From contig WIXG01000318.1 of NCBI GenBank assembly GCA_009869945.1, positions 27,060-91,059 on the forward strand: a DNA stretch of 64,000 bases. Reading direction: 5' to 3'. The notes under the pieces were generated by a model. It saw only the letters and a list, made by a program, of their open reading frames with translations. It was not told the DNA's origin and ran no database searches. This DNA is from Mesaphorura yosii (taxonomy: Eukaryota > Arthropoda > Collembola > Poduromorpha > Tullbergiidae). A program made the translations under genes and the position numbers. This document shows, in pieces, positions 1-64,000 of the stretch. Positions within the stretch are counted from its first letter, which is position 1. Every line of letters begins with the position of its first letter.

Positions 1-2465
1 TCTCTGCAGTCGCTGCCGAGTTATGTCGTGACTCGTAATGGATTCTGCCTATTTTTAACCGCAAAAGTAAGTGTAAGTGTGCATTACGGGCGATGAGTCA
101 AAATAACAAGCGTTACACTCGCACCACTTCAATTGGACCATTACTCGAATACTCCTCGGTTCGTACGCTCAAAATTGGTTGTAACTGATGCATATTATTT
201 ATAGCGTCTGTGTCTGCGTCTGCATCTCGTGAAAAGCTCGGCCGAGTTAAAAAGAGTTAAAAAGTTGGATGTTTCCACCTCCACGTCCTATTATTCTATT
301 ACATCGTGGAAAATGCACGGAGTCAGAGTCGAGTCAGCTTTTAAGACGAAACGGAGGTCTCCACTACAATTTTCATTTCCTTTTCCGGTCGGTCGAGAAC
401 TCATCACATCACCACGAGTCGAGAGTCGAGTTGAGTCAAGGGAGACGCAACGAAGAAGGGCCGGACGGGCCTTTGCTTTACTGCAGTTGGGTCTCAGAGC
501 GCAGGAGCAAAAGAGGTGGTAATCGCATCCTGGCATTTACGCGTACGCGTTTACGTGTGTACAATAGGACAATACGTATAATTTCGATGGGTGAGAAAAG
601 AGCGAACGAGGAGAGGAAGACAAAGGTGAAAAGTTTAAGTAACGCATGACGCCGGGTTTTCTGTTTACGACGAAATAAGTGACTGCCTGGTAGCAAAAAG
701 GGTAATAAAAGAATGTCAGCAATACCAGCACGAACGGCAAAACCGTTTTTACGGCCACGAAAATAATAAAATTTGAGGATTTTGGCTCAAAAATGAAAAA
801 TGAATTTTCTTGGGGCGCTGCCGTTCTCATTAAAATGAAGAGACACGTACGTATTTCTGCAGTGAAAAGTCAATCAAGCTGCGGATGCATCCGTGCGTCG
901 TGCCAGGCCGTAACCTTTTAAAAACTGCGACCGAGTGAGACTTGAGAATGGGAGTCGAAACCTTTTGTTTCCTCAATAATTTTTCAAACACATCGTCAGT
1001 CAAATTGACTGCTCCAAAACGCGATGCGATGCCCGTTGTTTTCCTGCATTGCCTACCTGTCTGCCATTCTTCGTGGTTTCTATTGTTCTAGTACGTATTT
1101 AGCCGTGTGGAACGTTAAAACGGCTGTCAGTCATTGAATGCCAATAAATACGGATGTACAAACTCAAATTGACTTCACAGCAGCGTCTGCCACTGCTGTT
1201 TTTGTTTCATTTCCTTGCCTTGCCTTCCACTCCAAGTTTCACTCTCAATGTATTACGCGTTTCTCGTATTATTTACTTGTCTAATGAATCGTCCTAATGA
1301 GATATTATTTGTCTACACACTTTGCTCGTCATTTAAAATGGAAACAGAGTTCTTACAGCCATAGCTCATAGCTCATAGCTTACATTGTACAGTGCACAGA
1401 AATATGCTCAAACAATTAACGAGTCAGTCTTTTGTAGCTGCGCAGTACACAAATTGTTGATCCAGCGAGGATAAACAAGGAAACAAGCCAAAGACACAGG
1501 TAAATGCTTCACGCGTAATTTCAAGCCGTATAAGGCCAAATCCTGCCATGCCAAACCAAGTTTTTACATTTCCGTAAAACTTAGTTACTCGCTATTTTAA
1601 AATCAGTGTCAGGATTCTAATCTTTTGCTGTCCTGCCCTGCCCGTGTTTAATATTTGGGCACGTTCGAAGGCAAAGCGGAAAAGGCGCTGGAACGCATTA
1701 ACATTATTTCCGAATCAGCGAGTGCGAAATCCGCAAATCCACGTTTTAGCTTTTACTGCTCTGCTCAGCCATTAAATTCTCTACTAAGCATGGATCAGCC
1801 CAGCCGTTGACACGTTTCTGCTTTTATGTGGCCATATTTTGTTGCTCTCACAAATGGAATTTTTGTTTATGACTCCTCAACAACACAAAATAATTAAAAT
1901 GGGCATGCATACTCGTATTATGGCATTCTACGGCAGAAGACGACGACGACGACGTGTTTTTCTGCAAACTGCGATCTATTTTTATGCCTGCCTGCCTGCC
2001 TTCTTTGTAAAGTACGAAAGGCAGGCGGGCAGGCCTTCGAAATCTGCCATAAAGTTTTACTCGTACTTTCTTTTGGTGCCTCGCCGTTAAATATTTTATG
2101 TGGGTTTTCATGTTTGTGTGTCCCTGGAGCGACACGTCGTGTCGTGCGATGTGATATTTTCATGTGAAACGGAATTGACAAGGACAAATGTGTTATGGGT
2201 GACCAGACACCATCAAACCATCGACCTTCCTGTTTTGACAGTCGTGCGGAACATTATTACTTATTATCATTACGTCTAATCCGAAACCCTGCCGCGGGAT
2301 CAGGCAGCAGACACAAAATTGTCGTAAAACGGCCATAAACAGTAAGAGCTGCATTGTGACGAGCACGCGCGTGCGATGACGGCAAAGACGACGTGACTAC
2401 GACGGTGACGACTTGGTAGCATTTTGGTCATTACGAGTATTAAATATTCTGGATAAAATTTTAAC
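1..2465 (-). other. Partial intron downstream of C2
   Basis: This stretch should lie between C2 and the first ETS exon. I looked for minus-strand codons for the ETS motifs (LWEFLL, GMHKNKP, RYYY) and found none. It holds a strong TGCC/GGCA hairpin (1986-2034), a triplet TAGCTCA run near 1362-1380 and no supported gene. Confidence 0.6.
1986..2034. repeat. Hairpin from inverted TGCC/GGCA microsatellites
   Basis: Arms 1986-2002 and 2018-2034 pair over 17 positions around a 15-base loop. On the plus strand the single irregular pair is a U-G wobble; on the minus strand it is an A-C mismatch. It lies in the last known intron of E74. Confidence 0.75.
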
Positions 2466-2573
2466 CTGGTGTGGGTTGAAGCCTGGCCTTTGTCTCATCA
2501 TTCGAAGTGTGGCCACTACTGCTGCTGTCCACGTCCGAAACACCAGAGTCCGCCGGGCTGGGAGGGAGCGAGC
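2466..2573 (-). CDS. Eip74EF: E74 common exon C2
   Basis: The exon is 108 bases, phase 1-1, after TTTCAG and before CCAG|GTTAAA. It encodes 36 residues (E74A 614-649, E74B 246-281): SLPPSPADSGVSDVDSSSSG followed by HTSNDETKARLQPTP. The PADSGVSDVDSSSSG block is a signature I recall from the common region of insect E74 just before the ETS domain, and it is the strongest identifier of the common part. The Ser/Asp-rich block is a likely phosphorylation-prone linker (inference). The next exon, expected to start the ETS domain in phase 1, was not found in bases 1-2465. An unrelated-looking open frame runs across this exon on the plus strand. Confidence 0.88.
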
Positions 2574-5059
2574 CTGAAATTCATAAATACAGCGAATTAG
2601 TTACATTGTTGGCATTGTCATGCCAAAATAATTCCATAATTTTCATTCCAGAGTCGGTCTGGATGATTCTTGTGTTTTCCTCCAGCTTACGCGTGCATGC
2701 TCAGTTTTGTATGCACGATTTTTTGCACAAAAGCTGCTCCTGCTGCTGGATTAATTCATTTCGTTTCCTCTTTCGATCACAGCCTGGCCAAGTCGTGCCG
2801 CTCCGTCCGCGTTACATAATGAGAGCATTTCCAGGAAGCTTAATTTACGTTTTTTGTGGAGTAGGCGAGATGTGCGCATTTTTGAACGGTGGTCGGTCAG
2901 GCAGAGGAAACTTTTCAAGGTCAGAACGGCAGCAACGCAGCAGCAACAGCAATAGAAACAGATACAGGAATGATATGACAAAAAAAGCAACAGCAATACA
3001 ACCAGCGAATACCACAAGCCAGTTCCATTATTTCATCTTAACGTCCTGCATGATTCACGTTCTGGATAATGCAAAAAACTCAAACTCAAACTGCCTGACT
3101 GCCTGGAAGAAGAGTAAAATGTGAAATTAAGATGATTATGGACGCGGTTGCTGTTTGCAAGATGAATGCTGCCATAGAAAAAGATGTTCATGTCCAAATC
3201 TCTGCTGCAGCAGCAAAAAAAAGCAGCGACTGCGGCAGGAGAATTCATGGCTCGGTTGCGGAGAGGCAAACCGAGGAAAGAGAGCTGCTGCTCAATGGAA
3301 CCAGTTTTTCTTGCAGTTGAATAAAAACTTGATTGTTTTTGAATGCGAATGCAATCCACCTGAGCTTCGGCTGAGCCCGACCGTGCATTCCAGCAGGCTT
3401 GGCAGGAATTCACGTGCGTTGTGCGTAGAGTCTTTATAATTTAATCGCAGTGCAGATGCTCATAAATTTTAGTATTATTGCACATGTACGTGTACATTGT
3501 CGTTAAGGATTCGTGTCAGCAGCATTCTCGGTAGGAAAACCTGATCTCTGGAAAGTATGCAATGCAAACGTAGACGTAAATGAATATTATATTATTATTG
3601 TGGCCATTATTTCCATTATCATTCGTTGTGCCTGAGTTACAACTGAATTTAATGGAACGCGTATGCGTTTGGCGGTTTAAAGCGTTCTCAATCCAGGCAT
3701 GTTTACTCGGTACGGCAGATCAGTCAAAGTTAAAGAAACGGTTAGTATAAAATGACACTTTCGCTCGGGCTCCGTGACTCAAAGAGATTTCGGATCGGCA
3801 TCGGCCAGGAAGTGCTTAAATACGCGACCGCATCTTTCAAATTACTCTTCACAGGCGGAAAACAGTTGGACGCGTTCACTCGAGAAGGAAGTCGAATGCC
3901 TGCCTGCCTACCAAAAGAGGAAATTGAAATGGATTCATTTGAGTTTGAGTTTGAGCTAAAATAGATTTAATTTTTTAGTTGAACGTACGCGGAAAAGAAG
4001 CCGCAAGGACTAACGAGTTCGGAAGACACTACAATGCTGCAAACATGCTTGAAACGTCAAGTCAATGCATTCGGATTCGAGTCGGAGATGAAGACGGAAA
4101 GCTATTTGCATTTGCTTTTTAAAATGGCAAGCACATGCGAGATGCGAGCTATTTCTTTCTCTTCCCGTCTCTTCAGGTCGAGAACCGAGATTTACTCACG
4201 TATCGCGTATCGAATTTTACAACTTTCCTGTCGCTGTTTTACTGCTGCCTGCTGGAATCTCGTGTCATTATCTCGCTGATTTCTGAGTGCAAAGTGGCCA
4301 TAAAGGAAATCGGAAATGGATGCAAACGACAAAGTAGCCTGTCTGGGGCGCTGCGGTGCAAATCATTTTCGGAGCAGCTCTGGAAATAATTGTCGAGTGT
4401 CATCGCCTTTCGTCATTAACGTGTCAGCAGTTAATATTTTCACACTGCTCAAAACGGGAACGCAATCGGGAGAAATGGGAAATGGGCTTCAGATGGCTGA
4501 ACCTTCTCGTCTGCCTCGTTCGTACGCGTAAGTGTCACACATTCCATACCGCACCGCTCCAAACTCAATCAATATCCCGCGTTGCGTCGGCTGTGAGATA
4601 TTCGATCCGTTGTAATGGACTCACATAAACTGGAAAACCACACACAATTTGACGTTGCTGTTGCCTGCCTTTCTGCTTTCAAGCTTGAGTTATGCCGCTA
4701 GAAACGATTCTAGCATTAAATCTCATATTTTTATGGTTGCTTTACGGTTCGAAAGTTTCCTCTCTCGGAGTTTGGGGGGAAAAGGGAGACGAAAGACGAG
4801 AGAGTTGACAGAGTGAACAGTTGACAAGTTGGCTTCCTCTTTCGAATGCTGCGACATGATCTCTTAATGATTCCTAAGCTCACGCCGTACATTTCTGACG
4901 TGATTTCGTAATTATGCCTCAATTTTTCTTTGCTCTGCACTGCCAACGCCTGCCAGCCACCTTGTCATGACTTGAAATTCGTCGTCGTCTTTGGGAGGAA
5001 GACACAAGGAAAGAGAATGATGAATGGACAATTAACGCTGCAGCGCTGCGTCGTTTTAC
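2574..5059 (-). other. Intron between C1 and C2 (2.5 kb)
   Basis: Phase 1 intron bounded by CAACAG|GTAAAA and TTTCAG|GC. It contains microsatellite-like runs (for example TGCC near 3897-3908 and TTGAGT near 3938-3956). No exon or RNA gene could be supported. Confidence 0.7.
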
Positions 5060-5269
5060 CTGTTGAGCCCGACGCGTAGTGAGATTGTCGATGACTCCCC
5101 AGAATTCCATTTGGTACGATTCCTCCGTGCACTTGGCTCAGGAGGCCTGGGTGATGATTCAGAATTCCCTGCAGGAGCGTCCTCGGTGGCGAAGTTCTCG
5201 AAGATCTTTTCGCTTCCAGCTCCAAGATTCCATTTGGTCCGATTAACCGCACGCCACCGGCTGTGTCAA
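5060..5269 (-). CDS. Eip74EF: E74 common exon C1
   Basis: The exon is 210 bases, symmetrical phase 1-1, between a strong acceptor (TTTGTCTTTGCAG|TTGAC) and CAACAG|GTAAAA. Of the three frames only this one stays open, and it is the frame set by both A3 and B. It encodes 70 residues (E74A 544-613, E74B 176-245) beginning DTAGGVRLIGPNGILELEAK and ending RQSHYASGST. The motif PNGIL occurs twice, about 40 residues apart, within similar DNA, which suggests a small internal duplication. No catalytic or DNA-binding domain is visible; in E74 this part links the isoform-specific N-termini to the ETS domain. An exon between A3 or B and C1 cannot be excluded, since phase 1-1 cassette exons would keep the frame. 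Confidence 0.85.
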
Positions 5270-8200
5270 CTGCAAAGACAAAGAAAGAGACGCCAATTAG
5301 TGAATTATTCATCGGTCGGTCGGGCAATTTGACGGGTACGGCGTTTTTTGTATCGGATGGACGGTTTGCTTATGCAACGCAAGCTGTTTATTTATAATTT
5401 TATAATGCGATGGCGATAACGGCATGCATGCATTGATTCACTCAAGTGCAGTGCGCTGCAATAGCTGATAAGCTATCGCTATCACGATTTAATCCTACTC
5501 GAATATAAAACTAAATCGTGGGCAGAGAAGTAAAATAATTGCTGGCAAAACGAATGCTAAAAGGTGGCAGCTGAAGGCCAATAAAAATAACAATAAAATC
5601 ATAAGCATTTCACTGGAATCTGTTTTCCTATGACAAAACCAGGCAAATACAAGCACAACATTTAACTCGTTCCCAAAAGTTTAGAATTGAAATTTTAGAA
5701 AAGTTGAGCCGACGCGGGCGATTTGAACGACAAGTGCGCGTTTCAAATTGGATTCAAACTTTGCAGGCTATCTCCTGCTTTTGCCTCTGCCTTGTCAATA
5801 CCATCATCATCATCGTGCTCATCTGTTACATAATAAAATTGCAATTACTAAAACTTATTTCACAACAGCATCGAGGAATCGAAGAAACTTGTTTCATTCC
5901 GTTCGTTCCAACTTTCAACTTGTTTGAATTCCTCCTTCTTCATTATTCGCTCCGTAAACAAGCGTCAATAACAAGGCGAACTCAAACTGAGCTCGTAATG
6001 TAAGGAACACTTCAATTACCTCGGAGCAGCAGCAGCGGTGGATGTGGAAAGAAAGAATTTCTGCTCAACAAAGGCAGCACGATGAGCTCCATGAAAATGC
6101 AAACACGTGCATATAACAACGTAAATCGGCCGGGCAAAGCATTAACACTCAGCGCTGGTCTGGCGAGTATTCGCAGGATAATGAAAAGTGAAGTGAATTT
6201 TACAGGTAATCTCGTCATCGCATCACAAGCGAAGGTGTGAGCGAACGAGCGAGCGAGCAACACAGCGCAACGCAAATTGGAAGCGAGATTGCTTCAATTA
6301 CGTGTACAAGAATATTTCTTACTGTATCACGTTAACTAGTAAAAAGTCAACAATTCTTCCATTCTGAAACCCATTCAAAAGAAACATTATAATGATGTAA
6401 GATTATGAAATTGACGATCGACACAATGAAGTCAGGCCAAAGCTCCAGACAACCAGCCACCGAACGCGAGCCTGAGAAATCCGTGACTTATGTCTGAGAG
6501 ATTTCAAAGAAGCTCCGGAAGTCATTGTTATTGCACGTAAATACGACGGCTGGCTTCGAGAAAATTCCCAGGTTTTTCTCCATGCGAACAAATTTGTTCG
6601 GTCGGAATCTGATCAAGTTTAAACCTTAAAAAGCAGTGTTTATTCATTATTGCACTGCTGTGCGGTTATGAAATATGTTTCCATTTATAGACGAACGCAA
6701 ATTTCCCTGAGCCAAAGTGTTTACATTCGATTCCACTGTGCAATCTGTAATCTCGTCGTCGCCGTGATTTAACAAATACGCTACGTCGTACAATAGCCAT
6801 TGTGCGTGCTGTAATTTATGATTTAAGAAAGCTTGAAGTAGTGATTTCCACATCGCTGTCGCAACGCAACGAATTGGCTCAGTTCATTGTGCTTTGTGCT
6901 GTCGCTGCATTACAACCAATTAAGCATCATGCATCAAACATCAAACGCCTATGCAATTCAGGCATTCAGCCTGTGCAAAGTGCAGCGCATTGATTGTGAA
7001 GTTCTTGAACGGCATTCTTCTTCCATTCAGCAATAGCAGCAGCTTGGCCAGAATTCGCAAGTGCAAATTGCAAATGGCAAATTCGCAGCTCGCAGTTCAG
7101 CTCGACTAAACCTCCTTTCACATTGCCTCTTTGAGCTTGCGAGCTTGGTGTGGAATAAATTAAGTACAGCAAAACACAATGTCTGTTTTGCATTTGGAAG
7201 GAGCGAGCGAGCGAGCGCAAGAAGCGAGTGACCATGATCTCAATTTAAGAAAGTACTTTTTAGTCTCACGTCTGCGTCTTTGCACGTCGTCGTCCCTTTT
7301 TAAAATTCAAATTATAAATTTCGTATGTATTGAGCGTCCGTATTGAATAACCTGGCCTCCTTCTCTTTCCATCCCGTTGTAATTATGTGTACAGCTTAAT
7401 TTAGCGTGGCCGCCTGGCGTATACGTTACGTGTAAACAGTTCATGCGTCATTATTCGCATTCGTACAACGGAATCGACGAATAAATTAAACCAACAGAGT
7501 TGAGCCGCGTATCGATAATTCTGAGCGTTGCAATGTAGCGCAGATTGCAAGCAAGCCAGAAGGCTCGGCTCGGCTGAGACAGGAAGACACGCTCCGCGAT
7601 TTGAAAGAGGAACGAAAAGGGAGCGAGCAGAGCGCGTCTTCCGTTCTTGGAACTGTTTGATGATCCGATTAAGACGCAAGACGCATGGGCTGAGTAAATA
7701 TGGAACAGGTGAGAGCGGCACGGAGGAAAATTCACCTGACAAAATGCGGTTCCGTTCTCACAGAAAATAATGGCTCGTGAACAGGTTGCTCGTCATTCTA
7801 GTTTTCCGTTCCATAAAAGCATCGCATAAAAGCATTTAGCCTTTATCGTACGTAAATCTCAGGAAGAGCAGGCAGACAGGTCGAAGCCGAAAGCTGCGAT
7901 TGCTTGCTTGTTGTAATTACCGCGCAATCGCTAGGCCTGCCTGGGATTGCGCAAGTGTTGTTTTAAGAGAACGGACGACCAGGCCAGACTCGAATTAAAT
8001 CCACATTACTCCACGAAAGCATTCACTTGCTCGTCATTTTCTTATTCTTATTCGAATTCTTACGTATTCACAGTGTGAAACGAACCGAATCAGAGGATCC
8101 GGTTTTTATTTTATCATCATTTCTCTTGCTGCGAGATAAAGAAAACGCAAGCGCGAGAACGCAAACGAGTCATGACTGTTGCAGTCGAGTCGAGTCTCAG

Positions 8201-8349
8201 GTGCTCAGCAACACAGCAAACATTCTCCCATAGCAGGCATGGAGTAATCATTCATCAAAAGTGCATAAAAGAAGTGAATGTGAGTGTGAATGATTGCGTC
8301 GTCGTCGCTGTTGCTGTTACCACATTCATTTTCATTTCATAGTCGCAGC

Positions 8350-8369
8350 CACAACACAACACAACACAA
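8350..8369. repeat. Microsatellite (CACAA)4
   Basis: Four perfect pentamer copies followed by CAGCAA repeats, in the 17.8 kb intron. Confidence 0.9.
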
Positions 8370-11300
8370 CAGCAACAGCAGTCAGTTGCTGCGATGCAAT
8401 GCGATGAAGGACGACCTTGATTTGGTGCATTACTCTTTTTAGTGGCACTGCTATATAGCCATGCTAAGCTGTAAATGTAAATGTTGTTTGCTCAGAGCGT
8501 ACATCGAATATAATGTGCACCACTCGTAATAAATTCTCGTCATTAGCCAAGCCAGCCAGTGCAATTGTAGTAATTATTATCTGAGCCAGCTGTACTTTAT
8601 TCGTTTATTCATTATCATTACGAAGCAGTGCTGCAATGCTGCAAATTTGCAAGACTCGAGTACGCATTCATCGCTGCTGCTGCTGCTCGGTTGAGGCAAC
8701 TCCTTTTTGTGTGTGATTGACGAATAAATTGCTTCCTTTTATCGTGTCATGTGTAAATAAATTAATTTTGAGGTAAACCCTACACTGATTGTCGTAATCC
8801 AAAGGCAAAGCCAAAAGAGCTGCGAAATCAATTTCTGGCATTGACGACCTTCGACCATGATTTCAATGATTTATTGTTGCCTTTGCCTGCCGTGCTGCCA
8901 CGCTAAACGCAAAAAAAATGGAAGTGGAATGTTGCATAATGTAATGAAGTGAGGAAGACAATGCAAAGTCAGACGGCGAGACTCTAGCAAAATAAGCGTC
9001 CCGTGTGCAGTGAGCTTGATTTTTTAGTGCGATGCCGATGCCCGACGGTAATGAAATCTGGTCTTGAAAAGGTGAGCTTTATATTCGTATTTGCTGGTTG
9101 AGCACTGAGAACCTCAATCGAGCCCCGTTTCTGGTTGTCTGGCCGACTCGGACCCTAAATTTTGAGATTCTCCCTTAAAACGGTAAAAATGCCACGCCAT
9201 AAATAGCAGCCACCGAGAAGTAAGTCAAGTGTACGACCGACCAAGCCTGCAGCAGTACACTAAAACTGTCTAAACCGTAACTCGTACTCGTTCGACTTGA
9301 GTTGCAGTGCAGGAAATGAGGTTCCTCAGTGCAGTGCAGTGCAGGAATGAATGAGGCCTCTAAAAATAGCTGCGCTGCTATTTAGTTCAAAATGCATAAC
9401 ACTTGTGCGCTGTCAGTCCATAAAAGCCATGCCAGAAAGATGCGACACGACGTGCGAAATGAATACAATAAATTCCATGTAGGAAGAATAAAATCACATC
9501 AGTGCAGTGAGCTGGGCTTCAGAGCAATGAGCAATAAAGCGTCGTCGTGCCATATAAACTTATAAATACAAGTTGGAGTGGAGGAGGATCTCCCGCATCC
9601 ATGCATGCATATGTGAGTGTGGAGTATCGAGTATGTGGGCCAACGGGAGGCAGGCAGCGTGTTGGTATTTACAACTACTGACCTACATTTCCCGTCGTCT
9701 CTCCCGACCTATATTCGGCCTTTAGTCTGGCTCTCCTCCACCGGGACAATTCCAGTTCACATCAACATCTACATCCACCCAAATACGAGAATGAACAATG
9801 GACACATTCTCCATTCGAGAACAGGAACACGGAAGCCTGCACGCGCTATGTACTGGAATTATTTCTGTCCTAATAATACAAGCACTCCAGCTCAGTTCAG
9901 GTTGTGCTTGTGATTGTACTGCACCTCTTTATGATGTAACAATGGGAAGAAGAAGAGGAAGGTAGGATGATGCGTATGCGTCTTGAGTGCCTGTTGGCCT
10001 GGAGAGGAAGTCCCATTCAATCTCCGTCTCCGTCCTCGTGAACTCAATTCCAGGCTCACGAGTACAGTTAGACAAGGCATACACACACAAGCAATTAGTA
10101 CAGTTACGGTTACGGAGAACAAGTTGTACTTATTTCCTTGCCGTTATGTAACGTACAATGCAATGTAATGCTGCCGCAATGGAATGGAAGTTCACTCTCG
10201 CTCTCTTGACCTATTTAAGAAGCAATGACGGCAGCTCAACAACGGCGGTAGTGAGCCATGTATGCATGTGAGATGTGAATGCGTGGAGTGGATGAGATGA
10301 GGATCCAGCGTGTTCCGGATTTGGGTCAACTCAATTCCTACGGTAAAAAACAGTTCCAGGCGCGTATGATGGTATTGTTTTACGCGCGCTGGCTTTGCAT
10401 GCGTCGTGATTATTGTCACCCACTTCAGCTCATTCATATTTACGAAAACGACTACGACTAGAGACCCACCACAACGCTTTGCCTGATGCGGTGAGGCACA
10501 CATTAAAAATTTAGCCATGCCATTAAATTTAATATTTTGCATTCCACTTGTTCGCTGATGCTGCTACGCTATGAAAACGCAACGCAACGCAAAGCTTCAA
10601 ATTCAATCGTGAATTGTACAATACGATGCAGTAACCTTAGCGCAGAAATGAATTACAATTATAATTATTACAACCATCTGCTCGAACCTCGATGAAATAC
10701 TGGACGTACTTGTACTGACCTGGTCTCATTCGACCGCTGTTGGTCAAACAGCAGCGCAACGAGCAAGACAAGTCTCATTAAGGAAGGGCAAAAGGAAGGA
10801 AGGACAAAGTTGAAGTGATGTACGTCCAATTGTTTCTGTTCTTTTTCTACTTTCAGGCTGAATTACGTGATTGTGATTGTAATAATGCGAGCGCATCGCT
10901 CATCGCCCATCACATGCGTGCTGTGCTCGTTCGAATCCTCCGGAGACGCTAGAGCCATGAGCCATGAAATTAGGTCAAGCCGTAAAAAAGTAACATCTTG
11001 GAGAATGAACGAGGTCAGTTTAGGGTGAAACAAAGAAATGCTGTGGAAAAGGATGTGGGACGCGTAAATTTCATCAGCAACATGTGGACAATGCCCATCC
11101 GCACCGCCGCAATCCGGCTGGACGGACGGACGTGGAAATTAGTCAAGTCAAGTCAAAAATGTGGAGAGAAAAACAAGTTTTCATTTCCTAATTCGGACCA
11201 GGCCGGGCAAAGAAAAGGAAGTCAACACCTTCAACAATGCATGCCATTTGGACATTCAAGTCGCGATGAGAGGAAACGAACGACCGAAGGAAGAACGAAA

Positions 11301-14300
11301 GAAAGGGTTGAGCAGGAACAGAAAAGGAGCAGGAATTCTGGAATTCAGGGTTTGTTTTTGATGGACGGACGCGGACGCAGGCACGACACGGACAACAAAC
11401 AGCACAATCTTTCTGGGTCTGCACCGGCTAGGCGTAAATATCGTAAAGTTAGGCTTGACCTTAATTTCTATTAATAACCCTTTGAAAGTAAAACTTGTTT
11501 AAAGAAGTAGAAGTCTCGTCGTGGTCATCAATAAAATATTTACGACAGGTCGCGTCGCCATAAAATTCGTAGATTTCGGAAGAAGAAACCAAACAGAAGC
11601 CTCTGCATGCTCGCTCGTTCGTTCGCCTTTTTTGGAAGCTGACCACCACCGTCAGACACATAAAAATACAGAGTAGAGAAAATAGGTCAGCGAGAATCGA
11701 ATTAAAAACGCACGCGACACGTGATTGGCGAACGATTGGCGAGCCAGTGCAAGTTCAACAAAAATATTTACATCCTCAATCAAATCAACCTTTACCCAAA
11801 TTGCTATTACGCTCAGCGCACAAAATGGCGAATGCAAGACCAGAAACCAGTGCCACTTCTTTCATTCGCTTCACAAGAGCCGCTCAAGGATCGCGATCGC
11901 TGAATTAACATGACCATTTCCCTGCCCAACTACCAAACCCAAAAGATTACGGCATGCATTTGAATTGCACGACATTGAATGTAATGTTTGTTTTGAAGTC
12001 ATTTCGAATGAATCAGATACGAAGATGCGCGCGCGCGAAATGAATACGGATCGTACACGAGATTTTGTGTTATACGTGTACGCGAGTTGCGCAATAAATC
12101 GAGGCTCGACGGTGTCACAAGTTGGAATTTGTTGCTGGTAAATACGCCATTCGCCGTTCGCTGAACGCGTAAGCGTCTGTAATAACAAATCTATTTCACA
12201 GCCTTCGCCTAATTCTCATTCAATTGTTCCCGTTCCTATTATCAGCTGCTATACTGTGGCTGATATACCCTGCCAGTGCAATGCTATAAATAAATTCTAC
12301 TCTTAATCCCATCTCTGCTGACTGCTGCTCCTCAGCAGCCAGCCCAGCACGGCAATAATGAAATGGCACATCCAAATCAGAATCAGCAAGATAATTGAGA
12401 ATGCGTGCATATTAAAAGGGTATGACTTCGTCGTCGTTGATGACGATGTTGTAAGATTCATTGCACTTTTGCAAATTAGGCTCCTACGTACGCTGCTTTG
12501 ATTAAAGTTTAAATTTAGCAGTTTAAATTGCCGTAGATTGCCTGCCCATTAATCCCAAGTCGCTGCTGCTACTTCGTCGTCGCATGTGGCTGAATTTCTC
12601 AACCGAATCGAGAAATAAATTGCCACAACCTCACGTCAAACAAAAGCAAGGCAGATGCGATGCGATGCATATTGCAGTGGTTAAACGCTTATGCTTATGC
12701 TGGCCGACCGTAAGAAAAAAGGAACTTGAAATTCGTATTGGTCAATTAAAATATTTACAATTAAATTATGGGTTTGCAATTACCAGCATGGCGCTGTGCT
12801 GTGTTGCTTTGGGAGGAGAGGAAAAGGCATTGCGTTGTGCTGCGTTGCGTCATCCTTTCCCTTCACTTAACAATACGATGCTGTACTCAAGACTCGCATT
12901 TCTTACCAAATCACTTTCAGTTTCTTTAAGCATGCGTCTGCGAAATAACAACGGCATTGCACATTGCACATGTCACACACACACGAGCCAGCAGGCCAAT
13001 CATTGCAGATTTTAATTGTTGCATTGCGCCACACGCAGCACGCAACTCAGCTCGTCGGTTGAGCCACCGTCACCACGTCCGTCCACTCGGCTGCTATTTT
13101 TAAACCTCGCGAGAGATGAACGACCAAATCAAATCTGAGCCAGAGACCAGGCCCAGTTTAGGTCAAAGTTGATAGTGACAGCGAACAAAGACAAAGACGT
13201 CTTGTTCCTTGCCTTGCAATTCTTCGATGAGAATGTTTACAAAAGATCGTGTGTGTTGACACAGCATTCATAATAATACGTACTTGTACTTTATACGTTT
13301 ATTTCCACGTAATTGAACGAGCTTCTTGTGCAAGCAAGTGTTTATTCAAGACACAACATTTCCAAATCCTGATGCCTGTCCGTATAAAGCGACGACGACA
13401 AGGGAGGTTATTCTCGTTGATGACTATAAATGGAGGGATTAAATGGTCAGAATTTCATGCCCCATTCGCAATGAAGCAATGATCCGCCGTGCTGTGGCTG
13501 TGGTCTCCTGATGTATTTTGCATTTCACATTTTGCAGTTCGCCGCATTGGAAATCATTCTCCTTTGACCCAATTTGATACTGCGACTCTGCTTGACTCCG
13601 ATTATTCGTAATTCGTAATTAGGACACTTGCTTGTTGCGTTTGCTCGTAGCTGGGAAATTTAATGATGAATGTACGATCATTCGAGAAAAGCGCCTGCCT
13701 GCAAGACTCAAGTCAAGTCTGCATGTTGCATCAGAGCAGTAATTAAGAAGGGAAGTGAATGCAGAATGCAGAATGCAATCAGCAAATCGTCAATCGCGAT
13801 TAGCAATTCGCAAATCGATGCTCAGTGTGTTCAATTCAAAGCGTAAACAATTGATTAAGAGTTTGCTTGGACCACAAATTCATTGTTATGTCTCTCCTGT
13901 CTGGCCGAGTCTGGAATGATGTTTTGCTCCCGATGCTGCCGCTGCCTGGCTTGGTTTGGCCGTGTACCAGAATTTGCGTATCTCAATTGTGTCATGTAAA
14001 CATCGCCAGCGTCAGCGTGTGACACATCGTCGTGCCGTGCCGTATCTCGCGTTGTTAGGAAGTACTCGACTCTCGACTCGGTCCACGTTATCAGGAATGA
14101 ACCAAAACAAAACGAGTTCAAGGAGACGAATCTGCCGGTCGACTTGCGAGCAGGGAGAATACTGTGGATTTATTGTCTTGCTGAATCTGGATTCGATATG
14201 GCAATTCGCAAAGATGAATCATTACTTCGCTTCGCCTTGCTTGAACCCGCCTGCCCTCATGCGAATTGCGAAGTACACAGGTTAAACCAAATGTTGAGCA

Positions 14301-17300
14301 CAGGAATAAAAAGATCCCATGTATTTGCACGCGTAATCAATGAGAATGTAGATTTCCAAGTAATCCGTGCGTGGCGACCGCCGTTCGATTTATGTTAGGA
14401 GGACAAAGCAAAAGTGGCCAGAACCAGCATATCAGCTCAGCGTGGAGGTGGACTTTCGCACACGCATGAGCGGGCGGGCGGATTTTAGACCATTTAAATT
14501 CTTTGACTGACGTGATTAACACGAATGCGAATACGAACAAAGTGTTCAGATACACTTGATTAATTCTCTTCTATTCTATTCTGGCTACTGACGAAGATTA
14601 AACGGTCTTGGGGCTGATGAAAACAGATGCGTTGACCAGCTAAATTACGATTTGCAAACTCTTCGTTACTGTTACTGGTTGCGTACAAAAGCAGCAGGCC
14701 GTAATTATGATTATGTAAGCGACGGTCCGTGATGACTACGTAAGGCTTTTGATGCGAGTGTTTATTTCTGCTATTATGACTATGATTACGGGTACGAGAA
14801 ACACGTATGTTCTCAGTCGCCCAAGCCAATTGTTCATCTGTCCGTCCGTGCCGTACGTCATTTCCCCATTCGCCATTCATCGCGAGTAAAACACGACGGA
14901 CGCTCCGTCGTGATGAGGTCAAGGACTAGTTCATTTACTAGTTCATAAGTTTAAAGAAGATTACGATTACGGCCATTCTATTACTTGCACTAGTACTTCT
15001 ACTTTCATTACACGGCAATTTCATCGTAGCGTTCCGAAACTGTGCCACGCTGCCATGCTAGAACTGCGAATTGTACAATTAGCCCTCAGCATTTCGTTAA
15101 TTGCTGGCTGGCCTGCGCTGATGTTTCATCCACAAAAGCAGCCACGCATTTTCAATTGCGTTTCTACGCGTACATGATTGATGGACGGAAATCAGTCCCG
15201 AGCGCGAGCGCGATTGCGTGGAGTATCGGAAATGAACAAAGCGGCACAATAAAAACTTCCGCTCCGTTTTCACTTCCACGGCAATTTCAAAACTGTACAG
15301 TGCACGACTGCGCACTGCTCCATTGATTGACTGCTCCACTCCAGCCCAGTCGCGGAGGCCAACTTAGGCAAATGAGGAATTAAAATTACGCTTTACGCAA
15401 CTACATCACATTCCTTCAAGCCACATTAACCCAGCAGCATTCAGGATTACGATTACGAACGATGTACGACTTTTCATGCCTAAATGGAACGAGGTGGCGA
15501 ACTTCCTCTCGCTTTATTTCCACATTTAGACTCGTATATTGTACTTAATGCAATCAATGCACAACGAAACGCGAAAAGTGACATTTTGAAATCGAGAGTG
15601 CTTGCATTTCACTCAGGGGAAGTCGGCGAAGTAAACTATAAAGTTCAGCACAGATTTGGCCTGTGAGTCATGACTGGGTATTTGATTCAAATCACAATCT
15701 ATTCCGGTGAGGAACAACGGACTTCCGCTGTTCGCTCTTCAACAATACAGCAAGCAGCATCAACTTGTGAAATACGGCCGCAGTACATAAAAATCCGGGT
15801 CAATACAATTAGCAGTGAGTGGCATGGCATAGTAGACCCACTGAAATGCCTGTGCTGGCGCTATGTTTTGTGTACAATTCTGGACACGGAACGGACGTGT
15901 TATCTCCTTTATTTGTTTTGAGTATCAACGGCAGGGCAGGGCAGAACAAAGCAATATGATTATTTTGAAGATATGATCTCTTGTCCTGCTTTTCATGCAA
16001 TGCAAGGCAATGAATCGATTTCCATTCCCATGCAGCACAGAAATTCAAGAAGCATGCAGTGCACACAATTAATTGATTTTGTAATTTCCTCCTCGTTGCT
16101 TTTTGCTTCTGCCTACTCGTCAACCCAAACAAACCAGGAAATCAATTTCCACCGGACGACGGGACCGAATTGATTCATAAATCGTAGCTAGAAACATAGC
16201 GCAGCAGCAACACAACGATTCGGCTTTACAGTAGTATTCGAATAGAGAATTAAAACTAAAATCCCGCGACTCAGTGATTCAGCGTTCGCCTCAAGAAATT
16301 GCGAATCTTACGAATCGTGCGAATTTTGCGAGTTTGCGAATTCTGTCACGCCATGCCGTGCCATTTTCCATTACCTTGGACAAGCTTGCCTTCGCGGGCG
16401 AATGTGAAACTTTCTCTTGGCTCTAGCCAGGTCGTACAGTAACCTACATCTCTCCGTTCCTGCTTCTCCTTTCTCCTTTGACTCCTTTCTCCTCCGCTTC
16501 TTATTTTAGTCTCGCTCTTGCTCCGGCACTCAGCCGCCCGGCCCGCGATCGATACTTTTACTGACGTCAAGGGCATTTTTTGCTCGGCCGTACTCCAGCA
16601 ACCTATTTTTGGAACCGCGGTCCTATAAATTCAACTTTGCAAACCATCGCATGCTTCCATGCTATACGCTATAGGCTATAGGCGCCAAGAGACAAGTTAT
16701 TCGCCAGGATCTTCGCCATTCGCTTTCTCTCACATCGTACCAACTTCCTATTCGCGCTCTTTCCTCCCCAAATTGCAGCCGTTCCAGACTTCTGGCATCT
16801 GCGTCCGCGTCCTTGTATTTATTTCTTCAAAGCATTTTATTCTCATCACACGCGGCCCGCTCATCTCTCAGTTCTTATCTCTATTGCGAATTGCGAGTGG
16901 CAACGGCGAATCCCCTCCAGTGACTTCCATTAAAATAAAAATAAAAACTTTTCCTTTCTGCTCCGCACTTTTCTTTCCTTTGCTTTGCGACTTTGCAAAG
17001 ACCTCGTCTCTATTCCTCTCATCTCCGTCTTGGCCTGGCGAACTGTCTCAACGTGCTTTGCCGTGGCATGGCCGTGCATTCCTAAAGGCCAAGTGTCAAA
17101 TTAAATTACATTACATTACAGAAAGCAAGGCTATCTATAGCCTGGCCCATTCTTGGCTTCCGCGGGCAAAGAAAATCGATTCGCATCTCTACAAAATCGC
17201 AATCGCATCTCTCCTGAGTCTCTTGTGATATTTTAAAAAAGGCCTTGTGCGCCCGCCAAACGATTCCAAAGTCAAGCCAGTCATAAAAAGGACACACTTT

Positions 17301-20300
17301 TCTTTATTGTCGCTCTTTACTTAACTTTCTCTTCGGCAGGTTTTATGCTCGGGCAATTCGCAATTCCGAAATGGCAGCACTCAATTTCCTCTCTGCATCC
17401 TCGCCGCAAGGCAGGCAGGCATGAAGATCAAGTTCGGCTCGGATTTATTGCTTTGTTTTCCGCTGCCGTGCCAGACGTATTTCTGGCCGGCCGGACTGCT
17501 GGCTTTCATGGAACCTTGAGTCTCCTTAATCTTATAATCAATAAAATGTAGTTGTAGTCGTAATCGTAATCCAGCCGTTGTATGGCCGGCCATGTAACAA
17601 ATGCACTTCAGCGAAAGCCTTGCGAAGAGCGAAAATATCGGAAATGACTTTCGGTATTTCATTTTGTCGGGCCCTGCCTGCGCGCCTGGAAGTTTATTGG
17701 ATGACGCACAACAAAACTTGCGAAAACTTTCCAAGCGCCCATGAACTCTCCTTCCGACGTGACACGGCAAAGCTAAAGCTGCGAAAACGAAAATCCGATT
17801 CTCGTGTGCGAGTTTCGTCTCACATTCCCCGAAATACGCATACAGCGAAAGCCAAGCAAAAGCAAAGCTTCTGCAAGGAACAATCAACACTTCCGTCAAT
17901 TCTAAATGCAAGTCGTAGTCGTTTCTTTTGTGCTGTGACAGCAGAATGGGCACTTTCTTATCGACATCGTTGCGATGGCGTACTCGTCCGTATTTTGAAC
18001 GGCTGTAATTCCTTTCGTCATCCGAGCTTCGTACTTCGAGTCTCAACAAAAGAGGAAGAAGAAGCGGATGGGTGTTGTCACAGAAAGAAGAAAGACTCAA
18101 ATGAAAATGAGTTTATGGACTCTTACGTAGTAGCGTCATTAACGTATTCAATATGCATACGCACGCATTGTTACTCGACGCATTTTCAACTTTTGTCGCT
18201 GCCGTTTCCTTTTCCTCACTTTCGATTGCAATTTTAATTTAGGAATTAGGACACAATCTGACAATTTCGGTAGTCGAGAATCGAGAAGCTCGAAATTGTT
18301 GGCAGGGCAGGAACAGAGTCCCAATCTAAATTTTAATGATTTTGGAAGCGAAGGCGTAAACAAATTTTACAATTAATTTTTATGGCCAGATGCAACGCAG
18401 TGCAGTGCAGCGCAGACAGGATGAATCGTAATAATCTCGATGGCAGTAACGACTTACGACGACGACTTCCTTTCTTCTCAAATTATTCAATCCAAGACAA
18501 GACAGGACAAGGAAAGAGAACGTAAGCGTAAACGTACACGTATAAATGCAAACGGGTTTAGAGAAAGAGGATGCGATTCTTTTGCGTTAACGAGCCTAAG
18601 AAAAGAAACCGTTAGCGAGAGTCCTTCGTCTGTGCCTGCCTGCCTGCACGGGGCGGAACAATACGAGTGAGGTAACCTAGTTAAGCTGTATGGGCCCTGG
18701 GCACGGATTTCGTGCTTCCTCGTCCGTTTCCCTCCTCCGGCGTGCACCTGTGCCTTGAAATTCGATGTGGTGCGCTGTGCTCTCGGAATTCTCATCTCAA
18801 AAGTGTCCGTCAGTATGTTCCATTAGCAGAGCACAGCACAGCAACAAGTTGCGTTATTCATCCAGCAGCAGAATACCTTCAGGCCAGGCACCGCAACGCA
18901 GCGTTAAAATGTTAAAAGGATGCACAGCCCGTTCGAGTTCCTTTTCAAGGGACGATTCTTCGTATTTTCCGTCATCGTCATCATCATCACCGTCTTTAAT
19001 CTTCGGCCCAAACAAGCATGAAAACCTTCGATTCCTTAAGGTTCATTTTATCTTTAGCCTTCCTCTTCCTTTTCCTCGCTGGCTGGATATAATTTGCTGG
19101 ATTGCAGACTTATGAGGACACTCAGGAAGTCGACTGACTGACTGCATCATTGCTCAAAAATGAACCTTGCTCAAAATAGACAGACAGGCAAATCGACCGA
19201 CCCTTCTCGCCGACCCAGCGTGTTTACGTACTATTTGAAAAATTGGAGTACGAGGCAGCAGGTTCCTCCTTCCTTTTGTCTGGCAGCAGGCAAAAGCAAG
19301 AGCAGAAGCGCAGGGTAACTCGAGTCTAATTGTTTATTTAAATACTCCGTCTCGTCTCGTCTCTGAAGGTTCATAAACAAAAACAATCCTGAGCTGCCTG
19401 TCATCTTCCCTTAATCCGCTGCTCCAATTCCAATTCTAACAACTAACTTTCACTGCCGCTTGAAGCGAAGAAAACTTCCGGAAAGGCTTGCCGTATTTAT
19501 TTCAAAGCCATGCCAAAGCAGGCTAATCAGCAATTGCTGCAGCGCTGCAATTTTTCGCCTCTGCTCTTGAGTATGACGTTACGTCACGTAAAACGAGTTG
19601 TCATTGCCTTGCGACTGCGCTCGCTGTAAATTTCTTCTCTGCACTGCGGTGTTGTTGGCCTTCTCTTCCTTGTTTTTGAAGGCAAGGTCGAAAACTGCCC
19701 TGGCTGATTACATGAATACGACTACGTATTTCCTTCTGATGGTGGTTTTTCGTTTTTGGTTGGCAATCAACAAGCATTGGAATTGATAATTCTTTGTGGA
19801 CGTCACAGCAGCCACGAGAATTTTTCCGAGCCCGAGCCGAGCGAGAATGAATGAGAATTCGCAATCGGAATCGGACAATTCACGATTGGATGTCAAGTGC
19901 ATTTTCATTGCATTTGATCGCTGTTCGCTGGCTTTGGCAAATCGATACTCGACATCGACTGTCCCAAATTTCAAACGAAAACTGTTTTCAATGCATCGCA
20001 ATCACAGCCTTCTTCTTCGATCTTCTCCTTCTTTCAGATTTGTCACACGCGAGTGGCCGTGTTCAGCGTTCGGAACCAAATCAATACTTGTCATTCAAAG
20101 TGCACGTAAGTCAGTCAAGTCAGCAAAGGCAAAGGCTTGGCTGACAGAATTCAAATAACACGAGCGAATCGGCTTTGACAGTGAACAACTCACTTGGCTC
20201 GACCGATGGTAACAGCAACGCAACAATCGCACGGATGATAAAATTATCTGAGTTGCACAGTGAAGAAGCAGCGGCGGACTCAACCATCTGTAACTAATCG

Positions 20301-22330
20301 AAATACGTAAATGCAGTGCGCAAGACGCTGAATGCTGAATGATCATCAAATGAATTCCTCAACGTACGTGTCCAATTGCAGTTGCAGTGCGTGCGCTTGG
20401 ATAGGAAAGAGAAATCACGATCGGCTATAAAAACGCTAGTTTTTCGTCTTTTGTGCGGTGCGTTCCAAGCACTGACGAATAATGAAAGGAAACGCTGAGA
20501 CACTGCTGCTGACGTAGAAATTGCTGAAGCGTCCACGCTGAAGCTGAATCACGAATGATGTGAGCGAGCAGAGCAGGAGCAGTGAAGAGCAGTTAGTTGG
20601 AGCAGAACGAAGTGTCAACTCATTTGCTGTAGTTGTAGTTTCCTATTGCTATTATTATCGCCATCATCCTCAGAATGGGAATAGCTTTCAATTCTGACCT
20701 TGATCTCATACTTTACTGGATGACTGGGCTCTCGCCGCGAGTTTACGCGTTGCGCTGCTGCGGAATTCTGGTACGGCGCGACGTGGTGTTTACACGATTG
20801 CAATGGAATCAAAGCTGCCAGCGAGTATTCTAGTATAAACATTCCGAGTTATTATGTAAATGCTAAATGCAAATATTACGCCACACCAGAGCCAGAGATC
20901 ACGACGGTCGTGCCAGAAGCCAGAGGATGCGAATAGCGAGTGAGTCGGGAACTTTTGGCAGCAGAGCGGACCAAGCAGTGGGTCAACATAGAAAAGGTCC
21001 GGGTTAAAATTCTGGGACGCGTCGTAGTGCACAGCGACTAAGATTGCGGGTTCATGAAAATGAGAGCACACGACGACCCACGCCAAAGTAATACACTGTA
21101 TGGTATGGAATTTACGACATTGCCCAGAACAATGCAAATGCAGTTCCAGTGCAGCGATTACGATTAGTGAAGTGGCCCTGGAACGAAGAATGAAGGAAGT
21201 GAGGAAAGAGTTCAAGAGTCCTTCCCTTTCCTTTCCTTTTCTACGAGCCTTCTCAATAACAAAGCAAAGCACAGAGCAGCTTTTGAACGAAACGGAAATT
21301 TGAATTCGGCCAGATTCATTTTTAAAAAGACGAAAGATGAAGCTAAAAGTGACCCCAATTTGATAAGGAAAGCCAGCGCAAGTTCAAGCGAGCAGCGAGC
21401 AAAGCAGGTCACCTCATTTTCACTGATGTGAACTCAACTGGACAAAATTATATAAATATGCTGGCAAAATTCCTCAATTTTGTTTTCGCATTCTGCTGAG
21501 CTACGTATCCTCAACAGCTTCATCAGCAATGCAGTGGCTTATCTCAAATTAAGAGACACGAAAACGAAAACTTTCTTCTTCGAGATTGGGTTAGTTAAAC
21601 ATTGAAATTGAGATTTTGATGCGTCCTGGCAATAGAAAAAGTGCAGCGAAGCGGCAGTGCGTGCGTGCGAAGCAAGAAACTAGTCCAAGTTCAGAGCAAA
21701 ACTTTTAGTTTCTAAAATATGTAAAGAATGAAGGAACCCACGACAAAGTACGAAGATGCATTGTTACTTTGCTTTGCGTTGCCTGTTATTATCATACTCT
21801 GTTGAACAGAAACAAACGCAGAAGCAACAACAGACGTTGAGACTCGGATTAACGTTGCATAAAATCAAAGCACATAAATTGTAAATTGCAATTGCAAGTC
21901 TGGGCTTAAAATTCTTAATTCAGTCTCACTGCGCCTGAAAAACATGTGCGCATCCTCGCATTCGCTTTGTTATTGTTTTATTGACTGCAGCAGCTTCTCG
22001 TTTTACTTTTACTCTCTTCTTGCTGGCTTTGTCTAAGACAATTTTTCTCTTTCTTTTTCGCACTGACGATTTTACGAACGCAGCTTTGGTTTGTCTTCTT
22101 TTTCGCCTCAAATCTCCAACTAATTGATTCCTCATCATCAAAACTGCATGCAAACGCAGTCGCAGTCGTAAACGTATGCGTGCTGTGCCGTACGCCGTCA
22201 GCGTCAGCACAAAAGCAATAAAACTGAGTTTCTATTTGTGCACAGCCCAAGTTTAAGAGTAAGAATAAGAATTGCGAATTGTGCTGCACGCTCGATGATT
22301 ACGCGTCAGCGTCTCAATTTCCTCTTCCTT

Positions 22331-22354
22331 CGTGCGTGTGCGCGCGCGCGTGCA
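22331..22354. repeat. Alternating purine-pyrimidine run (possible Z-DNA)
   Basis: Twenty-four bases of strict Y-R alternation including (CG)5, about 0.7 kb into the intron after exon B. Such tracts can adopt Z-DNA under supercoiling. Confidence 0.7.
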
Positions 22355-23041
22355 AAAATGAGTTGCTTTACTGTTTCGTGAGTTTCGTGCGCCCAGTCAA
22401 CTTTCTTCTTTGCATCCGGCCGGCAAAGACACGTCCGTCCTCGTTAGTCAATCAATTAACTACGTAAAACTTCTGGGCCAGGAAAAGTGTTTGAGGACGA
22501 TCGAATGACAAGAGAAATGTGGTTCAACTATTTGAATACGCAAATGCAAGCGAGCTTGTCATTATTGGAGTGGAATCGAATTGGGAGCACATCGCAAATA
22601 AATAATGGAACCTGCATCTGGAAATAGACAACGTAAAACGTCAACTAAAACGTAACGAATGTACGAGCGAGCGAGCAGTGAAAATGGAAGTATGTAAGGA
22701 GGTCTCTTATTTGGAGTAGCAACGTAGCTGCATTGACGAGCCAGGCAAGCCGAAGGTAAACATCAGAAGAAAGTCAACAGTTTACTCTATTTTGCTTTCT
22801 CTGCGTGCTCGAATTAAGGCAAAGGCACTGGTGCGTAGTTCCAAAGTGGGACGGAGCAGAGTAAGGCAGCCTGAATGAGATATACTCGCCCGCAAACATT
22901 TCGCGTGACAGAAAAGACTCGACTCTGAATACGTAATGAATATCGAACGCGAACGTAGACTCGATGCAATCTGGAGCAGGAATTGCAGGCAACCGCCTAG
23001 CCGACGTGAACTGGCGGCAGAGAAAGAAGACGAGCACTTAC

Positions 23042-23567
23042 GATATCTCTTCATGAGAGACTTCTTGTAGGCTTTGGGATTGATTCCCAGATCCAGCGGC
23101 TGACCGTCCGAGTCGACGTCGCCGTCGGAGTCTTCCTGCGGCGAACTTGAGTCTCGCTCGCAGTCGAAAATGAACCGGCTGGAATTAACGCTGAGGTCCA
23201 TCGACGTCTCTGTCTCTGACAGCCTCCCGGGCATGCTCAGGTCGAGCGGGCTGTCGCTATCCGAGGTGCTGCTGCTGCTGCCGCTGTTGTGGATCGCGAT
23301 TGTCAACTCCGACTCGTCAGCGCTGCCGCTTCCGGCACTCGTGCTACTGCTGTTGCTGTTTGTGCTCGTCATCGAGTCACTGCGACGGTGGTTGAAAGCC
23401 AGGAGCGCTCGGGGATGCGGCGGAAGCATCATTTTCATCATCATCATCGCGGCAGCCGCCGGACCCGGCGAAGGCGACGAATCTCGCTGGACAAGTGTCA
23501 CCGACAAATCTTGCCCGAGCCCGTGCCCACTTTCAGTGTCCATGCTCAAACTGTTGCGTCGATCCAT
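23042..23567 (-). CDS. Eip74EF: E74B first coding exon (N-terminus of isoform B)
   Basis: This exon encodes E74B residues 1-175 plus one base. The ATG at 23567 is the first in-frame ATG after an upstream TAA. The exon ends at AGATATC|GTAAGTG, a near-consensus donor, in phase 1; C plus TT of exon C1 gives Leu176 (KSLMKRY-L-DTAGG). Seen: QDLSVTLVQRDSSPSP (19-34), an Ala and Met run (37-47), Ser/Thr-rich 62-82, SPLDLSMPG (106-114), SMDLSV (122-127), an acidic Ser/Asp stretch (137-155) and QPLDLGIN (156-163). PLDLS-type sequences are the known form of CtBP-binding motifs, so a repressive input is possible but unproven. There is no DNA-binding domain in this exon; that comes from common exons outside the window. 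The B assignment rests on position and frame; E74B proteins are less conserved than E74A at the N-terminus. Confidence 0.85.
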
Positions 23568-24500
23568 TGAGGTTTAATTGCTAGCGTCAGTTCAGTACAA
23601 CACAAATAAAAGTCCAACTCCACTCCGATTTATCCGATGAGATTCCCAAAATAGTACTCCGACTCGCGTCGTTGGTATGCACATTCTCTGTAGCGTCTTT
23701 GCCAGAGGTTTGCAATCGTCTCACCCAAATTTCCAGAAGTTCACCGCACGAATTAACCAGGAGGAATTTTTGCAATCACCAATCACATTCTCAATTCAGA
23801 CGAGCGTCTAGCGTCTCAATGCACAATGCAAAATTCTGGGAGTCAGTCCAATGCAAATAGCAAATGTAAACAGTAAACAATGCTTAAATTAGTTGAGTTT
23901 CATAGATGAGAACAGAGGCAGAAGCCACGCCAAACTGAGTCCAGTCCCAATAAATTAATCCTGTTTCACTTTCGCAGTCTTGAACACAGCGTCTCAATCG
24001 GAAGTAAACACCGCGCGTGAATTTGTGACAGAATACGTAAATCTCAGAATAATGCTCACAAGTGAAACGCTGCCACTACACTTGGAACCGGGCACGTCAG
24101 ACTTAAATTCACAATCGCAGTCGCAATTCGCACTAACCACAAGGGCGTCTGTCCGAAGACAGAGTCACGAATCACGAATCACGAGAGTCACCAAAACAAC
24201 CGAGTTTGAGAGTTGCCGAAAAGCGATGAGGAACATCCTCTCCACCTGAACCATGAAACTCAACTGAGAGCGAGTGCAAGGTTTTTCCGTTTCTCAGGCT
24301 CACAGCCGAGCCAAGCCACTCACGTACATCAAAGCAGCGTTCTCTTTCATTCCCATTCCATTCTCATTCTCGAAAATGTTACGCTACGACGACGGTACAC
24401 ATTTTCAGCCAAACATTGTAGTATGTACGCGTAAGCGTACGCTGTGCCTGTGCCTGTGTGTCTCGTCGTCGCTTGCGTAGCTTTGGCGTGCCGTAGTAGA
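23568..24500 (-). promoter_or_regulatory. Presumed E74B promoter and leader region
   Basis: The E74B start codon implies a promoter here or further right. Seen: an upstream ORF of 30 codons (23684-23592) ending 24 bases before the E74B ATG; two arthropod initiator-like TCAGT sequences on the minus strand (near 23935 and 24260); and a possible leader donor GTAC|GTGAGT near 24326. No clear TATA box is at the right spacing. The transcription start is not determined. Confidence 0.3.
23592..23684 (-). CDS. Upstream ORF in the presumed E74B leader
   Basis: ATG TGC ATA opens 30 codons (MCIPTTRVGVLFWESHR..., rich in Val, Leu and Arg) ending in TGA 24 bases before the E74B start. It would be in the leader if the E74B mRNA starts upstream of 23684 without splicing it out. 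It is probably regulatory rather than a functional peptide. Confidence 0.3.
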   Translation of the reverse strand: MCIPTTRVGVLFWESHRINRSGVGLLFVLY

Positions 24501-26171
24501 GTGGATTACTAGTACGAGTAACCTGGCCGACTGGCACTTGGCACTTGGCACTTTGCTCTGTGATGAGTGTTGAATGTATAAAGCAGTGCTAACACAATTA
24601 AACGTGGCCGTGGCTTAGCTTAGCTTGGCTTGGCTGCTTGCTGGATGCTGAAACCTGTCTGTCCGCCTGCGCCTCGCTCAAAGGTTTTTCGTACAATTAT
24701 GTTCACTAATTTGTACTTCATACTAATTCCGTAATTCCGTGTCGCCTTTCTTTCACATCCGAAACACAAAACAAAAAATGCTGCAAAAATGAGAAAGAAT
24801 TCGCCGCCGAATTTCAGCTGACAGCTTAATTTAGACAAACTTGATCGTGGAAAATTCGGTCAGGCATTCTCTGAAAAAAAGACTGCACAGTTCCAAATCC
24901 AAATCGCGAATCGCGCTTATGAATTTCTTTGCTTACGAATTTAATCATTACGCTGGTTGCTGTGCTGATTACAATTGCAGTTGCCTTATCTTTCATGCAC
25001 AGCAAAGATTAGAAGAGTTCATGTGCTTGAACGGATCGCAGCGTCGCGTCTCACCGCGCAATGCAATTGGCAATACGCAATACTCGTACTTTTGCAAATA
25101 CGAAGTTCATTATTCCCATTGTTTGGCCGCTTCTACATTACTCAGAATTCAACACGGCAGCAACGTGTAATCACAACCACACTTTGCTGTGTTGCAATTG
25201 CAAAATCCCGACTGTGCCTGCGCCTTTTTTGGTTTAGCAATGAACTCCTTCAAAGTTTACGTAGCGTGCGTGGCATAATGGCGAAAGGAAATATTCACAA
25301 ATCTGCTGCTTCTTTCAGTGTCTCGCATTTGTTGTGGTTACCGTACGAAAAGTCGTACCTACGGAGCTCGTCTTGGTTTTTGCGATTTGAGCCCAGTAAC
25401 GCAAATTGGCGTGGCATGCCACCGCGAAATGTCGCAATCGTAGTCACATCTTTTAATCTTGTGCTTAATGACATTAGGCTGGAGACAAATGTGCTCGCGT
25501 GGGAGACCTCACCGCACCAAATTCATGTTAAGCATGGTTTCAGCAGCGACGAGTAATTTTTACGACCAGACGAACTTGCATCATGAAATTTCGCATTTCG
25601 CGATTAATTTGAATGCACTTGGGCTCGGTTTTGATATGATTATACCTATGATTATTTCTTTGCTTGTGAGCTAAGAGGATACAGAAATTTGTGTGAAAAT
25701 GTGACAACAGCGCAACATTGAAAGCAGCGAAATGCGAAAGAGATCCCACCCGTAGCCGCAGCTGAGTGGAATCGTCCACTGCAGCAGTGGTGGTCAACCT
25801 TCCTTAATGTCAGCGAAATACAAAACGCGAAATGCTGAGAATTACTCACAAGGTGTTTGTAATTACGACACAACAGCCAACAGCCAACAATGGGCATGGG
25901 TTTGGGCTCGGGCGAGACAAGATCTTTGAACTTTAGCTGTGCACACGCACACAGGCCATAAACGGCTGCACTGTTGAAATTCGCACAGCGAATAGCGAAT
26001 GCATGTGTATGTGATTAATGAGTGTATTGTTGCTGTAAGAGCTTGCTGCATTGCATTGCATTATTTCAGAGTCGTAGTCTCGTGCGGGATGTTGATTACG
26101 TTATTAATATTCTTCTGGTGATGCAAAATGAACGCAAAGTGGGGCAAGTGCAATACCTTCATTTCATTTCA

Positions 26172-26226
26172 CTGCATTGCATTGCCTCGCGTCGCGTTGC
26201 GTTGCGTTGTGTTACGTTGCATTGTT
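26172..26226. repeat. Degenerate GCATT/GCGTT pentamer array
   Basis: Successive GCATT, GCGTC, GCGTT and ACGTT pentamers that look like a decaying pentanucleotide array, in the E74A intron about 2.6 kb upstream of exon B. Confidence 0.7.
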
Positions 26227-28180
26227 GTGGTCGCTCCCTTCTCGCCTTTGCCTTGCCTTTGCTTGTTGCACCATCGCGTAATCATCGCACGACAATGTCA
26301 CCATAAAAAAAATCATCATTCTCTTCGCCAACCAGAAAAGTTGCATCAAATTGTGAGATGAAATTTCGCAATGAGTGAATTGCTGTTTGGGCTTTGGCTG
26401 CGTCTTGCGTTGATTTGCCCATTGCGATTATGATTACGATTCACCTTAAACTTTCAAGATCCTGATTAAACAAATTAAATATTCTCATTGCCAATGATCT
26501 GCGTTTGCGTTGCATTGATTTGGATTTGGTTTTCCTTTCCGTGGTAGCCGGAATCGAAATCGAACGCAAAATGCAAAATACGACTACAATTCGTAAAGGC
26601 TTCAAAAAGAAACATGTGTTCCACATCAAATTCGAGCACTGATCGACTCGGCTTTGTGCACATACAAAATTGGGACGGAATTGGCACGGAGTGCAAGTCG
26701 CAAATTTTATTACCTCAACAGAACTCTGCTTATTCATGCACATAAGACATACAAAATGTTGAGAATCTGTTCTCACATCTCACCTAAATTCATGGCATTC
26801 AGAGTTCATTTATTCATCGCATCGCAGCCCGATTTTATGAAGACGGATTCTGGCAGGCAGACAACTTCGCAATTCACAAAAGGCACCCGAATGTTCCAAA
26901 TTATGTACTCGTACTTATTTTATGACTCATCGTGTTGCACCAGCCATAAAAAAAATTACTGCTGCTCGTGCGACTGCTCGCTCGTTTGGCCTCCGGTTTT
27001 CATCCTCCAATGCTCATTAAAATACGGGTAGCGGATTTCTTGATTTTATGTGACAGGCAGCCGTAAAAGTCATCCGCACGCGTCCTCTCATTTCGAGGCT
27101 CATGAAATAAAGTTTCGCGAGAAATAAAATGAGAAATACGTATTTAAATCAACAAAAATGCAATCATTCGGGTCAGTTTTGCAAATCAAATTTCGCCGCT
27201 TTTTTACAACCGTCTTCCAAGTTTTCCTGTTTCAGTTGATTGAGTTGCGAATAAAAGCCAAAAAGCCATACGCCAACGCCGCATGTCAATTTTGAGGAAT
27301 TTTCCATGTCGGTTTTGAACACCGAATAAAACCCAAAAAAACCCATTGGCCATTTCACTCACTCATTAAATTTTCTCATGTTAAAAATGACGTGCGGATT
27401 TTTTAACCCATCGTTTTTTTATTAGAATTTAAAAGTATTTTTAGGAATGCAAAATCCTACCACGATTTTTATAGTTTACGCTCTACTTTTCTGTGCCGTC
27501 TTCTCAGCGGACGCGGGCGTGGACAACGAAGGAAGTTGTTTCCAAACGCTATAAGGAAAAACGCTAAAGGCTAAATTCAGCTCGAAAATGGTGAAGATGA
27601 GTACGGGAATGAATATACAAATGATTTATGAAGCCTACACATGCAGATTGAGTGTTCCACGTTCGTTCGGTGAGGTCAGGTCCAATTACACAGGCGGCCG
27701 GGCTCCTACGAGCGCTACGAACGCGGTACGCGAAAGAGGAAGAACGAAAGAAAGTGAAAGAGAGATCAGACAAGATGCGAGATGCGACGCGAGAAGCAAC
27801 GCGAGGCGACTTTCTATCTTCCGTTCTATTTAAGCCTCAGCTTCTCTTGACTGTGCGGCGAAATACGAATCTTCGCCGCATCTTTCCACTCTATTTTCCC
27901 AAACACTCGCACTCTCTTCTCTTCTCGTCATGACTGCAGCCAGCATGTAGGGAGCATAAACAACAGACAACGCAGTCCTGAGACCCTTGCATCACATCAA
28001 AATTCAGGCACTCTTCGTCTTCGTCTTTGTGGTTCCTCTCATTTTTGTTTATGAAGTTAGCTTATGTTTATTTCCAACTAAGGAAGCTAACCCTGAACCC
28101 TTGCCTGATTCTTCGAGACAGAAGCATGTGGACTGTGGACGAGTGCTCTTCTAAAAAATTGATCTTTAATAAATACTGTG

Positions 28181-28205
28181 TCTTGTCTTGTCTTGTCTTG
28201 TCTTG
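28181..28205. repeat. Microsatellite (TCTTG)5
   Basis: Five perfect pentamer copies in the E74A intron. Related CTTGT/CTTGC pentamers recur across the window (for example near 62505-62530). Confidence 0.9.
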
Positions 28206-30461
28206 TTTGCTCGGTTCTGCTGAGCATATTCTCATTCTCCAATACGTCACATCATCACAAATGATACCATCTCATGTGAAAAGGGGAAATACTCCGAGTA
28301 TCTTTTTTCAAACAGTTGGCCGCCAATCTGTTTCTTCTCTTCTGTCTTCTGCTGTCTGCAGGGACTAGACTTTTTAACAACAATCTGGCAACAGCATTGA
28401 TTGACTGTACAAGAAACGTGAAACGAAGGGCCTGAATTCCCTGCGATGCATTCATTTTTTAAAAGTTGAAGCAAGAAATAATGAATAAATACAGTAAATA
28501 GCCTCTCAGGGCGAAAGTCGACTGAAGGTCATGCCTTCCGCTGGAGTGGACAGCGAATAAAGCAGTTATGGACGCAATAATTGCTGTGCGGAGGAGCTTG
28601 CAAGGTGATGCGACGTGTAAATTAGTCTTGGCAACTAAAAACGAATAGTGCGAATAAGACACGAGATGCTCCTCGTTTCTCGTTTCTGGCGAGTGTGGGC
28701 GAGGCAGGGCGCTAATGTTAACTACGTTCTAGAATCACGCGTATGTTAAATCTTGTGGCTGTACTCTCGACCTGTCCAGTAAATCAGCCAGTTGTAACAC
28801 ACCTTCAGAGGCCAAGCCTCCTCGTTCGCTAATGTATTCGAGCTCACAAGCCTGCCTGCCTGCTCGCCGTGGCGTGCACACCACCAAGCCGTGATTACTG
28901 CTGCTGCTTCTGCTTGCTGGAAACTCGCAGACTCGTCCAGAGTTGCTACTAATCAGATGCAAAATGTAAATGCAAAGTATGTATTTCTGCATGGAACTCC
29001 GTCAAGCCGATCTCCGTCTTATTAGCATACATTACTGGCCCCTAATGAAAATGATGAATTGCAAACTCGACAAGTCGAAACTGATTTAAATAATAATGCG
29101 ACTTTTCCAGCACGGTACCGCACGGCACGGCAGAGAAAGAAAAGGGAATTTTTCACCCGGCCTCATGCTTCTGTGCTTCTGCTTTCTTCAAGGCTCCATT
29201 CCGGTACAATTCCGCTGGTTTAGCATAAATTAAGGTGTATTTCGCATAATTTTACAAGGCAATTGACTTAATTTCTATTCGCAGTTCAAAGGTGAAATGC
29301 AGCAAGCAGCAGACACCTGAGATTTATTTCTGCACTCACGCCACTGCCGTAAAGAATTGCAGCGATTAATGAGCTCGTTTACGCGTCTACCCGTCGCATC
29401 TTCTTCAGGAAAACGATAAGCAGCTTTAATCTACAAAAACAAATCAATTAACCTTGTTTAACTGCCACCCTGAACCTACAATTAAATCAGTTACTGTTTA
29501 ATATCAGCTTTTAGCTGTTAATTTTATATAGCATGCACTCATAAATCGATCCATCATAATAATGTCTGTTTTTATGATGACGTCCTGCAGCAAACGCGAA
29601 GAGATGCGGAATTCGAGTTTGAAGTAGGTTCCCTTTCCTTTTCTTGCACGCCAACAATTGAAAGTGACAGTGACACATTAACGCAACGCAGGCGGGATTA
29701 TTAATAAAACGACACATCATTCCGTAATGCGATACGACATAACTTTAAATTATTCACATTGGTGTTTTGCATCTTGAAATTAGCATAACGCCGTTCTCAG
29801 GCTTCGTTTCTACAAGCAAAAGTAAATTTGCCATTTGCAGTGCGATGATGCCGTAATCCCTGCACGTTTCATTTCATCTATGGGGTGCGTATTTTTAGCA
29901 TGCGTTATTGTGCAACCGCTTCATTTCAATTTGCAAATAGCAAATAGTGTGGCAACGCTAATTGCATTGCAATTCTGGTCATTCTCATTCTCATAATCGC
30001 TGTGACCAAACCAACCAAATCGCTGTATGTGAGGAAGTTATTACTGATGAGATGATGATACCGTTCATAATTGCCGAATTGTAAATGGGAGGCCTAGAAA
30101 ATGTACGCGAGTCTTTTGTGTTGGGAATTTGCTTGAGACACTCGCTCAGCTGAGCACGCACGTGTCCAATTGCTACCCGAAATTACTATTCAAATTAACA
30201 ATTTATAAGCAATTCGTAAATTGCAGCTTGCAATTTTTAGGTTGATTGATTTCATTGCTAATTAACATTTCACGACTGAATGCTCATGTGGGAGTCTGTT
30301 TCAACGACATCTGCGAATATCTGCAAACTGACCAAGCAATTCTGCAATTCCTTTTCCACATAGCAGGCTGAGCCGTGAGTTCGAGTTGAAAGAAGCAGCA
30401 AAATATGCTAATTTCGGCAGGAGGAATTCAAGCGCGGCTGAACGTTAAACGTGGAGGTCAC

Positions 30462-30479
30462 GCAGCACGGACGTGCTGC
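30462..30479. repeat. Perfect 8-bp palindrome GCAGCACG-GA-CGTGCTGC
   Basis: Two perfect 8-base arms with a 2-base spacer, just after AGGTCA (30457-30462 region) and followed by CTGTGACCTG some 30 bases later. It could be a dimeric factor site or a chance cruciform. Confidence 0.6.
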
Positions 30480-33400
30480 ATTCCACTTGCAGAAAAAGCA
30501 CCTGTGACCTGTCGTAATTACGTTGGCAGAAACTGACCAACCTTCCTGCGCTCTGCGTCTGCGCCGTCTTCGTCAACTCAACATTTTCAAGGGTACTGCA
30601 ATTTGCAACTTGTTTCTGAAATGGCCGTTCCTGCAGGGGAGGTGAGGCAGACTGGACTTCGACATTCCAATTCCCCATTTTGCTCAGTGCGAGAAGAGGA
30701 AAATGAAGGTCTTGCCACATGCATTCGCAATTCGCGTACATTGCAAAGCACAGCAATATTTGTAAGTATGGAGTTAAATGGCCACTGCAGTCTCAACGTG
30801 GTTCAGGTGATAGTGTGGCTGTGGCCTGAGAACTGATAAACCAAAGGCAAGGAGGCAGAGATGAAGAAAACCAACACAACATTGTGCTATGAAATGGCAA
30901 ATGCGAAATGGCAAATAAATGAATAATGTGTACATTGTTACAGAAAAGGAATGACGTGAATTTTGTTTTATGAATTGGAAACACGGTCGCCTTCACCTCA
31001 TTTCGTCTTTTCTTTCTTTTGTGCCCAACTTTTAAACGTCGCATTCATTCACACGCAGCTACAGCGCAGCAGATCAAGCAGGCAAGCCAAGCCAAAGCCA
31101 TGTTACCTTACGGAAGGTTTGCTGAAATTGTGCAACTGCGACGCGTGAGGCATCGACGGATGTGCAGTCGCAGTGCAATGAAGGCCATAGAAAGGAGAAG
31201 TGCACAAATTTTTGGAGCTTTGATTAGGCTTTATAAGGCGATTTGGTGAATGCAACGTTCGGATTCGTTGTCCTAATGAGGAAAATAATGAAGCATTGTG
31301 CTGCTGCCGCTATATATCTCATATTGCACAATCCAAAGCCAATTTCGCGAATTCGTGTATTCGCACGCGCAATTTCCTCCATTCCCGCCAGTTTAAATGC
31401 CCACAGCATTTTCAGTCTCATTTGAATTGCCTGCCAAACCGCACCGCAGCGCAATCGGAAGAGATTCCGATCTCATTAGCGATACTCGCCTCTGCTCGGC
31501 CTCGTTGCCCTGTCCTGTCCTAATTAGCTATCGGGTCAGAAGAAGATAATCGCCAATCCCCAATCACTTCACCAAATCTGGAAGTTCATTGTAGAAAGCA
31601 GAACGAAGAAACCAGAAACCGCGATCATTAAGATAAGCTCGCCGAGTCCGAGTTCAAGTTGAACTATAAATTAAATCGATCGTTAGCAGTTTGCATTTTC
31701 GTGTCGGATGCAAGCGCAGACCGCATTCGCGATTCGCCCATTTGCAAACGAGAAAGAAACGCAATAGTAATCTCCAATGCACAATGAGGACTTCGCATTC
31801 TCAATGTCATTATCAGACAGGCCAGCCCAGGCCAGGCCGCAAAATATTCCATTTCCTTTGAGATTCGAAATTTTTAGGTTGTGGGGACCTTTGCAGATAA
31901 GCTGGCGTGTACTTTCAAGTCCACTGCCACCGCAGACTGAAGATCCTTCCAAGCGATTAACGATTTAAGGAAATCAGAGCTCCTACGCTTATTTCTTTAA
32001 ACAAAGACAATGCTCAATTGCGACTAATTGCAGCCACAGCCCGCAATCGCTACAATTTGCAAATACCGCGAATTATGTTGCGTAAATGCAAATTGAACTG
32101 TATGCGAAAGCAAAAGCATTGCGAGGCGTCTCCGCTCCTGCCGGATTGAACCTGGCCGAGAATGGTTTGGGGCGATGGAATTAATTTCTTCGTCCGCGTC
32201 TGTCCATAAAAAGTAGGAGGAATTCGTTGACCCAACGCCACTTGCCAATTTCTCCAAAGACAGATGAAGGACTTTTTTTGCAGCTGCGACTGCGATTGTT
32301 GTTATTAAAGAGCGCTTGCATGGAAATCCACACCGCGAGAAGCATCTTTGACCATGAACAGATGAACCTCTCCGTTTTTTTGCCGAAGAGGTTCGCAGGG
32401 TTGAAGACACGACGGCGAAGACGACGTGTGTACGAATAACAATGCGGGTGGGGTGTCCATCTGGAGGAAATGTTAATTCACAGATCAGAAGAGGAATTAT
32501 TTCGCGAACGCAAAAGGAACCTGACGAAAGAGGCTCGATGATAATTTAATAGGAGTCTGAGTGAGTGGGAGGAGACTCGAGGCGAAATCGAAGCCGAAGC
32601 AACAAGTAAAGTAAGGCTCAAGAAAGGAAAGACAAAGTGATAAAATGTGTTATGGCTTTCTCACTCCACTTCCACGAGCTGCGTGCATGGCAAAATGCCG
32701 CTGCCGCTGGAAAGCAAATACAGGTATTTTACACCCATAAAATACGTATGATTAGAAACTGCGAAATTGTTTCCTGCAAGCGCACGAGGTGTGAAGCCGT
32801 AAAACAAGCGAGACGCGACTCCGACCACTGCGACGTAGTGCATTCTCAAAGCTTAACTCCAGTCTTTCTCGCATCTCGCCGGTGGGTCTCCGCAATTAGA
32901 AAATGGCAAATTAAATTCCTTTGTCCAGATTCCCGCCTGCCAAGAAATGCGTGTATCAAATGCGATAAAATCGCGTACGCTGAAAAAAAAATCGCAACTT
33001 TTCCATTGACTTTTAGTATAAAAAAACGAGAGCCTGGCCAGAGGCATTACATTGCAAATCTTCGTCTTCGTCGCTGCTCGGCTGCGTGTAGCGCGTGTAA
33101 TTCCGTGCCGTGCTATCTTTTATCTCTCCAACAAGTTTGTTAATAAGTTGCTGTTGCTGTTTGCTCATCCTTTTCCTTATAAAGAAATGTTGCAAAAAAA
33201 ATGTGCACTGCTAAGCTTGTGCACATTTGTGTGTCTTGTGTTGCTGTGCTGCCTCGCTGCCTGCTTGTCTCCTTCCCATTCGCTGCTCTTTCTCTATCTC
33301 AAAGGTGACCTTGTTGGGCTATTGACAGCGGCAGCAGCAGCAGAAGCAGAGAACGGAGAATGAAATACGGCTGCTGCATGCCTGGTTCGTTCTCGTTCCT

Positions 33401-35870
33401 TCTCATCACGCGAGCCAAAAGCAGCAGCAGCAATCTCAACCGCATCATGAATGAATTGTATGCATAAAATTTGCATCGACATTACAAATTACGAGCGACG
33501 AGTGGCGAGTGACGAGTGTCTTACAACATTACGGTCGATTGCGATTACAGCGAGCACAAATTTAATACGGCAGCGCACTGCTCACGAACGCGTCTTTTCT
33601 ACGAAAACGGCCGCTCTTCAACGTCCAGAAATGAAAGCAAGGTTACAATAACAAAACCGACTGACTGTTAACGCCGTCCAGTCGGGAATTGTACATTGCA
33701 TATAATTCGCGTCTGCTAAAAATAGAATTCTTGTTCACCGTTCGCAAAAATCAGCGTACATGCATGGAATACCTGTCGAAAAAATCAATCACTTTCGCGT
33801 TCAAACTCGTTGACGCTGAGAAATTCCAATTACAGCAGAACCAAGTCAATATTCGGCACGGAAATCGGAGAAAACTGGCGGACGCGAAAGACCAAACAAT
33901 TTGGAGGCGCGTACAGGAAACATGAGACTGACAAGTAGGCAAATAGCAAAGTAGCTACGCATTGTCCACGCCACGAATGTCAGATGCTGTAGAAGGCTGG
34001 AAATGGAAATTATGTTGCGCACGTACTCGTAGCGTTAATTAATACTCCGTCCTACCAGCAAGCAGCAGCAGTACAGCATAGTAGGGAACAGCGAACAGCA
34101 GTTTTGACCATCCAGACAAGTTCAAGGCTAAGAATCGACTCACGATGATGATGAGGATGAGGATGCTCTTTAGCGTGTGCAAGTACACAATACTGCTGGC
34201 GTGTTTACATATAAAGGCATTTCGCGTTTCGCAAAAAAAGGAAGATAACATTTAGCATTCGCCATTCGTGCAGTGTTGCAGAACATCGCACAGCTCTTCA
34301 ATTCCGCCACGCACCGCAGCGCACCTTCTTCGTGGCTAAGATGCCTAGGCGTCTTATAAACCACTTAATACTCGCCCTCCGCCGCTCTATATGCTCTCTG
34401 CAGTTAATACAGGCCGCTGAGTTATGAGAGAAAAAAGATGAAAGACAAGAAGAAGCGGAAAATCATGGAAAAACAACTCTCAGGGTCAACCGGATGAGAC
34501 GAGCATGTAAAATGCTATGCAAATCGTATCGTACTCTCATAATTCTCGATTGCATGAGTGCCTAGTCCTAAATGATGAATGAATCAAGTTTCTTATCAGT
34601 GCCCTCTGCCCCACCAGTGCGACTGCGACTGCAAAGCTTAGGCGTAATTCGCAATTCGCGATTGTCAATCGGCATGCAAATGCTTCACACTCATTCATTT
34701 CGCATTTTATGACAAGGAAAAAGGCAGCTAAAAATTGCGAGTCACAACGCCACTTCCTGAATAAAATCATGTCGAATGGTTTTGCGACCGTTTCGCTACT
34801 CCGAAGTTCGTTTATGCCTGAATAAAGCACGCTCGCTAAATTCAGTGCGAGATTTTGAGGCCACGGCTGACCTAAAACTTGAGACTGACCAGAAAATTCG
34901 ATACGGCGGCCTGGTCAAAGTTTTGCTTGACCAGGCCAGGCCGCAAATGAGATAATCTTTTCGCTTTTGCAATGCTCTTCTGCGCTGAGGTTTTTCTCTC
35001 AATTCGTTTATCTGCAGCGTCTTGGCCGTAGTCTCCCGATAGTCGTCAGTCCGCAATCCGCAGCCCGCAATCTTTATTCTGTTCCGAATTCGCAATGCAG
35101 TGCTGTGCACATTCGCACCACATTTTATGACCTCAATAATGTGAAATGAAGAGGAACACGTCAACTTCCTTTCCGAATTGGTCAACCGCATTCAAGACGA
35201 TTCAGCGCGACAACGACTGATTTATATTCTTCGTTCTTTCAGTGTCGCCGACAGTAAAATTCTGTATGGGTGGGCGAAGGCGAAGGAAGGTCAATAATCG
35301 TAATCGTAGGCTGACAAAGGAAAAGTTAGCATTTGAGAGCATCGAACACGTGCTTAATGTTTGAAGAATACATAAAATGCGACTGCTGCGATGCGGCTTC
35401 AGCCTTCGCGATTTCTAAACCTTCCTCTTCGCTGAATTTCATGACGCTCTGCCGAATTTAATTGCAATTGCGATGGGCTGTGCATAAGCACAGTATTGTG
35501 AATTATGCGCAACAGTGTTCATGTACTAATTTATAATTTGAGAAGCATGGCAAATGGAGGAAATAGACTGAAAAGAGTGCACGCGTTCTTGACTCTGATG
35601 CTCCTTCACTTTGCTTTGCTTTCCTTTGCCACAAGATTTCTTTTTCTTTTTAGCCTTGGCGACGCATCGCTCACTGCTTACTCACAGCAGATTTTTGCAT
35701 TTTCGCACCAGATTTTATCATGAAGGCCAGAATTAGGATGATTTTTGGTTTTTTGGTTGGTGCGAAAGAAGCGCACTTTAGCTTCGAAAAACTGGGTTTA
35801 TAGTTTATAGTCGAGTCGAACAATAAACGACAGACTGCAAGACTGCTGCAGGTTTGTTGTTCGTGCTCAC

Positions 35871-35956
35871 CTTCTGCTGCTGCTTCTGCTGCTGCTGCAG
35901 TGATCCATCTCTGATGTAATGATGCGGAACGATGACTTGACTCGTGCTTGAGCGTG
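35871..35956 (-). other. Possible cryptic or alternative exon in the E74A intron
   Basis: There is an acceptor (TTAAGTTTCAG|CACG) and a strong donor (CAGAAG|GTGAGC). Entered in phase 1 it is open and encodes a 29-residue stretch including VIVPHHYIRDG and Gln/Lys runs, but it leaves in phase 0, which does not fit C1: joined to C1 it reaches a stop after eight codons. It would therefore give a truncated, ETS-less product, or it is a false exon over a GCA microsatellite. Confidence 0.2.
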
Positions 35957-37852
35957 CTGAAACTTAAGTGCGTGGCGTGCGCGAGAAAGTAGAAAATTGG
36001 AGCAAAATGTGTCAGGAATCGAGTTGGCTGTCGATTTCCTCGAGAAGAAACATTTGTTCCCTGCTGCCCTGCGCTGCGACGACGCATGCGCTCTGAATTA
36101 CAGGCGTCCCGACGAGACAAAGGCAATGTGATGGTTTTGACATGCTTGGCAGAGCAAATAAATGCGCTTTACGCTGTCCAACGCCAAAGACACAAGATTG
36201 GGAGATGCAAAACATTTTTCAAGTGTAGGAACGAGACGCAACAGAAAGTAAAAGTAGCCTTTCTTCCTCGCAGTGCAATGATTCATAAAATAAGAGTATG
36301 TAGAGTTTCTGTTCCAATAACCGCAACCGACGTGGACGTGGCTTACTTGGCTGCAAAAACAATTAATCTTCCATCTTCTCCATTCCCAGGCAGGCCCGAA
36401 TAGGGGCCTGCAATGCAAACAATGCGTAAGGTCGGACGAGTTCGTGTACGAGTTTGACAGGGCCAAAAATAAAATCCTACCCTGCCTTCCTGCCTGCCTG
36501 CCCGCTCCCACAAACAGGCAGAACATAGTTCAGTTCGACTCGATCCATGGATCATTTCTTCTTCGCGTACGTTGTCCAGTCAAGCCATGTCTTTTGTCAT
36601 GAACTGCCTCATTTACCATGCAGCATTTAAATGGGAGTAAAACTGGAAACGGTGTCAAACTTAATTACGTACTTCGAGAGAACTATGAAAAGTGAATTTA
36701 AAATCCATACAAATGCGTATTTGGAGGGAGTGCGTAGAAACCGATTTATAATTGTCTGCTCTGCACTGGCACTGAAACACTGGACTGGTCAGATGTGTAG
36801 TCTGTTATACAGTCGGGTGGGCAGAACTGAAGCGCATAATTATGACGACGGAGGACATGACGACAATCATTCAGGAGACGAACCCAGAGCAACGAAGGAG
36901 AAGAAAAGCCGTACGCAAATTAAATTGGTGCCCGGTAAATTAAATTATTGGCATACAGGCACTGTGACTGTGCTCGTGCCTTTGCAACTTCCAGAATAAA
37001 GAATAAAGGATGAAGAACTGGAATGCTTAATTATTGCGTCTTCGTCTGGCTTCTGTAATGAGAATGAGACTCGCATGGCAGGCATAGCAAATTGTGTGCA
37101 CGGCACAGATTGATGGGAGTCGAATCCGAATATTAAGTCTCTGGCCCCGTAATGGGAAAAGGAAGAAGAACGACAGCGGGTTCGAGTTTCCAGATGCACG
37201 CATCTCTCAACTACTCGACTGTTCTACTCGACGACTTAATTTGACAAATGGTCAAAGACTCTCAGCAGAATTAAAAGAGTAGAAGTAGAAAGTGACTGCC
37301 AGGCGGCAAGAGGAAGAAGGCTCCTCAGTTGATGATGATGATAATGGAGCAGTGTCGCTCTTGACAATGGCCTTTACGTCACCACTTCCAGCCAATTCAT
37401 TAATTATGCTCGAATTTCCTATTCCAAGGCTACAGTCTGCTCATAGAGTCACAGAAAAGCTGAAGCTGCACTTTGAAAACTACGAATGTCACTTCACCTA
37501 ATTAAATCTTTGCAGTTTGCGATGGGCGACGACGACGATGGCCGTCGTCGTAGCAGCATTCATTAATTGCTTTGTTTTGATGTGCTGCTGTCGTAAAATC
37601 GATACGAATGGCATAATAGCATGTTTTGGGTGCAAATACTCGCCTGCCTGCCTGTCAGCAGCCCGTCTGTGTCAACACAGAGTACAAACCAATAGAAAAG
37701 GTAGGCAAGGCCGGTAGCAATTACGAATCCAGAAATAAACTCGCCACGCCGCACCGTGACGCCGTAATGATGCAAATGCAAATTCATAGTGAGTGCGATT
37801 CGCGTAAGCAAACCGTCCATTGGTCCATAAATTAAATTTCAGCATTTCTTAC

Positions 37853-37897
37853 TGCTGCCGCTGTCGTCGAGGAGAAGAAGGAAACCGGCTGTCTTAC
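37853..37897 (-). other. Eip74EF: Candidate recursive-splice site / 45-base microexon in the E74A intron
   Basis: On the minus strand TTTACTCTCTTTTCTTTGCAG ends at 37898 and is followed at once by GTAAGA: a strong 3' splice site abutting a 5' splice site. A second donor, GCAGCA|GTAAGA, ends a 45-base segment at 37853. The segment is open in phase 1-1, so it could be included between A3 and C1, adding GKTAGFLLLLDDSGS and changing the junction residue. It may be a zero-length ratchet point with its recursive exon, or a cassette microexon of isoform A only. This is inference from splice signals. Confidence 0.45.
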
Positions 37898-39751
37898 CTG
37901 CAAAGAAAAGAGAGTAAACACGAAATTATTGATTGGGTTCAAAAGCAGACGAGGCATTTCGCAATCGGCATTCAAATTGGACGAACTCGCTACTTCAAAA
38001 TAACTGCACGAGTACAGCCGCACTCGTCCTTCACCGCGAGAACACGAAATTTGAGCGAGCGACCATGCACGAGCATTTTTCTGCCTGACAATCCAGGAAA
38101 ACGAATAAAAAGAATCGAGTTTTGTGTATGGCTTTGTTTTGCTCTTGCTTTTGCACTGCTTTTGGCTTGACTTTTTGTCTTCCTTCCTGTTGATTATTTT
38201 CCTGCAAATGCTCGTGCGATTCGTGCAGTCTTTTGTTGAAATGTGGCCTATTTACTCATTTCATGCACGCTGAATGCTGGAATTGAAAGCTGAGGTTGAA
38301 GGCCGAGCCGAGCAAAACCAAGACGAGCTACTTTAGCCCACATAAAAATCGAGGCAACGAAATTTCTTTGTGTGTCATTGCCATTTTACGAATACGAACG
38401 CCTTTGTGCTGCTTTTTACCATGCAGCAATTTAGCAACTCGCGATTTAGTCACTCGGAAATCAACATGCGCATGCGTGTATGATTAAATTCGGAATTCAA
38501 TTCACGTCGATGGCAGACAGAAGACTGACATTGACATTGACACACAGGCTCAAAGCATTACAGCCGTTGACGTCACGCAAAAAACGGAAGCAAAGCAAAT
38601 GTTGTCTGGTCTTCGCCACGCGCCGACGTTTGTCCAGCCAGATAATTAATTCGCATTCGCAAGTTGTAAGTGTGTGCAATTGTACAATCTTGCAATTCGA
38701 CTCCGACTCTAAGAATAGACTCACGTCTACAAATCCTAAAAAAGTAGAAAAACCGTTCGCGCTTCGTTCATTGTCGCGTTCGCGTTAGCGTCAGAGATGA
38801 GAATGCTTCTAAATTTATGTCGTTAAAATAGCCAGGCAAAGAAACCGGGCAATTATTCTGGCTGGCTGGAAGGATCGAGAGAGAAAATAAGAATGAAAGG
38901 TTGTGCGTCGGCTCCAAAGTGGTACGCTATAAAAGCTGTACGGAGAAAGATACAGTGTGCAGTTATTTTTAGCCGTTTCCCATTTTCAATTCAAAGAGAA
39001 ACAAAGTTGTTCTGTGCTGTGCAAAACACTCGCATCGTAACTTGGCGTATTCGTATTCTGGGCTCTGACAGCCAGTCCTCGTCTGCGTGTAAGCTTTTCT
39101 TTTCTCTACCTGCCTGCTTCACAGCAAAGCAGAGCAGAGCACAGTTTTGTGACCGGAAATGCCCTTGAGGTTTTATATTATATTTTCGCCTAAATGGAAG
39201 CAGGAGATATACACCGGATTGACGTCAAACTTCTCTCTCTTTCTCCTTCTCTCGCTTGTTCTATACGATACCCGCTTTGCCTTGCATTGCCTTCAATCCG
39301 GGTATTAACCATTACCTTTCACCACACAACTCGTCTCTTCTCTTCCTTTGCTTTCTATGTTCTCTTTCGTCCTCTCATACATTTTTCAGCGGCGCTGCCG
39401 CCGCTCGATCTTCGGCTTTCGCTATTTGCTGCATGCAACGAACGCAATATGCGAATTGTGGACTGGCCTGACAGAAACAGTTTATTTTCGTACTGCAAGC
39501 ACGTACGACGCACGAAATACTCCACAAACCGAATTACACAGTTTCGACTGCGCTGCATGTCGCACGAAGAAAGCCGTGTAGCCAAATCCCTTTCGCATTT
39601 CGCTACTGACGCTATTGAGAGATTAGGGTTTGTCAATACTACAGACAGGGCAAACCGGGGAAAGTTAGCGGAAGCGGGAGATAAGAAAATTTAATTTCCA
39701 CTGCGCCGAATGGGAGAAATAATAATCTGCGATGCTCTTGAGTTGTTGACA

Positions 39752-39771
39752 AAACTAAACTAAACTAAACT
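39752..39771. repeat. Microsatellite (AAACT)4
   Basis: Four perfect pentamer copies in the E74A intron. Confidence 0.9.
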
Positions 39772-40261
39772 TCTATTTCTGGGCAAGCCGAAGCAAAGAA
39801 AAGCAAAACAAAGGAATGCAATGTAAAGATAGAAAAATCCCTGCACAGAATTTTGCAATTCAAGCCAACTGCCAAGGAGTAACTTTTCTCCATTCTTTGA
39901 GCACTGCTTTGCCATCCGAGTTTTCGCATAGCAAGTTGGCGTGACGTGTGTGACCATGAACCAATAATAAACTGCGAGAAGGTAACTGGCACCGAGAACC
40001 AGAAACCAGATTCCGACGTCAGCGCCGCTCGAACCTCGGCTGCATGCGGCATCTGGCTTTATACACGAAGAACGCTGCCTGCTTGGCGGAAACGCTCGCT
40101 CGCAAATTGCCTTCATTTTCCGTTGTCTTTCTTTCCATTTTTAGAACTAAATGAAGGGGCATAATTTATTCATTGAATAAATGATTTCTCACTTCACAGC
40201 GCACAGCCGTCTTTTTCTTCGGGAAAACAGCGACTTTGGCAGCATGGCAATCCATTAAAGC

Positions 40262-40279
40262 GCCAGCCCTTCGGCTGGC
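40262..40279. repeat. GC-rich hairpin GCCAGCC-CTTC-GGCTGGC
   Basis: Perfect 7-bp stem with a 4-base loop inside the E74A intron. No function can be assigned. Confidence 0.6.
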
Positions 40280-40615
40280 TGACAACACGTGTCACTTTGC
40301 CTCTGCCTGCCATCATTCTGTTGCGCACTCCAAAAGAAGACCTGAGCTGGAGAAAGCAAAGAGCATGCGGAAAATATCCAATTATGCGCGGTGAAATGTA
40401 ATTACAGCTTTACGGCATGTGGCATTGAATAGCGCAGGGAAACATCAATAATGTCAGTCGACACTACGGCACAGCACAGCACAGTCGTGCGAGCTTTTAA
40501 CCTTTCAACCCCCAGTGTTGTCTTCTTTAGGCAGATTTTGAAGAAAGGTTTTCACGCGATTAACGTTCTATATAAACGGTGTTAAATATAGCAGCAGTCG
40601 TTTTATTATCGTCCT

Positions 40616-40635
40616 GCTTTGCTTTGCTTTGCTTT
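40616..40635. repeat. Microsatellite (GCTTT)4
   Basis: Four perfect pentamer copies in the E74A intron. Confidence 0.9.
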
Positions 40636-43025
40636 TCTCCCGTGACGCAAATCCTGCAAGGTAGGCAAAAGCTTTTGAAGAGTGAGCTAGTCAAAATGCA
40701 AGAAGGAAAGACGTTGTGCAAATAGCAATAATCTCGCATGCATGCATAGCAAAGTTCAAAGGAAAATGCCACGCAGTCAAAAACATCAACAACAATGATC
40801 AAATACTTGCCTGCCTGCTCTGATTTTATTATTTTCTCTTTTATCGAGCACCTCAGGCCAGGCTGGTCGAAGTCCTGAATGTCAACTTCAACGGCGAATG
40901 CAATGCGAATTCTTTACGCTTCTGCTTTCTTTCTTTCTTTACTTTTTTTTCTTTGTTGGACAAAAGATTACATTTAAAAGATTTTGTTGACTGTGGCTGT
41001 AAATTGATGCCGACTTCATACGGACGAGAACGCGGACGAGGGTGGTTACAATTTTACTTTGCTTGCCAGCATCCGAAAAAGAAGACCTCTTTGAGTACTT
41101 CAGAGACAAGACAAGACAGTCGGCGAAATAAATTAAGGAGGTTAAATTTGTATGCTCTCTTGTAACTGAAACGATGTAACGATGTAACGCAATTATGACC
41201 CGCGTCATAATTATGAAATATGCTGGAACTTGGAGGAACAGAAAGAAAGGGTCGGTCGGTCGCTGTTCTGTTCTGGGTTCTGGTCTGCCGTGGCCGTGGC
41301 GTGGGTAAGACGAGACGATTGAGGAACACACACAAATCACAAAATACCAAAAAGCTTTAAAAATTTACACCCTTTCAGATTACACACGCATTACTGCTTG
41401 CTGGCTGAAACTCTAGACTGCATTCGGGAAGGAGAACAGGAAATATTTTAACTTGTTGATGGTCTCCACTGGATGCCTTTTTTATAAATACGGGCAGAAG
41501 ACGCAAGGCAATATGGCAACACATGATGACCATACAGGGCCAAGCTCAAGGAAGACACCACAAAAATGTCCAGCTTCATGTTTTCGTACCAGACAAGACA
41601 ACAGCTGTAGCGAAGATTTCGTGTCATCTTTCTCTCGTCCCTTTTTTACATGCTGCATGCATGTATGCATAAGCAAAGTAATCGCGATGGAAATGTGACA
41701 ATCTTCTTCCTCTTTTTAACTCTCGGCTCGGCTTTCATAGTTCACAAGAAATATGCTGAGGCAAAAACATGCAGAGAGCAGCTAATTTATGTTGGGCCAG
41801 AAAAAATGGTCAACAAATGTCAAGATGCAAGACGGCCTGGCCGTGTGATGATGAAGATGAAGATGAAGATTGAGCAGCCAAATCATGCATGCATACATGC
41901 TGGAATTAATTGCCTGCTCGCCCGCCTGAGTCAATAAACTGGCTGACCCACTTTTGTAGGTTATTCGTCGAAATGTTAAACAAACTGCAAAAGCTAAACG
42001 GAAATGATGCGAGTTTTCACTTTCGATTTCAAGAAGGTCACAATCAACAATCAAGCGGCTCTTTGACTTTGACTTTCTGACTTTGCATGTGACTCTGACA
42101 GGACTTAATAATTCATTTCCCTGCCTGCCTGCCTAGTTGTCTGTTTCTTTTCAGTGTTTCGTTCGTTTTCAGTTTCCAGCCAGCCTTCGTATTTTTCTAT
42201 TTGTCTTTCCTCGGAAATTAAAAGCCAGGCCAGACCTGGAGAACTTGAAACTTAACCTCGTTTCTCGTCTCACTTGGAGCTTCGAGCCACCCTTCTAATT
42301 TCCAAATCAAAGCTCTTGCTTGCGTGGAAGTGTTTGTAAGTGCTCGTAATCTTTACTTCTTTCTGAATTAAAACACTTCAGCTTGGGCAGGCAGGCCGAG
42401 GCAGAAGAGCACGAGAGAGTCAAAGTGTACGTACGTTTAGTAGTTTATATTCATGACTTCCCTGCCAGGCCAAGCTAGACAAAATGTAAATAGGAATATA
42501 TTTTCAAAATACTTATTTCCTGTTTCTTCCTCGTTCTCGATGCATTATTCAAATCCCGACCCGCTCGTTGCTCAGACTTAAAAAACAACGCTTAGCATTC
42601 GAGTGCCTGCCTGCCGTGTTTATTTTCATACTCATCATGGCTTTTGGCTTTTGACGTATGGAAACGCGTCCTGCGTGTTTCATGTCAAACGATGTCCAGG
42701 ATGCAGCAGCCTTCGCGACGGACGCAGACAAGAATTCGAATCAAAGCACAAAATTCGATTTGTGGTCGAAATATTCGGAGCAGAGCAGAGCAGCAATTTC
42801 CATATTTATGCGGCGCGCCCGGCCTTGGAATCTTGAAATTCGCCGTGTTGTGCAATGGTTCGCGCATGCAGAATTGGTAAACGCAGAATTTGCAAGTTTG
42901 TAGCTTTCTGGAGGCCAAGAATGCCACATGTTTGTGAATTCTCGCCCGTGGTTGGAGTGTCACCTCATAAAAGTTGTACGACGTGGGACTAAGCTTGATT
43001 TAAACCCGTTCTTTTCTTCCGAAAT

Positions 43026-43041
43026 GACTGACTGACTGACT
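43026..43041. repeat. Microsatellite (GACT)4
   Basis: Four perfect tetramer copies in the E74A intron. Confidence 0.85.
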
Positions 43042-46000
43042 CCAATCTGTCAAACTGGACATTGCTACATTGCGACTGGGGCGTGACCCTCCAGCGACTT
43101 GACTTGTTTTCTTGTTTTTGAGGTACGAACAACGCTCATTTCAAATGTGACTGCACCCTTTTACACTTTTGCTCTATTATTACGGATTAGTTGATCTGTG
43201 ACACGAACCAGTTTCTGAGCTGAGCAGTCGTAGTCTCAGTCGGCCAGTCTTGTCTTTATTTGTCTTGTCCCTTCGGTTGGCTGCTCAAATTCTCGCCTGC
43301 GCTGCGCCTGCCTGAAAGTCTGACCCGAAACATGAAGCTGAGTTTAAAGGCAGTGCAGTACGATGCACTTTAATTAGGTGCAATGACTCGTGCAGTGAAA
43401 CATTGCATTCAATCGAGCGCGACGTGGCAGGCAGACACGAGCACATACGAGCCGCCGTAAAACTGAGTCGCGGAACTGGCATGCATGCATGTCGTTCTGA
43501 ACAATGAATGAAGTGTACAATGCAATGCAAAAGGCAGGCAGCCAATAATGAGCAGGTCCACGAAGCTGAAGCAGTAAATCAAGAATTCTGGGAAATAAAG
43601 CCGGCACTGCCGACAATAAACAGCAGCATTTAACTTTACTATTTACGGGTTAAACTCCACGCTGCACTTTTAAGACAAGTCAAGGCGAGTCGAGACCACA
43701 CGGCGAGCTTGTAAACGAGACATTTGCGGAAAATCACTAAAACTCGTGACCAAAGAATTGTCTTTGACGTAATTTTACTCGGAGTAATTTTGACGTGCAC
43801 ACTGGACAAAGACAAATCGAAAGAATGACGAAAGGGAACTGTTTTTGTTTACAAATACGAAGATTAGCGATTAACGATGAGCGAATTAGCGTGTGCTACG
43901 CAGTGCATTTGCCTTGATTTGAATCGACCCCCCAGTAAATAAACCGAATAAACTCCGCAACGACGGGTAATTACGAGGGAAAGTTTACAATTGCGTAAAA
44001 GCGAGCGTAAAATTCGGGCATACTTTTTTAGTCGGAAATATTCCACGTCTGAAATCGGATCATTTTTATCGTGTTTCGTATTTTGTTTACGCTTGAGATT
44101 CCCATTATCATTCCCGTCATCATCTCGACCTCGAGCACGAATCGACGCTATTTTGAGTTTTCAGGCGAAATTCTCTTGTTCTTTCTTACGCTACGTTGCG
44201 AAGACAACAGAAAACTGAATCGACCATCGCATTTGTTTCGGTTTCAGCGATTCCGTCCACACGCATTAACTCAACTGTTGTCGTCGTCGTTGTCCTGCTT
44301 ATTAGCTGGCATTTTGTGTGCGAATCCGCTTTGAATCGGCCTTGGCCGAATTCGAATTCTGCGCGGCTGCGCGTGTGATCAATGCGCTCTATCCTGTACG
44401 CTTTGGAACCGATGTGACATTATTAATGTTAAATTTAGAAATAATTCGCGTATTCGACTTCTCTTGAAATTGTGTCTGCGTTCTGCGTGTGCCGCGCCGC
44501 CGCAATATATCAGTAGCCCCCTTTGGAACGCAACATGGAATTCATGCAGGCAGATATCATTAGCAGACACGGTAAAAGGGTCCGATTTGATTACATTCGC
44601 ACGAATTCGAATTCGATAACATTCGTCTTTATGGACTCCGCGCTGCGTTCGTTTCCCGAAATAAACGGAATGCCAGATTCGATCCTAAAATGATACTGCA
44701 GTTACGTTTTTAATTGAAGCTAATTGTAATGCCTTTTCTGCTTTAAATGTTCGCGTTCTAAAATGACAAATTGAGTCGTCGCGTCGTACTCGTAACCCAG
44801 AAACAGAAACGTCGCTGACGCAAAAAGCCGCGCGCGCCTGGATCGAATTTAGTTCAAAGTATTCATAAATCACAAGATAGGGTTTTGAGGATCGTTTTCA
44901 TTTTCGGATTGGAGTACAGAACACAGAAAATAGTCAACATGTTTCCCATTAGGCCAGTGACACGTTTTATGGCTGCGGTTTCACAATTGCGAATTGAGAT
45001 TAATGCGAAAAATAATTTACGGCTTCACACTTCAACTGCATCGCAAATTTTTGCAAACAGCCTAACAGCCCGCCCGCCTGTTGTTCTAGTTTCTGCATGA
45101 ACACATAAATTCTGTGGCTGTGTAAATGAGAGAGAAGCGACTCGATTTGCGGCCAATTTGACGAAATCTTCGGAGCGTCGCTTCCTTTCGCCATCAACCA
45201 ACCAGGTCAGACATTTTTTCGCATCTGCGGAGGAGCTGCAGCTGGAAAAGCCCGGCACGACCCGACAAGTCCATCTTTTTAAAAAAATTTTATCATCCCA
45301 GCTGACTTTCTCAACTTGGAGAGCGCACAAGAAAACGACGAGACCGAGGTCGGCCAGGCCGCCGAGTGTTTTGTTCTTAATTCAGAATTTGAAACAGAAA
45401 GATCAACAACGCATAAATCTGCGACTTGCGAAGCTCGCTTGAAGATTTCAGAACTCAAAATTAAAAGTTGTTCTTAATATCAGATGAAAAGAGTAAAAAA
45501 TTGGTCAGAACGACGAAGTCGAATTAACGAGTCGCGCAGAGGCAGAAGTCTATTTTTAACCCCCGCGGATGCAATTGAAGCGAGAAGCCTCGACGGCTCC
45601 AACCTAAATTCTTGCTTCCTACTCGATTGATCTCAAGGAAAGTGTGGACTAGGTCGCTGCTACTGAAGCTTTTCCGTTGGCAAATATTTATTTTAGCATT
45701 CTGCGTACATTGTGTGCAAACTTTTGTCTTTGTCCCAACCTGCCACGGCACTTTAAGTAGATTCATTTCGCATTGGGTAACATTTCGGTCTCTTAAAATA
45801 GCAGTACGGCTCTGGCTTGGCATGCACATATTTATATTTTGGCTGTACCGAAGCACGTACGCTGACGTACGTCGGTCTCAATCGCACACGACTTCAGTTG
45901 ACTTGACTTGACGGGTGAAATGATCTCGCTTGAACTTGAAACGAGTAAAGGTTTAATTAACCCAAAGACAAAGCCAAAGCCAAAGCCGTTGCAGGAAATT

Positions 46001-47594
46001 CGAAATTTCAATGAACATCAAACGAGCTGTGATTTTATCAAAAACCTCCAACTTCTAAACGCATGTTTCAGTTACGAATGAGTTTTGGGCTTCCATCAAA
46101 AATGTAACACGTCGAGTAAATAAATTCTGTTCATTAAATTAAGTGCGTAGAAGACACGACAGAACTGCTTGCCAGAAAACGCCGTACGTACGTACGGGCG
46201 TAGAAGAGATGCTTAATTTGTTACCATTAATTTATTGAGGCTGACCTGCGCCGCGCGCGCCTACGAAAAACTCTACTTTCAAGATTCACAAACAAATCAT
46301 TTGAGCACTTTAAGAAAAAGTATTTGTCTTGTGTCTGCCTTGTCCTTTTCTTTTCCTATCCTGAGAGAATTCGCTCATTGCCACCGCAAAACAGGAGTAG
46401 CAGACGCAAAACATAAACCAAAAATGTTTTACAACGGCCGTACGTAAAAAAAATGCGACATCAAAATCGGACGTGTCATAAAACATCCGCGAAACGCACA
46501 TGCTTTGCCAGCAATCGAAATTAACCTTCGACGATCGCGAGCATGCATGTATGGCGTAAAGAATTTGGCGAATGTGAACGCAAAAGCCAAAGTCAAAGAA
46601 TTCTGAGAAGGGAAGTTTACGTGTTATATATAGCCTGGCGTCTTTACTGGCAAGGTGTCGATCGTTGATAGAGCAGGTTCTTTTCTACGAAAGTGAAATC
46701 TGCGCTGTTTCTAAAGTAAACAACGCCTTCCTAGCAAAGAAGCAAAGTTGTAGTCTTCTGAGACCGACTCGGTCGGTCCATTAAGTCAAAGTCAAGGTAA
46801 AGCTCGGCGCAAGACGCTTTCGGTTGTGCTCGCTCGTTATTGACGACGGTTGCCAATAAAGCAAGTCAAGGCAAGGCGCAGATTTTGGCTGTCTGTCTGG
46901 AAGAAAACGTCTCAACGTCTGACGGTTCTTTGGAAAGAATTCAGGCGCTTGGCACTTCTTGCCAAATGCGTCATAGGAAACGCAACGCAAAGAGTAAAAA
47001 CCCAAATGTTCAAATGACAAAGGCCGCCTCTCATAAAAGTACATAGACGGTAAAGTAAAGACAGACTGTAATCACTTTATGGAGTCAAAGTTTGGATAAA
47101 ACTTGACGATGCGACGAACGATTTTCAAGGTTGGCAGCTGTCCATTTCGATTTTGTGTTAGACGGGAAATCAATTTGTTGATACGTTATTCGACAATCCA
47201 TGCATTTGCATGCATCCGATTTATTCCACGTGTCTTGAGGAAATTCATTCTAGGTCAGCAGAACCAAAATTTATGAAATTATGCGAAGAATTATGATGGA
47301 AGGAAATCTTTCGTTATGAATCTTGCGAAATATTTTCCATGTAGCATGGCGGTGCCTCATTCAGCCAGACTGCGAGCCGCCTGAAATGAACGCTATAATA
47401 TTCTGGAAGGCGATAAGGTGATAGCAATTCAGAAAATTGCAAAACTTCAGCCACGCATGCTAATTTGCACTCCAGGCGTTGTGACTCAACGTGAGCCGAG
47501 TCAAGAATCGAGAGTATTTTGAGGCAGTAGCGAGTGAGTCCAATGCATGGAAATCAAAGATGAGTCAAGTGAAGGACAATTGAATCAAACTGAC

Positions 47595-47765
47595 CTTTTG
47601 ACGCATTGATGGACTCGTGCCCGGTCTTTCCGCCGGTGTCGGGTTCAATTTTGATGCCCATCATTTTCAGTGTGTTGCCGTTGTTGCAGTTGTTCCCGCC
47701 GTTCAAATGTGGTCCCATTCCATTCTTGTTCATTTCTTCGCCGGACATCGGAGCGGCCAGTTTTT
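47595..47765 (-). CDS. Eip74EF: E74A coding exon A3 (last isoform-A-specific exon)
   Basis: This exon encodes E74A residues 487-543 and one further base. It starts after ACGTACAG and ends at AAAAG|GTCAGT, both in phase 1. The protein continues the Asn/Gly/Met-rich style and contains GIKIEPD (residues 523-529). That fits the hydrophobic-Lys-X-Glu sumoylation consensus, with K525 as the acceptor; the modification itself is inference. The leftover G joins TT of common exon C1 to give Val544, so the frame runs ...INASK-V-DTAGG.... The intron that follows is 42.3 kb and contains the whole E74B first exon, which supports two promoters feeding one set of common exons. Confidence 0.87.
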
Positions 47766-47843
47766 CTGTACGTGATAGGCAAAATACGCGTTTAAACATG
47801 TTTGGCAGCACCAAGGTCAAAGCAATCCGCAACGCCAATGTAC
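47766..47843 (-). other. Eip74EF: Short in-frame intron A2/A3 of E74A (78 bases)
   Basis: GTACAT donor and CACGTACAG acceptor, phase 1. The length is a multiple of three with no in-frame stop, so the exon reads through as one 1.6 kb ORF. The read-through segment (26 residues, including TLALRIALTLVLPNMF) is hydrophobic and quite unlike the Asn/Gly/Gln-rich protein on both sides, which argues it is normally removed. Retention would give a viable longer protein. Confidence 0.7.
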
Positions 47844-49176
47844 CTGCGAGAAGCGGGTTGGCCGCCGCAATTCCGTGCTTCCCCATTCCTTGCCCGTTAT
47901 TCATGGTCCGATAGTGGGCGTGGTGCTGCTGGAGGGGTGGTGGCTGTTGTTGCTGTTGCTGGTCAGACTGACAAAGCTGACTCTGCAAAATTGATCCCAC
48001 CGGACCTCCGACGCCTCCAGCCTTTCTTCCGACAGGGAATCCCATGCCGCCGTTAATACTTCGCCCTAAATTGTTCCCTGTGTTGTCTGTACCCAGCAGA
48101 TCGGGGCCGCCTTTGTTATTCTTTCGCCTCCGCTTGTTGCCTGCTGCGCCTGGGCCTACACCGCCGGGCCCACCATTTCCGCCTCCATTCATTGCACCAT
48201 TGTTTGGGCCACCATTGCACATTTGATGATGGTCAGAGGGCTCCGAGCCGTGATTTTGGTTGTGATTGTGATTGCTGCTATTACTATGATTAAGTGCTAA
48301 GTTACATATATTATTCAGGTTGTTGGTCGGCTGCGGGGCATTTAGCGTGTTGGCGTACGACTGGACCATGTGTCCATTGTTGTTCATCTGATGATGCGTG
48401 TTCATGTTCGCGTGCACTTGTCCATGCTGCTGTTGTTGTTGTTGCTGGTGGTACGGTCCACCGGAGCCGTTAAAACCGCTCATGCCCGACCCCTGCCCGG
48501 CACCGCCGCTGCCAGACGCGGCGCCCTGACTTTCGTCGACGAGCCCATCTAGAATAGATTCGAGTTCAAAATTTGTCTCGCCGAGCTGTTTGAAGAGGTC
48601 GTCGTCGTCGCAGTCGAGCGGAGTCACGAGCCCGTTGAGGTCCGCCTGCGAGAGCTGCGACAGCGACGGGAGTTCGAGGTCGTTGGCGCCGCCGTGATTT
48701 GTACTTTGACCGAGCGAATGTTGTTGCTGACTTGGGTGCGTCGCGTACTGCGAAAGGCCGCCTCCGCCGTGCAAATTCATGCTGAAAGCGTTGTTTGAAG
48801 CGTTCCCGTTTGGTGGTCCAATGTTGCTGCTGCCGCTGGTCGGAGCGGCGGTGGTCCCATTAGTTAGTGTGCGGCTGTTGTTGGTCTGGTGAATTTGGAG
48901 AAGGGAATGAGGAGAAGGCGTGTGCTGCTGCTGCTGCTGGCGGCCCATCGCGTGCGTGTGCGCATGGTGACCACCGTTGCTATTGACGTTTCCGTTTCCG
49001 TACACGAGCGAGAAGGAGCTGAGACTGTTGCCGCCATTGGACGAGCCGTTGGCTGAAAGTGTATTTACATTCACCGAGTGGATATTCGTCGCTGGACTAG
49101 ACGAGTCACCAGGCCCGTTCGACCCGCTGCCCATTCCGAGGACGGAGTTTCTGTTAGCACCGTTGCTGCTCCCGTC
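47844..49176 (-). CDS. Eip74EF: E74A coding exon A2 (large low-complexity and acidic region)
   Basis: This exon encodes E74A residues 43-486 plus one base. It is entered in phase 0 after a good acceptor (a T run, then GCTACAG|GACGGG) and left in phase 1 at GCAG|GTACAT. It is rich in Asn, Gly, Ser, His and Gln, with Gln runs near residues 122-126, 286-292 and 448-453 and Gly-rich stretches near 263-282 and 372-388. The least repetitive part is residues 208-257. It holds LPSLSQLSQADLNGL, then an Asp run (232-235), then LFKQLGETNFELESILDGL, an acidic-hydrophobic pattern typical of activation domains. A basic cluster KRRRKNNK (about 390-397) could be a nuclear localisation signal. Low-complexity regions of this kind are usual in E74A. 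Long ORFs on the opposite strand here are shadows of this exon. Confidence 0.9.
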
Positions 49177-49258
49177 CTGTAGCAAAAAAAAACACAGCGG
49201 TCAGCACTCGTCAGCAAGCGAGATTCAATCAAGAAATCGTTGGCTTGGCTTGTCTTAC
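49177..49258 (-). other. Eip74EF: Short intron A1/A2 of E74A (82 bases)
   Basis: GTAAGA donor and a T-run GCTACAG acceptor, phase 0. The length fits the 60-90 base minimal introns of arthropods and contrasts with the kilobase introns further 3'. Confidence 0.85.
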
Positions 49259-49384
49259 CAGACACGAGAGGTCAATGAGTTTGCCATCGTTGTCTGAGCA
49301 CCAGAGAAGATCGTCGTCAATGAACGGCATGACGACCTCTTCATCTGGATCAGTGTCCTGGAAATCTCTGGATTCCAGGGACAT
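49259..49384 (-). CDS. Eip74EF: E74A coding exon A1 (N-terminus of isoform A)
   Basis: This exon encodes residues 1-42 of E74A. Residues 19-35 (MPFIDDDLLWCSDNDGK) match what I recall of the start of insect E74A. The first in-frame ATG is at 49384-49382, and an in-frame TGA lies a short way upstream. A second ATG (49330-49328) is the methionine of MPFIDD, where Drosophila E74A begins. The first ATG has T at -3 and the second has G at -3, so leaky scanning to the second is possible and the true start is open. The exon ends in phase 0 at CTG|GTAAGA, a strong donor. An 82-base intron follows. The exon is acidic (TDPDEE, IDDD), as in other E74A N-termini. Role: isoform-specific N-terminus of a nuclear ETS transcription factor. 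Confidence 0.9.
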
Positions 49385-49493
49385 GGATCCGATTTGGGCT
49401 TCCACTTTGACCGGAGACCGTCAAAGGGAAGACGAAGGGTGTTGGTCAGACGAGGGAGGAATTGTGCGAGACTGCGGGCAGGGCGTCGGCAGT

Positions 49494-49571
49494 CTACCTT
49501 TCCACGAGAAAGACTAGGACGAGGACTCGGAGCCTTAGCTTATCTAATTCATAAAGCTTGTAGCGAGTCAT
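49494..49571 (-). CDS. Upstream ORF 2 in the E74A leader
   Basis: ATG ACT CGC opens a 25-residue frame rich in Leu, Val and Arg that stops at TAG, about 110 bases before the E74A ATG. A two-codon ORF (Met-Asn-stop, 49552-49544) is nested in another frame. It would act with upstream ORF 1 if the leader is transcribed as predicted. Confidence 0.35.
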   Translation of the reverse strand: MTRYKLYELDKLRLRVLVLVFLVER

Positions 49572-49577
49572 GAACGT

Positions 49578-49622
49578 CTATTTTGACAGGGACGCGAGTG
49601 CCGAGACCGGACCAGTGACCAT
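49578..49622 (-). CDS. Upstream ORF 1 in the E74A leader
   Basis: The first ATG after the predicted leader acceptor opens MVTGPVSALASLSK and stops at TAG. It lies only 6 bases into the exon and does not overlap the E74A start. If the leader is as predicted, ribosomes meet it before the E74A ATG. It is more likely a translation brake than a functional peptide. Confidence 0.4.
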   Translation of the reverse strand: MVTGPVSALASLSK

Positions 49623-49628
49623 GTCAGC

Positions 49629-52600
49629 CTGCAAAGAGAAAAACAAACCAAAAATATTAATTCATGTGCATTCGATGCCATTCAATTAGAAACTGTGAAC
49701 TTGAACAAAGATTCATGTTCTCGAGTTTGGATGGGAACTGCTTTTCAGACAGCCAGCGCCATCGGGCGACTGTCGTGCGACTCAAAATTCGCAAACGTTC
49801 AATTACACACACTACGCTTTGTCTCACTGCAAAGAAGTTTGGAACCCACCGCGAGAGCGCGCGAGTATCACAAAGGAAAATTAGGCAGTTGATCGGATCT
49901 GCAATTGGGTTTCACGTTTCACAATTTTGAATTCGCTGCACGAAGTGCCAATGCGTCTCAAATTCGGCAGGCCGGAAGCCAAGGCCGGATTTCGGACGAC
50001 GGAGTGTGAGGGCATTAATTTAGTACATAAATTTGTAAATTAGTATTCAGTGCCTAATTAATCAAATACAAGTATACAATTACAAGCATGAGTTGAGCAC
50101 ACAAAGAATAATGGAAAAGCAATGACGATCGACGCTGTCGACGCAACGCCTGTCTTGTGTTCTTTACTTTACACGGCCAGCCTTCCATTCAATAATGCAC
50201 TGTTCTTCTGTGCTGTGCAGTATCACATAAAAATAAAAGCATACAGCAGTGCACTTAAATGACATGACAAGAAAGGACAAGATTGCGGAAGTAAAATAAT
50301 GTACGCGTTCTTCTCGCGCCTCGCCATTGACTGACTGCCTTCGCCTTTGCCTTTGCCTTGTCTTGTCTCGTCGTGCTTCCCATTCTATGTATTGTAAATT
50401 TTTACATCAGCCATATTTAAAAAATATGGGACAATGCTAATTTGCTAATTCACATTTCCCCAAAGTCAATAATTTGCTACTTTGATTAAGGGCCCCCAAG
50501 CCTTGCCTTTTGCTGCCACACACAGTCACGATTTTCTATGGTCTTCGACTCACGTTCGGCGAAACCGGTGAACGGATTTTCTCGCAAACTGTCAACTGCA
50601 CTTCCAACTGTCAATTCTTGTGTTTACGTTTGTGTTTGTTGAGTTTACAGTCACTCGTAGGATTGACAAATGACTGCTGCTTGCTTTTTGTCGCTTGCTG
50701 CAGTCAAAAGCCATAAAGTATTTGCATTCCATTGCACCATTGCACGCGATAAAATTCGTGCCGCACAGTTCCAGGAATCGGCAATTTAAATGGGTCAGGC
50801 ACGACTCCGGAAGACGCTCGCAGAAGAAAACGATGCGTTTGAAATGATGCTAACTTTTAATTACATTTAATTTAATTACGAAAAAATAAAGACGGCCAAG
50901 CCGCCCAAAATGCGTCCAAGTAATTTCCAATTTTAAATTTGGGTAATCTCTGGCAGACCGGACGTTTTTGGAATTCTTCGTCGAAAACTGGGGCCAAGTA
51001 CGAAGATTCTTGGAAACGTGAATTGACACTCTTCATTGCTCATGCTCAGTGCTCATTGGAATTTGAAGTCAAGTAGCTGGTCTACGAAAACAATTCCGTG
51101 AATCTTCTCCGCAATTCAGCAATTGCAGTTGGCAGTTGGTAGTTTACAGTTTTGAGAAATTTGAGGGGGTGACCTCATAAAATGTTTGACGGACTGCAAA
51201 TTTGCAAATACTTCTGCAAGTCGCATGACTGCAAGTGAATCCGCCATGATCTTGGCATTACGAGCAGCAATGCAAGTGAGAAATCCACAATGATAATGAT
51301 AATGAATAATGGCAATGGCCAATCAAGCAAAGCAATGCATGTATGGTAATACGAATTTGTGCATTGGGCAGGCCAACTTGCAAGACGCTGTGCAAGTCGT
51401 TTGCGTTTGCAATGGCGTCCTGAAGGCCGCTCGACGCTACAACGCAATGCCTGAATTGAGGCTCATCGTACTTTTTCGCATTTGCGCTCGTGAGAAGAAT
51501 GCAAATCATTCTGAGAGTCGACTCAAGGCTCTTTGAGCACGATACGACCAGCCCACGATAAATTAAGCCAGCAAAAGTAAATTAAAAAGGGCCTTGTAAA
51601 CAATATAAGGTTTTGTGAATTCAATACTCAGGCGGCAGAAAAAACGACAAGTACAATGCCAATGATAATCACAACCAAACGGCTCACAATCGCAATTGCA
51701 ATTGCTATTGTATGCAGAAGCACAAAACCGGAGCTGCTCGCTGCAGTGCAACACGTCGAGTCTGCAATCTCGGCACGAATCTGCACAGTCAGTCAGTCAT
51801 CGGCGTCACCAAACCAATCGCATTCGCAGTGCACACAAATAATAAATAACAAATAACAGTAAATGCAGGCTGAAGGTTAAACACACGGAAATTTTTTCTG
51901 TTTGGAAAAAAATGAGATTAGCTACATTTCATGGAAGCTGCGCCGCAGCGGCGTTTTTGCATGCTTCGACCGGCCATTGATTCCTAATTCGTACGCTGCA
52001 GAATTAAACAACCATATAAATGTGCAAACAGTAATTTGGAAGCGACGAGAGCAAAGTTCAGTAGACGGGTCCATCTAAAGTGTGTTTATGGACGGATTTA
52101 ACCCAAGGCCACCATTTTTACACAATTTTGATACGTTTGAATGGGATTTGCCATGTGAGTGCTTGAATAACTGTTTTCCACGCTGTTTAGCACATGATTC
52201 AGAAAGTTCAGTGGAAATTGCACTCTGCCTGCCTGCAACTTGCTGCTGTCGCTGCTTTAATTCAGTCGGTCAATTTCACAAACAAGCAAAACTTCATCAC
52301 GCACGCAATGCGTGTAGGATTTTTGTATTTACTGAACATCACAACAATGCAGTGTAAAACTCGAATGTCGAGAGATAACGCGGATCATCATTTTCATCGC
52401 GATTCGTTTATGTACGAAATTGGAAATAGAATTCAGCGGCAGCGTGTGGGGTTAACACGAAGCGGAGGCCGTGACACACTAACCCTCACCCACTCAACTC
52501 AGAAGCAAAGTCACATTGAGCCTGGTAAGTTGGCATTGCGTGTCCGTGTCGTCAATTTCTGCCCTGTCATTGAGCACTGCTCGTAGTATTAGCATAGTAG

Positions 52601-55600
52601 CATATTTCGTTACGATTACGACACGGCCAAACGCGAAACTTTTGGAACTTTTGCGGATTTTTAAGCAAGCGCTGCTGATTTTTCAATTTTCTAGTGAGTT
52701 TCGCATTTTTTTTGGAAGGGAAGTCGGCCGCCGGACGGTGCCCCGGACGGACAAGACGAAGGCGAGGAAGAGTTTATTGTTCTAGTTTCGGGAGTCTTTT
52801 ACGCTCTCCTCTTCAGGTTGACTGCATCCGAGCGGAGCCGAGCTCAGTCAATGCTCTTTCAGAATTGAGAAGGATTCCATGTGCTTATGTTGATTAGGTA
52901 ATAAAAATAAAGCAGAGCAGCAGAGCGGCGAAGAGGCTGGTGGGCAAGATTAGCTCAGTTCTCAAGATGAAGACTCGCTTGCTTTTATCAAGACAGACGA
53001 GTTTATTTGCTCGTTTGCTGTTGAGTGACGAGAGAGAGTTACCACATTATTCTCATTCTCCGCATCTTCCTTTTATCGTTTCATCTCCGCAATGAAAATA
53101 AAAGTGGTTTGATGAGTTCTGCGTTGAACGGCGGAGGCATAGAAACGACTGTGGATTAATTTGCAGAGAAGTCGTTCCAGTCGCAAAAGAATTTCAGAAG
53201 AATGGCCGGCCGGTGTATGTGCGAATTATTCGCAACAATGACAGTACGAGCACTGCAATGCTTTGTAGACAAACCCCAGTTTTCACTTTCTTTCAGCCAT
53301 TTCGTGTCGTGCGCGCTCTTATCTCGGTTATGTCAATGTTTTATGCAATTCTATTAAACAATGGACTGCGAATTCGCAGAAGGAAACGCTAAATGCTCGT
53401 GCAGGAACGAGTAAAACGCTACATAATTTTTCTGTAATTTGTGTTTAATTTTATAATCCGTCGTATCTTTTCTTTTCTTTTCTTGTTTCTGTATTTTGCT
53501 CATTTCATTTCATTGATACTCAACAAAAGCCGAGTGCTTTAACAATGAATGGTTTGGCCTCGCGTTCACAGACAACCTCAAATTCGCTCCGACGATGCAT
53601 TGTTGTGTTGTCTTGTTTTATAGCCTCAATTACGAGCCTTTAACTGAGCATGAAATCCATGTCATGCTTTCGTTTCAGGAAATGAACACCAAACGAAAAT
53701 CGGTAAAATCGTAAAATTGAATGTGACCGACTGATGACTATTCAAAGATGAGAATGTCAATGACTAGAAAACAGTCAATTCGCAGAGCAGAGTAAAAATT
53801 AAAAACGACGGTCACAAGTCTAAAAACGCCAAGGAAAGCCCGTACTTTCTTGCTTATCGACTACGACGTATATTTACGACGCAAACTGGGCCGCTCGGTC
53901 GTAAAAATTCGGGCATCGCGTGAGTCAGAAACGGTAATAAAATGTGAGCGTTCAAGGAATCGTCAAGCCAAGAGTAAAGTCATGCATTCTTTTTATGGCC
54001 AAGTGTGGTACGGATACAGCGAAAAGGACGAACGGTTGGGCAGGCAATGAAAGACGGTAACGAAACGAAACGAATGCGAATTCGAAGGAACCGTTAGTCA
54101 GTTAATTTCTCAATGTGCAGTCCATCTTTTCGTCTTTCCTAGTTTCCGGTCTGTCCCACTTTTCTGCCGTAAATCATAAATCCCGAATTAATTACGGGAA
54201 TCTTGATCGCAGTTATCTGCCGTGTTTCATTGCTCCGTCGTCAATTAGCATAGCACCTTCTAAATCTAGACAGGGCTCGCCCGGAAGAGATTTCGCAGCC
54301 GCAGCAGCGTCAGCGTCACTGTCCCACTTTGGAACAGAATTTTGCCTTTTGCCTAATTTCCTAATTTCTAAGAGTCTGCACCCTGCACTGAATTCTTGGT
54401 ATTCTTCTGCCTGCTTATTACTTATTGCGGTCCCTCGTCGTCTTCGCACTTACGTCAAATCAGACCTCAATTCTTAGCATTATTCTTAGAAGTCGGTCAA
54501 CTATTTTATAGCCTTGCAAAAGCACTTAATCGCAGTATGAACATGCGACGGACAGTCAAACATTTACAGACACTCATTAATGGTATTTATAACGAACAAA
54601 TTAGAACGAAACCAAGCAGTTAAATTTGCTGAAGCATGTGTCGGTGGAAAAATTCGATAGATTGATTGCAGTGCAGACTTTTAAAATCTTTAAGCATACG
54701 TACGAAAAATAAAATAACGTGATTCTGGAGAACGCGTATTGCGTATTTATTTAAGCCAAGGTTGCCTGCCACTAAAATCCATTCCTATCTTAAAGATTTA
54801 AAAACATTGCCAATTGCCATTGCTCTGCATTGTCTTTACTGTGCGCGTACTTTAAAAATACGTATTCAATTGCGCGAAGCACAACATTTGATGTTGAGGT
54901 ATTAAGCAAAAGCAAAATGAATATCGAGTTTGTAGAGTCGATGAGGGTTGGAGTCTTTCAGGCAGGCAGGGTAGTTTTTGTAGTCGCGAAGGTTGTTTCG
55001 TGACCTTCCTGTTTCTACGCTAATCACTTTATTATTAAATCTCTGCTCCTGCCATGTCGCTGGTTTGCATACGTACGTAAAAAGCACGTACATATATCCT
55101 CTTTAACTGTACTTGTGTCCTGTGCACGGCGTCTTGTGAATTGTGAATTGAGAATACAACAAAGTACTGAAGAACAAAAAATAAACCATTCGCCCCTTTT
55201 CGTTATTTTCGCAGCACAACAATGCGAATGCAGAATGGACGATAACAATTTCAAGTTCAAAACCTTACCAAATATAGACACGCCACTCTTTTTGAGCGTT
55301 TGCAAATTTGCGAATGCGAAATTCAAATGCTTAAAGTGGTCGTCCTTAAAGCCAGCGACATCGCCTGTTCATTTCAGCGCTTTGCAAATCGTTACAAGAG
55401 CCTTTTTGAATTCATAATTTCAAAATAATGCAGCATGGACCTAATTTATAATTCTCTGTGAGTCCAGAAGAATTCGACTGGTAACAATGAAATCATCGAG
55501 AAGATGCTGCCGTAGTCGTGAGAGGAAGTTTTCTCGAAATTTTTGCATGTGCTCGTATTTATGCGAAATTTTCATTAGCTACAATTATTGGTCAGTGTTG

Positions 55601-58600
55601 CATTGCCATGGCCATTGCCAATATCGTGCCACACCGGCCACAAGTTCACAGCATCGTTGGGAATACTCCATTCGAGTGCAACGCGCGCGCGACCTTCCAC
55701 AGCGCGCGAGCAGCGAATGCAGGAAGCAAGAAACATCAAAGCGCAGCGCATGCACACCGAATGTGAATAACGTCGTCGATTTGGATGCGCATAAGGAAAT
55801 AATTAATCCAATCACAGGGCAGCACAACAGAAGAGAATTGCATCAGCGTCGACTTCATTCATTGCGATATGCTGAGCATCTCTGCTAAGGTTTGTGTGCT
55901 TTGCTTTGCTCAACGCAGAGCACATCACAGCGCAGCATTGAAGGAATGACGTGAGAAAAGAACTTGAACTCTTCATCTTTGCGACTCTGCTTCTGTTTTT
56001 TATTGCATTAGCACACCATAAATAAAATATGATTCATGCGGAAGAAGCAAGTGCCTGGAGACAATTCGCACCTTCGTTGCTGGAATCGGCGATAAATTAG
56101 AAATCAAACCACCGCGCCTTCTCACTCGCATTCGCATGCGAATTTGCAATCGTCTGCGAATTTTCATTTTCTTTATATAGAACGGTGCCGTTCGCATGTG
56201 TAGACTTTCTATTTCTTAATCTCTTCTCCTAATCAGTCGCATTGTTCGCGGCTGTACAAATTACGTGTAATTATGCATTTGTATTTGTGAGGAGCAGTCA
56301 TGTCTTCGCTTGTTTTTGTTTTGTGCAGGCCGTGTGTGTGATTATTTCTATCTTTGCTGTCGATACCGTCGCGTCGATGGTCGATGCAGTAGAAATCAAG
56401 TGAAATTCGATGAACCGACCAACCGACCGAGCGCGAAATCTCACGAGAACATAAATTATTGATGGCAAATTTAATATTTAATCTCGTTTCGGACAAGTGC
56501 AATAAATCACGGCCGCTTGCCGCTGCTGCTGCTGTTTGTAATTTTAAAGATTTGAGTTTCTTTGTTTTTGTGACTGCTTCTGCGACTGCGACTCGGCTGG
56601 CTAAGTAAAAACGTAAAAAGCAGTGCATAGCAGAGTGCATTGTCTTCATAATTAACAACGAAGCCAAGCCAAGCCAATCAATTAGAGCCTATGCAATGCA
56701 TTGCAGAGTTGGTCGTATTTATTCTGGCGTAGGTCGCAGTCGCAATCATGATCGTTCGAGTTGGCGACCCTGAGCAAAGAGCAGCAGCAGCGAGAGAATA
56801 AAAATGCCATACGCGAGGCACGGCGGCCTTCAGCCGACTGAATGACCTTAGACACAGGCAAGGAAAATATCAGCGACTCGCAATTCGCAACTTGCATTGC
56901 TTACAGCATTTAAATCAGCTCACTTCTGTCTATTAATTTCAAGTGCAAATATTCCATTCCCCTCGTTTTGTACGATAGCTGCCGCTACTCGCTTAAGGCC
57001 TAATCTAGAGAGAGATTACTCCTATTAGAAAGTGAACTTGATATTTTCAATCCGGCCGTCGCTTCTCCAGAAGCGGTGCAATTCGCAATCCGCAATCTCG
57101 CTGCCAACGACAGACGTTTGGCCACAGCCGGCCTGATTTCGGGCACGCGGCGCTTTGACGGCACGCGCCAGGTCGCATCCCACCCACTTTTCGATTAATT
57201 TCGTCTTTTGTGCCCGCGCCGTGCGCAATTTAATTAGTCTGAAGCTTGTAGCTTGCAGTTTGCGCTTTCCTTTGTTCCTCAAATAAATTTCGAATTCTGC
57301 ATCTGAATTTTGGGTATCCACTTTAAGAAGGAGCCGCTTGGAGGCCCGCTGCAGGCTGGAGTCTCCACAACAGAGAAAAACCCTTCTAAATCTGAGGAAA
57401 TTGGGGCTTTGAACCATTTCGCTTTAATTCTTGACGTCGTCCCACCTTGCGTATTGACACTCAGCCATGAGCCTCAACTTGGCCTGACGTGGCATGGCGT
57501 GGCGTTGGCGAAACGCACTCACAATGTAAATGAGTCATGACGTCTACCTCACCGCGTCGCCTTGGATTTTTTCATTGTTATACTCATTCACCTTGTGCAC
57601 GTATTACTCGTACTATTTTGAGAAATACCTGCTCTGACTGCTCTCGTACGTACGCGTACGGCGTGGTGTTAATTGAATTTCTCAGCGCAGTGCACTGCAG
57701 GCGCACGCAAAACGGCGACGGTGTGGCAATCAACTGCGATGTAGCGTGGCCTTAACATTTACTCTCGAGTAATGTTAAATTTGCAAATAAAATTGCCAAC
57801 AATGGCCGCAATTTACGGCACTGCCGAAAATCGCATCTTGTCAACGTTTTACTTCGTTTGACTTTCGGTCGGTGGTGTCGGTCGCTGCACATTCAGTTCA
57901 TCCATTCACGAGAGAATGCACAGGTTATAATTAGCAGTTGTAAAAAGAGAAGACATGAACGACGTAATTGACCTTCCTTTCTGCTGCTGTCCTACTGCAT
58001 TGAAAAGTTGCAAATAATTATAGCTCTCGCTCGAGAAATGCAAGTCGACGCGAACTGACAACTGTTAATCGCAGCCTACGTGCCGCTGGCCCCTGCGTTT
58101 TCATGCGTGGGTTTTTAAATTTTTAATAGATCGCTTTCTATGCTCCCAGTCAGAAATGCCTGCACCAGCATCAACACGGCAGAAAAAGATGGCATTATCC
58201 AGCTGCTTTTTGCAAGGTATTTCGAGCTACGGCAATGCTGGGTCATCGACAAGCGCAAAACGTGCAAAAACGTCAATACTCAACACCCATCCTGAAAAAA
58301 GCACCGTTGTCGAGCTGCACTTGACAACCGTCTTTTCTTGGTTCTTTTCCCGGGATACATTGAGACGTTAACATTTCCTCAGTCAGTCTTTGAAGTTTGA
58401 TTTGATGACGAGCTTTTAATAACCTCTCCGAGACGCGGTTCCGGAGTCATCGAGCGAGCGTTCGCGAACAACGAATGTCCTTTGCCTCCGCCTCCGCATG
58501 GAGCAATTTCGAAAAATCGTTCCCTGCCTGGAAGGAATGACCTGCTTACCTCGTGGGCGGCGGCGGCAGGGCAGATGCGTCCGATGAAATTACTTTGTCC

Positions 58601-61600
58601 GTTGTCAGTTGTCTCCGGTGACACGAGGAGCGATACAGATTCTAATCCATGCCAGTCAGAGGCCTTTGCCTTCCACAGGGGTTCTCAGGACAGGTTGACA
58701 GTTCAGCGGGTGGGTGGATCGCAGAAAGCAGAAATCTGCAAGTAGTAGAAGAAAGTTTTCGGTTAATTCACTCGCGCCAGAGGTAATTAGACTTTTTACG
58801 CCCAAGATTTTGTCATCAACCTGCCTGCGCTTTCTTTCTTACGCATTCTCAACTTTTACAATACTCGACTCTTTCATTAAAAATTTCCGATGGCTTCGAC
58901 CTGTCCGTGGCCGGCCGGCGAGAATTCAGAGTTCGAATGTCATCGACTCCCGAAATTAAAAAAATTTTGCACCTTCCCTTTTTCGCGATCTAAAAATTTA
59001 TCTTTCGCCTTCCCTTCCAGCGAACACGAAACGATGGACAAATAATCGGATTATTGAAATGAAGCTTAAAGGAATTTGCACGGTCAAACAGAGCTTGCTG
59101 CAATGCAGCGCACAAAGATGAGTACTTATTTTAAGTTGTTGCCTTGAAAATTTGAATATCAGCACGCGAAAGGTCATCGTCAATAGCCACCAGTGTTTGT
59201 TGGCCTGCCTGCGAGTCATGCTCGCGAGCTCAGATTAGCGGCTTCCCAGCACTGCGAATCGCTTGCATTGTACTATTTTGAAAATTGAAATTGGTTTTGT
59301 AGTGTCCACTCCAGGAAATGTCTGAGCGACTGGGAATATTGTGCTGTTCCAATGTGCAAGGACGCCGATTTGCGATTTACAGTCTGGCCATTCACTCAAG
59401 GTCCGAAAGATAACATTCTTCTGATTCTTCATCACAGCCGGTGCACAAAGAACGCTTTCAAACTTTGTTCGAGATTGATTTTTTAGGAAAGTTAAATTTC
59501 CAAGGCCTGTGTTTACGTTTGCGTTATCGAGTCAAGCTGGACGTCGAGTCCAGCGCGGAATGCGACAAAAGTCTGTCGCGAAAGTAAAACATTGAGACTC
59601 ATTGTCTGACCCATTTCGATAAAGATAACAAATTCATCTCGAGCATACGTCGCACAGTTTCTCAATGAACTCTGCCTTCGCTCAAAGCTTCTGACCCGCA
59701 GTCTTGCAAATAAATTAAGAATCGTAATTTGCAAATCATCGTGAAGTGAAGACGCGTGCAGAAACAAAAACAAAGGAAAGTCCAAATGACCATTGTTTCG
59801 TTGTTCGCATTCGTCCAATTTTGCGTACGGAGGAGAAAGTAGTCTTATAAACTAAGTTCTAAACTACAAAATTACAGACGAAGACGAAGGTTATTAATTG
59901 ACTAATCATGATTTACGTCTAGCAGTTGCCTGATTACTTAATTAATAATGAATAAAGCAATTGAGCAATAATTGTTTGCTGACAAATACGCAAATGGAAA
60001 ATGGTAAATGCGCAAATGTAAATGTGAAGTTTAAGATTTCAAGGCCCCGCGAAGCGGAGCAGGCTGCAGATTAACCTGAAACACGGACTTTTAATATTTG
60101 TATAATATTTTAATATTATGTATCAATCTGTAATTCGAAAACATGGACCGATTGTGGCCGTGATACACAAGAGCAATCCTTCAACATGTATTTCATGTGT
60201 TATGGACGATGAGCGTTGTAAAATAAATTCAACATTGAAAATTCCGCGCCGCGCCACACATGTGCTCTCGATAAGAGCTTTCATACTTTTCCATGTGCTC
60301 GACTTTAGCCTTCAGCCTTGTAAAGTATTCTAATCTCTGTACAAGTTGATACACTTTTTTTTTCGCTGAATCGATACAGAAAAAGAATGTGGCGTAAGTA
60401 TTTCATATTTCACTCAAAGCACAGCACGGCACAGTTTATTAATTGAGTCACTCAAGACACTAACCGTCTTCATGCTGGACAAATTGAGACACGAGTACAT
60501 AAAAGGTTGGACATTCGCTTAGCTGCGAGCGAGCCGATTCAGCGGCCTTCAGCATCAAAAGTAATAAATCCATGGCCCATGGTGGGATACTGAATTTGAC
60601 ATTGAAGACGGGTTTTCAGTTTTTATTTCGTGGAGTTGGAATTAAAAAGTTGACCACTTCGCCGCGTGCGTTTGTATGTGTGTCAATGACAGATGCCTGT
60701 CAGGATCCCGGTCAGTTTTTGTATGTACACAAAAACAAAGCTGGACCGGTTACGTAATGGCAACAAGCGATTAGGCACAATCCGCGATTCGGCGGGCCTT
60801 CCTCGTCCGTCCAACCGCAACTGTCGGTCGCCATCGCCATGAGATATGAACAATGAAAAGCCGCCGAGGGAATGTCAAGATCGCTTAGGCTCAGAAATCT
60901 GTCACAATGTCCTCGTAACCCCGCAGCAGCCCACCGGCTCGGGTCTGCAGCATAAATAAAAAACCACAGGCCTGAATTTCAAACCTGAACCGCCACCGGC
61001 AGACCTTGGCAGCTGACATTTCATTCATGGCATGAAATTTCCAGCGCATGTGGGCAGTGCTCACGCTCACTTTGTGCTTTGTGCTGCACTTCTCACCTTC
61101 TTACGGGGAAAATCCACGCACACCACGTTGCTTTTTCCAGGCGAGCAAGACGCTCGACGCTCACTAAATTTAATGAATGACGTGACGTGATTGCGATCGC
61201 GATTCTAGTTCGGTCTCATTCATCCCTTCGTTTTTCACTACTGGCCACTTGCACTCTAAACAGCAGATCGCTCACATTCAGTCACAGTCTCACTGCCGGC
61301 ATTGCATGGCACCTGTTAATGGGCATTAGCTAATTAATCTCAACAGAAGTACCACGGCGCGACACGGAGGCGCTTCCTTTTCTTTTTGGTTTCACGGATT
61401 CTTTCACTGTCGCGTTTACGCGCCGCACGGTGAAAATGAAACTGGAGAAGATGCGAAACCGAAAGTGGAGTGTTTTAAAGGTCAACGTGCTAAAATAAGT
61501 CGATCCAGAACAGTGCAGTGCCGGCAGTGCGGTGATTTTTCCTCCGCTCGAATGCGGATTACGTAACGTCAGTCGCTCCTGCTCCTGCGCTCGTGGCTGG

Positions 61601-64000
61601 TTTTCGCGCTAAACTTGCAGACTGGGATCTTGAACCCATTGTGCGTGATGATAACACGCGATGGCGATGACATGACGCGATGCATCCACTAGCTTCTTAT
61701 CACCCGCAGATCAGCTAGGTCACCATGTCTTTGTCTTGGAAGTTCACGTCTCACAAAATTCGCGACGCGACCGATTTCGGTGTTTACTTTCGGCTTTCAC
61801 TTCCGTGGTCGTACTGCACTTTTCACTCGAGCGGCCTGACCTGCCGGATCACGTTTGAGCGTGCGTGTACTGGAATCAAATCACGGATCGGAATCGGAAT
61901 CAGATGGCGAGAATGAGAGAAGAGAAGCACATGGACGAGATGAGATGAGGAACTCGAAGCGGTCGCTGTTGCACAGATGAGAGGTTCAGTTCTACTAAGG
62001 CATAATTCGTATAATGACAGTGCAACGTAGCGAGTGCGAGTGTGCCAGAGTGCCAGTGCCGCTATTCGCGATCCTGATTGCCATTACCATTGACATGCCA
62101 GTTCCCATCGCCGCCATACAGATTTGTGTGCATTTGTTGCTGTAGTGTCGAGGCCGAATCTTGCCTACGGTAATGCAATACGCTCGACACTTACGCTTAC
62201 GCGAACGACGAGCATACGTGCTGATACATTTTCAATGCTACGAGTGATGCTGCCGCAGCGCAGACACATTCGCAATTCTGTGCTTTGCTTTGCTCGCGCG
62301 CTTCAATGAACGAGATCGTATGGGCCAGCATGGCATAGACAATAAATCCTCGAGCTTCAAGCCCACTCGCAAATCGAAGCGTCGCAACGCAGGGTAGTCT
62401 TGTCTTGTGCATGTACACAAATTGTAATAATCTTGAAAATGAATTCGCAATTCGCAATATTGTGTGCAGACGGAGACCTTGCACGAAACCTTTTGCTTTA
62501 CCATCGCCTTGCCTTGTCTTGTCTTGTCATGTCTCCTTTCTCACTCCACACGCTCATTGTCAATCGCGTATCGCAAATTGCAAATCGTGAGTCTTTGTCT
62601 GTCATTGCATGTATTGAATGCATTGGCATGCGCACTCAATCTCATGTGCTGATGCTTGGTTTGGCTTCCGCATGCAAGCCAAGCGAAGCACATGTCTACA
62701 CTTTTTGAGGCGAAGATTAAATCGGACGCTTTTCCACAACAAACGCAAGTCAAATTCAGACAAGTCACTGTGTCATGCGTCATTTATTTGGTTTGCCATT
62801 GCCTTGGCCGAGACGCTCAACGAAGCCATCTTGTTGCCTTCCTGCAATGCAATTCTTGCACTGATTTCCGGAATTCGGTGTTAGAAACATTGCATCGCCT
62901 AGTCCGATATTCAGCTTGTGAGTGAACGGGAATGGTTTTTCTAAGCGTGCAAGTGAGACGCAAGAATGCTTGTCGCGTAGCCCTGCAGACTTTAAATGGT
63001 AATACTTATGAATTTGAAGGGTACGTTCAATGCTGAAGCTGTGATCTTGTGTGGCCGTGGGGCCGTGCAGCGCAGTTCATTTTGCCATTTTGATCATTTG
63101 TAATGCTGCTCTTGTCAGCTTTTCAATTTGTTACTGCGAAATGTGAAAATTTCGGCCGCTGTTTTGCTGGAGATGCTCGAAAAGTGGGACAAACAAAAAA
63201 GATAACGGAAGCACGTCTGTTTCACGTAATTCACCCTGTCTTAATTGTTCGCAATGGCAAAGCAGGGAAAATAGCACGTGTCGTTGCCGTTGTCACATCT
63301 CGCCGTTTTCGCGTTCTCAGAGTTCATATGCAAATTTGAAGTCAGTTTAGTCGTAACTTTATAACCATATCATTATTGCACTTGTAGCATGGAGATCACG
63401 TCACCTGTGGCGTGAAAAATTACGACTGCATTTTGTTCATAGACAAAAAGGAAATCACTGCAACGCAAAAGCAGATGTAAAGGCTCTCGCAAGAAAAAGC
63501 GGCCTGGTCCGACGCGCGGAGGAAGAAGGAACTCAGTTCAACTTGTTCAGCAGCATTTGCGATATGTGATTTAACAAGGATTAAATTAAATTAAAAGCAT
63601 ACTTGCGAAATGCGAAATGCAAATGGACCTGCCTGGCAAGAAATCGGAAGGTCCACAATACATTGTTGCGATCACAGTCGTAGTGGTGGACTACGACTGC
63701 GTTTGCCAAAGCCAAAAAGTTGCAGTTGGTAGGGAGCAGCCTGAGTCAAGGAACTTTAAAATGCCTGCAGCAAGAGAAAAGCTGTACCGTTACAATTCTT
63801 GCGTACCCTTTCCTTTGCCTTGCTTTGCAATGAGGTAAGACTCTCGATCCTTTACTATGCACGCACCACAGCTACAGCTGCTTTGTGCAGGTTATTTTTC
63901 GCGATCGCGAAATACGTTCACGTCATCAATCAGACTCACAAACACTACACTACTTCATCATTGTTCTCGGCCAGCAGGCAGGCGCGTCTCAATTCCCCCC
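49629..64000. other. Upstream region of E74A: leader intron, promoter or intergenic
   Basis: No ORF here looks like a protein gene: the longest frames are about 70-145 codons, Ser/Cys/Arg/Leu-rich and without domains. The E74A promoter and first leader exon(s) should be here or beyond 64000. A candidate leader donor is at 58550. GC-rich patches occur near 58480-58640, 60780-60960 and 61350-61620. Nothing else could be supported. Confidence 0.5.
58550..58760 (-). other. Candidate non-coding 5' exon of E74A
   Basis: A good minus-strand donor (CCCACGAG|GTAAGC, exon end at 58550) follows a locally GC-rich stretch with CCGCCGCCG. The leader acceptor at 49628 needs an upstream donor, and this is the best I see within 10 kb. 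The left (5') limit given is arbitrary. No TATA box was recognised upstream. Open frames on both strands here are short and look like chance. Confidence 0.25.

Follow-up and report, generated by a model that had tools for sequence, protein, structure and literature searches.

The stretch of DNA analysed here, referred to as the window, is 64,000 nucleotides long and comes from the springtail Mesaphorura yosii. It corresponds to C318:27060-91059 in a genome of 93.0 Mb and 1,127 contigs, and contig C318 ends where the window ends. The minus strand carries a gene whose assignment to the E74/ELF type is supported by its ETS domain (Pfam Ets, 6.2e-25), as the best relatives of this domain among solved structures are Elf-2 and Elf-1. 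Along the gene the order is A2 (MPFIDDDLLWC...), A3, a 42.3 kb intron, C1, C2 and the ETS exon. The last of these (C318:10283-10471) lies outside the window and gave one weak 14-residue match when scanned against viral_contigs. The labels E74A, E74B, A3 and C1 are names that we take to apply to these exons and isoforms. The 42.3 kb intron between A3 and C1 was deduced from the in-frame exons, and the site described below lies on its sense strand. Splice-site scores throughout were obtained with a model whose weights are rounded, approximate values. The exons inside the window that matter for the argument are the following.

47595..49176, minus strand: exon A3 of E74A, ending AAAAG/GTCAGT, phase 1
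23043..23573, minus strand: placeable part of the E74B coding exon, with a candidate donor TATC/GTAAGT at 23043/23042, phase 1
5060..5269, minus strand: exon C1, 210 nt, phase 1-1
2466..2573, minus strand: exon C2, SLPPSPADSGVSDVDSSSSG..., with a weak acceptor (6.0)

The second-best sense-strand acceptor of the intron (12.9), at window position 24780 on the minus strand, sits 1.2 kb ahead of the E74B coding exon and may be part of an E74B exon.

An acceptor fused to a donor

On the minus strand an acceptor runs directly into a donor at 37898/37897 (...TCTTTTCTTTGCAG/GTAAGA), the AG ending at 37898 and GTAAGA starting at 37897. The fused site lies 9.7 kb into the intron (23% of the way), with 32.6 kb left to C1. 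A second GTAAGA, as GCA/GTAAGA, starts at 37852, 45 bases past the fused site. The preliminary description had reported a fused TTTGCAG/GTAAGA, a second GTAAGA donor 45 bases on, both distances, and an open interval of phase 1-1 matching A3 and C1. All of these particulars hold: the interval from 37897 to 37853 is 45 nt long, and its translation, joined to both exons, runs on without a stop. The parts of the site are listed below.

37925..37929, minus strand: ATAAT, read by eye, a putative branch-point-like motif; its A at 37926 lies 28 nt before the AG
37898..37915, minus strand: pyrimidine tract and acceptor, TTACTCTCTTTTCTTTGCAG, score 12.4
37892..37897, minus strand: GTAAGA immediately after the acceptor, the putative ratchet donor, with U1 pairing of -9.5 kcal/mol behind the AAAAG of A3
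37853..37897, minus strand: candidate recursive exon of 45 nt, GKTAGFLLLLDDSGS, phase 1-1
37847..37852, minus strand: weak donor of the candidate exon, GCA/GTAAGA, score 4.97, U1 pairing -5.1 kcal/mol

The sequence has the (Y)nNCAG/GTAAGT-like acceptor-donor form except at position +6, which is A and not T. Its fused score is 20.1 bits. The runner-up in the window reaches 11.3, and of 1,167 AG/GT sites across 502,200 bases of strand the second-placed one reaches 14.6. The next best fused score in the intron is 8.3, and the 32.6 kb remainder contains no second fused site that would divide it. The acceptor taken alone (12.4) is comparable to those of A2 (13.5), A3 (12.3) and C1 (13.0), while C2 scores 6.0. 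It ranks third among the 2,437 AG sites of the intron sense strand, where C1 ranks first, and one site on the antisense strand is equally good. For the donors, the computed U1 duplexes were -9.5 kcal/mol for the regenerated donor, -8.8 for C1, -8.0 for the A1/A2-type CTG/GTAAGA, -6.5 for A3 and -5.1 for the recursive exon. The regenerated donor thus pairs with U1 better than A3's own donor and better than that of the 45-base exon. A first cut should improve the donor of A3, and the recursive exon's donor should lose out to the fused one. This order (regenerated, then A3, then recursive exon) is as expected of a normally skipped ratchet point.

A short direct repeat in the flank of the site is 75% alike over 16 nt, and a perfect 12-base inverted repeat lies at window positions 38067-38078 and 38206-38217, 170-320 bases upstream. 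A repeat or transposon was rejected: a 251-base query over the site matches itself alone in the genome, and no tandem array covers the site. A search for structured RNA found no Rfam match, and no tRNA was found.

Resemblance to the acceptor of C1

Beyond what the preliminary description had noticed, the acceptor and the first exon bases of the fused site resemble those of C1. The two blocks are as follows.

37884..37936, minus strand: block resembling the C1 acceptor and exon start, ending in the shared ACAGCCGGT (37892-37884)
5256..5315, minus strand: counterpart block at the C1 acceptor, with ACAGCCGGT at 5264-5256

C1 (TTGACACAGCCGGTGGC) and the site (GTAAGACAGCCGGTTTC) thus have the same 9-mer at an equal offset from the AG. 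The pattern YYYYNCAGN5ACAGCCGGT has two matches in 93 Mb, C1 and the fused site only, against one for the reversed control. A run of at least 9 bases to the first 18 bases of C1 was found only at C1 and the fused site among 28,636 AG sites in 502 kb. Local alignment of the two acceptors scores 47, the next best of 5,022 background windows scores 36, and none of 19,920 random acceptor-like pairs reaches 47. When 349 acceptor-like sites were compared with one another, 5 of 60,683 pairs shared a run of at least 9, the C1-site pair included. C1 was picked for comparison after the site had been seen; with about ten possible comparisons allowed for, the chance of the likeness is still below about 0.001. 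In 186 Mb of strand, about one chance match to the pattern is unremarkable, whereas one inside this very intron is odd.

The likeness may reflect shared ancestry, a shared enhancer or luck. It suggests, as a second reason, that the fused site is an exon edge, and it also admits the possibility that the acceptor was copied. The site would then derive, by partial copying and divergence, from the acceptor and exon start of C1. Its role, should it have one, would be that of a decoy acceptor or of a conventional alternative exon, with an incidental GTAAG and no recursive step. The counts and alignment scores above favour such a copy, and so does the position of both blocks in the same strand, intron and phase. 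Against it, alignment of the flank requires a 7-base gap, and in the local alignment the likeness ends after the shared 9-mer, the rest of C1 not being seen at the fused site. The fused donor would moreover need a chance origin within the copy, and both the post hoc choice of C1 and the one pattern match expected by chance genome-wide weigh on this explanation, which we consider unlikely.

Duplicated alternative exons are a recognised class, and the fused site is similar to them in that its acceptor and exon start are common with C1 and both are phase 1. It differs in that the likeness covers only about 40 acceptor bases and the first 14 exon bases, that 32.6 kb separate the two places and that no other part of C1 is seen. 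Mutually exclusive splicing by RNA pairing was rejected, as the sense strand of window 5000-48000 contains neither the reverse complement of the shared 9-mer nor any of its 8-mers; of the three reverse-complement 7-mers, two are absent there and CGGCTGT occurs 4 times.

Rarity of the motif and coding frame of the candidate exon

Within the window, YYYYNCAGGTRAG occurs once when both strands are searched. Across both strands of the 93 Mb genome, Y10NCAGGTAAG has 8 matches and its reversed control 9. The class Y7NCAGGTRAGT, to which the fused site with its GTAAGA end does not belong, has 12 matches against 17 in the reversed control. CTAAYN{8,30}Y5NCAGGTRAG has 13 against 8 reversed, and the fused site, having ATAAT, is not among the 13; the permuted exon start GARTG in the branch-motif form gave 4 against 2. 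The 13 against 8 is not taken as recursion because a surplus of GTRAG is accounted for by ordinary donors that follow CAG, and the 4 are likewise indistinguishable from ordinary donors. The ratchet motif class is therefore without excess in the genome as a whole, long introns being counted together with the rest. Neither zero-length recursive splicing as a habit of the species nor a genome-wide ratchet habit is supported. The counts are compatible with a few real ratchet sites. By its fused score and these counts, the site belongs with the best examples of its class in this genome, and the class itself is not in excess.

Three other sites deserve mention. At C53:255136-255154 (minus strand) lies an identical 19-mer, TCTTTTCTTTGCAGGTAAG, with CTAAT 24 bases before the AG, GTAAGT behind it and GTGAGT donors 86 and 90 bases on. 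It looks better as a ratchet point than the one in E74A, and its surroundings (9 kb, 8 reading frames) gave no Pfam match above the cut-off. A further ratchet-like site with a branch motif, CTAATCAATTTCTTGTTTTATCTTTGCAGGTAAG, is found at C71:85840-85873 (minus strand). One of the 8 fused motifs, at C356:57758-57776 (minus strand), adjoins a coding exon, presumably of a fucosyltransferase, and for this reason some of the 8 matches are likely to be plain donors behind pyrimidine-rich exon ends.

A large intron and an eager reader will now and then yield a good fused site. That the present one is such a chance match is improbable in our judgement. With genome counts not above the reversed control, several sites of this form per genome may arise randomly, but 8 sites in 186 Mb of strand, spread evenly, amount to about 0.002 per 42 kb of intron sense strand, and the likeness to C1 is a second rarity.

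Joined between the last G of A3 (47595) and the first base of C1 (5269), the candidate exon reads through without a stop, and the forms that skip and include it are both open across A2-A3-C1-C2. Openness alone says little, since 565 of 1,031 intron YAG sites precede a 45-mer that is open in the same frame; a GTRAG lies 20-100 nt downstream of 62 of 1,032 such sites. In a paired-exon scan with a donor cut-off of 5, the 45-base exon fell just below (4.97), and a 143-base alternative sharing its acceptor came second of the 76 sense-strand candidates. The antisense strand gave 79 candidates with better top scores, so acceptor-donor pairs that could form an exon are in themselves nothing unusual here. 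Strong antisense (plus strand) pairs at window positions 10857-11013 (21.1) and 20038-20105 (20.7) may be due to chance or to an antisense transcript. An ordinary 45 nt cassette microexon of E74A (or a longer one with another donor), joined by one splice per side, would suit the strong acceptor and the open, frame-preserving sequence, but its weak donor would face a much stronger one at the first base of the exon and openness of this kind is common, which makes it quite improbable.

A probable ratchet point in E74A

On balance the fused site is probably, though by no means surely, a ratchet point in the E74A pre-mRNA, and the recursive exon that goes with it would be cryptic and preserve the frame. 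We infer that the spliceosome would use it in the following order. A3 would first be spliced to 37897, taking out 9.7 kb. GTAAGA would then stand directly behind AAAAG as a better donor than A3's own, and this regenerated donor would reach C1 (5269), taking out the other 32.6 kb and leaving an mRNA without a trace of the event. The weak donor at 37852 would let the spliceosome define a short exon that is normally skipped; should that donor be used instead, isoform A would gain 15 in-frame residues. The earlier statement that the event would concern isoform A only is sound, because the E74B coding exon lies downstream of the site.

Similar sites are known from Drosophila, and to judge this one by a Drosophila framework is an assumption. 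Ratchet points such as those of kuz and Bx likewise have a pyrimidine tract and CAG/GTAAG, lie in a developmental regulator whose intron is very long, and combine a first segment near 9 kb with a short cryptic exon whose downstream donor is the weaker one. They differ in that the present site has GTAAGA and not GTAAGT, belongs to a motif without genome-wide excess and is a predicted ratchet point. For kuz and Bx, greater inclusion of the recursive exon is reported when the fused donor is weakened.

Three publications allow a closer comparison. Flies have hundreds of ratchet points, whose cryptic exons are about 50 nt long and generally out of frame, with fewer than 50 of them expressed; in skipped recursive exons the regenerated donor is stronger than the exon's donor (PMC8605326). 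The candidate exon here is, by contrast, open and frame-preserving. The same paper describes the Ubx microexons m1 and m2, of 51 nt each, as expressed recursive exons. These resemble our candidate in being short exons that start with a donor, may be skipped or included and sit within a very large intron of a gene for a transcription factor. Here there is one exon of 45 nt and not two, and its inclusion is only predicted. Its opening bases are like those of the constitutive exon that follows. Among fly introns above 40 kb, recursive sites are called with high confidence in 63% and with medium confidence in another 7%; recursive segments have a mean length of 9.1 kb, and single sites tend to lie nearer the midpoint (PMC6110457). 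In introns above 50 kb, a class that the 42.3 kb intron falls slightly below, ratchet-type sites exceed those of the complementary strand 21.7-fold in fly, well over 10-fold in mosquito, 8.2-fold in sea urchin, 8.0-fold in beetle and 4.0-fold in bee (PMC2773006). Given this strand-specific excess in other invertebrates, flies are not expected to be alone in using recursion. Among the papers searched, none links E74/Eip74EF to recursive splicing.

Several observations favour the ratchet point: the lead of its fused score (20.1 against 14.6), an acceptor equal to those of A2, A3 and C1 (12.3-13.5), and a U1 ranking (-9.5, -6.5 and -5.1) that matches skipped recursive exons (PMC8605326). To these are added a first segment of 9.7 kb, close to the fly mean, in an intron of a length at which recursive sites are common in flies, the excess of ratchet-type sites in long introns of five invertebrates, and the C1 likeness as a second sign of an exon edge. 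It is weakened by the lack of motif excess, the undivided 32.6 kb, the weak exon donor and a position 23% into the intron, where fly data place single sites nearer the midpoint. It is also weakened by the fact that the site was picked by a reader in search of oddities, so that its odds are post hoc. The ratchet point or recursive exon first proposed is partly supported: the anatomy fits ratchet points with cryptic recursive exons in flies (PMC8605326) and the site is far above background; the motif shows no genome-wide excess.

A more speculative proposal, which we put forward as doubtful, traces the ratchet point back to a copied acceptor and exon start of C1; use of its own donor would then add a 15-residue insert repeating the T-A-G start of C1. 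If this were true, a decoy of the final exon would have become a stepping stone, which would be a route for the birth of recursive exons.

The long E74 unit is believed to set the timing of isoform A relative to isoform B. If the fused site is used, an intron of this ecdysone-response gene would be removed stepwise in a compact 93 Mb genome without a general excess of ratchet motifs, and the likeness to C1 makes the origin of recursive exons a testable question.
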